From NCBI GenBank assembly GCA_020726505.1, contig JAHLEZ010000006.1:1054001-1118000 (forward strand): 64,000 nucleotides of DNA, read 5' to 3'. Source of the DNA: Leptodontidium sp. MPI-SDFR-AT-0119. Lineage: Eukaryota > Ascomycota > Leotiomycetes > Helotiales > Leptodontidiaceae. The notes beneath the pieces were generated by a model that saw only the letters and a list, made by a program, of their open reading frames with translations, was not told the DNA's origin and searched no databases. Positions within the stretch are counted from its first letter, which is position 1. Every line of letters begins with the position of its first letter. A program made the translations under genes and the position numbers. Of this stretch, positions 1 through 64,000 are shown piece after piece.

Positions 1-357
1 CAAGGATCTGCTGCGAATGGCGTTAACGGCGGCTCTGAGATATTGTAAATGGAGTGTGACATGGAAGGGAAAAGCCTGGAGTTGGTTATGAGATATTGTA
101 TTTGTATGATGGAGGGTGCTCGTTGTTCTGATTAGAACGCGAGGAGTTTTGAGAAGGGCGAAAATTGGTCGAGACAAAAGGATATGTCTAGTGGTCATTG
201 CGAAGCGATTGTATGAATTCTTGCGACTGTATAATAGTTACTGACCATAAAATTAGAGAATTGACAAATTGCTTTCTTGAATTTTTGTCCTTCAAAGATA
301 TGCCCTACTCAGCTGATCTTGATTTGAGTCATGCTTTAGATACAACAAACTTCGGTC
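1..357. other. Left-edge non-coding stretch
   Basis: The first 48 bases are open on the plus strand and end in TAA, with a Gly/Asn/Ser-rich reading; they could be the last residues of a gene entering from the left, but this is too short to support. The rest is AT-rich and I see no gene, RNA or repeat in it. Confidence 0.3.
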
Positions 358-1672
358 TCAGCTTTTGATACCTGGGTATTGAGCATTGGAAGTCAAGAGA
401 TCAGGCAGAATGCCGACCAACGTGTGCGGGACAGAACATGGACGTCTGCACCAGTTCTTGGGGATGCGTTCCTGGCCTTGGTTGTGCACGAAGTTTCCTG
501 GAGCATCGCCTGTAACAGCAAAGAAGGACTTGAGGACTTCTCTAGTGAGCGTGCCACCTGGTCTTTGGAAAGATTGGCTGTGCTTGATTGGTGTAGAAAG
601 GCTGAGTTATACGTATACTTCTGCAGAGTGGTTTGACATGAAGTGAATGACGAAGTGATGGGCAGCTGGTGCGACAAGACCAGAGAATGGAGCTTGGAAG
701 AAGAAGGGGTTATTCTCTTTCGATCATCTGGTGACTTAAAAGAGGGTTAGATGGTAGGATGACAGTATGAGGCGAGGGGGGGTACCAACCATAGTCACTC
801 TGAGCGCTGACCTTGTCGAAAGTCAGGCCACCTTCTGCTAGCTCCATAAGCCCAAGATCGCATTTGGAAGACATCCACGCGGCCGTTGTTGAGATATGTA
901 TCACCCTGTGTAGTTCATCAGCGAATGAACCGCAGAAGATGCGGTTATTTGACTTACTGGAACAATGGAAGCATCAACTTCGTACTGGTTGTGTGTTCCA
1001 ACAATGCCCGAGGGATTTCCTCTGATGAAAGGAAGTAAAGCACGGAAGCCTGCGCCGATAGACCATGTATTTGTTAGAGGGTCGCCGGCTCCGCAAGTAC
1101 CTTCAGTCAGTTCCAGACAATTACTAGAGTATCAGAAGTTCGCTAAAGAGTAAACACGTACAATGCGATGGCGACAACCGCCAAGGCGGCAGCAAGTTCT
1201 GGAGACATGGCATAGGCCTTCCCAAGATCATCGACAGCTAAATCATAGCCAGTTGCTGAATACCCCCACGCTGGAGAAGAGGTGTGTGTCACTACATACT
1301 CTGAGCAATTGTCACCTTGCCGTTGCGAGGAAGGAAGTTGTGGTTCGCTGCGACGTTTAATCCAGGACACTAAATCTCATATCAGTATATTTTTCTCCAA
1401 GCGATGTAAAAGACATGAAGATGTACTGACCTGGCCACGGAGAAATCCAGAAGCAGGAGATCTGAACGGGTTGTTGCTGCCATCTCTGACATCTACGAAC
1501 TGTTCTTGTGCGTTGAAGATGGTAGTTTGGACACCTGTGTTCGGTTCGTTCGACAGGAAGTGAGGATCTCGTGGAGCTGGCTGGACTCATCTTTGTAGCT
1601 GGCTGTTCATTCCATGGCCCCAGGCCATGCTGCCACAACGGGAAGAACTGTGAGGAGTGAAACTTTGACCAT
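358..1672 (-). pseudogene. Decayed chloroperoxidase / unspecific peroxygenase (Peroxidase_2 family)
   Basis: Read in pieces on the minus strand, this is a heme-thiolate peroxidase of the chloroperoxidase family, normally secreted. A signal-peptide-like start (MVKVSLLTVLPVVAAWPGA, ATG at 1672) is followed by the proximal heme-ligand motif RGQ-CPGLN-xx-ANHNFLPRNGK, joined across a GT-AG intron near 1370-1430. Further blocks follow: WSIGAGFRALLPF, GTHNQYEVDAS, a block with NPFFFQAPFSGLVAPAAHHF and FMSNHSAE, then REVLKSFFAVTGDAPGNFVH and QERIPKNW. These match the family in the right order. The gene is broken: a stop follows the signal peptide, the middle (about 780-850) changes frame, a stop precedes the NNPFFF block, and the last intron does not restore frame. 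Known from the family: the CPG cysteine binds heme. Inferred: a recent pseudogene, unless assembly errors explain several independent breaks. Confidence 0.75.
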
Positions 1673-3195
1673 TGTGCCGTTATTCTCAGATGATGTTATG
1701 AATAATATTGTTCAACGAAATGAGACGTGAGAAAGAAGATTAACCGCGGGAAAGAAGGATATCTCCAGGGGTTTGCCTTTGCCATTTATACCATTGTATG
1801 GCCCGAAGGACGAACACTCACTTACCCCCCCAAGAACCAATCTACATCTAGTTAAATGTCATACCGGCTCATTAGTCCAAGATAGCGGTAGGAGTGACGA
1901 CTTTAGATAGAAACGACCATCAAAGACTGCCGAGTAGCGTTGTTCAAGTGGAAAACGAGGACAAGTCCGCCAAATCATGTCTCTTTTCAGGCATAACCCG
2001 TGTGGGGAGCATCATTCCTTGTCTGTACTGTACAAGCCAAGTACATCATTGCTGGTCCTGATCATCCCGTGGCAATAATACAGAGCCGGAGATTTGCAGA
2101 TCGGTATTCCCACGGCCTGGCACTACTACAACTGTGCCCAACCAACTCCACCTGGCAGGTCCCTTTCCGTTCCTCGTGTTGCTTAGTATTGTGATATCTG
2201 TCAGTGGATGAGGGTTACTAAGTAGTTTAGGATCGACAGCTCCGCGCCGGGAGTTACAAACTCTGACAGATACGTGTCCTACTCTATGAGAGCGGCTTAG
2301 GAATGAGGTCGGCCATATACTGTATCCAAGATCTACTGCTGCCCGATGGCGACATTCTCTTCCCTTCCTCAAGTCCCTCAAAGCCATGATCAGTTAGAAT
2401 CTGAACCTCTAGCAGTACGAACAGTATTCAGCCCTTGGCTCACACTTTACTCAATCAAGTAAACAAAATGCTCCAACTCTTAGTCATCATCGCTTAAAAA
2501 CTGGCCCGAGATAGCATGCTTGCGGGGAAATTGCGATGTCTGTCAACTGTATTGTGACATACACTGATACGAAAGTGAAAAGTAAGCTCCGAAGTTCCAA
2601 CGAGTGTAAAGACACGCGCTTCATCCACAAAAAGGGCGCTTATTATCCGACGGGACCCTCGGCGATCGGTTCGTGGTGGCAACTGGGTCTGAAGTACACA
2701 AAATAAAGCAAATGCAAGGAGCCTACGAAACCTCGTCAGATCGGTTTTAATCTCACTCGAATGGGTAGTGTAGTGTTTGAACTCTATGACCGAAGCATCG
2801 TAGTAGTGGATACTGGGGATATTATATCACTACTCGCAGTCTCGAATTGCGAATATGTGGGGATTCATGAAAGTGGCATGTTGAGAATAAGCCGGATGAA
2901 AGGTGAGATAATTCCATTTTAAGTAATAACTTATGAATGCTCTTGAAGACATTTAATATTGGGGGCTTCATAAAGTTAGAAGCTAATTTGAAAGAGTGAA
3001 GTGTCTCGTCTGATGTGTCTGTTGGTCGTTCCTGTCGGGTAAACTTCGGCAATGCCATTTGACGCGACCGAGGCTAGTCAAAGCAGCCTAGCGTCTTTCG
3101 AGAACATCTTCAGCTCAAGTGGTCTTCGGTGAGAGGCGGTGTGCCCATACTGCCTGCCAAAATAATCAACAGAACCACCCCGCGACAGATTCGAG
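1673..3195. other. Intergenic, no gene recognised
   Basis: About 1.5 kb between the peroxidase relic and the zinc-finger regulator. Only short overlapping open frames without family resemblance, signal peptides or sensible splice signals are present. The last 200 bases presumably hold the promoter and 5' UTR of the downstream regulator. Confidence 0.5.
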
Positions 3196-5638
3196 ATGGG
3201 GCGCAAACCAAATGGTACGTTGGTGTTTCCCTCTTTATTGCGTGCCTCATGCAATTGATGCTTAATTCATCTCCCTCTTCCCTCTTCTCTTTCCGCGCTG
3301 TCCCTCTCTCGTATGGCTGGATTTGTTTTCAAGTCTCGATTCTAACTTTGACCAGCACTGATCCTCCAGCACTTTGAGCGAGGAGCCAAGTTGAACGATA
3401 GCAGCAACCGATACGAACATACCTGCAAGGCATGTGGAGAGAAGTTCCCCAAAGGAAGAATCGACAGCCTCTCGAACCACCTCACAAAGAAATGTCCAGC
3501 CCTCTCGATGCAGGACCGGCAGAAGGCCGCACTCGAACTCAACAACCTGCCACACTTGGCGGAGACTGCGCGAGGAGAGTTGCTCATGAACGGTCAGACA
3601 ATGGAGCTTCCAATCGGCCATCAGAGTCAGGAAAACTGGTCTGCTCTCTCCGTTCTTGCGGAGGTCTCGAGGCAAATAGACTCGAAGGAGAAACACGATG
3701 ATCGATCAGTCCATAATCAAAGCGCTGCTGGTGGCAGATCTTCAGAACCCCCTCGTGGTACCAGACTCGAGCTTCAAGAGCACTACACTCCAGAAAACCC
3801 TCCTGTCAGCTACGAGCAGAGAGTTCAGCGTGACAAGAAGTGTAAGTTACCGCTATTCAGAATCAAATTACTCGAGCTAACTCTCAGCAGCATTAAACCA
3901 GAAGCCTCGCCGGGAAAGCGAAAGCTCCACGAATAATGCTAACGCCAACTTCACATCCCAAATGGTCAATTCTCGGTCCTCTTCTCCAAATCTGGCAATG
4001 GCAACAACTGCAACTAATATGGCAGCTGCTGCAGCAGCTCGCTTTGTTCCATCGATGGTGGATCCACAACTTCTTGCTGACGATGCCAATGGTCAAGCCA
4101 ATGTACCCGCAAAAACAATCGAGCAAGCTCTCACCGAGGCCAACGTGTCTTTCACGGAGAACATGTTCAACGGGGGTCAAGACCAACCATTACAATGGCC
4201 CATGCTTGACGGCTCTGGTGTCAATCACTTCCAGGAAGGTAGTCAGCTTGATCATCCCATGGAACAACCTGAGCCACAGCGGCCCATCATATTCACCCCC
4301 ATTGCTGCATCTGTTGCAATGCATCCGTCAGCGCAGCAGCCTATGACAACACAGTTTAGTGCAGAGTTCGGCAACGGTCAGAAGACACCCAAGCAAAAGG
4401 GTCGAGTCAAGTTTTCAGGCACGCGTCGCAAGGAAGTCTCAAAGGTTAGGTCAATAGGCGCTTGCCTTCGCTGTAGAATGCTCAAGAAACCATGCTCGGA
4501 TGGAACACCTTGCAACACCTGCAAGAGTGTTGAGAGTGCTCGGCTGTGGAAGCAACCCTGCGTCCGTACCCGCCTCGCCGACGAGCTAGAGATGTATTCA
4601 GCCGGTCTCCATGTTGTGCTAGCACATCAACAACTCACTGCTGCTAAGACACACATCACTTTCCAGCCTTCCTCGCATCAGATTGAGGCCTCACATTACC
4701 CAGAAACAACCGTGTTTGCCACCTTCAATGCTCTAGAAGGACACCAATCCCCGGCACAGGCCAACATCGATCCTGGTCTCAATGGTGAATTTGGCCCCAA
4801 TACTCTTCATGTCCTCGATCATGAGAATGACGATCTTCCTATGAAGCTAGAAGCTTATATGAAGCGGATATCTAATGTGTTCATCGAGCGTGAAGCCTCG
4901 CAATTCATGAACGTAACTCTTAACACAGCCCAGAGATTAGCAATCGATGATACGCTTCTGGGTCAAGCTTTGGAACTGTGGTCAGTTGTACAAATGCTCG
5001 TTGATCATAATCCTCGCTGGACAATCTCTGAGCGTGTCAACATCGATGCGCAAGCCGGACAGGGCCCATCCGTGACCGTCCCTAGCTATGATCTGCTAGT
5101 CTCCCAGCTCAACGCCGCAGCCGAGAAGAAAGCATCAACACTCTGCAGAGAAGTTTTGAGCGTTCTAGAGCGTCGTCTACTGGCCCGATCAGCTTCTTCA
5201 AAGTTCGACACCTTCCTCATTGCCTTGATTGTATTGAACTGTGTTGAGAAGTCAACTTGGCTATTCAAATCCTGGGAACAAGACCACTTCAAAGCCCGCT
5301 GGCCTCTGGACAAGATCCCCAATTTCTATGCCACACAGGGAGAGAAGCTCACTAATTTGCTACAAATGCTTTTGCACATGCGCCAAATTATCCCAAAGAC
5401 ATACGTCAACCCTGAGGGTATCATTGCTACGGATGTTGACCCAATTACGAAGGAGTACTTCCATGAGTTGCAGCTCAACTGTGAGTACTCATGTTTCGCT
5501 TTCCCTGTTGACTCAGCCCCTAACTCAGTAGCAGATGTCGAGGTCCTCAACAAGCAGGCAAACCATACCTTCCATACTTCCAACACTCACTGTTACGAGC
5601 TACGCTTCTGCTCGCAGCTCCTGCTTCCAAGCAAATAG
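3196..5638 (+). CDS. Transcription factor with N-terminal BED-like finger and Zn2Cys6 domain
   Basis: Predicted nuclear DNA-binding protein of about 732 residues in four exons. Introns lie at 3215-3355, 3842-3890 and 5481-5534; the last is divisible by three, so the frame also reads through. The start at 3196 (MGRKPN) is joined by the first intron to LILQHFERGAKLNDSS and then a BED/C2H2-like finger: CKACGEKFP, a spacer with HL, then KKCP (residues about 8-60). A low-complexity Ala/Gln region follows. Near residues 359-392 is a fungal binuclear cluster with spacing C-x2-C-x6-C-x5-C-x2-C-x12-C, longer than usual in its last loop. The remainder is a helical regulatory region ending in HTSNTHCYELRFCSQLLLP. 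I recall this two-finger architecture as widespread in Pezizomycotina, without an assigned target. No cluster context indicates what it regulates. Confidence 0.85.
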
Positions 5639-6780
5639 TTCTTCACTGGGCTATTTGATTCTTTCTTGCTATCTGCGTTGACACCATGGCACGATGTGAG
5701 CTACGATAAGGCACACTTCACGTTGCCATGTATGGCGTTACGGGAACAGGTCGAGAGATGCGGTGCTTTTCTTTCTAGTTAGTAGTCAGAGCATGGCTTT
5801 TGCGTATATGGGTTACAAATCAGGGTCTTCGTACTGCTTTAGCAAGGCGTAAGTGGGGCTACATGATTCTTTTCGTGTGAATAGATTGGGGAATTTGACA
5901 GATGGGGGGTTATGATCGATGTCTGAATACTTCCTTCTTATCTGCGGGGCCTTCATTCGCTTTGATTGCAGGATAGACTCAGGGACAGTGGGAGGTTTCT
6001 TGCAAATATCCATCGATGATTATTGTATGCTAGCGTGGTGCGAAGGAGCTCTCTATCATCTTACAATAATGAACGAATTCAATCACGAATGACTTGCACG
6101 GGGTTATTTTTGAGAGTGAGCACCATCAAGACCAAAAATTGTACAATTACGCAATCAAAGTATACTTGAAATGAAGCAATAGATTTCTAATTTTTGGGTG
6201 TAAATATTGAGAAATGGAAAAGGGATAACGCGAATATGGCGTCGAAGCTACTCCATTTTAGGAGTCCATCCAGATCAGGCTTCGCTCTGCTCGCTTCAGC
6301 CTTGTCAGGAGGCTAAGCGAGTTTGCGAAGTAAATAAATGTGAGCAACAAAGGAGCAACGGTCAATGGAGTGCACTCAATCAATATATGGCGATGCTGAA
6401 AGTTCACGAAATTATAAGTGATGCGAGTAAGATGAGTAGCGACATTGCGTAGACATTATCAATACATCATCCTGAATCCATCACCATTCATCGACTTGTC
6501 ACCCACAATCCCACAGCCATTACCCCTGCCCCCTCGCATCAGGGACCAACCCAATATCAGAAAACATTAAAATTATACAATTAACAAATCTGAAGGCATC
6601 GCATCGTATAGTCCTTTCAAGGAAACAAGGTCAAGTACTGCAAACCACCGCGAATCAAAGGAGTGGAATTGGAGGCTGCACTTAACGACATGACCATCAG
6701 AAATCGCACCATCGGTATCGGTGTTGATGTTTTCCACACTGCGTCAATTTGAGAACATCGGTTATTGTTCGTTAAAGTAC
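5639..6780. other. Convergent intergenic region
   Basis: About 1.1 kb between the 3' end of the plus-strand regulator and the 3' end of the minus-strand cysteine-repeat gene. It should hold both 3' UTRs. The short frames here (for example 6207-6452) show no recognisable protein. Confidence 0.5.
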
Positions 6781-7512
6781 TCAATGTCCGTACTTCTCCT
6801 TGCACTTCCTGGACGCCTCATGGTCCTTGGAGCACCACACCTTATTGTAGCTATTGTCCTTGCACCAATCTTGCTTCTTGTCTGCACAGATCGTTAGTTT
6901 ATGTACTTGATGCTCCTAAAGTTGGAAAAAGGAGATGAGAAAGCTGGGTTACGTACCGTACTTGGCATATTCATGCTCGCTCTTGGAGCAGTATGCATTC
7001 TCGTGGTTGTAGCATTGAGGAGGGTTCCATGGAGGGTAGTCGCACTTCTTCTTCTCTTCATCCCACTTCCGCTTGTGTGGGCACTGTGGAGGGTACCGCT
7101 CGCATTTCTTGCTGTGCTCGTTGTATTTCTGAGGGTGTGGGCAAGAGGGAGGCTCGCACTTCTTGCCGTTCTCATTGTATTTCTCAGGATAAGGACAGCT
7201 GGGGTTCTCGCACTTCTTGCTGTGTTCGTTGTACTTCTGGGGGTGAGGGCAACTGGGATTCTCGCATTTCTTGGAATGTTCGTTGTACTTCTGGGGATGG
7301 GGGCAGTAAGGCTTGTCTGCCTCACATTTCTTTTGATGTTCGTTGTACTTGGTGTCGTAGGGACAAACACATTTCCACTTGATCCAGTCGTATTTATCCC
7401 CTTCGCATTTCCACCAGTCTGTACGCCCCATGAGAGAATTGGGGGTTGGATTTGGAAATGCAGTTGCACCAACCGCCAGAAGGGCAATGGTGAGGATAGT
7501 TGTCAGTTGCAT
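6781..7512 (-). CDS. Small secreted cysteine-rich tandem-repeat protein
   Basis: Two-exon gene; exon 1 is 7512-6957, the intron 6956-6882 (GTACGT to TGCAG) and exon 2 is 6881-6781, giving about 218 residues. I start at 7512 because it opens directly into a classic signal peptide (MQLTTILTIALLAVGATA). The mature part has six imperfect 15-18-residue units, residues 50-157, of the form C-P-x-P-x-K-Y-N-E-x-x-K-K-C. They are highly charged, with two cysteines each. A cysteine-containing tail with CYNHENAYC and WCSKDHEASRKC follows. No catalytic domain is visible. The composition (secreted, short, Lys/Cys rich, repetitive) suits a cell-wall-associated or effector-like protein, but that is inference. 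A rival call would be an adhesive or chitin-interacting wall protein. The strongly open antisense frame over this gene is a shadow of the repeats. Confidence 0.8.
7042..7365 (-). repeat. In-gene tandem repeat, six cysteine-rich units
   Basis: Six tandem 45-57-bp units encode variants of CPHPQKYNEHSKKC. Units 2, 3 and 5 are nearly identical at the protein level, while units 1, 4 and 6 have diverged (CPYDTKYNEHQKKC, CPYPEKYNENGKKC, CPHKRKWDEEKKKC). Such an array is prone to copy-number change by slippage or unequal crossover. Confidence 0.85.
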
Positions 7513-10079
7513 TGTGGCAATCAACGAAGGTTGAAGAATGTGATGTGAGGATGGAGATGCAGATATATATGTTGCCGAGAGAGATGAAGACTGTTTATAT
7601 ACTTGAAAGTTCCACCCAGTGAGGCCGTACTTAGACCAGTACTCCAAAGATCGAAGATTGAAATCTTCCGTTTACGTCTGAGGCTTCCCTTTGGCTTCTC
7701 ACGATCGTTCAGCTATTGTTGAGATCTCCATTCGATAGTCTGATATCCTGCATCTCACTCGTCATATTTAAAGTGACTACGGTACACCAACTAGATTCGA
7801 TCATCAGAAGACAAGGCGGGAGCAGTGAAGAGACTCGTTGAATAGTTTCCAGCTGAAGTCATCTCTCAGTAATGCCAACAACAAGCTCCTAGAGTCCTAG
7901 CTATAACCTAACATATTGCTAGTGAAGCACCCCGCACTTTGAATTGGCGAAGTCAACACTAAAGGACATTCTCACTGGGGGCGAGAGGATATTAGTGTGT
8001 GTGCTCCAGTTGATGCCGTCACATCAAAAGAGAATTCCACAACATGTAGAAGATGGCTTCACACTTTACCGGACTCCTTATTTGAAATGTTTGAACCTTC
8101 ATGCTTTAAACATGGGATGATTGCGCCTCTCTACTTCCTGGGAAAATTCCGGAGAGGTTGCTATGCAGTTTCACCCCTCTTTCAAGGTGTCAAACCAATT
8201 CGGTGAGTTCGAAAATAAAGTTAAAACGAGGCTAAGTCTTTACCACTCTAAGCATCGGACATGCCCAAGTTGAGCAGACCATTTCCTGATCGGTGGGAGA
8301 ACAGATGGGCAGGCTGAGGTAGAGCGGCAAATCGTCATGTAAGACTGCGTTGGCCAATGTTTTCTAAGCTCGAGACAGTTGGCGTGATATGCATACTTCT
8401 AGTGTTGTTTTCTCTTGGAGGAACTTTGTGAGCGTGTCAAGGTTTATTCATCCACTAGATGGCTCGCCCTCATCCGAAAAATAGAGGAAATTATAGCTCA
8501 TCGTCCTGCGAACAATGACAGCCTTGGTTGCGGAGAACATGCACGACAAGTAACTCTTGTGACATTCGAATAAGGTCGTTGGCTAGTATTTAGGGTTGTA
8601 AGCGGCTCTTGCTTGGCGAGGGGTATTCAACGACGCTAGGAATGTTCTTCCCCCAGTCTGGATATGTTACCAAGGAGTCAAGAGACCTACCAAGGGGCTG
8701 GGCTGAATCATTGGATCTGCAAGTTGAAGATGCTGACCTGTTAGAGTTGTTGAATGCGGTTTTGAAGCTATGAAAAAGAAGCTTTTGACCCAAATATCTA
8801 CTACGCTCTGTCATATAATTCGACGAAAAGAACGGCTCTCTACCTGTATCCGGACTTGTTCTTACTAAATATCTGGGCAGCGTACTTTAAGTACACGCTC
8901 TGACTGGTCGTCGAAAACATCTTAGATAATAGTAAGCTGAGCAAGTCACATCGTCTCATACTTGAGTATCTTACATAAGGTATACTTAAAATCGTACTCT
9001 AAACTGCAGCTTGGGGAGAGCTGAATTGGCAAGCTTACGGCAGGTATTCAGATCAATGTAACGATTACCACGGGTTTGTGAGGTGTTGACGTCGTCGCCG
9101 AGAAAGAGAAAATCTAGCACAAGGACGCAGTCAGCCTCAAGTCTTGACTTCAACTGAACGGTGCCCAGATGACCGCCTCGGAGTGAGTAGAAGCCGGTCA
9201 ACTCCTCCTTCTTTGCCAGACTACTCGAAAAGGTGAACGACGGACAAAACTTAATACACCGTCTTGAGGCTCGTCACAACATCGACGATCGATCAGCAAG
9301 ACGAGTAGCCTTATGTACCATACATCCGAAGGACCGCAGTGCTCCTGCTACGAATTATGTAACAAAAATTGGCGTCTAGTGTGTTGTCTGTTATGATATC
9401 ATCGTTGCTCTGGTCATGAGGCTCGCTTACAGATGCGCTGTTGACATTGTAAATTCACAGTTCGGCAAGGATACGGACAGGCTAAATGAAAATGATGTTA
9501 TGACTTTTATTATTGCTCACAGGAAACTAATTTTGATACAAATCGGCTGCAGAGTCTACCTCGAAAAATCCAAGCTGGATACGACAAGAAGCCAACTCCA
9601 ATGGGCCTGCGCAAATGACCAATCCCAGGCAGTTCCAGCTCAAGATACAAGAGCAAACTGGCTCTAGCCTAACAGGCCCAAGTATTAGTTAGCCCAAGGC
9701 AGTTACTAGATAAAAGAGACAAAAAACCAACGCCTAGCTCCACTCTCAACTTTGTTGCGCTAAGTTCCGTTGCGCGAGAATATATACGAATGCGGAAAAA
9801 TGAATGTGCTTTGTTAAGTTACTGAAGAGTAGTCTGCTGCTTAATTCTCAAGCTCCAAAGCCACAGAGGCGAAGACAGGAAAATACTGCACTCTGGAGTT
9901 GATCAGGCCGGCTGTACGAACTTTGTCGGCGACAGTCCTCAAGTACTAGTACCACTTACCAATCTAGCAAATGATGAAGTGCGTTCCGGATTAGTACAAA
10001 GTGGCCGCAGCTCTGGGATTGTAGACCTTCAGGTCCAGGCTTCTCGCGTAACCAGAGCTAATCTTTGGGTACTCGATCC
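7513..10079. other. Long gene-free stretch
   Basis: About 2.5 kb without a supportable gene. All open frames are under 85 codons and resemble nothing I recognise. Around 8320-8355 a short plus-strand reading (TDGQAEVERQI) recalls the TDGQ motif of Ty3/gypsy integrases, but twelve residues are not enough to call a relic. The region may be old decayed repeat DNA. Confidence 0.4.
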
Positions 10080-11805
10080 CTAGGCACTTGGGTATTTTCG
10101 AATCGATCCGGGGAGGCGATTCTGTATATATTAGCAGTATTCAGAGGATCAGAAAATGTTTGACATACTAGTCGAGTTCGAATGTGCTTGAAAGCCTCTG
10201 AAACACCAGACTTCGTACTGTATAGATCAACTTCACGAACTGGCTGAGCTGAGTAGTCATTTCGCTGGATCTTGACGTGACATCCTGTCCATTGCTCAAC
10301 GTTTTTGATGAACTGCCAGTCGTTTTCACTGAGTTTCGGAATCTCATTCGTGGTAATAATCATCGAGTCGAAAATCATGCCTTGGATGGGTGACTTGGGT
10401 GCGAAGGCGACAAACTTGAAGTCTAGTTTGTTCTCTCCAGCCCAGTTGTTCATGCTATCATCGATGGAGCAATTCTGGAAGACACCACCAGCCTCAATCG
10501 AACGAACTTGTCTCTGGAGGCTATTCTTTATCTTGACTTGTCCAATTGTCAAACCGTTACCACGAGCTGGACGAAAGGCAATGAACTCGTCAACCTTGCC
10601 AGCTATACCAGGAATGAGATGGGTAGGAACAACAAAGTTCACTTCCTTCAGTCCCTTGACTCCTGAAGCCATCTCCGTCGAAGCGACATCCTTGTGGATG
10701 CCATGAAGTGCCTGCATTATTGTGCAATTACCAACAATAGCATAGCCGTTGTCGATTTTTATCTGCCCAGGGCCATGGATGCGGTCATGAGGGTTCCAAT
10801 TGTGGCATCGGAGAAGCCGACCGCTGCTGATGATGGCAATACGGCGGATGTCAATATTGGCTTGGCGCTGGTCCTGGATGAAGCAGACGACTGTCCACAT
10901 GCAAGACTGTCGGCCGAACAAGATAACATCCCAATCCGGGTTGAAGTATGTCTTGATGGGACCACACTTCTCGACATACGGAGCAGCATCGTGGATGGTC
11001 GTAGTGAAGTCCACAAGTGTGTAGAAGCGCTCTGCCTCAGCGCGTGACTCGTGGCAAACATTCATCAATGTGGGTCGGAGGCATGAACGAGGAGACAGGG
11101 GGTGGTGGTAGTGGAATAACGGCGCTGGGTCCTCATCGGCTCCGTCCCAGATGACCTCGAGGATACGATCGGTTTTGAGAGCCTCAGCCCATATCATAAT
11201 TCGTAGCTCGGGACTCAATTTACCGAAGATAGTGCACTTCGTCAGTGGGGCATTATGTTCTGTTAGGAATGATCCAAGGGCCGATGGAAAATTGACTTAC
11301 TATACGGTTCGGACGGGCAAAGTTCTGAGACCTCCAACGGCCAGGCTGCTCATTCCTCTGGACAGACCGTTCATATCGATGGGACGTCCCGAGCCCTGAC
11401 CCATAGCTGGACGACCTCCTTGCTGAGGTTGACCGGAGTTGCCATTGGGTCCCTATATGCCCATTGGAGTTGTGGGCTTGATGGGCGTAACCAGTGTCAG
11501 GGCCATGGCGCGAAGGCATCTGTTGAAAGGGGCCAAAGCTGTTTGGAGTAATGGCAGCGAGGTCGAGGATTCGCCATTGCTTAGCCTTCTGTGCTCGACC
11601 CTGAGGCATGGAGTCATCCATCATGGCGAAGCCAGGAGGAGGGGCAGGGAAGTTATGAGTTGACTGGTCGGGGGTAGACTACATGTGTTAGCAAGATCTT
11701 AGGAAAGAAGAATGGTGGTTGGCCTACAGGAGTAGCTGGAGCATTTCCCGAAGCTGACGCCCATGCCGAGAAGCCGGAAGGAGGAGCAGATTCGATGTTT
11801 GACAT
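10080..11805 (-). CDS. 2EXR-domain protein with low-complexity N-terminus (gene model uncertain)
   Basis: The well-supported part is the exon from about 11253 downward: KCTIFGKLSPELRIMIW, then NVCHESRAEAERFY and NPDWDVILFG. These are hallmarks of the fungal 2EXR domain, common in HET-like and orphan proteins, with no enzymatic role known to me. A final intron (about 10113-10159, GTATGT to TACAG with TGCTAAT) moves the stop to 10080. The exon has no ATG, so the start must lie upstream. A plausible first exon begins at 11805 (MSNIESAPPSGFSAW); after an intron at about 11682-11727 comes a Pro/Gln/Gly-rich exon. That exon's frame does not enter the 2EXR exon through the best donor (GTAAGT at about 11300); a weaker donor (GTATAG) four bases earlier would. 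Within it, another frame reads a more natural GNSGQPQQGGRPAMGQGSGR stretch, so one or two indels are likely. Confidence 0.55.
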
Positions 11806-12872
11806 GATGAGTATAGTACAATGTATGAAGTGGAGACTTTTAGGGGAGTGGATATGCTTTCGAGGAAAGTCGCGTTGGAGGGGAAGTATTTATAAAGGCC
11901 TTGTTGATTGTTGAGACGAGAGGTAGGAATATAAAGGAATTTTGTAAAACGAAAGAAAGAAACTCGAAAGAAGTTGTTGATTCGCAATTCTACGATGTAC
12001 AAATTAACAAAGGGAAGGCATAAAAGATTTTGAGTCTATAGTGCGAGATCATATACGAAAAGGTGGTGATCCTGTAGGTCGCTATTCACTTCAAGTCGCG
12101 GTATGCCGGTCACCTGATTTGGCACTGTTTTCGGCTCAAGAACACTTAATTGGACCTAGTAAATGGTTTTTGACAGCTTCATTCATTGACGCTGGACTGA
12201 TTCGCAAGATCAGCTGGAATGCTGGCTTTGTGATTGGCAGCAGAGCAACCAGCGACCTACCTCCCCTTTCAGTCACCGCCCCAGCTACTCATTGTTGTTA
12301 ACAGACTAACTCAATAAACAACAATTGGACAACTGGACAATGGGGCGAATGTTTTTCATAACGCGCAGTAGATCTCTGTCCTACGCCTTGGACATTGCAA
12401 TGATAATGAGCCATACTGTAAAATGATGGGCGAAGATGTTTAAGGAAGAGGAGAGCACGTTGGCTTTAGTATATCAAACGTGTGACAGTGTAGAAGTTTT
12501 GCCATTGTATCAAGAGTCTTCAAAATGCTGTCTCGGAATAAACGCGCCACGGTCATGCACTCTCTGCTTGCTGGATTCAAGCACGCAAAGGAAGCGATTA
12601 AACTTACTAAGTGTGACTATCACGCGGGTGAGACATCCCCCCATCTTCAACTCGGAAATTGTTTGCTCCTATGGCAGTTTGCCACACTGGAGGCCAAGAG
12701 AAACATTACAGTACAGAAATCGACAAAGACTGCTTTGCAAAGACAACTAATAAAATAGCTGAAAAAGAATACCCTAGAGACCAACACGGAAAGACCTATG
12801 TATCCAATGCACAGCTGGACCAATTTAACAGCTTGCAGATATCTATGAAGTACAATTTCTATACATGTGCTA
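11806..12872. other. Intergenic region between two minus-strand genes
   Basis: About 1.07 kb between the 5' end of the 2EXR gene and the 3' end of sec5. It should contain the 2EXR promoter and the sec5 3' UTR. Small overlapping plus-strand frames at 12436-12955 show no protein family resemblance. Confidence 0.5.
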
Positions 12873-15800
12873 TCATATCATTTGCCCCTCTTGAGACTGC
12901 TGCTGGCTCGGTGTTGGCACCGCGGATGGTCTTTCTTGACGCCTCGACTTCTTGAAGCAGGCAAACTCGCTCCTACTGCCCTCCCTCAGCCTCTTCAGGA
13001 CTGCTCTCATCTCAGGAAGTTCACCCTGCAACTTGCTTCTCGCATCGTTGTCGGTACCCTTGTCCAATTCTTGATAGATCTGGCTTTGAATCTCGCTTGC
13101 CCGCTCGGTTGTGTACTGGTTTAGAGTTTGGGCTACGAATTCAAGGTCAAGTGTTGCTTGCATGAGTTCAGAGAGGTTATAGCGCTGACGAGCTTTGAAC
13201 GCCTCGAGAAGCTCACGGGAAGTCTGCTCGAGGAGGTATGAAAGGACTTGTGCAGTGAGTGTCGAGGCTGTGGTGGATACTTGGGTGTGGACAAGGACAA
13301 GGCTAAGCAGTGCTTCGTACACATATGCACGAACTTCCTTGGGCTTTTCGTTACTGCGGGGAGACCAGCTAGGAGATGATATGCCCTCGCGAATAGTGGC
13401 ACTGAGAGCGTTGACCGCGGGCCGGGTGTATGATTGGAATAGACGCGCGTCAATTTGGCCGAGAACATCACGGATAGTTTTGGTCTCCTCTGTCAGCTTG
13501 ACAGAGAAAGCATTCTCGAATTGCGTGGTGAGGTTAGGAACAACGTCCGTTCTAAGGGCTTGGAGATTGCTTAATGTCAAGAGCATACGGACGTTCTGCC
13601 ATAGTTAGCATGCGATAAATGCATTTGAAAGAGACAACATACACGATCACTGGCGTTGACAGTTCCAGCTCCAATACTAGTTGCAACAACCATGGCAACT
13701 GGGCTTGCAAGCCCATCATTGTCCGTAGTCCAGTCATCCTCAGCCTTCTTCACAGATTTCTCAGCATTTTCGACCATTCCACTCAGGGACCTGTAGAGCG
13801 TTGTCACAAATTGGCTGCGAACCATCTGGAGAAGTTTTGCTGGTGGCGGGAAGACAACATTCGTGGAATCTGACTTTGCCATAGCCTCAGAAATGTAGAG
13901 AATTTTTTGCATTCCTGTCAAGACAGCACTTTCGAAAGCACCAAAATAAGCAGGCATCCTAGTCAAATCTCGCTTCTCTGGTGATCGTCTCCAGTCTTCA
14001 AGCACTTTGATGTTTTCGGCATCTTTGTTCCATGCGGCACAGATGGCAATTACACATCTTTCTCGAGCCTCACCAACGAGTCCCTTCAATCGTTCAAGAG
14101 CAGAGCCGTCCCCATTGCCGACTGGAGAAATTGCCGCCATCTCACTGGCACCGGTACCTACTAGAACAAGAAGTTTGCCCAAATAATGTACTCCGCTTAA
14201 GGAATTGGACCAAGGAGGCCAGAAGGCATGTTTCTCCCATGCTTCGCCTCGCTTTGGCGACGGAGGCGGTAGGTTGTTTGGATCTAGGTTGAATCTGGTA
14301 TCCCGAAGCGCTGATGGAGTAAGCTGTCCAGTTGCAGACGAAGATGGGGTTCGAGGGGTTGGCGGTAACGGTGAGAAAAGCGCGGAGATATCTTCGATCG
14401 GTGGCTCAGAAAAGAACGCAAAGATGCTTTCTCGAATCATATCAATTAGTTCCACCGTCCCCTTCTGCAAATCGAGGGTGCCTTGATCTGACAACCTGTG
14501 ATGTTGACGAGACTCGCCATTGAGTCCGACGGGGAGCGTCTTTTGTGCCTTTCCATCAATGAAGCTCTGGACTGTCTGCCAGAATTCCACGACTTCACCA
14601 AGTATACCATCACCTCCTAGCATAGTACTCAGGAATATATGCATCTTCTCCCAGAGCTCAATGATCTCGGTCGAATCCACTGAAGTGGGTTTGTCTTCAA
14701 CTGTTTGCCGGCCGAGTGATTTGAGGTGCGATGCGATAATTTGAGTGGTTGGTCTGTCACTGTTCGCCAAGCGTCTTCGCGAAATTTCAATTTCAATCTT
14801 GGAGCGTTCAGAAGTCGTTTGAATCTTGCTCTTCAGGTGATCATACCGACTGAGCAACCAAACCCAGATCGGATTGTCAGTCACCCCAAGCTCGAGCAGC
14901 ACACCAATCAGTTCCATGTGCTGGTCTTGCGGTCCACCTGGTCCATTCGTTCGAGACGAAACACTTTGCATCGCGATTAGTCGTCTCCAAATTTCGCGTT
15001 TAAAGTCCTCTATCTGATCCTCAACATCATTCCAGACACGTGCTGCCAGTAACATCTGGAATATTTGAGAGTCGGTCGGTGGAGTAGAGCCCAGAGCATC
15101 TGAGAGTTTCTTTGCGTCGTCGGCAAAACGCCTTGCTTTCGCATATTCTTCCACTATGCTTTCATAGTCTTTGCGCTTGATACTGTCTGTAATAGCTGCG
15201 CCAACTTCGTATAATTCCTTGTATCGTTCAACAGTCCCACCCATAACTTTCAGACTATCCTCCTTCTCTCGCCCACCTAGCGCCGGCCCCCAGACTTCTT
15301 CTGCCTTTGCAGATACATCTAAGAGTGGCGTCTTGATTCCTAATACGCCATACTCGCTCTCTTTCGTCAAGGCGTTCTTCTTCCTGACGTCAGGAGTAGC
15401 AAGGGCCATAGCTGCTTGGTTTCCACTGCTTGTCCGGAAGCTATTCCTACTGGCATGACGGGAATGGGCTCGGCGTGGTTGAGGCGGTTCTACACCACGA
15501 TATTTCATCTCGGTGTAGACATTATCAATTGTAGCTTTGGCCCGGACAAATCGTTCGAAGTTGGACTCGACCAAGACCTTCAAAGATGCTGACTTTTGGT
15601 CAATGGATCTCGATAGCACATCTAGGCCATCCAGGAGAGATTGGGTCGAAGCAGTAGAGTGAACTTGAGAGAGGAACAGCGCCGGAGAGAAAGTCGTGGA
15701 GGATAAGAGGAATCGATTTCCTTGACATATATGTTAGTATGCCTCAGAATCTAAGCTGTCAAAAGATGTACCAACGTAATCTGGGATCATCTTGTACTGG

Positions 15801-16109
15801 CAGACCCAGCTGCCGCAGTATCCTCACAACACTTTCGGTCGTACCCAAAGGATCTGGCTCATCCCTCTGCACCATATTCTCAACCCCATTGTCTCCTCTT
15901 TGGGAGCCTGGCAGGACACTTTTCCTATCACTGGCAGCACGTTCCAGCGCAGAGTACCTCGATTTTGACCTTCTGATTCCACCATTTCGCACAGGCTTTG
16001 CTTCCTCTTCATCTGATGCATCACTCATATCCTTCTCTGCAGGCCATTCCACTGGATATGCTGTGGAGAGCTGGTAGTGCTCCAACACAGTCCGCTCGTA
16101 GTCCGCCAT
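12873..16109 (-). CDS. sec5: Exocyst complex component Sec5
   Basis: Subunit of the octameric exocyst that tethers secretory vesicles to the plasma membrane at growing tips. Three exons: 16109-15776, 15720-13643 and 13595-12873 (introns 55 and 47 nt), giving about 1044 residues, the usual size for fungal Sec5. The N-terminus MADYERTVLEHYQLS is followed by an acidic stretch and ESVVRILRQLGLPVQDDPRL. After the first intron comes NRFLLSSTTFSPALFLSQVH, then the typical coiled-coil entry LSRSIDQKSASLKVLVESNF and FVRAKATIDNVYTEMKYRG. The C-terminal exon is helical (LLTLSNLQALRTDVVPNL) and ends in a basic Ser/Gln-rich tail. I start at 16109; an in-frame ATG three codons upstream is also possible. 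It faces idh1 head to head across 339 bp. Confidence 0.93.
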
Positions 16110-16448
16110 CGTGCTCAATCGTTGCCGAAAGCACTCGATCGCATGCGGAGCTTCAAAAATATCGAGAGTATATTGTCTGTGAACTTCGTTCTATCACATT
16201 GCCCTCATCGTCAAATGTCTTGGCTCTTGTCGTCGAGCTGCAGTCGTGGTGGAGTTGTTGACAGCTGGTGCTTGTCTTGTCTCCTCCGACCCGATTGTTG
16301 CCGACCCGATCGCCAAGCAATCTCGAACTGCTGCCGCGCCTAGCTGTCTCTCGCAAATCCTTCCTCTCTTTCTCCAACTTCCTTCCACTTCCTCCCACAT
16401 ACTTCTGCACATACCCTGCAGAGATATTTTGGTTTCTGTTCTCTCAAA
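16110..16448. promoter_or_regulatory. Shared divergent promoter sec5 / idh1
   Basis: The 339 bp between the start codons of sec5 (minus) and idh1 (plus) must hold both promoters and 5' UTRs. It is pyrimidine-rich on the plus strand close to idh1 (CT-rich tracts near 16350-16400), as is common upstream of highly expressed fungal genes. I see no clear TATA box. Confidence 0.5.
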
Positions 16449-17902
16449 ATGCTAGCAGTCCGTTCTTTTGCTGCGCCAGCTCGGCGACAGTGCCTGCAAG
16501 CATCCGCCCGCGCCTGGGTTCCCACTTCTGTCCATGTGAGCGGCCTTTTCCTCAGACGCAATGTGATATATCCAGAAGCTTCATTTTGCTAATTTACTGT
16601 TCGATATAGGCTTGTCGTCAATATGCGACTGGAAAGGACCCGGTTGCTAAGTTCACTGGTCAGAAAGGCTCGGATGTACGGCCCCCTCCTCCTACGATGC
16701 GCAAGGAAACAACCAAGATAGCTATCCACGGTTCAGCAATGGACTCAATTGGGCTTGCGGATGTAGCATACAATGAAGGCAGTAGCTGATAGTATTCTAG
16801 GGGCTCTACACTGTCAGTTTGATCGAGGGTGATGGTATCGGACCAGAGATTGCCCAGTCTGTGAAGGACATCTTCGCGGCTGCCAAGGTGCGATTGGAAA
16901 TTCAATGGGGACAAGAATGTTGCTAATGGATGGGAAAGACACCAATCAAGTGGGAGCCAGTCGATGTCACACCGCAATTGGTTGACGGCAAGACTTCTAT
17001 CCTTCCAGAAACCATTGAGAGCATCAAGAAGAACAAAGTAGCTCTTAAGGGACCTCTTGCTGTAATACCCCTCCACGCTAACTCTTGCGCCTTGACTGAT
17101 AGCTTCCCAGACACCTATCGGAAAAGGCCATGTCTCCCTCAACTTGACCCTCCGTCGAACTTTCAACCTCTTCGCTAACGTCCGACCATGCCGCTCCATT
17201 GCAGGATACAAAACCCCATACGATGGTGTTGACACTGTTCTGATCAGAGAGAACACCGAGGGAGAATACTCAGGTATCGAGCACATTGTCGTAGACGGCG
17301 TTGTGCAGAGCATCAAGCTCATCACCCGCGAGGCCAGTGAGCGCGTGCTCCGATTTGCCTTCCAGTACGCCGAGGACATTGGGAGACTAAAGGTCCGGGC
17401 CGTTCATAAGGCTACCATCATGAAGATGAGTGATGGTCTCTTCTTGAACACTGCTTTGAGAGTATCCAAGGACTTCCCCAAGGTCGAATTCGATTCCGAG
17501 CTCCTCGACAATACCTGCTTGAAGATCGTTACCGACCCAGCGCCATACAACGATAAGGTCTTGGTTATGCCCAACCTTTACGGTGACATTCTCTCCGATA
17601 TGTGTGCTGGTCTTATTGGCGGTCTTGGTCTCACTCCTTCTGGTAACATTGGTGACGAGTGCTCTATCTTCGAGGCTGTCCACGGTTCCGCACCAGATAT
17701 CGCTGGCAAGGCTCTTGCCAACCCAACTGCTCTCCTTCTCAGCTCCATCATGATGTTGAGACACATGAGCTTGAACGAGCATGCAGACAGAATAGAGAAG
17801 GCTATCTTCGACACCCTGGCGGAAGGAAAGTCATTGACCGGTGATTTGGGCGGAAAGGCGAAGACACACGAGTATGCCGGTGCAATCATCAAGCGTTTGT
17901 AG
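16449..17902 (+). CDS. idh1: Mitochondrial NAD-dependent isocitrate dehydrogenase, regulatory subunit 1
   Basis: TCA-cycle enzyme subunit: isocitrate + NAD+ to 2-oxoglutarate + CO2 + NADH in the mitochondrial matrix, normally as Idh1/Idh2 hetero-octamer. Five exons (16449-16535, 16610-16675, 16801-16887, 16939-17061, 17111-17902), all introns in phase 0, give 384 residues. The first 40 residues are Arg/Ala/Ser rich and lack acids, a mitochondrial presequence ending near [10 protein letters not shown]. The body carries [26 protein letters not shown] and the isocitrate/isopropylmalate dehydrogenase signature [20 protein letters not shown], then [17 protein letters not shown] assign subunit 1 from overall similarity to yeast Idh1; distinguishing it from Idh2 without alignment carries modest risk. 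The 125-nt second intron is unusually long for the set. Confidence 0.95.
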
Positions 17903-19462
17903 ATATACCCTTTGCGTGGGTTGTAGACTGTACCATGAGATAAATGCATAGTTTGGTTTTTGCGGGATTGCATCGGCGCTTGATTCTGTTCCTCAGGGTC
18001 AGCGGAGTTAGCAAATGCAATTCTGTTCCTGATAACTAACTGGCTTTGATAACTGCGAGTACGTGTCAAGAAAAATCAAGGTAGATTTGGAGCCCTTGCT
18101 CTAGAAGATCTGATAATTCTACTCTAGATTTAGGGCCTTTTTCATTTTGGAGACAACGTGTTTGAAGCACCTGTCAACCTATTTAAGTTTCATGTCTGGC
18201 AGCAACAGAAGCTTCTTTCAGATGTCTTGCGAGATGTCTTCCGTAGCACTCAAAATAAGGCATGACAACCTCTGGAGGTAGTGCAATGTTTGAGACACCC
18301 CGCAGTTATTCCTCCCGATAAGATGGAGAGATCCGAGACAGAGCCCGATTATGATTAGGTTTGAAGTCTGATGTTCAGATCAAGTGCGCGTTTGGGGAAT
18401 GGGGTCTCTTGGGACGAGAGTTTTGTTTCATTGGTTTGATTGGCTTCTCAAATTATTGAGTTCTTAGAATACAACAGAAACGAGAAACATCAAGGTTTCC
18501 CTTGGACTTATCCATCCTGGAGGCAGGGAATTTGCTGATCAACACACAGCCTATTGAGTTACTAATATACAATTGGGCGATTTGGCCACATTTTAGCTAT
18601 GAAGTGCGTAGCTGCAAAGCGCTTCCTGGAACTTGGGCGATATTGAATATAGCTTTGGGTTGTGAAATACAAGGGATGCCAGGTCTAGCATTCCTGCCAC
18701 ATTGCGTCTTCAAATAGCCAGTACCCTGACTTGTTCTAGCACACTTACGATAATGATTTGCCTTACTAGACATTGCCTTGAGAGGAGAATATAAAAAGAC
18801 TCAGACCGTTCTCGAACTGTTCCGTTCTATGATATGTACTTGAAGTCAGAAATGATGTCAAAGTCAACAATCGCCTGAAGCTTCGAACAAACCCCACATT
18901 GTTTAGCCAAATTCGTCGTCGGTGAAGTGATGACTATTCAGATACATAGGTAGCTTTCGCTCTCTTTATTACCTAGATGTATCCATGAATGAGAGCCTAT
19001 TTAAAGTCGCTGGATCATTTCAGAACATTACCTTTAAGGAAAAGCCAGGCTCTGGTTGAGTAAGTCTTAGTTTTGATATTTAAAGTGAATTGTACAGATG
19101 AAAGTAACTCGCTTCACACCGTTTCAAGCCAATTTGGCGAGAAACAAAGATGGAAATCTTGTCTCGACTTCACCATCGTTTTGTATTTCCCTAACACATT
19201 GTTCTGTCACTTCCTTTTTCAGCATCCTTGGTGCTCTCTAAATGATACATCGGCAGCTACTTCACCTCTCCTCGGGGCTGTGTGCCTATCCAGAAACTGC
19301 TAACTTTGCAATGAAACACTTTCAAATTGCCCGTTGTGTAATCCATCCCAGGTCTCAAAGACTAAGAAGCCGTTCCATTTACAACATCTGGCTCAATACG
19401 TGGCACTAAAAAGATTCTCTCTGCAAGAGGAGGCTCGTGAACTCGACCTGCAGACCGCTCGG
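17903..19462. other. Intergenic, no gene recognised
   Basis: About 1.56 kb of AT-rich sequence downstream of idh1. It contains the idh1 3' UTR and otherwise only short, unrelated frames. No tRNA, repeat array or transposon terminus was recognised. Confidence 0.5.
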
Positions 19463-19690
19463 CTACATCCCACTGAATCTATCCCAAGCTGAAATACCTA
19501 CAGCAAAAACCCCCAAGCCAAAGGTTAAAAAAAGAATTTCGATAGGATTGTTTCCCGGTCGGAGAATATGCTGATCGTCAAACGTTTTCACGAAGTTTTT
19601 CAAATATGGTATCTCCTCGTCGTCCTCCTGCCAAAACCCTTTTGTGGTTGGAACTGCTAAAGTCCCTTGCCGAGGAAACAGCAAACTCAT
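19463..19690 (-). CDS. Possible 75-residue tail-anchored small protein
   Basis: A short frame MSLLFPRQGTLAVPTTKG leads into an acidic stretch (QEDDEEIPYLKNF) and one convincing transmembrane segment, ILFLTFGLGVFAVGIS, two turns before the stop. A neighbouring frame (19578-19856) overlaps it and contains a plausible 44-nt intron. The two could belong to one spliced gene, although simple joins I tried meet a stop. I recognise no family. It lies 190 bp downstream of the small zinc-finger gene on the same strand and could also be a decayed 3' extension of it. Confidence 0.25.
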   Translation of the reverse strand: MSLLFPRQGTLAVPTTKGFWQEDDEEIPYLKNFVKTFDDQHILRPGNNPIEILFLTFGLGVFAVGISAWDRFSGM

Positions 19691-19881
19691 AAACCCTCAT
19701 CTTTTCAACTAGAGGAAAGTTAACAGAATTCTTCTTGTTAGCAGAAAAGTACCTATCAGGTTCGACCGCATCAGGTTGATGGTAGGGGGCTATGTTGACG
19801 AAGAAATCCTTGATATCGCAAAGCCGCTCGGGGGCATCGACGTAGCAGCAGGCCAACTTTATCCGTCATTCCAGATGAGAG

Positions 19882-20486
19882 TCAACCGGAAGCAACCACT
19901 TCGTAATGTGGACCGTTTGGCTCCGGTTCCACTTGGTCTTCGTACGTCAGTTGTTCACCGATTGAAACAGCATCACCATGAATCTCACTCCAATGATCCA
20001 AGCTTTCCCAAGTCCCGATCTGTAAGGGGACAGCCGTCACTGTCTTCTTCACTGGTATATGCTCAGGGTAAGAACATGTATCTTTTGCCGTCTTGCACTT
20101 ATTGCATGGCAACCCCAGATCACAGCCTGTATCCTTTGTTGCAACAGTGTGGTTTCGGCAAGGCAGGCACATCAAGTTCAGCCTGCTCGGTTTTTCTCCA
20201 CGATTGTTTACCATATCGTATTGGGGTTCGAATTGGGTGTCTTTTGTAGCGCCGGTTTCGTCCACAATTATAGATGCACCGATATGGGACCTTCCATAAA
20301 CAATCGTTTCTTCGTGGATACGATCGGAATGAATCTCGTGCCGATGGAACTCCTGGCATATGTTAATTCTCGTTCGATCTCCGAAATTCAGGGTTCACTT
20401 ACCAATGCTTGAGTCCAATTCCAGATATAAAGTATTTCGTTGCAAATATCACAACGATGCGTGACATTCAAAGATGCTGCTCGCAT
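19882..20486 (-). CDS. Small two-finger protein: C2H2-like plus atypical Zn2Cys6
   Basis: Two-exon model of 184 residues: exon 1 20486-20403 and exon 2 20352-19882, intron 50 nt (GTAAGT to TGCCAG, with a TTAAC branch). The start MRAASLNVTHRC is in frame across the intron. Residues about 12-36 read CDIC, a hydrophobic spacer, then FHRHEIH, a CCHH-like finger split by the intron. Residues about 79-111 form a six-cysteine cluster with spacing C-x2-C-x11-C-x5-C-x2-C-x6-C, like Zn2Cys6 but with a long first loop. After an acidic tail the protein simply stops; the middle homology domain of usual fungal regulators is absent. It may be a truncated regulator or a small DNA-binding or decoy protein. 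Splice signals and continuous frame argue it is real. Confidence 0.55.
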
Positions 20487-21257
20487 GTAAGGCCCAGTAA
20501 GTGATTAACTGAGGTCCTTGAGCATCATTTCGAACACCTACGCCCTGCCAGTGTCCAAGCTCCTCTGAGGCCAAGGAGGATAAGCCGCCCCGTCATGATG
20601 TAGCCAAACATCTTGTTGCTGCTCTGCTGCCGCGCTGGTGTGAGCCGAGGCGGGGAGAATCCGACGCAGTTCTCAATGAGCGGATACGATAACTCCAAGA
20701 GCATATGCATTATTCGGTTGTTGTTGTTGGAGCAATATAAGAATCTTATGTAACTGATGAATAGACAATTTATTCGATTGCAAAAGTTCAGTGTATTCGG
20801 TTTGCAGATCGGTCGGTAGGGTGCTGATCCAGGTTTCGTACTCCGTTGTTGGAACACCCAGACTAAGTCGTCTTCGTTCCGCCCTTGGAAAAGCAGTGCG
20901 TGCAATGATTCCCAGGTTACTCTCCGTATAAATTCAGGGAGTCTGCTAACGCTCGCGCCCCGCACATCAGGCCTGCATTAGAAGTAACCGAGGGGCAAAT
21001 GATATCCCTATATTAATTAGAAGACGCATAGAATCAAAAGTAGCCTTGTCGCTGCACCTGTACCTTGGCACGCTAGCGGCGTGTCCACACTCTGGGAAGG
21101 TACCGTACCACCAAGGCGATTCACTTCTCAGGAAAATAAGAATATTCCTCCCCATCCAGAATCTCCTAGCTTTGCCATCCTGTCACTTGCGAAACTTTGG
21201 CCGGCCATTCACAGACTCGAGATACCCACCTAAATTAGATGCTTCGGAGCTGCAAGG
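20487..21257. other. Intergenic region upstream of the acid phosphatase
   Basis: About 770 bp between divergently oriented genes (zinc-finger gene on minus, phosphatase on plus), so both promoters should be here. A long minus-strand open frame (20525-20965) has Asn/Ile-rich, non-protein-like composition and I do not call it. Confidence 0.45.
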
Positions 21258-22994
21258 ATGAAGACGGCCGCTTATGCCGCGGTCCTCAACCACTCCAGGA
21301 GGACGTCGACCACCAGGGAAGATGAGGGCCGGGTCAACTATAACTATGAGCCTGTCGCCCTCGAGGAAGAGACACTGGGCCGTGAAGAAATTCGATTCAG
21401 TACCGACTTGGACGCAGAACACCACATTCTTCTGGCACAGCACCTCAGGGAGTTTAGAAAGAACAATAGGAACAGAACTTGGATTACCATCATGGGTGCT
21501 CTTGGAGTCTTCTTGTTCTTCTACTTGGCCATTGCGTAAGTTTGTCACTCAGATCTGCATGATATAGATCGGAGGGTATAAATTTTTTTTTTAAATTATA
21601 TATTTTGCTAATGTGGAAACAGTGACCATACTATTCACCATGTTAAAGCATCATGTGATGGCTTAGATGGCTTCACATGCTCACCTGAGATATCCCGTTT
21701 CTGGGGCCAGAGCACTCCCTATTTCTCGGTGGCTTCAGAGATTGCAACAGAAGTCCCAAACCAGTGTCAGATCACATTTGCACAAATCCTTTCCCGTCAT
21801 GGTGCTCGGGATCCCACGGCTAGCAAGACTGTTAGGTACCAAGAGCTGGTCGACCGCATCCACGCCAACGCTACATCTTACAGCAAGAGCTTTGCCTTCA
21901 TCAAAGATTACAAGTACACTTTAGGAGCTGATCAGCTTACCACCTTTGGCCAGAAGCAGCTGGTGAACTCGGGTACTAAGTTCTATGAAAGATATAGGAC
22001 TCTCGCCCAAAGTATCACTCCTTTCGTTCGCACGTCTGGACAAGAGCGAGTCATAGAATCCGCTCAGAACTGGACTCAAGGCTTTCATACTGCACGTCTC
22101 CAAGACGCCAGTTCTACGGCCAACGAAAGTCTACCGTTCAATATGGTTCTCATAAGCGAAGAGGCTGGGCAAAACAACACGCTCGACCATGGCCTTTGCA
22201 CGAATTTCGAAGAAGGCTCTATCAACGATATCGGCGACAACGCTGCGGCTCTTTGGCAAGCTTTATTCGCACCAGCCATCACCACTCGCTTGAACGAGAA
22301 TCTACCAGGCGCGAACCTGACAGATGACGACACGGTCATGATGATGGATCTCTGCCCTTTTAACACAGTCGCCAACGACGACGGCACCCTCCACCCCTTC
22401 TGCAACCTCTTCACAGCTGCCGAATGGCAACAATACGACTATCTCCAAACACTGGGCAAATACTACAGCTACTCTATGGGAAACCCCCTAGCACCAACCC
22501 AAGGCGTAGGCTTCACCAACGAACTCATCGCCCGCATGACTAACTCTGCCGTTATCGACCACACGAGCACGAACTCCACTCTAGACTCCTCACCTGCTAC
22601 ATTCCCACTAGAAGCCATTCTCTACGCCGATTTCAGCCACGATAACGACATGATGACTATTTTCAGCGCCATCGGCCTTTTCAACTCTACAGCGCCGTTG
22701 TTGAATACCACTCTAATGAATTCCAATGAGACGAATGGTTATACGGCTAGTCGTATCGTGCCGTTTAGTTCGAGGGCTTATTTCGAGAAAATGGTGTGTG
22801 TGGGCGAAGCAGAGGAGATGGTGAGAGTGGTTATCAATGACCGTGTTATGCCGTTGGATACTTGTGGTGGAGATGCGCTTGGAAGGTGTACTCTGAGTGC
22901 GTTTGTGGATAGTCTCTCGTTTGCGAGAGCGGGTGGGTTTTGGGATAGTTGCTTCACGCCGCCGGCTGGGAATAGCACCTTGCGGTTGAGATGA
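21258..22994 (+). CDS. Histidine acid phosphatase (phytase-like), membrane-anchored
   Basis: Two exons (21258-21535, 21623-22994; 87-nt intron with an AT-rich T10 tract) give 549 residues. The catalytic signature RHGARDP lies near residue 150. The distal catalytic pair is in the context YADFSHDNDMM near residue 455, and about ten N-glycosylation sequons are present. Family members use the RHG histidine as phosphoryl acceptor and the HD aspartate as proton donor on phytate or other phosphomonoesters. Instead of a cleaved signal peptide, residues 1-75 are hydrophilic and acidic, followed by a single hydrophobic segment (WITIMGALGVFLFFYLAIA). That predicts a type II membrane protein with the catalytic domain outside the cytosol or in the vacuole. 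Substrate specificity cannot be read from sequence. Confidence 0.9.
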
Positions 22995-23333
22995 GCTCGG
23001 GCTTAGTACCTGGACCATAGCGGCTTGTGGAAGAGGTTGGCTTTGGAAAGTCCAATGATTTGGATTTGGAGGTTTCTAGGATTGCTGTTTTGCATAGAAA
23101 GTGCCATTGTGCCCCATGTTAGATAAAATGATACCCCTCAATACGCTTGTAATGCTCTCTCAATGCTCCCTGTATCCCTATCCTATCTACAAGTAACCCA
23201 GATCAATCCCAACTCCTGAACTCCGTTTCCAAGGCAAACAAATCATGGTATACCCGCCGTGACATGTGCCGTCTATTCCCATATAACAGAAACAATATAC
23301 AAGAGCCCTTGCTTGCAAAGGCAATGAACACTA
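22995..23333. other. Convergent 3' intergenic region
   Basis: 339 bp between the stop codons of the phosphatase (plus) and rot1 (minus); it should contain both 3' UTRs and polyadenylation sites. Nothing else seen. Confidence 0.5.
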
Positions 23334-24320
23334 TTATAACAAGTAAGCCACGCCTCCAAAGAGCGTCATTCCTACGCCCGTCCACCACACCATATTCAGA
23401 TCCACGCGGTGAAGAAGGGGTTGCTCGAAATCGCGCTTCATGTGGATAGCGTCTTTGTTCAGAGGTACGTCGTATTCGTGTCCTCCTTCGGCTTCGGCTT
23501 CTGCTCCAGCTGTCCGCTTCGCTTTCTTGCCTCCTGCGGTGGTGGTTGGGTTCATGGTGATGGTTGGTAGCATTCTTGGGGGTGTGAAGGCGAGGTACAT
23601 GGGTTGTATTGGGGCGCCGTTGAATTGGTAGAGGTCGAGACGGGTGAGTTTTGAGTAGGGGTCTGTGTAGACGGCGTACTTCTAGTTCGTGTTAGTAGGT
23701 GGATGGTGAGGAGGGGTTGGAGGGAAGATGGGGATAGTACCTCCATCTTCTCGGATTGATTGTAGCGTGTGTATGTCGAGTGGTCGCCATCACAGGGACT
23801 GGATTGTAATTGTCTGCCGTCTACGCTGATGGGTGTTAAGGTGAGGGAGCCATCTGCGTTCTCGACAACGCTGCCGTGTTGGAATTGCATGATCGCTCCA
23901 GGGCATTTTGGATCCGCGGCTGTACTCCTATTAATATACTTCCTCCTGCAATTCTTCCTTTTCTCGGGGGATGCTCACGATTTGCAATGGCTCTGTAGTA
24001 TGCCGACTCGTAGAAGCCGTCCGCTGTAAACGAGTACGAGATTCCAGTATGTTTCGGCTCGATAAAACTGTCATTAACGGGATTGTAAAAACCCTATCCT
24101 CGAATAAGCAAATGTACCCCTCGATTGTTCGTCGTCGTTGTCGCCAGTTCCCTCTTCGTTCTCCCCTCTGTTCCAAGAATAGAATCGAACGTACCGATCC
24201 CGTCAAAACCTTTGCGGATTTCGTCGACCAGGTCCCGACGAGTTGGGCGTTGAGGGCTGAGACTGAGGAGGCGAGGCATGCGCCTGCGATGAGTAGCGAT
24301 TGTAGCGAGACTGAGGACAT
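23334..24320 (-). CDS. rot1: Rot1, ER membrane chaperone / cell-wall biogenesis protein
   Basis: Essential ER membrane protein in yeast, needed for protein folding, N- and O-glycosylation and beta-1,6-glucan synthesis. Four exons: 24320-24195, 24093-23979, 23919-23741 and 23681-23334, total 255 residues, matching the family. It begins with a signal peptide ([22 protein letters not shown]), then [35 protein letters not shown], the conserved [19 protein letters not shown] and [10 protein letters not shown]. It ends in a C-terminal anchor ([19 protein letters not shown]). The third exon's acceptor is the second AG option (TACAG), because only that keeps frame with [11 protein letters not shown]. 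The region before the anchor has an unusual Lys/Ala/Glu low-complexity insert. Shares a 321-bp divergent promoter with fau1. Confidence 0.92.
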
Positions 24321-24641
24321 TGTTGGTGGTGAACGAGTGTGGTGATTTGCGGTTTGCAGAGGAGGGTCTGTCTGAACAAGTTCCATTAGGAGGTTTGAGA
24401 GCAATGCCGCAAGTACAAGTAGTGCCCGTCACTAGCCACACTTTTCCCGACGCCACTCCGCCTATCGACTTTTACCCCTGCGAAGATCTGTCAGGAGGCT
24501 TGGCCTGCTGCTTCTGCTTGTGCTTGTGGGATTTCTTTCGCTTGAGGAAGTCTTGGACCAAGTTGGGAATATTGAGATATCCTGTATTCTTCCGAGAATA
24601 TTGAGCCTTATTAAAGGCTAAGCTTCGGCCCTCAATTTTCT
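24321..24641. promoter_or_regulatory. Shared divergent promoter rot1 / fau1
   Basis: 321 bp separate the start codons of rot1 and the cyclo-ligase gene, so both promoters overlap here. No clear TATA box or known operator was recognised. Confidence 0.45.
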
Positions 24642-25473
24642 ATGGGCGAAATCGGAGAGACCGAGGAGCCTGGATCCAGAGCGATGGCTTCATCAGTTGC
24701 CCTGAAAGCAGCAAAAAAAGAATTGAGGAGACTGATGAAGAAGAAGCTTTCAAGTATTCGGCCAGAATCTGTCGAAACCCAAAGTGAGTTGCAGCCTCAA
24801 CGTTAATACCCAGAAGACTGATAGTGATTCAGGTGCTGCCATTTTCAAGACAGTGACGAGCTTTAAACCATATCAAGAAGCAAAGCGCATCGGTGTTTAC
24901 CTTTCCATGCCAACTGGTGAGGTTCAAACAAATGCTATTGTTCGGCATGCTCTTCAGTCCGGAAAGCAAGTCTTCGTACCTTATCTTCACAAGGCTCAAA
25001 ATTCGCCTCCAGACACTCCCCGCTCAGTAATGGAGATGGTGGATTTGTTGTCTCTTTCTGATTATGAATCTTTGGAAAGAGATAGCTGGGGAATACCTAC
25101 TATCAGCCCAGATACAGTGGGCCAACGAGAACATATACTGAAAAACTCGACCAAGCAAAGCAAACCACTTGATTTGATCCTTATGCCTGGCGTGGCATTT
25201 GATCTTGATCCAAAGACTGGATACGTCAGGCGGCTTGGTCATGGAAAGGGCTTCTACGACTACTTTCTGCACAGATACATGCAAAGCCGAGGATCACAAA
25301 CGGGGGAACCAGCAAGTCCAGGAACAGATGTAATTTTGTGTGGCCTAGCTCTTCAGGAGCAATTTCTGGGCACTGAGACCAGGTCTTCAGTACCTGTGGG
25401 CGACCATGATAATCTCTTACACAGTCTGGTGGTTGGCGATGGAAAACGCTTGGAAGGCCCTCTCAGGGAATAG
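24642..25473 (+). CDS. fau1: 5-formyltetrahydrofolate cyclo-ligase
   Basis: ATP-dependent conversion of 5-formyl-THF to 5,10-methenyl-THF (folate salvage). Two exons, 24642-24783 and 24833-25473 (49-nt intron), give 260 residues. The N-terminal helix ALKAAKKELRRLMKKKL is typical. RIGVYLSMPTGEVQT and GKQVFVPYLH follow, then the nucleotide-binding end of the fold with DLILMPGVAFD and the family signature RLGHGKGFYDYFL. I start at 24642; a second in-frame ATG at 24684 (MASSVALK) would give a protein closer to the family minimum. It converges on sme1, leaving 125 bp. Confidence 0.92.
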
Positions 25474-25598
25474 AATTTAAGGACGAATGAACCAGAAGCC
25501 CAATCAAAACTCCTCCAACCACTTTGCGCATCCATTCGTTACTTTTTGTCCTTGCTGAGACCAACTTGAAATGCAGATAACGCCTTTTGATACCTTCT

Positions 25599-25987
25599 CT
25601 ATCCGCTCAAGCTCTGAATCAAAGAAACGTTGTCTCCCTTCAATAGTATTTGTCCTGGCCCATGTTAGCTGTTTCAAGCTGAGTGTATGAAAATAGTCAC
25701 TCACCTAATGATCTCCGGCTCTCCTCACTTGTCTTTGTTGCCTGCTTGACCTCTACCGCATCGTCGATAACAAGGTTCATAAACTCATCAAAGCCCTATG
25801 GTGCATGTCAGCCCAGCACCCATGTAATTTCCAATCCGTGGCCACTGACTCTGATCTTGCCCTCAATTCTGATAGCCAACTGCTCGTACAACCAAATCTG
25901 TACGGTCGATCGCTGCTGGAGGAGCTTGAAGATGAAGTTGATGGGGGGTAGCAGGACTTTGCGTCCACCGCCTCCGCCTCTGTTCAT
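25599..25987 (-). CDS. sme1: Small nuclear ribonucleoprotein SmE
   Basis: Core Sm protein of the heteroheptameric ring on U1, U2, U4 and U5 snRNAs; required for pre-mRNA splicing. Three exons, 25987-25850, 25795-25705 and 25654-25599, give 94 residues, the expected size. The start MNRGGGGGRKVLLPPINFIF leads into the Sm1 motif (KLLQQRSTVQIWLYEQ, RIEGKI). After an intron comes GFDEFMNLVIDDAVEV, and after a second intron the Sm2 motif ILLKGDNVSLIQSLSG. Both introns are phase-compatible with the motif continuity. The gene faces mtr10 across a 411-bp divergent promoter. Confidence 0.95.
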
Positions 25988-26398
25988 CGTTGCTAGGGTT
26001 TGGATGTTTGTTCGTGGGTGGATTGGATCGAAGCTCCCGGGTTTAGAAATCGCAGTTCTGGAAATTTGAGTGGTATGTCCCAAGATTGTCGCGTTACTTT
26101 GAAGGACTGTGAAGGGTGCCAGTCGCGATTCACGAGCCTTTGAACGAGGCTGCCAAAAAAGAACCGCGCTAGCGGGGAAGGCACGACCACTTCCACCTCA
26201 ACTTCGGCTGCACAATCCATCCTCCCAAAAAACAAACAAGACTCCTCCCCCTCGATTCCCACTCTACGCCACCTTTTCACTACACAACACCTCGAGCCCT
26301 TTATTACGACCGAGCAGGAAACCCTTGCAACTATTGTATGCCTCATCACTTCTGAGCGCTCTGCCACTCCGCATTCCACTCTGCCCCTCCATCACCAG
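25988..26398. promoter_or_regulatory. Shared divergent promoter sme1 / mtr10
   Basis: 411 bp between the start codons of sme1 (minus) and mtr10 (plus). The half closer to mtr10 is rich in C and CT tracts on the plus strand, a common feature of fungal housekeeping promoters. No specific operator recognised. Confidence 0.45.
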
Positions 26399-29300
26399 AT
26401 GGTCGTCATGGTCTCGAATGGCAACAGCCCCGCGGGGGCTTTCGCGCCTGTACTGACGGCTATGTCCACCATGCGCGATGGTCAGAGGGAACAGAAGAAG
26501 GCTGCGCATGCCTATTTGGAGAGCTTTCAGAAATCGGTATGTTGCCCAAGTGCTGGGTTGCGGCTACGACATTGGAGGATGAGGCTCACCGATTTCGCAG
26601 GCGGAAGCATGGCAGGTCACCATCGGCATTCTACAATCTACCGCAGACCCAGAGGCTAAACTCTTCGCGGCTACAACGTTGAGAGGAAAGGTAGGGCAAC
26701 CAGACGGTCGATATGGGGTGCAGAGGTGTTGACGGTGCTAGATAACCTACGATGTTACCCAAATCCCAAGTGATGCGCTGCCCCTACTCCGAGACCAAGT
26801 GCTGGAGCTTCTGAAAGTCTTCGCGACTGGACCTCGACCTATCCGAATTCAACTCTGTGTGTGTTTGGCTATTTTGGCGATACAGATGACTGGTTGGAAG
26901 GATGTGGTACAAGTGGTTGTTTCAACCTTGGGCAGCAGCCCCGAGAGCCACGCCTGTATCCTGGATTTCCTCAAAGTTCTTCCCGAAGAAGTCACCGAGG
27001 GACGAAAAATCAATTTGACTGTATGTGGGCCGAGAAACACCATCCTCCGAGAATTTACAACGACGCTGGGTGGGCGGGAGAATACGTGTATAAAGTCTAA
27101 TGCGTTATATTAGGAAGCTGAGCTGCAACAAAGGACACAGGAATTATTGGGAGATAACGCAGCGATTGTCGTTCAACTTCTGATTAACTATGCCCAATCA
27201 TCAGGTATGAAGCTTCCGGGTTGGGGGTGCTCTTCAACTAATGGAATGCCATAGATACTGCGGCAACAAATCCACAACTACTGGAAGTCATAACATCATG
27301 GCTACGCGAAGTACCAGTATCTGATGTTGTGAACTCTCCACTTTTGAATGTCGTATTCAGTGCCCTGGACAGTGACCGGTCATTCGAAGCAGCAACGGAT
27401 TGTCTCTGCGCGATCTTCAAGGAAACTCGCGATGTGGACGACAACCTTTCAACAATTCAAATCCTTTTACCACGAGTAATTGCCTTACAGCCTCGAATCG
27501 CGCAAGCACAACAACAAGAAGATACGGAACTCTTCAAAGGTGTCACGCGCATATTTGCTGAAGCAGGTGAAGCCTGGGTCGTCCTTATTGCTCGTGATCC
27601 TGGAGTCTTCCGCCCTCTTGTGGAAGCTGTCCTAGAATGCGCCGCAAGAGATATGGATAGAGATGCAATCGCTCTAACATTCATTTTCTGGTATGAGCTG
27701 AAACTGTACCTCATTCTGGAGAGATATATTGAAGCTCGTATGCAATACATGGATGTGTATTCAAAGCTCGTGGATGTTATGTTGAAGGAGCTTGAGTTCC
27801 CATCAGCTGACGGGCCGAATTCTTCGGACCTCTTTGATGGCGATCGAGAGGCGGAAGAGAAGTTCCGGGAATTCAGACACCACATGGGCGATGTATTGAA
27901 GGATTGCTGCGAGATTATGGGCGTGACAGAATGCCTATCCAAAGTTCTTGATCGTATCAAGGCCTGGATGGGCTCATATGCTGGAATGGCAACTCACGAA
28001 TCTGTTCCCCACTGGCAACAACTTGAAGCACCTCTTTTCAGCATGCGGGCTTTGGGAAGAATGGTTGACAAGGATGAAGACATCATTCTCCCTCAGATAA
28101 TGCCACTGATTGTCCAGATTCCCCACCATGAGAAACTACGATTTGCCACCATTATGGTTCTCGGTCGCTATACTGAATGGACCTCCAACCACCCAGAACT
28201 CCTTGAGTCTCAATTCAAATACATCGTTTCGTCGTTTGAGACCGACTCAAAGGAAATAGTCCGAGCTGCGGCGATGGCTATGAAATTCTTCTGCACGGAT
28301 TGCAAGCATCAACTTGGTGGCCAGGTTGTTCAACTTCAACACTTCTACAACCAAACACTCGACAAGCTACCTCTAATCAGTCAGGAGGAATTGACGGAAG
28401 GTGTCGCGTCAGTTGTTGCGGTTCAACCCCCAGGACAAATTTTCGACCTCTTGAAACTCTATTGCGATCCACTGATGGCTAGACTTATGGCCCTTGCTAA
28501 CCAGGCTTCAGATGACGAAGGCAAACTAGCAGTTGCTGGTAGGTTTTTGCTATTTCTGTTGGGCCAACTCATTACGCTAATCATTTTCTAGATCATCTGC
28601 AGTTGATTACGACCTTTATTCAAATCGTCAAGCCGTATGTAGAGCCCGATCAGGAGAATCCAGCAGTTAGATACTGCCAGGAGATTTTCCCAATCTTGTC
28701 AACAATCCTCGACACTTTCATGACCTTCACACCAATTTGCGAACGAATTTGTCGGAACTGGCGCCACATGGTTATTTCATACCGGACAGCGATTTCGCCA
28801 CTCCTTCCAGCTATGGCAACCAAGCTCGCAAGTGGATTTGCTACTTCAAGACAAGGCTGCTTCCTCTGGGCTACAAGCGCCATTCTGCGGGAGTTCTCCG
28901 AAGACCGTGAGCATGTGGATGACCAGACAACAGAAGCCATTTACACATTTTTCGAGGCTCAATCTACCAACATGCTGCGTATCATGAACGACCTACTCCC
29001 ACAAGAGACACCGGATGTTATCGAGGATTTCTACCGTCTCCTCGTTGACGCCTTGCTTTACTATCCCCATAAGCTGGTACACTCTCAGCTCTTCACTCCC
29101 ATTTTCCAGGCTGGTGTTTCAGCCTTGGCTCTGGAGCAGCGGGATCCCCTCATCGCTGTCCTCCACTATATTCGCGATGTCATCGGATATGGTGGCGAGA
29201 ACCCTCCCAGCTCGACCAATGCCGCCAATCCTCCTGAAATTCAAAGAGTGGTTCAACAACTCATTCTATCAAATGGTGAGCATCTTGTCAAGCAAATTCT

Positions 29301-29622
29301 GGCCGGAATGATGATCACATTCCCCGACGACTGCTTCTCCGATGGTAGCGGGGCACTTCTTGGTCTTTTCGAGCTGATGCCGGAAGCAACTGCTGCTTGG
29401 GTTGACAAGACCGTCCGAATGTTGCCTACTGGAACAGTAAGCGAAGCGGAAATCGAGCGCCTCATGGTGGGTATTAAATCACGACTGGTTGAAGGACGTG
29501 AGGGCATCCGAAAAGTACGCAGCCTTCTCCAGGATTTCACCAACAACTATCGGAGACGATACGTTGCCCCTCGAGACGGTCTAGGTAGACTTGAGCCAGA
29601 GAGATTCCGTTTCAACTCCTAA
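26399..29622 (+). CDS. mtr10: Karyopherin Mtr10 / transportin-3-like import receptor
   Basis: Importin-beta-family nuclear import receptor; in yeast Mtr10 imports the SR-like protein Npl3 and affects tRNA nuclear traffic. Six exons (26399-26536, 26601-26690, 26742-27020, 27114-27204, 27255-28538, 28592-29622) give 970 residues, the family length. The importin-beta N-terminal segment is visible: QREQKKAAHAYLESFQKS joined to AEAWQVTIGILQS and AKLFAATTLRGKI. HEAT-type helices fill the rest, with DPLMARLMALANQA and ERICRNWRHMVISY as recognisable blocks. All introns keep frame. Two in-frame ATGs lie close together (26399, 26408) and cannot be told apart. Confidence 0.92.
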
Positions 29623-31063
29623 ACCATCAGATAGTTTGCTCTTCTTTAAATGTTTCCGTGCTGCATGGCATAGCGAAAGGGTGGATAATACTGCGTTCCT
29701 AGAATTCGAACGTAACTTTGTGGGCGGGCGGAGGGCAGTGAAGTGGATGAGCGGATTTTAGGTTGCCTGGCTGGGATGGAGTTTTGGAATTCACTCGAAA
29801 TACACATCTCCTGATAGATAAATGGATGGGTGGATGGATGGAGGATTGGTCTTGAGACTTCGAGCTATGCGATTAGTGGATGATATATGGATGGATGGGC
29901 CGGATAATACAAACGAAGTTTTTACGGATGTGGATGAGGAGCATGAGGCGAGGTCAGGATGTGAGAGTATAGGTATATGAACATACTGGGATGTGAGAGT
30001 GCAGTGCATCTCTTGTGGCGAGATGTGTATGGATGGTGTCGAATGATTGATATGGCAATGATGATTGGCTTGATGCGAGCGAGAGATACCTGGAGGTCGA
30101 CTTAGTGAGCGGCTGTTGCTAGAGAATGAGAATGAGTTACATGAAATATTATCGTGGTGGTACCCAACCGTCTAGTAATCATTTCGGAATGTAATGGGTG
30201 TCTGTGGACTTGTCTGAAGTTCTTTCCAAGATGAGGGCGATATCCATGATTAGACATCTGCTAAAATCTGGTATTGTGGATACAGACTAAACTGAGTCCT
30301 TGAAATTGTGTCCATCCGTTGAATTGATATTGGGAGAAGCTCTTTGTTATTTTTGGACCTGCGATAGCACAACGTAGCCATATTTCTGTGAATATCAACA
30401 ACCCCCCTCTTCTTCGGGATATCAGAATCAGCACCCAATAACCTCGACTACATACATAGGTACCTACCTCACTTATCAAAATTCCAATGTCCTGAATCGA
30501 GGTGGGTAAATCGGAAGTTAAGATCTGGGGGCAGAATCAAACCTTTGAGAAATTGAAGGGCTGTAGCTTCTCACCCTCATCGCCACCTAAAAATCCGCGG
30601 TCATTTTGACTTACCTCTTCATACGATGTTGGAAATTTGCAGATTGATTAGAGTGAGGCAGTGGTGCTGTTTGCCTCGGCAATGGGTTCGGCTATTAAGC
30701 GAGAGCGGCTGCTGCTGGGCGGAAATCAAACAACCCACACCCACACGATGATGATGATTACGGGTAATGTGCTAACAAGAGACTGCTACTTATGCGCTTG
30801 GGCGTGCGAAGTAAAAGTCTCTTTGAGTTCTTGCGTATAGTAGAGATCTGCGCATCTTGGGAACGCAAAAATATTGCTGCCGTCCTCGCTTACCAAACAG
30901 ATCCAAATCTAACCACCCCCTCGAACCTCCTCAAGCTCCTCCCCAGCAATTGATATATTGACGCAAGACGTCCTCCAATATAATTGCCAAAAAGGTTGTT
31001 GAAAGATTGTAAGAAGTATTGTTGAATTGTTAAAAGAATTGCCAAAAGAATAGAGCCAAAGCC
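29623..31063. other. Gene-free region between mtr10 and the split tRNA
   Basis: About 1.4 kb. It holds the mtr10 3' UTR, a GGAT-type microsatellite near 29815-29900, and otherwise only short frames. A CATC/GATG-rich patch lies near 30740-30755. I recognise no protein gene or other RNA gene here. Confidence 0.5.
29818..29900. repeat. Interrupted GGAT microsatellite
   Basis: Runs of GATGGATG-type repeats at about 29821-29846 and again at 29877-29898, separated by unique sequence. Simple slippage-prone DNA in the 3' flank of mtr10. Confidence 0.7.
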
Positions 31064-31070
31064 AAAAAAA
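31064..31070 (-). terminator. T7 run, candidate RNA polymerase III terminator
   Basis: Seven consecutive T on the minus strand, beginning 16 nt after the predicted discriminator base of the tRNA. The preceding 264-bp transcription unit contains no run of four T. This is the arrangement expected if RNA polymerase III reads through all the introns and stops here. Confidence 0.6.
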
Positions 31071-31086
31071 TTTACTTCATATCAGA

Positions 31087-31350
31087 GGGCTTTAGAATCG
31101 TCAGCGACGAGTTTCGATGAACTATGTTCATAGATTTACGTACCTCAACCGGGATTTGAACCCGGGGCCTGTCACAGTCATTCTCTAGAGAAAGAGAGGG
31201 AGTTATCCCGAAGCAACTGAAGCAACATTAGAATTGTCACGGATATCACGGGAATACGTTGCGAGCTCACCAATCATACCACTATCAAGCCAATGTCAGT
31301 TTGAATTTGTGGTTTGGACAAGTCATCTGTCTTACCTAGACCATTGAGCC
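31087..31350 (-). tRNA. tRNA-Pro(CGG) interrupted by three spliceosomal-type introns plus a canonical intron
   Basis: Exons (minus strand): 31350-31336 GGCTCAATGGTCTAG; 31281-31271 TGGTATGATTG; 31216-31207 TTGCTTCGGG; 31176-31144; 31089-31087 CCC. Joined they give a 72-nt tRNA. The acceptor stem GGCTCAA/TTGAGCC has seven perfect pairs. The D-arm reads exactly like fungal tRNA-Pro. The anticodon stem GTTGC/GTGAC closes with two G-U pairs around loop TTCGGG-T (anticodon CGG), and the T-arm is CCGGG-TTCAAAT-CCCGG. Removed pieces: intron 1 31335-31282, intron 2 31270-31217 and intron 3 31143-31090, each exactly 54 nt. Donors are GTAAGA, GTGAGC and GTACGT; branch sites ACTGAC, TCTAAT and GCTGAC; acceptors TAG, CAG and AAG. 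A 30-nt insert at 31206-31177 sits at the canonical 37/38 position. Without intron 3 removal, positions 71-72 read GT and the acceptor end mispairs. Inference: a tRNA needing both the spliceosome and tRNA endonuclease. Alternative: a dead tRNA invaded by introns, but all stems are intact. Confidence 0.85.
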
Positions 31351-32534
31351 AAATCCGAGTGATTTAAACTTTTTTGACCTTATCTCGCACTATAACAATA
31401 ATAGCACAATTGACGTAAGAGATTCTACGCTCCCTGGTCTTCCAATGAGTGGTTTGTGGGCGCGCCAAGGTGGGGAAACTTATCATCGAATCAGACCACA
31501 ATGTCTTGCAGCTTTTACGTAAGAGGTTTCACTCGTGGAGCCGAGCAACGCTACAAGCACAACGCGGATTTGAACTATTTGCAAACATACAAACAGCGAA
31601 GACAGAAAGACTTGCTTGGATTTCTGGTTTTTTTTTTTGCTTTGGAAGTTCACTTGCAAGAAAGCGAGATGCCGTCACTCTTCGTACTTCACCGCTCCTT
31701 GTGGAATACGCTAAGGCCGATATATCCAACGGACTTCACACCAGCAATGGCACAAGAGAAAGAGTGGGAATGAACAATTCTGGATCTTTCTTGGCCGTAC
31801 GGTGTAGTCTCAAGAATCGTACAAACTCAATGTGGAATTTCAGGACTTCAAAATCGAAGCGAGACTCCTCCTCCAACGTCGAACTCCCCGGGTACAGAAG
31901 TCACCAGGCTCCCCGACATCATCAATACACAAATTTTACGAAGACTTTCTTGTGGTTAAGAAGCAGCCCACACGTCTCCACGGTTTTGCTTCTCCTGCTA
32001 TGAAGTACCTTTGCACAGTGCTGTACACAATCAGCAGGAATTTTCTCCATGGCTACTAGTGTTTATCTTTGCTCCCGTGACGTAATGATAGAAGAATATT
32101 TGGGTAACTTCTTCTTTCCATGCATTCTAATTTATCATAACTTTGACTTTTATTGTTTGATGTGGTCAACCTACCCTGCATGAGGGAAATACTGTGTCCA
32201 CTCTATGGTCAAAAATACAGCTGGTTCCATCGCCCTCGTCCCAAAAAAATACCTCCACCAGGAGATACATGCGTGCGAGGAAATACAGCAAAGTTGCGAA
32301 CCAGTACGGGAAGACCGCTATGGTGCCGACCTGGGCTGGCTGTAATCAGCATGGTCAAAGTAAATCACAATCACATGTTCTTATTGAATGTTGTGAAGTT
32401 ACGCTACGACTCACCACTTGTTCGGTAGTAGCTAGTAGTCTCACAATTGACTTCACAGTCATCCAAACGGATGATCTACACAGACTTGATCCGAGCCGCC
32501 AGGAATCCGTCTCAATCAGAGCATTCTCAATTCT
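31351..32534. other. Gene-poor stretch, no supportable gene
   Basis: About 1.2 kb upstream of the split tRNA. The longest plus-strand frame (31449-32003) contains a T-run and has no domain, signal peptide or conserved look, so I do not call it. A tRNA-like B-box (GTTCAAATCC, minus strand, near 31562) lacks a matching stem and is treated as chance. Confidence 0.45.
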
Positions 32535-33269
32535 TTAGCAAGAGTGTATCTTCGCCGCGCCATTTAACCTTTCAGCTGATAGTCTATGGCCCTGTGTCCT
32601 CCAGTCCAAAGTCCGATCCAACCCAAAGGTACTCGCAAACCTCGTAGGCGATGTCTTGAAAAGCAAGCCCTTCTCCACAAACTTCGCAAACTCATCCGAC
32701 CTCTCACACACCTTCCTACGCTCACCAGCCGAATAGCTCAGCGCAATATCAATCATCATCTTCCTTTCCCGCTTTGTGTCAAAAACCTCAGCATGGTTTA
32801 GACCTTTGAGCCACATCACATCCAACTCTCCGCCGGTCCACTTCGTCGTCTTCCACTCGCTCCCTTCCCGGTCATCTTCAAGTGCCTTAACTTCTCCCGG
32901 TCGAGTCAGGTACTTCCTAATAGCGTCCGCCGCAACGACGATATCAAGCTCGCTCAGCATGATTGTCCAACGACGGCCCCTCAAGTCTTCTTTCCAGAGA
33001 ATGTTATCAGGCCAACAGAATCTCTGCGCCAGCGTATGAGCAGCTCCCATATCAGTTGAAGCGAAGTAGTACAACTGATGCTCTGAAGCCGACTGTGGAG
33101 GACGCCGAGTGAAATTGTATGTCATGTCTGGGAGGTGTGGTAGGAAAGACACTGGATCTATGAATATCACATCGCTTATCTGAGCATCAAGTGAAGGGTT
33201 GTGAAGCATTTGCGCAGAGATGATAGTACTTTTTTGGTGGCACAAACCCATGGATATCGAAACCTTCAC
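32535..33269 (-). pseudogene. C-terminal half of an alpha/beta-hydrolase, 5' part degraded
   Basis: The frame carries the conserved C-terminal half of a fungal alpha/beta-hydrolase family: DVIFIDPVSFLPHLPDMTYN, FTRRPPQSASEHQLYYFAST, DMGAAHTLAQRF and ENILW-like DNILWKEDLRGR, then the later-strand region TIMLSELDIVVAADAIRKYL and LKGLNHAEVF, whose histidine could be catalytic. At its start, VKVSISMG stands where relatives have a nucleophile elbow of the type VLVSHSYG, so the first glycine/histidine positions differ. Upstream, in-frame stops appear at once and no other exon with the expected N-terminal lid and strand region is seen; there is no in-frame ATG before the conserved part. I infer a 5'-truncated or decayed gene. 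The alternative is a divergent gene with an unrecognised upstream exon. Confidence 0.55.
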
Positions 33270-33659
33270 CCCGATTCGGGACCCGGGCCTGACATCCGCA
33301 CAGCTTTGCCAACTTGCTCAAAGCATATGCTTCCTGCACGAAGTATCGGAATAGTATCGACCTCCACCAAAAGAAGCACACCACCAGGGCTGAGACTGGT
33401 TCTGGTTTGAGAAACCAATGATCTTCAAGCGATGGCAAGTTATCAGTAGGGGTGATAAAGTGCCAGCAGATCTCTGAGCAGTTGTGAAGGACAACTTCAC
33501 AGCACATACTCGAATAACCTCATGGTTTATGCCGGCCGCGAATGAAAGCCACAGCAGCGAATGGGGGCCTTGGGACCACCTCAGCGTTTTCTTGGTCGGG
33601 ACACTATTTAATGGCATCCATTTGCTGCTTGGAAATTCACGTTTCCGACTCCGACGGAA

Positions 33660-35518
33660 TCAATACTTTGGAAGGTATCCACATGTATCATGCTGGGAGT
33701 AATATATCTCTGGGTACCTATTTCTGGGTTGACTTTCTGGCTGCCAAATCGTGGCTGGATAAAATCTATCCCTGGCCAATTCCCTTCGTTTGGCTATCTT
33801 GATGAGATAGTAGATCCGACCATAGCAAAGTTGTAGCTCGAAAGATGCAACGTATTTTGAGTCTGGCCAGCTCCTAGGGTCTTTGAAATAGCCTCCACCT
33901 GGAAGTTTTATTGGGTCAGTCGATGTGTACGCGCCGAGAACCCGATCAGGGTTTGCTGTTATAGCATCCTCCGGCGTTTCCACAACGTCACACCATGGCC
34001 TGTGGTATGGCAATGGTGTATTAACACTGTCTGTTGAAAATTGCTGCAGACCAGTACAGAGCGTTAGCTGATTGAAATTGCTGGCATTTTCTTCGCAGAA
34101 CTGCAACACCCTTAGTATGTGTCCGGTTTGTGAATCTGTTCCAGGCAACGATCCTCCCAGTATTACATCCGGGCTCCTAAATATCTCGTCTGACTGATAT
34201 TCGAGGAGGTAGATAATTCTAGCTCCCCTGAACCGGCCACCTTCCCACCTAATCCATTCTGACGACCAATCACTCACAGCCATACCTGGGGGTAAGCTTT
34301 TTACCGAATCAAAACAGATGCCAACAGCTTCTTGGTGTGATACATTTGGCGAGATCTTGGGGCTTTGCCGTACAAAGAATCGGAGAGGTTGGGGCTCCCT
34401 CAGCCCACTGTCGTGCAATTCGAAACCGTTAAAGGCGGTTTCTTGTAGTCGTCTAGGCAGTCTTGATTGTTTTGTTCCTAGGTTTTCATCGATGTGAAGC
34501 AAGATATCGGCCCCGACTCTGACAAACTCACCCCCAGAATAGGATATCTTCTTCAGCAGTGGCTCGTAACTCCATTCGCTACCATTTATGCTAATAATAG
34601 CGGCGTAAAGGGACTCGCTGAGGTCATTTAGAACGAGTGCCATGAGAAGCTCGACATTGACACCTCGACCAGTAAGCGTTGCTGCTGTGTTCGTAGCCAT
34701 TGTTGAAGTGCAACGTCCTTTAACATCTGGTGATCTTGAGAAGTATGCTGGGGACTTTGCAAGCAATCTCCACAATGGTGTTTGGATCGCTTCCTTTTCT
34801 GTGCTTCTCCAAAGAAATATGGAATTGTCATCTGAAGACTTCAAGATGGCTTCCTGAAGTCTCAAAAATGTCTGCTCGCCACCCTCTCCATACAACAGTG
34901 GGATGTTGACATCAAAAATTACGAGAAGGCAGTACGCGATGTCCTCTGGAACAGAAGTTTGCCGCCAGGCTCGACATCTATATCCCCACCAAGTAGGATG
35001 CTCACAGGTATTTTGGTGATAGAGCGAATAGCATGTTTCAGGCGGTCCTTACTCCCGAGATATGTCCAATTCTTGTTGTAGAATCGAAGTTCTTTGGGGG
35101 CGATCAGCTCTTGGAAGGTCCAGCCTCGTGTGAACCAGGCGCTTTGTTCAAATTCCGAAGTCTCTGGATCCAGTGCAGCCTCTATAGTGGATGAAGATAC
35201 GTCAGATAGATACGCATAGCAAAGTGTGGCCTCCTTGTAATAGCGAAACATTGAGTTGATGGCTTCGGACAACTCGGCACTACTTGTCTTGTCGATGCAA
35301 CAGGTATCGATCCAGATGTACTTGAAGCCATGACGGGCAGCTACAACACAGCTGTAGTGGATCTTGATCATTCCTTGAGGATCACGCATTCCTCCGGGCT
35401 TCATATCTCCAAAGGTCACTTCCTTCTCATCCCACCGATGCGATAGAATTGCATATTCAGGGGGAACCTTAGCCGCGAAATCCTCCACTTCTATGCTTGC
35501 AGTGTTCAACAGACGCAT
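33660..35518 (-). pseudogene. HET-domain (heterokaryon incompatibility) gene broken by internal deletion/frameshift
   Basis: The first frame (35518-34919) has a full HET domain: MRLLNTASIEVEDF at the start, YAILSHRWDEKEVTFGDM, FKYIWIDTCCIDKTSSAELS, a block with INSMFRYYKEATLCYAYLSD, and WFTRGWTFQELIAPKELRFY. It then reaches a stop just after GGDIDVEPGG. In a second frame the expected continuation appears: RQTSVPEDIAYCLLVIFDVN, IPLLYGEGGEQTF and LRLQEAILKSSDDNSIFLW. A roughly 340-residue C-terminal region follows down to 33660. Relatives have about ten further residues (a segment like SVAQRMSWA) between the two halves, so a small deletion that also shifts frame best explains this. Intact HET proteins trigger cell death on fusion with an unlike strain; this copy should encode only the N-terminal HET part. 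Confidence 0.75.
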
Positions 35519-36120
35519 TGCTGCGGACCTGTACACACGATGATATGGTTCGCCAGGGTCGGTTCAAACACCTCCTCGATTGTTTTAAGTCCTGGATGAT
35601 TTTGACGACACAAGATAGGAGTGTAGAATTGTCTTCCAAAGCGCTCGCTGAAGAACTTCAGTGTCACTCTTTGTATCCCGGCGAAAGATGGCTGGCTGCC
35701 TTACTGCGTGGGGATCTGTGGCTGAAGACATCATTGGCTTGTAAACGACAGTAGCTAGGTGCTTTGGAGAAGAAAAAGAAACCGAGATTCGCCAACTTGC
35801 ATTTTGCATCATAAAATATTCATGAAACATAGACAAAAAAGGGGCAACGAAAAAGAGGCACCGCCGGATGGATCTGTTTTGACCTAGGAATGTATTATTA
35901 AGAAGACTTTATAGCATTTAGTCAAAAGAAAGAACACGGCCCAACTGAAGTCCAACGATCCGTGCAAATTGCAGAACTCCACAAGACTAATTCAATGATG
36001 GATACCTAAGACGAACATCAGGATTTGAGGGTTTTTTCAGTTCAATAATATGCTTCTGTAATGTGCTGCTTGCTCAGATATGGGAGAAATTCGAGGTACA
36101 GAAATACTTTCACCATGATA
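35519..36120. other. Intergenic, no gene recognised
   Basis: 600 bp upstream of the HET gene; presumably its promoter and the 3' region of the next minus-strand gene. No convincing frame or RNA gene. Confidence 0.45.
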
Positions 36121-36851
36121 TCACAGATCACTGAAATCCTCGCCAATCTGTGAGTATTGGGATCGGGAGATGCTGTATCTTTCACACCAAATGCCAAGTC
36201 CGAAAACCAATCCACTAATCTCAATATATTCTCGGCGATGAGGAATAGGTTTTGGTATGTGTTCTAGCACTGGAAGTCCCGAAGCTGTTGATGCTCGTCT
36301 TGGTAGAGGCGGCATAGCAAGCGCATCGAGGATATCAGGAGATACTTCTCGGCGAGTCTCTTCGTCTGGAATTTCTTCAAGATCAGAGTCTTCTTTCGGA
36401 ATAACTATGTATGTAATTGCGTCCTCAGTCAAATATGGAATTTGATCTTGTGCTGGGTCAACTTTAATGCTGTGGATAACATTTTCAATTGCATATTCAG
36501 TGACTTCTTCTAAATCCTACAACCCGAATTAGCATACGTGAACATATTCACGAGGCCTGGAAACTCACAGTTGCTTGAGGAGACCGTATTGGGCTCTCAA
36601 TTGTGTCGCCTTCGCCATCCCAAGACACATCAGCGAGATGGTTTGGAAGCTCGTCTCCATCTTCTTCTTCATCAAGGTTATCATATTCAACATTCTTATT
36701 ATTATTGTCGCTGGAGTAATCATCTCTACCATCTTCAGAACCAACAGGATCATTTGAAGCCTCCGTATTTACTGTGGCGAAGCTGCTGGTATTCTGCTTG
36801 TAGGTTAGGCAATTCTTCGACGCTGAGCGATTTGCCTCTGCCTAATAGGTC
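36121..36851 (-). CDS. Acidic hypothetical protein, 5' end unresolved
   Basis: Two well-linked exons. Upstream exon about 36851-36568 encodes an Asp/Glu/Asn-rich segment (SEDGRDDYSSDNNNKNVEYD, LDEEEDGDELPNHLADVSW). After a 51-nt GT-AG intron with TAAT branch (about 36517-36567), the downstream exon reads DLEEVTEYAIENVIHSIKVD, EDAITYIVIPKEDSDLEEIP and EYIEISGLVFGLGIWCERYS to a stop at 36121. The upstream exon has no ATG; an acceptor (CCTATTAG) just before it suggests another exon further 5', which I could not place. No known domain. The acidic, disordered first half suggests a nuclear or scaffold role, but this is only composition. Confidence 0.4.
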
Positions 36852-36910
36852 CTGCTGCTGCGGAAAAACAGGCAGCAAAGAGTCGAGAACTCAGACAACG
36901 CTTAGATGAT

Positions 36911-38195
36911 ATAACGCACTTCTGATATCATCAAATTGTGAAGGGTAGGCGTTATGTGATCCGTATGGGGCGTGGTACTTAGGTATTCTTAACGTGTTAG
37001 GTGTTGGATGATAGTTGGCGTGAATGTTCACCGGATGTTCAAGCACCACCACAAAGAAACAATTCCTCCCCCCAACTCGTTTTCACAAAAATGACCAAAA
37101 TTCGGGACATGCGCGAGATTGCAGCGAGGTAAGGAGAAGCATCCAATAATCAGGTCTGCATTCCGACTCATATCCAGGACATTAACGGATTACACCTAAG
37201 TCATCGAGGAAGTGCACTTGACTTCATATACTGTTATATGTCGGAGATCTGCATGTACCGTTAGATTATTTTTCAAAAAAAAAAAATCTGATTCACAGTA
37301 CCAAAATACTACTGCAGAGATTTCTAATTTTGAAAAGTCAAAGCTTCATCGATTTTCGAGTCTTCCCAAACACCAAGGAAATGAGGCGGATGTGCCAGAC
37401 CGGAATAAAGCATCAAGACACAAAATCAAATGGGGAACACAAATGCAAGAAGCAGTACAATTGCATGGCGCGAGATACATGTATCGCCATAAAGCAGTCG
37501 AGTTCGTACCTTAAGGTATGCGGGTTAGCCTTTGACTTTCCCCTGTCCACAATATCTTCCCACCGCAGAGCCACAGCTTCGCAGAATATCCAATAGCCCC
37601 TGAGAAGTGGCAATCAGCCGCATCGATACACCAAACAGGTTCTCTTGGCCAGCGCGACTTGAGAAATAGCTGTTTGAAGAGGCCGAGCAGTTTGTCCAAA
37701 ACAGTAGATCTCGAGAAGCAGCCTCCAACCCTTGGGAAATGACTATTGACTCTCAGTAGCCAGTACACCCCGAGGAGGTATTGATCAGCCACGGAGAAGT
37801 AGCCGGCGTTCACTTATGAATACCAACCAGCAGAAAGCCCCCTTCCCTTATCAGCGCAACCTCCAGAAGTTATGCCTTCTCTAACCAGCATACATACACC
37901 CCTGAATAAACAATAAAACAGTAAACATACCACAAGCGAAAAGGGGAGGAATGGGCAACAAAGGGAGCTTGCAACCGTCAAAAGGCCAAAATTCAATAGT
38001 TGAGGGTTGCACATGCCAGAAAATAGACTGCTTGCTTCCAGCCAGCGATGACGTAGGTGCTCAGCGCCATCAACACCGTCTCAATCAACATTTCCAACTT
38101 AGCCCAGACCCTTCAAAGCTAAGTTCCTTCCCGAAACTTAACTCTGACTTTCTAATTATTTTACTTGACTCTAAATTCATTGGGGTACTGAGCAA
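36911..38195. other. Intergenic region
   Basis: About 1.3 kb with a poly-A12 tract near 37277 and no supportable gene. A 100-codon minus-strand frame (37511-37813; contains KQLFLKSRWPREPVWCIDAA) looks mildly protein-like but lacks any recognised motif. The last part should be the promoter of the DUF3292 gene. Confidence 0.4.
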
Positions 38196-40470
38196 ATGTC
38201 GTCAACAAATAGCGACCACTCGCTGGCTGCGTCACAGCAATTCGAGGTGGTGAATGCACCCAATGTTCACGAGCCAGAAATTACAGAACCGGCACCAGAA
38301 GAACATCCTACAGAGAGCCATGAACTTGCAAATGCAGATCATGAAGAGAAAGGAGCTGCTCAGATCAACCATGGCCACACCGAAGTAAGAGACTTGGGAT
38401 GGAACGATCATCCATCTGATGTTCCAGCTCCTCTGGTTGGAGGATTGTCAAATGAAGAACTTTGGACTCTTATTAGACGATTCAACAAAGTGAGTATTGA
38501 CACCTCGAATTATAGCTATGTTATAGTATCCTAATCTCCCTAAAGCAAATGTACCATGTCAAGGCACTTCCTGAACCGCCTCTTGGCGGACTCGATCTCA
38601 ACATCGCAGACGAAGAGGAATTTTCTCCAGACAAATTGAGAGCCAACATCGAGCGACTTTTTTTGACGGTAGGAGTTGGCATGGTCGGATTCTGGAAACA
38701 TATCGCCCGGCTTCGGTCGTGGCGAGAAAGGAATCGAACATTGGCTTTTGCTGTCGTCTACTTTGGGACCTGGGCAATCGACTACCTAGTACCCACAATC
38801 ATCGCATTCCTGGTGGTTTTGATCGTATACCCGCCAGCTAGGGCATGCTGCTTTCCACCAGCACCGATCGCTTTGATCGATTCTAAGACAGGGGGAATTA
38901 AGCAGCCAACAGCTGGAGTACTTGGAAGCGACAACAGCTTGACGGGGGCTCCTGAGAAGCATCAAGGCGAGGCTGTAGAACAAGAGGCCAGCAACTTCGT
39001 CAATGGATTTACTTCTATCGCGATCAGTAGTGCTACTGGAAAGCATCCCGAGGTGGATACACAAGCAACTGAGGGAAGGTCCAATGGCCTTGAGAACAGT
39101 ATTCCTGATCCAACGAATTTCGCCATGGGAGCAGCTGATGCTAAGGACAAGGCAGCTGGTGGGGAGCCAAATGTTGTGCATGATAAGTCTAAAGAGCCCA
39201 TGTCAGCAGCTATGTGGTCTAAGACGAGACTTGTAATGCATGCTACTGGTGATATCAGCGATGGCTGGGAGAGATTTGGAAATGCATTATCAGCGACTGC
39301 ACCCTTTCCAAAGGAGAAGCCTCGTATCAAACTTGCCGCAGTATGCATAATGTCTCATTTACTCCCTCCCCTTGTCCGTTGAAGCTCCGGGGTAACTCAT
39401 ACTTGGAAATTACAAACATGGACCTGGTTTTGATACTTGGTGAGTGCCCTTGCTGATCGCTTTCAGGTCCTTGCACCAGTACTCCTCATCTCGCTATTCA
39501 CAAACTCCTACATGTTCATGAAAATGAATGGTTTGTTCATTGGCTTCGGCTTCTTCGCTAATCCGATCATCTGGAGGGTGGCTTCATACCTGAATAGAAT
39601 GTTCCCACAGTGGCAGAAACTCCTTGAGATCAGAAATACTCTACTGAAAGGCGTGCCTACAAATGCCCAGCTCACAGTCACACTACTTCGCATAGGTGAA
39701 GCAAACAAAGCTCCCCTACCCCCGCCACCTTATTCGGGACCTCCACCACCTAATGTGACCCACGAAACGGCTGGACAGGACTTGGAGCATCTTAGTGTGT
39801 ACCCCTCATCACCTGCCTGGCCAAATGCTAACGTTTACAGAAGATGTGACTGATACTGAGCTGGAAAATGCTGTACATCCCGATGCTGCAGTAACAACTG
39901 GTACAGATGTAGTACCCAAGAAGAAACAACATGGACATCGGATTCTTGCTGCAATCAGAGGGGTAGCCAAGGGAGGTGTTGAGACAGCTCTTGGAACAGA
40001 CAGACTTAAAGCAGCTGTCGGTGGAGAACATGCTAAGAATCGACTTGGTGTTTTGAAGTCGGGGGGTATTGATCGTGCAGGCCCAGTTGATTTCCCATGT
40101 CGTTTCAAAGGAAAGAAGGGACATGCATATATCACCACAACGGCCACTACACCTGTGTTGAGTTGGACAACTGAGAAGGAGGATGCTGATCCTGTCTTCT
40201 CTATTGCAATTGCAGACATTCAGGTTGGTCTTATCATTGGTTCTGAAGGATAGGATTAGCTGACTTGGTTTATAGGAGATCAAGAAAGTCGGAGGTCTCG
40301 GATGGAAGACAAGACTTGTAGTTGGATGGGCAACTTCTAGAGACATCGCTGATGGTATACTCATTGTTGATAAGCAGGGAAACAAGAAGCAACTCACAGC
40401 TATGGAGCTTCGAGAAGAGCTCTTCAACCGTCTAATCACAATGGGTGCCCAGATGTGGGAAGCTTGGTAA
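38196..40470 (+). CDS. DUF3292-family membrane protein
   Basis: Five exons (38196-38489, 38546-39340, 39467-39794, 39841-40223, 40276-40470) give 664 residues. The family core is clear: LVGGLSNEELWTLIRRFNK joined to QMYHVKALPEPPLGGLDLNI, then ADEEEFSPDKLRANIERL. Two hydrophobic blocks follow (LAFAVVYFGTWAIDYLVPTI with FLVVLIV, and LAPVLLISLFTNSYMFMK), and finally a C-terminal domain with DFPCRFKGKKGHAYITTTAT and GWKTRLVVGWATSRDIADGI. Known: the family is ascomycete-wide and has no assigned function that I know. Seen: an amphiphilic, multi-pass or hairpin membrane region in the middle and soluble ends. The C-terminal domain, with strand-rich repeats, looks PH- or GRAM-like in pattern, which is inference only. 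All introns are phase-consistent. Confidence 0.88.
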
Positions 40471-40954
40471 GAGCTGCGAGTTACAATAGAGCGTTTGTGT
40501 AATGTAGCGCCTGTACAATAATCTCCAATGGATGCAATGAGTTATGAACCTAGGCCTGGAGATTCCATGAGGTTGGTCCATTGAGCAAAACCACGTTTAC
40601 TTGTTGACAGGTCAACCTCGGTTCGAAACCCGTCTGGACATGAGCCAGAGAAATGTGGATATATCGCATTCGTCTAACTTATTTGAGAAATGAAAACTTC
40701 TCTCTTGAGCCAAAAGACGTTTCAAAGAATACAACATATGCACGTGATGATTAATGAATTCTTGGAGCTTGGATTTCTTGGCGCGATCCCGCGCGTCAAC
40801 TGCAAGCGCCCCCTTCCCAACTTTAAGTCTCACCTTGACTTGAGACAACAGGCATCTCCACAAGCTGTTCTGCGCCTCGCCTCGACCTGGCACCACCTCA
40901 TGCAATTGCATGATATCTGGTCTCCCCTTGGAACTGAAACCGAAGATCCACAGC

Positions 40955-43839
40955 ATGTCGTCCAAGGCAGTGACTCGAAAACGCAGCAGAGCGCAACTCC
41001 AGGAGCAGGATGAACTGGCTCCAGAGAAGGACAGCGCGCCTCTTTTGAGTACCAAGAAGAGGAAACTCAATGCCGATGGCCCACTGCCCGCGAGTGGAGG
41101 CACATTTGGCTCAATCAAGCGCTCAATTGGTGGAATTTTCGGTCTCAATAAGAATGGAAAGGAGAATTTGCCCAAGGAGGACGAGCAAGACGAACTTGCC
41201 GACGACAATGACGACAGCGATGTAATAAATGACGAATCCACAAAGGATATTTGGGAAGTTGAGGGGTCGGTGCCTGACGAGGCAGTTGGAAAGAAGCGTA
41301 CTCCTGGGCGCAACAGATTAGTGGCAACCCCAACGAGCACAAAGTCAGGGCAGAAAGGCAGTGCGAAGTCGAGAAAGGACAAAGAGACATCTAGTAAGAA
41401 AGGAGGAGACATATGGGAGGTGCCTGAATCTCCGCCCAGAGGCACCAGAAGCATCTCAACGACAGAGCGAGCAAAAGCTCTTCTGGCGCCTCCTGTGAAG
41501 AACTCGAGCCCCGAGCCCAAGAAACGAAAGCCTGGGCGGCCTAGGAAATCGGACGTTCTGAAGAATGCGAAAAAGCTTTCGAACAAGGCAATACGGGAGA
41601 AGATGATGGCAGGAGGCGGTGGTGGATCAGAGCAGGAGGACGAGGACGAGACTGCTACACCTACAAGAAGACGGAGGAAGATGGCTCGCTCCGAAGAGGG
41701 TAATGAGCTCGAATCTGTTCCCCAATCTGGGAAACCGTCCACAATCAAGAAACGGGGTCGGCCATCTCAGGTACAAGCTGCTGAGACGGCTGAGTCGAGA
41801 CAAGCGCCGAAAGGTATCCTGACACCTGTGAAGCAAAGAGCTGGGAGGGGAAGAAAAAATGTGGTCTTTGACGCGGGCGATGAAGTTGACTTGGGATTCA
41901 GGGACCTACCATCATCTGCTGGAACTGCGAAGTCTAATAAATTTAAAAAACCACTTCAGAGCCCATCTGCTGCTCTGGCTTCAAAATTCAAGACGAAAGT
42001 TGCAGAGCCAGAACTTGCGTCTGAGGACGAGGTAGAACAGGAGGAAGACGTAGAAGCCGAAGAAGTGGAAATGGAAGAAGATGCCGAGTCCGATGAGATT
42101 GATGATGAAATGTGCGAAATTTGTTCCGGACTTGAGTCAACAACGAAGAACCCAATTATGTTTTGTGATGGGAAAGACTGCGAATTTGCAGTTCACAGGG
42201 AATGCTACCAAGTTGCAAAGGTGCCAAAGGGAGACTGGTTCTGCCGAGATTGTGAGCCCAAAGCTGAGAACGAGGACCCGTTTGCACAATTACAAGCTAC
42301 GGCTCCTGCTACCGAAAATGCCAACATTCCAGATATTGAGGGATTCGGGGATCAGTTGAAGCATATGCAGCGCACTCTGTTGGACAGGTTGACGGGTCAG
42401 CGACGGACTAAGCTACGAGGACACGACGAGGAGATGCAAAAAGTCCACCAAGTTGTGGAACAGACAGTCCTGGCCGGAGAAGGAAATTCTATGCTTGTGA
42501 TCGGGGCAAGAGGTTGTGGTAAAACGACGGTATGTCTAGTATTGCTCGAGGAATGAGGCATAGCTAATTGGTATTTAGCTCGTGGAGTCCGTGATATCAG
42601 ACCTTGGGAAAGATCACAGGAACAGCTTCCATGTTGTTCGGTTGAATGGTTTCATTCACACTGACGATAAGTTGGCACTAAAGGAGACTTGGCGACAACT
42701 GGGTCGGGAGATGGAACTGGAGGATGAAAATGCGGGCAAGGTAAGGCACAATGCTGCCAGTCATTTGCGCACTTCTAATATGCATGCAGACGAGCAACTA
42801 CTCCGATACACTGACGTCCCTTTTGGCTCTCTTATCCCATCCCTCAGAGATTTCCGAATCAGAGCCAGAGCAGACTGCTAAATCTGTGATATTCATCCTA
42901 GATGAATTCGATCTCTTCACTACACATCCACGTCAGACTCTGCTCTACAATCTGTTTGATATAGCACAAGCGAGGAAAGCACCAATTGTTGTACTCGGTT
43001 TGACAACAAGGGTCGACGTGGTTGAGAGTCTTGAGAAAAGAGTCAAGAGTCGTTTTAGTCATCGTTATGTGCATTTGTCACTACCGCGGAGTATCCCAGC
43101 ATTCTGGGATATCTGCAAGGGTGGCCTCTTAGTTGAGCCAGACGAGCTTGATGACGAGAGCCTCGGCTTCGGGGGCCCCGGCCAGGATGAGTTTGTCTCC
43201 TTCTGGCAATCAATGATCGAGGTGAGAAACTTAGTAATGATCCATTTGTCCGTCTGCTAATCGACCCAGGACCTATACAACAAAGATGCAATTTTCAAAC
43301 ATCATATCCAATCAGAGTTCTACCGATCGAAGTCTGTCGCAGCATTCTTCACTTCATGCATTATTCCAATTGCAAATCTGGCACTAGGAAACCTGCCTCT
43401 CACAGGCATGCCTTTTACGCACACCTTGTCCGCTCCCGACTCTAAACTCCTTATCTTGCAAGGGCTCTCCGAGCTAGAGCTTGCACTTCTCATTGCCGCA
43501 GCACGCCTCGACATCATCCTTGACACGGACACCTGCAACTTTGCAATGGCTTATGACGAGTACAGTAATTTGACCTCCCGATACAAGATTCAAACCTCAA
43601 GCACTGGAGTTACTGCTCTTGGGGCAAGTGCAAAGGTATGGGGCCGCGATGTTGCTTTGGGTGCGTGGGAGAGACTAGCTGAATATGGATTGCTCGTTCC
43701 TGCAGGAATCGGTGGGGGCAGCGGAAGGGATTCTGGAGCAGGAGGCCGCATGTGGAAGATTGACGTGGGCCTCGAGGAGATAACGGGAAGTGTCGACAGC
43801 TTGAGTGGGGTTATGGCCAAATGGTGTCGAGAGATCTGA
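40955..43839 (+). CDS. orc4: Origin recognition complex subunit 4 with AT-hooks and a PHD finger
   Basis: AAA+ subunit of ORC, which binds replication origins and loads MCM helicase in the nucleus. Four exons (40955-42529, 42579-42740, 42790-43221, 43270-43839) give 912 residues. I start at 40955 (MSSKAVTRKRSRAQL); an in-frame ATG at 40910 exists. The N-terminal 370 residues are disordered and basic with AT-hook-type motifs (KRKPGRPRK near residue 192, KKRGRPS near 267, AGRGRK near 290). After an acidic run, a Cys4-His-Cys3 PHD finger spans about 386-432 (CEIC, CDGKDC, VHREC, WFCRDC). The AAA+ domain follows: Walker A VIGARGCGKTT, split from the rest by intron 1 directly after KTT, and Walker B VIFILDEFD. 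The C-terminal winged-helix region ends MAKWCREI. A 378-codon antisense frame over exon 1 is a composition shadow. Confidence 0.93.
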
Positions 43840-44724
43840 AAATCATACGCCATCCGACTATGTTACGGTATCCCGATTCATATCACTATGTCGGCAAGGT
43901 GAGCTGTTGTCGGGAAGCTTGTGTCGCCGCCCGGTTGGTAAGCTTCGTATCAAGTGACGCCAAGCGTTGCATTTCTTCCTCCGATGCATCTTCCCTCAAC
44001 AAAAAGTGATGTTGAAGCCGTCGGCATCTATAATGCTCTTATTTAATTTTTCCGTCGTATTCTGATTACAATTTCTGTGCTTCTGCTCTTAGCTGGTTGG
44101 TTCCTATTACCACAACCCCGATATCATCGGCCGGCCGATGGTTGCTTTTGCTCACTCCATGGTCCTCGATCAGTAGTGGTTGGCCGCCTCGTCTGCAACG
44201 CAGGAAGCCACTTCTTGGCATGAGGTTGTACAAATTGTGATTCATTCACCGTTTCAACGACCGTCCATGGGAAGGACAAATGCGGCTCGGGGGTTTTCAT
44301 CGAGGATTGCTTGCATCTCAGCCAATGCTGACTGCAGCATGCGACCTCGCTTTCCCCCATTGCCCTGATTGCACCTTTGAGGTGCTGTAAAACATCCTAT
44401 GCCGGCCAACTGCAGTTCCACAACCTTACGATTGGTCGAAGCTTCAGCTATGACAGCTGTGATGTATCGCATGTGGCTTGCCTCAATCGTTTCCCCATTG
44501 GAGCTCCTGTATGTTACAGCTGCATGTTCTGACCGACTTGCCAGCCTCTACTTCTGAAGGGAAGCGGGGTAGGGTGGTAGGCAAACGCTCTTAAATAGTC
44601 ACCGCCGTTTGCTTTGTTTCCTGTCAATCTTCTCTTGACCTCTTCTCAAATCCAAAAGACTTTGCGATATCGATAGCTCTGTTTACTCGTTCTGTTTGGT
44701 GCTGGGAATCCCAGGCTTAGAACG
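43840..44724. other. Intergenic, no gene recognised
   Basis: About 885 bp between the orc4 stop and the next plus-strand gene. It holds the orc4 3' UTR and the next promoter (CT-rich near 44620-44660). Frames here are short and unlike any family. Confidence 0.5.
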
Positions 44725-47280
44725 ATGGACGGACCAACCGCCGACGATGTCGTGACAATAACAAGCAAAGTTGCAGGCTATGGCGGCGCCATCGCCAGCG
44801 TCTTCACCAACTACTCAATCAGCGCAAAGAAAATTCCACGAGGACTCGAGGGCGCAGTCAACATCCTAAATGCTACTATTGCGACTCTCCAGCAGGTATC
44901 AAGTCATGTCAAGACCGAGGCTGCATCAGCTACGGATGAGCAGAAGCAGCTCTTGAGTCGTCAAGGATTCGAATACGTTCAGCTCCTTGCCACAGAATGC
45001 GCCTCTACTTTTGTCAAGATTTCTTCGATCGTGACTGAGGCGTGTCTGGATCGCAAGGAGCTCAAAGCAAAGCGCAAGTTGGAGAAGAAGTCCCGTGTAA
45101 AGAAGGATGACTTGAAAGTCGATATTGATGCTTTGAAGCTAGACACGGCTACTTTCACTGAGGTTAGTTTGATCTGCTATATTCCTTTATGAGTGCGGAA
45201 ATTCTTGGCCTATCATAGTACTGACTTCCCGAATAGGCTGTCGAGAATGGAAAATGGATCCGTGTATCGACGCCACTTGAAGATGTCATGGAAAGACTTC
45301 ATGAGATACAGCTCCATCTCCTCCTGGTCCACCAAGTGGTCTCTCTTGGAGAGCTGTCGTGGATTGGGTAAGCAGTACCGAACTATTCAAAATCTCTACT
45401 CACGTGTCCTAGTTCTTCCAACCAAGTCGACGTCAAGAGCGTAGTCGCCTATCACGAGCGCGCATTGCGCACAGCTGGTCTCATTGGCATCAAAGCACCA
45501 GGGCACAAAACCACAAGCAGTCGTTCTAGCCGCTATTCGTCCAGTGACAGCGATGGGCTGCTCAGTTCTAGTGACAGTTATAGTGACACTGACAGTGATG
45601 ACTCTGGTTACAAGCCAAAGAACTCGAAGAAGCCGCCGTTCAAGTCAACACCACCCCCTCCTCCTCCACCAGGCTTTCGAGCACCTCCCCCTCCGGCGAA
45701 CTGGACCGGAGCACCTCCCCCTCCCCCTCCGCCGACGAACTGGACTGGAGCACCTCCACCGAGAACGATGCCAGCACCAGCTGCTCCTGGACAGGCTCCG
45801 ATTATAGTCTTGCCTAGCGCTAGTTCTGAAACTGTTAGTTCTTTTCTGCGAACGGTGAATCTGAGCTGATATCTACAGGTCAATCCTCCGGCGTATTCTG
45901 TAGCCCAAAGACCTGCTCCCTTGGTACAGTTCACCAATTCAGGGTCTTCAAGTGTCCAGGCTATTGTGACGGGGCCAACCAAGCCCGTGATCACAGGACC
46001 CCCCTTCCCCCCTGAGAAAGAAGCAAGCAAAAGGAGCCCAGAAGTAACGGAGGCTACAACGTAAATACCGTTCTTCAAGCTACTTTTCAATGTCTAACGT
46101 GAGCAGGTCCGCACCACTTGAACCCCGCTTATTTAAGTCCAAATCGAATGGACTTGGGTTCAAGATCAAGAGCTTCTTCCGAAGCAAAGACTCACTCGCC
46201 GAAGAGATGAAGAAAGCCTTGGGTGATTCCGACTCTCACTTGCGAGCGTTCGTCCTCAGAGGCCATGAGACGAGATTGGTTCCGCACTCAGCCTTCCATA
46301 CTCTGGAAGCCACGCATATGCGTACTATCCTCTCGCAACTCAACGACAATACATGGTACAAGACATTCACAACTCTGGATCATGTGGAACACCAAACCAT
46401 GGAACGACTTATACACCCATTCGTCATGGGTAAGATGCACGAACGAGACGTCGTTGTTCTCAAAGTACTCGAAGAGAACAAGCCAAATGCTTGGGTGGTG
46501 TTGCTCCGCGATCTACTCAAAAGTCACCCTGCTCCATATGGATCCAATGACCGAGTTATTCTAGCCATTATGCGCGAGAAGTTACTGGATGGTAAGCCAC
46601 TGCCACACATTTCACTCGGAATCCGAGGCATGCCGCCACCACCACCTCCTCCTCCTCCCCCCGGATTCGGTGGTCCCCCTCCCCCTCCCCCTCCGCCTAT
46701 CTTTCCAATCCGACCACCTCCAGGCCCACCGAATCATCTTCGAACCACCCGAGTTTCCGACCTCGCACTCCCAGCACCACACCTCCCATTACCCTCCACC
46801 GTGCCTTGCCTCCCACTAAGAAGAGGACCACCAGGGCCACCACCACCCCCGATAGTCCCCAACTTCGGCACCAAAAGCACCATCCGTCTAAGCAACACCC
46901 GCCTCCCAACAGACCATGACGCAGCTCTCAGGATGAAGAAGAGGGGTGGGAGAATTGAGTCTGATAGTGACTCGGATTCGGAGAGTTATTCGGATTCGAC
47001 CTCAAGTGGTGATAGTGTGAGGGGTTTGAGAATGGCGCTGAGGAGGGATAGGAAGAGGAAGATGGGGAAGAAGAATAGAGGGAAGATTGGCAGGGGGAAG
47101 GGGAGGAGAGGTGTGGGTAGTGAAAGTGATGAGAGTGGGAGTGAGAGTGAGGAGGATAGTGTGAGGGTCAAAGTTGAGCTGAAGAGGGGTGATGATGTGG
47201 TTAAGGCTTTGTTGGATCTTTGGACGCCGCAGGGTGAGGGACTTGGGAAGGAGACGGGAAAAGGAAAGATAGTTGTTTGA
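44725..47280 (+). CDS. Polyproline/Ser-Asp-rich fungal protein with conserved N-terminal helical domain
   Basis: Five exons (44725-45162, 45237-45367, 45413-45833, 45879-46060, 46107-47280) give 781 residues with all joins in frame. Residues 1-190 form a helical domain typical of fungal N-terminal NACHT/STAND or orphan proteins (SKVAGYGGAIASVFTNYSIS, GLEGAVNILNATIATLQQV). Next comes a Ser/Asp stretch (SDTDSDDSGYK), polyproline runs (PPPPPPPGFRAPPPP, and later ten consecutive prolines before GFGG) and a helical domain around FKIKSFFRSKDSLAEEMKKA to KPNAWVVLLRDLLKSH. A second Ser/Asp block and a very basic KRKMGKKNRGKIGRGKGR tail follow. The proline runs resemble formin FH1 profilin/SH3 ligands, but there is no FH2 domain. 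Function unknown; a cytoskeletal or signalling scaffold is conceivable. Confidence 0.75.
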
Positions 47281-48251
47281 GCATCTCTTGATGCTGCCGG
47301 GGTAGTTTTTTTTATATTTCTTGCAGAGCGTTTAAGTAGGGGGTTCAAGTATTGTAGTGCGAGGTGAAGTGCGGCCAGGCATATTGGCTTTCCATAGGAT
47401 GCCGAGAGGTGTTATGCAGGCAGGCTGGGCTATGACTTATCTGTGGAGTTCATTGCTTACTTTATTTCTTTCTTCCATCTCCTATCTATCTCTAAATAAC
47501 GACGCTAACGAAATCAAAACCCCACGGAAAATTACTCTCACCCTCTCCATTCCAGTACTTCCAAACATCTGTGAAACCTCAGAATCATACATCGTACTCG
47601 ACGAAATTATCAAATACTTACTTACTACGAGGACAGGCCAGATCGTAACACTCCTTCCTCTCTGTTCCGTCCCTCTACTTTTTATCTCCCTTGGAATATC
47701 GCAACTTTCCCCCCGTGCATGTCATTGCAATGTCCCCGAATAAAGCTTCGGCAATCGCGCTTACGAGTGTGGGAATGAGGCTATATGTATATAAACATAT
47801 ATATACATATTCTCTCACGATTTCTAGATGGAAAGCCGGTCTGGTTCGTCATCTTCCTTTGTTTATGTGGGGCATACTGATTTATTGCTGTATCTCGCTT
47901 ATTAAAGGGGGTAGGCTCGGCTCGGTCGAAGGACCATCCCTGTGATGGGTGCGGGCGGTGAGCAGGAGACTTCCATACTTTCCGGATGAGGGCGAGCCGC
48001 GGTGGATGGTGTTCTTGGGAAATTCCGTTTTGGAGAGTTGGTTGAGAATTTCGCATAAAAGAGATTCGTGTGTACCTACCTACTTAGGTTGGGGATGGGT
48101 TGGGAAATCTATCCTAAGCCATAGAGCACATCAACCAAGTCAAACTCAGTAAAAAGCGCACTTTCATTCATTCATTCAATCCATTTTAACACTTTCAATC
48201 TTCCTATTCTAAAATACAATCTCCCCCTCATTCCCCCTACTCTCCACACAC
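47281..48251. other. Convergent intergenic region
   Basis: About 970 bp between the stop of the polyproline gene (plus) and the stop of fox2 (minus). Contains a TATA-type dinucleotide run near 47788-47810 and only short frames. Both 3' UTRs should lie here. Confidence 0.5.
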
Positions 48252-51200
48252 CTACAACTTCGTCTTGCCATCGCTCACCAACTCGGCCGCCGCGCCACTA
48301 ATAGCCAACTTCCCCGTCTCCTTAACCTTACTCTGGAAGATGACCTTTCCGCCCTCCTTCCACATCTCAGTGACGATAGTCTGGCCAGGGAGCACCGTAC
48401 CCGCGAACCTGACCTTGATGTTCTTGAACGCGCCGTATTTCTGATAGATAGCCTTGGCCGAAATGCCGAAGAAGCAGAGACCGTGCAGGATAGGGGCGTT
48501 GAAGCCGCCTATCTTGGCGAAGGCGGGGTCAACGTGGAGAGGGTTGTAATCGCCGCTGAGACGGTACAGCACGGCTTGCTCATCGGTGGTTTTCTCTTCG
48601 GCTATGAAGTCTGGGGCGCGGGAGGGTGGCTTGTTGGCTGCTGTGCTGGCGCCTCTGTCTTGTGGTTTCTTGACGCCGCCGAAACCGCCTGAGCCACGGA
48701 TGAAGACGGTGCTTTCGTTGTAGAAGAGGGGCTTGCCGGTTTCCTTGTTGATGGTTGTTACACCGGATTTTACGATCGCGGCGTTTCCCTTGTCGACGAC
48801 TTCGAGGAGACGGGGTTTGGAGACTAGGGTTGCGGAGGTGGGGATGGGGTAGGAGAGGACCTCGAGGTATTGCTCGCCGTGAAGAAGCATCATGGGGCTG
48901 AAATTGGGGACGATGTCCGAGATTTGATAAGGTGTTTCCGCGCTGAAGAAGGGGATGACACCGAATGTTGGGAGGGCTTGGAAATTTTCATCTCCTTCAC
49001 TGTTCGGGACTATTGTTAGCTATGTTCCGTTGAGTGTTGGATAGGGTTTGACGCACAAAACGTAAGACAAATCAGTCTTCTTTGCTCCAACTCCTAGGTT
49101 GTAGAGCATGATATCTCTTTCCTCATATTTGAATTCAGTACCCGAGCCTTCTGCCTTCTTCGCTTTCTCAATATTGGCAAGGATTTCCTCATTCACTGGT
49201 GTGCTCTCACTCTTCTGTTGCACAAATTAACGTTAACATCAATTCATTTCGCATGAAGTACAGCAACAGAGGTACAACAGCGCCTGTGTGTTGGGGGGGG
49301 ATTCCTTTCCCCGGGAAAGGATTGGATGCTAGAAAATCTGGCTCATACCTTACTCGCACCACCTTTTCGGTTCTGCATGTTCGCCATAATGCTCTTCAGT
49401 CCGTCTTGGCTGGACTCTGGGTTGTCGGTTCGTCCGTCGTCGAAGTTGGTGATGCGCTTCCATTGCTTGAGCACCGCTTCGGGTGTCAACTTCTCGTCGA
49501 CTGGGAAACCGTGTCCACCAGTTCGTTGCCAGCGGGTCTGTCCGACCCAACCGCTACCGACTTCGTAAAGATTGCCAGTTCCTGGCTTGGGAACTTTGTC
49601 GGAGCAAAGTGCTACGACAAGTGGCGCTATATAGTCTGGCTTGAAAGCTTGAACCATCTCTTCTGGGAGGATGGTTCTGGTCATGGCAGTACCGGCGTTT
49701 GGTGCAATGGTGTTGACCAAGATGTTGTACTTAGCTCCCTCACGGGCAAGGGCGCGAGAGAAACCAAGAATACCGCATTTCTGGCTGTGTCAGCAAACTC
49801 AACACGATTCAGGAACCCAAACTTACAGCTGCAGCATAGTTGGCTTGTCCGAAGTTACCGTAGATACCACTCGTGGAAGTGGTGTTCACGATACGGCCAT
49901 ACTTTTGCTTGAGCATGTATGGCCAAGCAGCCTTAGTGACCTTATATGTGCCTCTGAGATGGACTGCAATGACTTGGTCCCACATCTTATCATCCATGTT
50001 GGTGAACGCCTTGTCGCGAAGAATACCAGCATTGTTAATGATGATATCAATGCGTCCATAAGCATCGATTGCCGCCTTTACAACAGCCTCACCATCCTCA
50101 GCCGATGCCTTGACACCAACTGCCTTGCCTCCAAGCTTTCGAATCTCCTGGACAACATCGTCTGGGTTCACCAAGTCGTTGACGACAATAGAAGCACCAT
50201 ATTTGGCAAATGCCAAACAATAGCAGCGACCGATACTAGCATAAATTAGCAAAAGGCTGCGGAATAGTATATTATCCCTTACCCAGCACCACCACCAGTG
50301 ACCAAAGCAACCTTGCCCTTGAAATCAAGAGTCTCGCCCTTGTCGTTAGGGCTCATTTTCATGGACTTCTCAAGCAGACCCATGAAGTCCGCAACACCAG
50401 TTGGGTACTCAGCACCCTTGCTGAAATCACCAACCTGATCCCACTTCTTCAAAATAGCACCAGGGGTATATGAATCATCAGCCTTCAAGAGAAGGCCGCT
50501 GGAACGCTCCCATCGGAGCTTGGCAATATGGCCACCGCCAGCCTCGAAGATGGCACCATTCTCCTCGGAATCCTTGTGAACCAGGACAGCCACGAGAGGG
50601 ACAACCCAATCTGGCTTGAGGTTTTCGAGGACATCAGGTGGCATAACTGTTTGGGTCATTCGGCTGGCAGCTGCAGGGAGACAATTTAGCATGTGAAAGT
50701 CTGGGTTCTGTGGGGAAACTCACCAATTGGGGCAATAACATTAGCATGAATGTTGTATTTTGCACCCTCCTTTGCCAGTGTCTCCGTGAAGCCTACCATG
50801 GCTAACTTGGCAGCCGAGTAGTTGGTCTGTCCAAAGCTTCCGAACAGACCAGCCGCTGAGGCCGTATTGATAACCCGTCCGTACTTCTGTTTGCGGAAAT
50901 ATGGCCATGCTGCGCGGGCACACTTGTATGAGCCCCTCACATGGACAGCGATAATCAGATCCCAGTCCTTATCTGTTATGTTCTTGAAGCTGATGTCGCG
51001 GAGAATGCCGGCGTTGTTGATCAGGATGTCGATGCGACCGTAGCTCTTGATGGCGGTCTCGATGATCTTGTCGCCATTCTCGACGCTGTCGTAGTTGGCA
51101 ACTGCCTTGCCGCCTGCGGCCTTGATCTCCTCGACGACGACATCTGCTGCCTGTGTTATAGCTGTTAGTGTTGTCCTGCTTTAGCTTGGATGTGCCTGTG

Positions 51201-51422
51201 GAGTTGTGTGTACCTTTGTCGAGTTCCCCTCGCCCTTGAATGATCCTCCCAAGTCGTTCACAACGACCGAGGCACCTCTCGAGCCGAAGAACAAAGCATA
51301 TGCCTTTCCTAGAACCCCAAGCATTAGCAGACAATCAATGATAACTCCGTAGATAACTCACCAAGCCCTCCGCCAGCGCCAGTCACCACCACGACCTGGC
51401 CATCATACCGTAATTCCGACAT
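48252..51422 (-). CDS. fox2: Peroxisomal multifunctional enzyme Fox2 (MFE-2)
   Basis: Catalyses hydration of trans-2-enoyl-CoA to (3R)-hydroxyacyl-CoA and its oxidation to 3-ketoacyl-CoA in peroxisomal beta-oxidation. Eight exons (51422-51362, 51308-51214, 51150-50724, 50670-50283, 50235-49827, 49780-49349, 49214-49057, 48999-48252) give 905 residues. Two tandem SDR dehydrogenase domains are visible. The first has [30 protein letters not shown] and INNAGILRD; the second has [32 protein letters not shown] and [12 protein letters not shown]. The C-terminal hydratase-2 hotdog domain has [14 protein letters not shown] and [14 protein letters not shown]. The last three residues, TKL, are a weak variant of the SKL peroxisome signal. 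Fungal MFE-2 lacks the SCP2 domain of animals, as here. The GA-repeat tract upstream may lie in its promoter. Confidence 0.95.
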
Positions 51423-52379
51423 GGTCAATTGTGTTGTGTTTCAGTACTCTGTTCACGAAAGCAGCCAATCTGTCTCTCGTACCGGATCTCAAGGAATGTG
51501 AATTGAGGATGGTTTGAAAGGGAGAGAGGGAGGAGAGAGTCGGGAGATGGAGATAGAGAGAGAGAGAGAGAGAGTTGAGGAATAGAAGCAGAAACCTTAA
51601 GTTAAGTGGTGGGTGAACAGGCTGTTGACAGGAAGCATTCGGTCGGCTCTTACATGCCGAGGTACGGAGCAAGTTGACAGCCATCACCGCACTGCACCCA
51701 GCAACATGACAACCTGAATCAAGTCCGGGCACGCACCCCACAAACCTCAAGCCCCACATGACTGGCAGTTGATCACGGCGAAAGCATTTCCATTCCTTCA
51801 CATGCAAACTGGGGGAGGCCGGGGGGTTGGTATGGGGCTGAAAGGATCTCGTGCCAATAGGAACCTGGTATATTCGGTTCGCGGACTTGGTCGGGTAAGG
51901 TAATAAGAGAGAGAGAGAGGGTGAAATCTACCGTGGTTATGAAAATAATAGAGTTCAAGGAACGCCAACGTCTCCAGCTGCCAGCAATTGTTAGAGTTTA
52001 AAAGGCACTATTAACGATGCCAGTAAGTAAGCCAATCTACTTCGAAATATCGGCATGGAATTGAGATGAAACTTTCCAAAAAGAAATGGTGGAATCCTTC
52101 AAGTAACCAACCCCGAGAGACTGCGAGATCCTGCTTATTCACCTACAAATGTTCTACTCATCCCACGAGAATCGCTACTGGCCACGTGTATCCAAAATGC
52201 GGTGTGCTTTATGGTTTATTCCAATCTTATATTTTCCTTCTCGTGAGCGAATTTGATCTTGTATTGTGGAAAAGTATTAAGTTTAAACTCTATGACAACT
52301 ACCGACAGAATTAGACTTCTAATCTGTTGACCCCGAATCTCCGATCAAAACAAAATATATTCTCTAAATTGTGACCTTG
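51423..52379. promoter_or_regulatory. fox2 upstream region with GA-rich repeats
   Basis: About 950 bp upstream of fox2 on the minus strand, with two (GA)n tracts (51551-51573 and 51907-51920) and no gene. One tract lies about 130 bp above the fox2 start. Whether fatty-acid response elements (CCTCGG, bound by FarA/FarB in other ascomycetes) occur should be searched by computer; I did not see a convincing one. Confidence 0.4.
51551..51573. repeat. (GA)n microsatellite
   Basis: An uninterrupted AG dinucleotide run of about 11 units, upstream of fox2. A second, shorter run is at 51907-51920. Confidence 0.75.
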
Positions 52380-53170
52380 ATACTCTTCGCAACACTCGGC
52401 TCGGCACACCCGCCGCATTCACCGCGAACAACATCCTGTAGCCTGGGAGAGCTATCCCGGAATCACCTGGAATCGTTAGGGCATACGAGTTTCCGGTTCC
52501 GGTTCCGGTTCCGGTAGGTGTCAAGAGGATTGACTGTATTCGTGACGTATCCATATCGAATGAGCGAAAACTTCGTCACAGACGAATCTGTAGTGACAGT
52601 GATACTTCCCCCGACAGCTACAGAAGCCACAGATACCGAGTTGATTACCGGTTGCGTCGCCGCTGTTCCATCTGCATTGAACAGTGCCCGGGACTATTGA
52701 TCTCAGCGTCCAAATAGTTAGTCGAGCAGCCCCCGCAGATTCCACCACCGCCCGTGAAGACCCTCCCATCGAGCATGAGCTATGCGATGCTATGTTACGT
52801 CCGCGGTATCTTGTGGCTAGGTAGGACATTGAATTTTTCAGTCACTGGATCCCAGAGTTCAGGCTGCATGATGGCGTTGGAATCCGAGAAGGGAACAGCG
52901 TATGTCTGACCACCTATGTCGAAGATTTTGCCGTCTGCGAGAGGAACACTATTCGCGAATGCTCGAGGGAATGACATGGACGTGAGTCGAGTGACGGGCG
53001 GTGCAGTTCCTGGTGCGCCAATGATGATCTTGTGGACGTTGCCTGTGGCGTAGGAGTTGTCGTAGCTGGGTGAGCCGCCGGTTGTGAAGATTTTGCCGTT
53101 GACGGAATCGTACATGACTGCATTCCCGTTCATGGAATCTCCATCTGATGCTCGGGTATCTACTGCACTC
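52380..53170 (-). pseudogene. Fragment of a galactose oxidase-type (kelch + DUF1929) gene
   Basis: On the minus strand, MNGNAVMYDSVNGKIFTTGG, SPSYDNSYATGNVHKIIIG, SMSFPRAFANSVPLADGKIF and AIMQPELWDPVTEKFNVL are successive kelch blades of galactose oxidase/glyoxal oxidase relatives (secreted copper-radical enzymes). After a stop near 52795 the expected copper-site region continues in another frame (LDGRVFTGGGGICGGCSTN). Remnants of the C-terminal immunoglobulin-like domain end near 52390 (SYALTIPGDSGIALPGYRML). The N-terminal half is absent: upstream of about 53170 the sequence no longer matches. With truncation and at least two frame changes this is a dead fragment. An intact copy elsewhere in the genome would be the source. 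Confidence 0.75.
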
Positions 53171-53357
53171 CGGCTACAGATTCCAGATGTGCCATGCCCC
53201 AGACACGCAAACTTGTTTAATGCGCATCCATTAAGGCCACCTGCCCTTTCATGCGCTCGGCAACGTGAGCGCATCGAATGTAAGCTGTAAGCCTCTAAGG
53301 GGTAGTGCTCACATGCGGAATACGATCTAATCTAGTAGTAAACAATGGTAAGCCTGA

Positions 53358-54254
53358 CTACCAGTTAGCATATACGACTAGACAGGTAAAATACTTCCCT
53401 ACTTTGCGCCATCTAATCATAAAGTTATACCCTACTACCCTCATAGCCTCTAGATTCTCGTAAGGGAGAAAAGCGAAATCCTTCTTGATCTCTGTGCAAG
53501 CAGGGCGAGGTTGGTCTAATGCGTAGGTCATGAAACTAGCAGGTAAGACACTGGCATGTTCAAAGTCTACGATATAAAGGTCGCCCTTGTTCGTAAAGAT
53601 GAAGTTTCCCTCGAAGAGATCTGAAAAACAGAAGCATAAATCTTCATTTTGAAAGTTGATCTTCAAGCCATTCGTCTCCGGCATATTTGCGAGCTATAGT
53701 AGCACGCCGAGGTGTCAGTGTTGATATCTCTAGCACTTTGAGAGCAACTTACAGCTTCAACATGACATTGTAAGACATCGACTGAGGGATACTCAATTGA
53801 AGCAACAGTATCTTTGAAGAGAGGATGCCGAATGGTCCCTCCTCCTATCGGCCCAGGGGTAGAGTTGTCAAGGACTTCCTTCGAAGGAAAGGAACAGCTT
53901 AATCGCCTTGGAAATTTGGTTGAAGTATGTGTCGTGTAAGATATCCTGGTCGAGTAATTCTTTGAGCGTTTGACCCTGAACGTACTCCATGACGATATAA
54001 CTAGTAGACGCTTCCTCTATCACGCGGTAGATTTTGGGGACGTGGATACCAGCTCTTTTTTGCTTGGGTAGTGCTTCGAGAGCATTGAAGGCGAATTCTT
54101 GATTGGATATTTCTGACTTAGCACCAGAACTTCTAATCTTTATGAAAGCAATCGGAGCATGGTAAGTGGGGAACACTACGGTACGTGCACCATGGCGGTA
54201 ATATGGTCTGCAAAAGTCCAGTATTTCCTCATTCGAAGGAAGCTGTACAGACAT
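53358..54254 (-). pseudogene. APH/choline-kinase-like phosphotransferase with 4-bp frameshift duplication
   Basis: The first frame (start 54254, MSVQLPSNEEILDFCRPY) has the N-lobe of an aminoglycoside-phosphotransferase-like kinase: VFPTYHAPIAFIKIRSSGAK, VPKIYRVIEEASTSYIVMEY and VQGQTLKELLDQ. At about 53880 the bases GAAGGAAG occur where one GAAG would keep frame; this leads to a stop at 53868. The expected continuation is in the next frame (STPGPIGGGTIRHPLFKDTV), then a GTAAGT-type intron. The C-lobe exon follows, with FCFSDLFEGNFIFTNKGDLY and IVDFEHASVLPASFMTYALD. Relatives in fungi also show SDLxEGN in place of the catalytic HxDxxxxN. Substrate unknown. Either a very recent pseudogene (one 4-bp duplication) or an assembly error; a re-read would decide. 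Confidence 0.65.
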
Positions 54255-54469
54255 AGTGACTAGTGGGCGAGGTCGTGGCACTGGGCCAAGGAGAGTTGAG
54301 AAGCTGGAGGTATAAGACGTCAACCACATTTGGTGATGGCGGATACTCCTCGGGACATATCGCCGGTACAGAGGAATAACGCTTGCATTGGGTCATTATT
54401 CTCTGGGGTTGCACGGGGTTTCCCTTAAGCGAGGTCAGACTGTGCAAATCTTATCCAACAGTTAGGTTG

Positions 54470-54765
54470 TGCTGCAAGGGTCCATTCTTTGACAATGAAG
54501 GCACCATTTGCACATACCAGCTTTCTCGTGGTGGATATACGCTAACGCCTACGCGTAGGCACATTTTTGTATCCTGAGCTTGTCCCTCCGAAGCTGGGCC
54601 TGTAGGGTACGATAAGCTCTCTTGAGGGCGAGGAAAAACGTGCTTTCTTGGACTTTTGTCGCGAATCATATGCTTTACTGGGCACCTGAGCAGAGGAAGA
54701 CTGCTAAGGAGTTGCTCGAACATCCGTGGCTAAGAGGATTGAACTGCCTTGGGAATAGAAAGAAG
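54470..54765 (+). pseudogene. C-terminal relic of an SRPK-like protein kinase
   Basis: Short matches to the end of SR-protein-kinase-type catalytic domains: KGPFFDNEG near 54480-54505, then LEGEEKRAFLDFCRE near 54623-54667. After a frame change comes MLYWAPEQRKTAKELLEHPW, ending near 54730, the classic terminal motif of the kinase C-lobe. Nothing upstream provides the N-lobe, activation loop or start codon. Truncated and frameshifted, this is a decayed copy; SRPK-like kinases are often expanded in filamentous fungi. Confidence 0.65.
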
Positions 54766-55831
54766 CTATATAATACGCAACCTCGATGTTCAACATCACT
54801 CGATTGGTTGAACTCTGCGACCGAGGTTTAGTGCATTCATGGCTGCCGAGGCCCGTTGGGATTGACCATCCCGTTATCATCGTGACCAGTGACCCTCTGC
54901 TAATATCCATCCTAAGTTAATGTACCCTCATACTCCTGATACTACCCTTCAACGTTAAGTTCCTACCACCCTTGAAACCTCTAACCTTTTGACTCCGTCT
55001 CATCCAACATCGTGGTATTATCAGGTGGAATTATATATATATGGACCAAATATGTGCCAGTCTAGGTTATGGGAGCTATCCAAGCTATGATGGAGCTGAA
55101 ATGCTTTGCGTCTTGAGGAATGTATTCGGAAACTCTTTCGAAGAGTCGCTGCTGCAGTATTGAGAAGTCCGTCTATGGTATTAATAAGGTCGGGCATGGC
55201 TTATTCTTGGTGCTGGTGATGGAGCCTGGGTACTGTCTGTCTGGATAAGGAGTGGCTTCGAGAGGAATGTGTAGCAGGCGTGTAAGTATTCTTCGAATGT
55301 GAACAGGTAGGACACCTCCGAATTTTCAATTGAATTAACTATATCACTATTATCATCTACTTCATAGTCAATTATGCCAGACATTTTAGAAGTTGTGATT
55401 ATTTCATTTTGTGGCTATTATAAGGAAAGATAAGAGGACAAATAGCGAGGTATAAAACAAGCTCACTCTTATTCTTACACGCACTTCAAGTATTACAACA
55501 ATTTTGTAAACAAGTTTGTAAGTGGTTTAATATATAAAGGGGGATCAGGGGAGGGATGGATAAAAGGGTCAGCTAAATCGCTTGTTTACACCCCTCACCC
55601 CACCTGCTCCGCAAAGAACCGATTCTTGCGGGGAGAAAAGGGAGAAGAGGGGAGCTTCATCCCACTTCAACTACTAGACCCCAAGACCAAGACCAAGACT
55701 CCACCGAGTCAGTCTCCCAACAATTCGCAACAATGTGAACATCTCCTTCACACAGTGCATTGCACATTCCAATACACTCGATCACAAACAACCCAAAACC
55801 CAAAAACCATCTCCATCACCAATCCCTCAAG
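54766..55831. other. AT-rich intergenic stretch
   Basis: About 1.07 kb following the kinase relic, AT-rich up to about 55590 and then CA/C-rich on the plus strand just before tda10 (its promoter and 5' UTR). No supportable gene; the 67-codon minus frame at 55181-55384 has no recognisable feature. Confidence 0.45.
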
Positions 55832-56725
55832 ATGTCAACCCCCAAACCCACGATAATCGACGACAAATCCCCGCACTGCATCCCCTTCATCCTCTCCCTC
55901 CTATCCGCACACCCTCCCTCCTCCCAATCCCCCTTCATAATCGGCCTCAACGGCGTGCAAGGCGCCGGGAAAACAACTCTCGTCTCAGCCCTCTCCTCCA
56001 CCCTCAACGCCCGCGGTCTACGCACCTTAGTATGCAGCATCGACGACCTCTACCTCCAGCATGCGGACCAGGTCTCTCTCGCCGAGACACACAAAGACAA
56101 CCCTCTAGTCCAACACCGCGGTGAACCAGGCACGCACGATATGGTTCTCGCGCGGGAACTATTCAGCGCACTGCGAGAAGGCAGGGAAGTCGCGGTGCCG
56201 GAATACGATAAGAGTTTGTTCGGGGGCCAAGGGGATCGCGTGGATCCCAAGGAGTGGAAAGTCGTGAATAAGCCTGGAGAGGAGAAGGTGCAGGTCATTA
56301 TTTTCGAGGGGTGGTGTGTGGGGTTCCGGGCGTTGGGGGAGGAGGGCGTGAGGAGGAAGAGGGAGGGTGCGAGTCGGACGTTGGGTGGACATCGGGTTGA
56401 GGATTTGCTGTTTGTGGATGGGAAGTTGGAGGGATATGAGGTTGTTAATGAGACGTTTGATGCGTTTATTCATATTGATGCTGAGGAGACAGAGTTTGTT
56501 TATGGCTGGAGGCAGGAGCAGGAGGCGGCGTTGAGGAGGGAGAAGGGGAGCGGTATGAGTGAGGAGATGGTGGTGAGGTTTGTGGATAGCTATTATCCGG
56601 CTTATGAGCTTTACACGGAGGCGTTGAGGGAAGGGTTCTTTAAGGGGAGGGAGGATGGCGAGGGGAGGCAGTTGAGGTTGGTAGTTGGGAGGGATAGGAA
56701 GGTTAAGGAGGTGATCAAGATATAA
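55832..56725 (+). CDS. tda10: Tda10-type P-loop kinase (glycerate-kinase-like)
   Basis: Single-exon gene; start at 55832 (MSTPKPTIIDDKSP) preferred over an in-frame ATG 72 bp upstream, giving 297 residues. A Walker A motif, GLNGVQGAGKTTL, lies near residue 38. A Walker-B-like strand with LVCSIDDLYL follows, then HRGEPGTHDM, VPEYDKSLFGGQGDR and IIFEGWCVGF. These are hallmarks of the yeast Tda10/YGR205W family, related to plant D-glycerate 3-kinase and phosphoribulokinase folds. The plant enzyme phosphorylates D-glycerate; the fungal substrate is not established to my knowledge. The 3' half shows strong G-rich codon bias (GAG, AGG, GGG) compared with the C-rich 5' half, a striking within-gene strand asymmetry. 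Confidence 0.9.
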   Translation: MSTPKPTIIDDKSPHCIPFILSLLSAHPPSSQSPFIIGLNGVQGAGKTTLVSALSSTLNARGLRTLVCSIDDLYLQHADQVSLAETHKDNPLVQHRGEPGTHDMVLARELFSALREGREVAVPEYDKSLFGGQGDRVDPKEWKVVNKPGEEKVQVIIFEGWCVGFRALGEEGVRRKREGASRTLGGHRVEDLLFVDGKLEGYEVVNETFDAFIHIDAEETEFVYGWRQEQEAALRREKGSGMSEEMVVRFVDSYYPAYELYTEALREGFFKGREDGEGRQLRLVVGRDRKVKEVIKI

Positions 56726-57077
56726 GCGAGGGCAGAGAGGAGGGCTGCCAGCTTCAGTCTGTAATAACTCGTTGAAATTGCTATAATGCTAAGGCAAATG
56801 GGTATTGAGTCAACTCCAGAAATTCTACTCCTTTTCCCATTGTCATATCATAGCCATGACTCCATGCAAATATTAATATCGTTCCACATGCTTTTTGTTT
56901 TCCCATACCAACCATGCACCAGATCAACACCTCGGATGTAATGCTCAGCAAAAGTGCACACATTGTCGGCTCCAATAAACACCTCTCGCCTTCGGGTCTC
57001 ACTCCTAGTTGCTCATTGAAACGCGCCATCTCAATAACAAGACCAGCAATGCAGGACAAGACACGGATTGCAGTGCC
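56726..57077. other. Convergent 3' intergenic region
   Basis: 352 bp between the stops of tda10 (plus) and the ECM11 gene (minus). Nothing beyond expected 3' UTRs. Confidence 0.5.
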
Positions 57078-58436
57078 TCACTTCGACCGGAGTAAGGACT
57101 GTCCAGTGACCGCCATTCCGTCAAGTCGCTTGTCAATCTTGCCAGCTTCGTTTTGGATAGCCTTCTGTCTCTGATTGATCTCCTCCTCGAATTGCTCTGC
57201 TGCCTCACGCTTCTCTCTCTTCTTCGCCTTGAGTTTCTTCATCAATTCTCCAAGCTTATCAATGAAAATATCACCAGCCTGGTCCCATTCATCCGTTGAA
57301 AGACTCTCATAGAATGGATACTGCTCTTTATCTGGGTCCAGCTTGATGTAGTAGGCCATCTTCTTCTCCAATGTGACTTTACGGCCTTGAAGCTCGTCTG
57401 GTAGCTTGAAAGGCTTGGCGTTGGGTACCATATCCCAACCCTCATTCTGGAGATCTGAGTATTTCATCCGCTTGAGCTCCTCAACTGAATAGTCTGGAAT
57501 GAGACGATCGTCGACAATCTTCTTCTCGCCGTGTCCATTCGCGGGGTCTTGAAGGTTTTGGGAACTATGGAAAGGTGGAGTCATTCGAGATCTGCGTTGG
57601 CGGGTTGGACTGGGGACAGGTGTGGCCTGTTCAGTACCGTCACTGCTGGTCTGGTTGTTGATCAAGCGAAGTGTGGCATCTGGATGTCCATTAGGGTACT
57701 CAAGGTCGTCAGCCTCGTCGTCTTCGCCAAGAAGGTCTGGTCCTGAGCCACGAGCGACTGGAGCACGAGGTACATCGCGAGAGCGAGATCGCTTCCTGGA
57801 TCCTTGATCACGGAAGGAATCGGTATTTCCATGCCCATTCCGGAGTTGAAGATTATGATGCTGCTTGTTTCCTTCGAAACGTCCAGCGACAGCGAATTGT
57901 TGTTGTCTCTGCGAGTGGTGGTCGGTTTTGGTGTTGATTAACGGGGATCGGCTCTGCTTGTATTGAATGGTGTGGACTTCTTTCGTGCCCGCATGCTCAA
58001 CGTAGGGGCGGCGGTTTTGTTCGTAGCCATGGCCTCCCTCTACAGAGAATTCACTGTCAACGTCGTCGTCATATTGTACGGGTTGGGGCTCGAAACCAAT
58101 ATCGCTCTTAGTACGGTCGAAGTCTGATGCCACAGTGGTATCTTCCAATGTATCCTTCCGATATTGAGTCTCCTTGTGGAAGTCCTCGATGCCGTGATCG
58201 TATCCCTCTTGCTGGTATTGGTTGTTGGGGAACGTGCTGCGTTCACCGAATTGGTTGGAGGCATACGCTGGGCCAGGATCAATATTGGCTGTTGCTGAGT
58301 TGCCAGACTTCATCGATATTTTCAAACCTTGAGCTGGTGCACGTTCCGGGCGGACTTTGTTGACAGGCTGAACAAGAGGTGGCGTGGTTGTACGTCCATT
58401 GCCAACTGGGACGCGCTCGGTGACGAAGCGATTCAT
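57078..58436 (-). CDS. ecm11: ECM11-domain protein
   Basis: Single-exon gene of 452 residues (MNRFVTERVPVGNGRTTT). Residues 1-310 are disordered, with a Lys-Ser motif (GLKISMKSG) and basic patches (GSRKRSRSRDVPRAP). The C-terminal 130 residues match the ECM11 domain: PDYSVEELKRMKYSDLQNEG, YPFYESLSTDEWDQAGDIFI and a coiled coil (KLGELMKKLKAKKREKREAA). In budding yeast Ecm11 is a SUMOylated component of the synaptonemal-complex central element working with Gmc2. In filamentous ascomycetes the domain is widespread, also in species where a synaptonemal complex is reduced or absent, so the ancestral role may differ. Family assignment is by memory of the C-terminal motif, not a search. Confidence 0.8.
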   Translation of the reverse strand: MNRFVTERVPVGNGRTTTPPLVQPVNKVRPERAPAQGLKISMKSGNSATANIDPGPAYASNQFGERSTFPNNQYQQEGYDHGIEDFHKETQYRKDTLEDTTVASDFDRTKSDIGFEPQPVQYDDDVDSEFSVEGGHGYEQNRRPYVEHAGTKEVHTIQYKQSRSPLINTKTDHHSQRQQQFAVAGRFEGNKQHHNLQLRNGHGNTDSFRDQGSRKRSRSRDVPRAPVARGSGPDLLGEDDEADDLEYPNGHPDATLRLINNQTSSDGTEQATPVPSPTRQRRSRMTPPFHSSQNLQDPANGHGEKKIVDDRLIPDYSVEELKRMKYSDLQNEGWDMVPNAKPFKLPDELQGRKVTLEKKMAYYIKLDPDKEQYPFYESLSTDEWDQAGDIFIDKLGELMKKLKAKKREKREAAEQFEEEINQRQKAIQNEAGKIDKRLDGMAVTGQSLLRSK

Positions 58437-59130
58437 CGTGAGCTTGGTTTACTGAGATGAATGGCAGAGCTGTGAGATGTTTGGACAGGCTTGAGACTAG
58501 ATTAGATTGTCTGGCAGCCTAAGCTCACTGGCAGCCTCGCAGTGACGGACAATAGATTTTTTCTTCTTCAAGGACTGCGATACGGAATAGTTGGAGGCTG
58601 TATTCAATTGAGAAATGGTAGACAGGGCGACAGGTTCAGGTGCTCACCGAAGCTGGATATCGGTCGTTTGATGTCGAGGTCGAGGAACCTGGAAGACGCG
58701 CTACTTCGAACGATGGACATCGAGATCGAGTTCCCAGCGCGCCTAAAAGTCTGACCACGTGATAGCGCGTAAACTGCCCCGGGGGGGGGGGGGGGGGGGA
58801 GGGTTTGGATGAAGATCTTCAAAACGGTTTGAATGCCTGTGTATTGTGCAATTTCGAAGAAAGTGGCTTGTTTCTGTTGGGAATTCCCCATTGCTTGTAT
58901 CTAATGACTGGGCGGGTATATTCACTCCTAAATATACTATATATGGATTTTGTCACCAAGTATCTAGACAGCAAGGGAAGTAACTTTGTTATTGTTTTCT
59001 GGCAAGACACTTGGACAACATAGCATTTCATTGCTCTGATAGCTGTCTGATTCCCACACTCCGAGCTGAATGGGACTCCAGGAACGCCTCTGGTAGTCTC
59101 TTGATCTTGCTTAACAGCTTGACTTGTGCA
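58437..59130. promoter_or_regulatory. Region upstream of the ECM11 gene, with G19 tract
   Basis: About 690 bp. Going upstream from the ECM11 start it carries a CACGTG palindrome (58756-58761) and an uninterrupted run of 19 G (58781-58799) on the plus strand. It should also include the rkm5 3' UTR. The G-run could form a quadruplex or simply be unstable. Confidence 0.45.
58781..58799 (+). repeat. Homopolymer G19
   Basis: Nineteen G in a row preceded by four C. The exact length is doubtful in any assembly because polymerases and sequencers slip on such tracts. Confidence 0.8.
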
Positions 59131-60081
59131 TTAAACTGTCTGCTCTCTCAAGACGCCAATGTGTATCACAAATCCCGAGTCTGACTTCAAGCCGTTGATG
59201 AGGTCTTCATCTGGAATTCGCCATACCCGAAACACTTTGTGGAATTCCTTGAGCCACCCTTCGAAAACTTCGGATGAACGTAGCTGCTGTGCTACAATAC
59301 AGACAGCCGGCTCCTCCTCCGCATCGTCTGATATCCTCAGCCTACAGGCATCAACACAAGTCTGTACCAAGGGCTCGATGAGAGCATCATTGTAGATGCA
59401 ATCACAAGCTATCACAGCATCAAAGCTCTTCTTCGAATCACGGCCTGTTAGCGAAGCTGTTACTACGTCCGTCTCCCAATCTAATGGCCTTGCGCTGATA
59501 TTACTCGCTGCTTGCAGCGAACTTGTTGGTGCCGAACCCCTTTTTGGTTTTGATGAGCTCTTGCGGCCCTTGCCTGCTGAAGATGTTTCTTGTCGATTCT
59601 GGATTACATTCTGATTCAGAAGCTTCATAACATAGTCTTGGTCTGTCAAGACATATGAACTGATGAGGGGCTCTAACGAAAGGCCGATAATCCCAGATAT
59701 GCCACATCCGAGCTCAAGAACGGTGGAGTCGGAGTCAAGAATGCCAAGTTTGAAGAGAAAGTTGGTGGAGGTTATCCATCTCGCGAAAAGAGGGGTAATC
59801 TTCCATACGACTGCAAAGATCCGTCAGTTTGATGCACCCCGCAAACGAGATAAACACAGACCTGCACCGGTCGTACCTCCTCCTCGATTCGATGATAGTA
59901 TTGTCGGTGATTGGGTGATTGACAGGTCACGATCACCAATTGTCAACTCCAAGAGTGTGGCTTTTGAATCGACGAACCCAAGATTCTGAGAGGGGATGGA
60001 CTGCGAAAAGAGAAGAAAGGATTCAGTTTCGGGGTCGTCTATCTCCTCGCCAAGAGTCTCCAATAACATTGAACTACTCAT
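59131..60081 (-). CDS. rkm5: Ribosomal lysine N-methyltransferase 5 (Rkm5-type)
   Basis: SAM-dependent seven-beta-strand methyltransferase; yeast Rkm5 methylates a lysine of ribosomal protein uL1 (Rpl1). Two exons, 60081-59862 and 59810-59131 (51-nt intron), give 299 residues. The N-terminus reads MSSSMLLETLGEEIDDPETE. The intron joins GGGTTGA to VVWKITPLFARW. The SAM-binding motif I is VLELGCGISGIIGLSL, followed by YVLTDQDYVMKLL, then the substrate-side motif DAVIACDCIYNDALIEP in place of the NPPY of other families. A basic Lys/Ser insert (KGRKSSSKPKRGSAPTSS) lies in the middle, as in relatives. The C-terminus SGFVIHIGVLRE is typical. Confidence 0.88.
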
Positions 60082-60939
60082 CGGCAAGACTTGGATCAAC
60101 CGAGCGAGGCGTCAGAATCCTCAACCAATATCCCTAGCCATTCAGGGACGGAGGTTTGACCTCTTGCTTCTGTGTAACTAACCGCTTCGCAGTTCTCCAA
60201 GGAGCAAGGCTGAGCTCACTTGATTATTTGCCCAGGCTTGGCCAGACTCAGGATGAAGGAGTTGAGACGGCGAGACAAAGGATGTTGCCGTGGCAGGCCA
60301 GGACAGGACACGTCGGCGGGCTTGGTAGCCGGCTGGCTCGCTGGCAGCGGACGTAAGATTACTTACGTCTCTGACCTGAGGCAGAGAGTGAACGTCGGCT
60401 GGGTACTTGGAGCAGAGAAGATTTGTTGGGAGTTCTGCACAGCACATAGAAAAGGGAAATAGAAAACAGATCAACAGCTTTAACGAGAACTTGCTACTAG
60501 ACTACTGTACTGGAGTGCTCCACCACACTCGATCTGTAAATCAGTATCAGTAAATCTACGCAAGGACCCTGATAGGGCCGACGCGGGGGGAGCAGAAAAA
60601 GGGAGCATCCCCGAAGTCGTGCAGGGACACCGGGGAGTGCTGCAGTGATGAATCAATCTTGGTGGGTGGAGAGTGGAGCTAGTCTAGCTTAGCTTGGGCG
60701 GTGGCCGGAACGGCGCATTTACCTGCAAGGTCATGACGATTGTCCCATCCCCGAAGCTCTCAACTCTTTCTCGATATCCTTCCATCATCCCCCCCCACAA
60801 CACTTCACTTCACTTCCCCAGGTCTCTCTATACTCTGTGTGCGATCATTTATCGAGTCGCAGTCCTCTTCTTGTGCGTTGTTTACATCCACAATACCCCA
60901 GCCACAGAACTCGAGCTTCCCAACAAGCTTCTGTCCACG
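60082..60939. promoter_or_regulatory. Divergent promoter region rkm5 / acyl-CoA synthetase
   Basis: 858 bp between divergent start codons. Near the acyl-CoA synthetase start the plus strand has long CT/CA-rich tracts (60755-60830), common in strongly expressed fungal promoters. No RNA gene recognised. Confidence 0.45.
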
Positions 60940-63125
60940 ATGTCTCTCAAGAACATCCAGCCCCAGCCTAAAATCTACCACCAGCCGCCCTTCAGCGTCG
61001 AGGCCCCAGGATACCAGGCAGTTGAGGGCGAGACGATCCCCCGCAGACATCCTTTGTCTGTGAACAAGCTCCAGGATCGCCCGGCCGAAGGCATCGAGAC
61101 CCTTTTCGATATTGTGAAGCTCAGCTCAGAGAAGTATGGCAACGCCAAGGCGTTGGGCACCCGGAAGCTCATCAAGACGCACCAAGAGACCAAGAAGGTC
61201 AAGAAGATAGTAGATGGCCAAGAGACAGAGGTCGACAAGAAATGGACATACTTCGAGCTCAGCGGATATGAATACTTGAGCTTCCACGACTACGAGAAGT
61301 TGATCCTACAAATTGGCGCTGGTTACAGAAAGCTCGGACTGACCAAAGACGATCGGGTACACATCTTCGCAGCTACCAGCGCTCACTGGCTGGCAACTGC
61401 ACATGGCGCTGTTTCCCAATCGATGCCAATTGTGACTGCTTACGATACTTTGGGCGAGGAAGGCCTGAAGCACTCTCTGGTGGCAACCAAGGCCAAAGCT
61501 ATCTTCCTCGACCCTCATCTTCTGCCCACTCTCATAAAGCCCCTCCAAGAGGCGACCGAAATCAAATATGTTATCTGGAACAGCCAGCATGAGGTCAAGC
61601 AAGAAAATGTTGACGCTCTCAAGAAGGCACACGACCGATTGACAATTTTGAGCTTTGAGGAGCTGCGAAAGCTCGGAGAGAGCAATCCAGTTGAGCCTGT
61701 ACCGCCGTCCTCTGATGACCTCTGCTGCATCATGTACACCTCTGGATCTACTGGCCCTCCAAAGGGTGTTCCTCTCAAGCACAAGGCTGTTGTTGGCGCA
61801 AGTATGTACAACCCCGAATTTGCCAAGACATATACTAATAAATGTAGTCGCCGGTGTCAGTGTGATCGTGCACCCATATCTCGGTCCAGGCGACGGCCTC
61901 TTAACCTACCTACCTCTCGCTCATATCCTCGAATTTGTCTTTGAGAACGCGTGCCTCTACTGGGGTGGAACTATGGGCTACGGAAACCCAAAGACATTGT
62001 CAGATACATCCGTGAAGAATTGCAAGGGAGATATTCGCGAGTTCAAGCCAACAGTTCTTGTTGGTGTCCCAGCTGTCTGGGAGTCCGTCAAGAAGGGCAT
62101 TGTCGCAAAGGTCAATTCTGGAAGCCCTATTGTGAAGAACCTCTTCTGGGGTGCACTCTGGGCCAAGCAAAATCTACTCCACTACGGATTGCCAGGAGTT
62201 AGCGTTCTTGACTCTGTGGTGTTCAAGAAGGTCAAAGAAGCAACTGGTGGCCGGTTGAGAATTTGCATGAATGGAGGTGGGCCAATTGCGAAGGATACAC
62301 AGAGATTCATATCAATGGCCATCACTCCTATGGTCAGCGGTTATGGTTTGACCGAGACTACGGCCATGGGAGCGCTGATGGACCCTATGGAATGGACTGA
62401 TGAGGCCCTCGGTGACATTCCTGGGTCTGTGGAGATTAAGCTGGTTGATTTCCCTGATGCCGGATACTATGCTAAGAACAAGCCCAACCCCCAAGGAGAG
62501 ATCTGGATAAGAGGTGTCACTGTCATGGAAGGGTACTACAACGACGAAGAGCAGACCAAGGAGGCACTCAGCCCAGATGGATGGTTCAAGACCGGAGATA
62601 TCGGAGAGTGGGACAAGAACGGACATTTGAAGATTATCGACCGAAAGAAGAATTTGGTCAAGACTCTCAACGGCGAGTACATTGCTCTCGAGAAGTTGGA
62701 GTCTGTGTACAGAGCTGCAACCGTTGTGGCCAACATCTGCGTGTATGCAGATCAACAACGTACTAAGCCTGTAGCGATTATCGTCCCTGCCGAGCCAGCA
62801 TTGAAGAAGCTTGCCGAGAGGATTGGTGTTCAGGGCAACGGTATCGAGGATTTGGTCCACAACCAAAAAGTTCAAGACGCAGTTCTGAAGGAGCTGCAAC
62901 AAGCCGGCCGAGCTGGTGGATTGAGCGGCATTGAGATCATTGAGGGATCAGTGTTGGCAGATGAGGAGTGGACACCACAAAACGTAAGCTTCTCCATACT
63001 TACATGATCACTCCTTACTAACGAGACAACAGAACATGGTCACTTCAGCCCAGAAGCTCAACCGCAAGCTGATCCTGCAGACATACAAGAAAGAAGTCGA
63101 TGCTGCTTACGCCCGGAATGGTTAG
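60940..63125 (+). CDS. Long-chain fatty acyl-CoA synthetase (Faa1/Faa4-type)
   Basis: Activates long-chain fatty acids to acyl-CoA with ATP via an acyl-AMP intermediate, for lipid synthesis, uptake and beta-oxidation. Three exons (60940-61801, 61848-62983, 63033-63125) give 696 residues, family-typical. The start MSLKNIQPQPKIYHQPPFSV is followed by LGEEGLKHSLVATKAKAIFL. The AMP-binding signature is CIMYTSGSTGPPKGVPLKH, with LTYLPLAHILEF, CMNGGGPIAKDTQRF and SGYGLTETTAMG. The hinge and fatty-acid signature region is DGWFKTGDIGEWDKNGHLKI with RKKNLVKTLNGEYIALEKLE. No transmembrane anchor or PTS1 (C-terminus YARNG), so cytosolic, lipid-droplet or ER association is likely. It could supply substrate to the peroxisomal Fox2 pathway encoded elsewhere in this window. 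Confidence 0.94.
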
Positions 63126-63422
63126 GTGATTGTCTGGTCTGGGCTACGGCAAGGCTTTGTCTGGATGGGGGTTGGGGAAGTGGCGTGGAGAAAAAACAGT
63201 ACTTCGGTTTGAGCGTCTTTTTTGGGTTGGTGATGCTTGTATGATATCTGTCTGTCGTGCCAGAAATTCGAAGTTTTTTTTTTTCCCATCGTTTCGCTAA
63301 CATCAATCATATTTATTAATGAATCTGATTCTGTGCCTTTCTTCTCTGGTTTACAGGGGGTGTAGTTCCACTACTCCATCATCCATATTATAATGTCTTT
63401 CATTCATCCATCCATTAATCAA
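63126..63422. other. Convergent 3' region
   Basis: 297 bp between the acyl-CoA synthetase stop (plus) and the stop of the right-edge gene (minus). Contains a T-run near 63275-63285; otherwise only 3' UTR sequence. Confidence 0.5.
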
Positions 63423-64000
63423 TCACAAAGCAAGTTCATCCTCACTATCATCAATAACCTCCTTCTCAAACCTCCTCTCCTTCTCACCACCCCCCTCCCC
63501 TCCAGCTCCATCGTCCACCCCAACCCCAAGCTCCAACAACTCCTCGTCACCCTCAGGCTCCTCAATCGGCGGCGCCAACGCATCTTCACTTCCCTGCCAC
63601 TGTGGCGGCGGTGGCGGTAATTCCTCCTCATCCTCTTCCGCCCATCCGTAGTCCTCGTCGTCTTCTGCGTCGCTGTCTGGGATCTCTAGATCTGTGGCTG
63701 AGAGTTTGCGTTTCTGTGGGAGGGAGGGGTGGGTTGGTGGTGCTTGTGCGGTGGTGGTGTGAGGGAGGTGACGTTTTTGGGGGGAGGGTTGGGCGGGGAA
63801 TGTTCTTGTGAGGGGGAGAGTAAGGGGGTGGATGCCTGCCTGTTATAGGGTGTTAACGGGAATAGGTAATAGGAATGGTAATGGGAAGTGTGATGGGGAA
63901 AGAAAGTAAATATAGGGACCAACATACCTCACCAATCCCAAACCCAACCAACCTCTTCCCACTAATAGCCACACCCTCCGCCTTCACCACCCTCGCTAAC
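63423..64000 (-). CDS. 3' end of an unrecognised gene (partial, runs off the right edge)
   Basis: Two terminal exons, 64000-63928 and 63839-63423, with an 88-nt GT-AG intron, are in frame. The first reads ARVVKAEGVAISGKRLVGFG. The second starts AGIHPLTLPLTRTF, passes a basic Pro-rich part (PQKRKLSATDLEIPDSDAED) and becomes very acidic and Pro-rich (DEEELPPPPPQWQGSEDALA) up to DDSEDELAL and a stop. It looks like the disordered C-terminal tail of a nuclear protein. I do not recognise the family from this tail; the domain lies beyond the window. Confidence 0.6.

Follow-up and report, generated by a model that had tools for sequence, protein, structure and literature searches.

The window analysed here, a stretch of 64,000 nucleotides from the genome of Leptodontidium sp. 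MPI-SDFR-AT-0119, harbors on its minus strand what is very probably (we put the chance at roughly nine in ten) a functional nuclear gene for tRNA-Pro(CGG), one that carries three U2-type spliceosomal introns in addition to a normal tRNA intron, and whose Pol III transcript would be spliced by the spliceosome and then by the tRNA endonuclease. The locus (31087-31350, minus strand) comprises 264 nt, and its five blocks of 15, 11, 10, 33, and 3 nt yield a complete 72-nt tRNA-Pro(CGG) once they are joined. ARAGORN and our exon parse confirm to the base this arrangement of minus-strand blocks, which a preliminary description had proposed from the sequence alone. Likewise, the pieces between the blocks are, as it had reported, 54, 54, 30, and 54 nt in length, and the three 54-nt pieces possess the GT and AG-type ends ascribed to them. 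The features of the locus, in the order in which they would be transcribed and with the basis of each assignment in brackets, are the following:

31379..31383, minus strand: TATA-like ATAAG at -33 relative to the tRNA start (sequence, ATARS count)
31336..31350, minus strand: exon 1, nt 1-15 (sequence, ARAGORN, exon/insert parse)
31282..31335, minus strand: spliceosomal-type intron 1, 54 nt, GTAAGA..ACTGAC..TAG, in the D loop at 15/16 (sequence, signal scan)
31271..31281, minus strand: exon 2, 11 nt, D arm to nt 27 (sequence)
31217..31270, minus strand: spliceosomal-type intron 2, 54 nt, GTGAGC..TCTAAT..CAG, at 27/28 (signal scan)
31207..31216, minus strand: exon 3, 10 nt, carrying the anticodon CGG (ARAGORN)
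31177..31206, minus strand: canonical tRNA intron, 30 nt, at 37/38 (ARAGORN)
31144..31176, minus strand: exon 4, 33 nt, 3' side of the anticodon stem to nt 70, T arm included (ARAGORN, parse)
31152..31162, minus strand: B box GGTTCAAATCC, uninterrupted, presumed from the general box consensus (sequence)
31090..31143, minus strand: spliceosomal-type intron 3, 54 nt, GTACGT..GCTGAC..AAG, in the acceptor stem at 70/71 (sequence, signal scan)
31087..31089, minus strand: exon 5, CCC, nt 71-73, its first two nucleotides pairing with G2 and G1 (pairing count)
31064..31070, minus strand: T7 run, Pol III terminator-like, 16 nt downstream (sequence)

The positions 15/16, 27/28, 37/38, and 70/71 follow standard tRNA numbering, in which the preliminary description had named them correctly; in a running count, the three spliceosomal-type junctions lie after nt 15, 26, and 69. 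It is the 30-nt piece alone that occupies the location at 37/38. The branch-like motifs ACTGAC, TCTAAT, and GCTGAC are present as had been noted; the distance from their A to the 3' end of the respective intron is 14, 11, and 11 nt. Joining the blocks restores the helices: 20 of the 21 stem positions are paired, among them all seven of the acceptor stem, two of whose pairs are provided by nucleotides beyond the last intron. At 3 and 11 nt, two of the exons are very small, which we count against our reading. When the three 54-nt pieces are removed, ARAGORN calls a tRNA-Pro(CGG) with a 30-nt intron at 37/38; its sole call on the raw region is a tRNA-Thr with a 123-nt intron, which we take as spurious. 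Over the whole window, ARAGORN at default settings detected no tRNA, and Rfam at the gathering score matched no family, group I and group II self-splicing introns included; the pieces themselves are 54 nt long.

With respect to its surroundings, one protein encoded in the window shares 93% of its residues with a counterpart from Cadophora sp. M221 and 77-81% with those from C. gregata, C. malorum, and Rhynchosporium graminicola. HET, 2EXR, and DUF3292 domains are present in the window. Taken together, this places the fungus close to Cadophora among the Helotiales (Leotiomycetes). A HET-domain protein is encoded at 34922-35563 (minus strand), HET genes being numerous in such fungi; the product of 40844-42553 (plus strand) is a PHD-finger protein that also matches AAA weakly.

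The window gene, seen singly in the preliminary description, is one of a genome-wide set. Across 76,969,438 bases in 69 contigs, with the window residing in contig C56, at least 18 inserts of 49-79 nt interrupt 13 tRNA genes at positions from 5/6 to 70/71; this census is a lower bound, as of 58 further T-arm places listed 6 were read. In the Rfam tRNA search of the whole genome, 63 of the 2877 candidates were scored, which gave at least 46 matches. A T-arm pattern, whose hits do not depend on whether other parts of the tRNA are split, identified 61 places, versus 10 with the reversed pattern. Reading these by hand, we recognized 34 unsplit tRNA genes, 8 split ones, 2 tRNA-Gly-like repeats, and 17 places that are not recognisably tRNA, so that 8 of the 42 tRNA genes found in this way are split. 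Beyond this set, the Rfam search contributed L041 and L045, a T-arm pattern with C first L094, a DNA search with the joined gene L032, and a D-arm pattern the gene composed of L184 and L178. Because most genes were found by their T arm, the census cannot reveal inserts inside it. In the running count of each tRNA, the junctions are distributed as follows:

Pro(CGG), window gene: 15, 26, 69
Pro(CGG), L184+L178: 5, 45
Pro(AGG), L032: 6
Pro(AGG), L059: 26, 46
Pro(AGG), L094: 26
His, L058 and L112: 12
Glu(CTC), L067 and L116: 16
Glu(TTC), L072: 6
Ala(CGC), L070: 9, 20
Arg(TCG), L041 and L045: 47

ARAGORN returned the expected isotype from the joined exons in 10 of 11 genes, with L045 ambiguous and L094 and L032 outside these 11; several isotype labels are our own hand reading, since ARAGORN misplaced some anticodons. 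In the tRNA-Ala(CGC) gene L070, joining regains the pair G3:U70, an identity element, and this too speaks for our reading.

Variants of the T-arm pattern gave 19 places versus 31 in the control with C first, 41 versus 59 with A first, 56 versus 23 with T first, and 63 versus 34 for the GAG type. Among the 56 T-first places and 4 of the 41 A-first places, ARAGORN called a single tRNA (1/60; Ser, L167), and this has a poor acceptor stem. A V-loop pattern found 52 places versus 70 in the control, and the split genes recognized among them were four already known. Pattern scans beyond this genome found no split Pro gene in viral contigs and no split His gene in other genome contigs. Several loci encountered in these searches deserve mention in their own right. 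L043 (C2:157428-157995) is tRNA-like and contains a long insert that starts with GTATGT near 37/38; this insert may represent another spliceosomal intron or a long intron of the ordinary tRNA type, or the locus may be a pseudogene. L074 and L108 are tRNA-Gly-like copies with altered 5' ends and long upstream similarity, as of a tRNA-derived repeat family. L065 and L174 share similar T-arm-like sequences within related stretches, with AGAGTAAAATCTTTTTG downstream, and possibly represent a repeat.

The inserts speak the language of messenger RNA introns. All 18 are bounded by GT..AG, and all 18 possess a CTRAY motif whose A lies 9-14 nt from the 3' end; RCTRAY at 6-36 nt is described as the fungal norm in a section of a study of U3 genes (PMC5832005). 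The donor conforms to GTRNG in 17 of the 18, including all three inserts of the window gene, the exception being L094 with GTCAGT, and the acceptors are CAG in ten cases, TAG in four, and AAG in four (YAG in 14/18); the AAG acceptors and the GTCAGT donor weigh against our reading. When the interiors of 17 inserts (the three of the window and 14 from elsewhere in the genome, without the later-found insert of L032) were shuffled 2000 times, CTRAY occurred 8-15 nt from the end in 0.84 inserts on average and in 5 at most, compared with 17/17 observed, a control that overstates the case somewhat because some inserts had been recognized by eye partly via these signals. Pairing within the tRNA constrains the insert borders independently of these signals, as does, for the tRNA-His genes, the unsplit L037, whose sequence continues without a break across the exact point at which L058 and L112 are joined. 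A chance origin of the signals is rejected by the branch-site shuffle together with their recurrence in 12 more genes.

The same grammar had been claimed for the mRNA introns of neighbouring genes, and two local introns do share it with the tRNA inserts. One of them, in an importin-13-like gene (28539-28591), is 53 nt long, reads GTAGGT..GCTAAT..TAG, and joins two reading frames upon removal, as a coordinate check shows. The other, in a phytase gene (21536-21622), is 87 nt long and reads GTAAGT..GCTAAT..CAG; the aligned stretch is 29 codons longer than P0001 with its 549 residues, a surplus that equals the intron in length. At a third local place, in the Sec5 gene, the pattern used gave no intron candidate.

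These data bear directly on the notion that the tRNA endonuclease cuts the inserts at non-canonical sites, as in archaea or Cyanidioschyzon merolae, with GT..AG being incidental. Multiple-intron tRNAs processed in this manner are known, according to sections of two articles on tRNA introns (PMC3978253; PMC4090602), and the window gene itself possesses a canonical 37/38 intron. Yet a strict bulge-helix-bulge (3-nt bulges, 4-bp central helix), the one form searched for, is complete at the borders of 0/18 inserts, with only 2 testable pairs at the last junction of the window gene. This, the CTRAY motif placed in 18/18 and the GTRNG donor in 17/18 inserts, and insert lengths that resemble the local 53-nt mRNA intron make removal by the endonuclease highly improbable. 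Two further properties of the inserts gave no clear result. A lack of T runs, such as a Pol III constraint on the introns would produce, is not significant (TTTT in 1/18, namely L032; shuffle mean 3.2, P 0.135). No clear introner-like family of common origin emerged from insert-to-insert comparisons: the top local scores, leaving aside the pair L041/L045, were 15 and 14 versus 12 in shuffles, and the mean of 8.0 versus 6.6 is to be read with the shared splice signals in mind, which raise such scores; the pair of Arg genes scored 49.

One might also suppose that insertions have turned the split genes into tRNA pseudogenes whose parts are never joined. For His (L037), Glu, and Arg, the genome does contain unsplit genes of the same isotype, as it does for Pro with another anticodon (TGG), and short insertions in the D and T arms of eukaryotic tRNA genes are supposed, in a portion of a review, to mark mostly pseudogenes (Yoshihisa 2014, PMC4090602). 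The exons of the split genes argue otherwise. In the pair of tRNA-His genes, L058 and L112, the tRNA exons are identical in 71/71 positions and the intron matches in 45/69 columns; in the tRNA-Glu pair, L067 and L116, the corresponding values are 69/69 and 32/59. In these two pairs, the exons have thus stayed identical while the inserts (54-65% alike) and the flanks (45-65%) have drifted. The tRNA-Arg pair L041/L045 (exons 72/73, intron 54/59, flanks 87-94%) is a recent copy that offers no contrast and consequently says little. The five split Pro genes have 20/21 positions paired each, and the ten comparisons among them show 4-7 double compensatory changes each. Between the two Pro(CGG) genes, 12 of 72 positions differ and four double compensatory stem changes are found; apart from a single D-stem position, which none of the five split Pro genes has paired, every pair is preserved. 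To judge from these sequences, the exon pattern fits a selected tRNA and not decaying insertions. Together with the splice signals kept in 18/18 inserts and the outcome of our search for unsplit Pro(AGG) and Pro(CGG) genes, it leaves the pseudogene interpretation with very little probability.

That search combined Rfam tRNA matches, DNA queries with the joined window gene and a joined Pro(AGG), and patterns for the T arm, the D arm, and the 27/28 split; it revealed in this genome no unsplit gene that could convincingly be assigned to Pro(CGG) or Pro(AGG). Both DNA queries are weak for split genes, and the joined Pro(AGG) returned only part of its own source. What the searches returned were L032, L059, and L094 (all AGG) and L184+L178 (CGG), every one of them split. 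A CTAAY-type intron at 27/28 was found by pattern in three genes only, the window gene and the Pro(AGG) genes L059 and L094. The preliminary description had suggested looking for another tRNA-Pro(CGG); the second gene, L184+L178, turned out to be likewise split, at other positions. An intact copy, which it had named as part of the evidence that would refute its proposal, was not convincingly found: the sole unsplit gene that ARAGORN labels Pro(CGG), L044, has a long variable arm and a D arm similar to the one in L012, a Ser gene, so that we tentatively set this label aside; L044 looks serine-type. The statement that all Pro genes found are split was dropped on inspection of the unsplit L057, in our reading a Pro(TGG) gene whose normal 37/38 intron measures about 14 nt (ARAGORN labels it GGG without an intron). 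In yeast, a Pro(TGG) isoacceptor can read all four proline codons. Since such an isoacceptor gene exists here in unsplit form, the split Pro genes need not be essential.

As to transcription, intron 1 interrupts the A box of the window gene at 15/16 and leaves the B box intact. The interrupted A box, and the fact that the spliceosome acts mainly on Pol II transcripts, might be taken to indicate that splicing is spliceosomal and occurs in a Pol II transcript, with the tRNA being released from a longer host RNA. We regard this as extremely unlikely in view of the Pol III signals of the gene, namely the intact B box, the terminator-like T7 run 16 nt downstream, and an upstream TATA-like element that is shared with ordinary tRNA genes of this genome. 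The motif ATARS is present 20-50 nt upstream of 12 of the 13 split and 44 of the 64 unsplit (ARAGORN-called) tRNA genes, compared with 3/61 in a control stretch 140-200 nt upstream. A T run of at least four within 70 nt downstream was found in 10 of the 12 split genes examined, not in L112, and with L178 read for 19 nt. A TATA-type external element may compensate for the interrupted A box; a section of one review notes that some plants and fungi have TATA boxes upstream of their tRNA genes (PMC3978253).

Splicing of a Pol III transcript would have parallels that likewise weigh against a Pol II origin. The U6 RNA of S. pombe is a Pol III transcript with a spliceosomal intron, and the U6-like locus L185 of the present genome (C13:138510-138710) contains, relative to L186, a 49-nt insert, GGC|GTAAGT..CTAAC..CAG|CCCTGCAC, that sits after GATTAGCATGGC. 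L185 scores 40.8 bits as an Rfam U6 match, under the cut-off of 44, and could be either a functional U6 gene or a degenerate copy. A further intron may end in the CACTAAAAACACTACAG that directly precedes CAATTTGAAACGATACAG at this locus.

Our preferred reading, a functional tRNA gene with spliceosomal introns, lends itself to a straightforward scheme. TFIIIB bound at the upstream TATA-like element would, together with the intact B box, recruit Pol III to the window gene, and the transcript would terminate in the T run. The spliceosome would remove the three 54-nt introns as lariats from the pre-tRNA in the nucleus; it would have to act first, because the acceptor stem and the D arm cannot form before the introns are removed. 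The acceptor stem and the tRNA body would then fold, and the folded tRNA would pass through RNase P, tRNase Z, and export, and finally the tRNA endonuclease at 37/38, to serve in translation. The same course would be followed by the transcripts of at least 12 other tRNA genes in this fungus. Maturation by the spliceosome as well as the tRNA endonuclease, as the preliminary description had envisaged, thus finds support at the level of the DNA in the recurrence of such inserts in 12 more genes, in their drift beside identical exons in two gene pairs, in the differently split second Pro(CGG) gene, and in the missing strict bulge-helix-bulge.

The inserts resemble U2-type introns of fungal mRNAs in their GT..AG ends, the GTRNG donor, the CTRAY branch 9-14 nt from the end, and a length of about 50-60 nt, but their hosts are tRNA genes with Pol III-type signals, and several lie inside helices. 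Ectopic spliceosomal introns in non-mRNA transcripts are also found in the rDNA of lichen ascomycetes, in fungal U3 genes, and in U6 of S. pombe; unlike these, the host here is a tRNA, with an enzyme pathway of its own for introns, and up to three are accommodated in 72 nt. For rDNA, such introns are treated in a section of PMC8527467, and a portion of PMC5832005 describes fungal U3 snoRNA genes with spliceosomal introns and RCTRAY signals, some paralogues having the intron and others lacking it. From portions of two articles, tRNAs that contain several introns, at many positions, are likewise known in Crenarchaeota, the Guillardia theta nucleomorph, and C. merolae, with tRNA-Pro(UGG) of Pyrobaculum islandicum having two introns besides the canonical one (PMC4090602; PMC3978253). 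As these portions have it, the introns of the archaea and of C. merolae are of the BHB type and are cut by the splicing endonuclease, whereas the inserts described here display spliceosomal signals and no strict BHB; the means by which G. theta removes its own are given there as not known. With regard to the canonical eukaryotic intron at 37/38, the 30-nt piece of the window gene is of this kind, whereas the other three lie elsewhere and bear mRNA-type signals.

A section of one review states that eukaryotic tRNA introns mostly occupy the canonical position and that non-canonical ones are supposed to be rare, nucleomorphs and C. merolae excepted; its main text contains no word beginning with "spliceosom" (PMC4090602). 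In part of a review from 2026, tRNA splicing is stated outright to be independent of the spliceosome (PMC13149111). Our literature search, which covered the open-licence full text of PMC, showed among the papers listed no earlier description of nuclear tRNA genes with spliceosomal introns.

Collectively, it appears likely from the genes compared here that the spliceosome has become a regular and partly obligatory tRNA-maturation enzyme in this lineage: whole isoacceptor sets, namely the three Pro(AGG) genes and the two Pro(CGG) genes that we found, would need mRNA-type splicing of their Pol III transcripts ahead of the tRNA endonuclease. The introns were probably gained or lost recently, as suggested by their differing positions and by the presence of split and unsplit paralogues in one genome. 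Such split genes are missed by ordinary tRNA finders. They also offer a clean system in which to follow intron gain, with a product of about 72 nt, borders fixed by base pairing, and split and unsplit paralogues side by side. If our interpretation is true, the rule that tRNA splicing is independent of the spliceosome has an exception on the scale of a genome, and translation in this fungus would be tied to the activity of its spliceosome.
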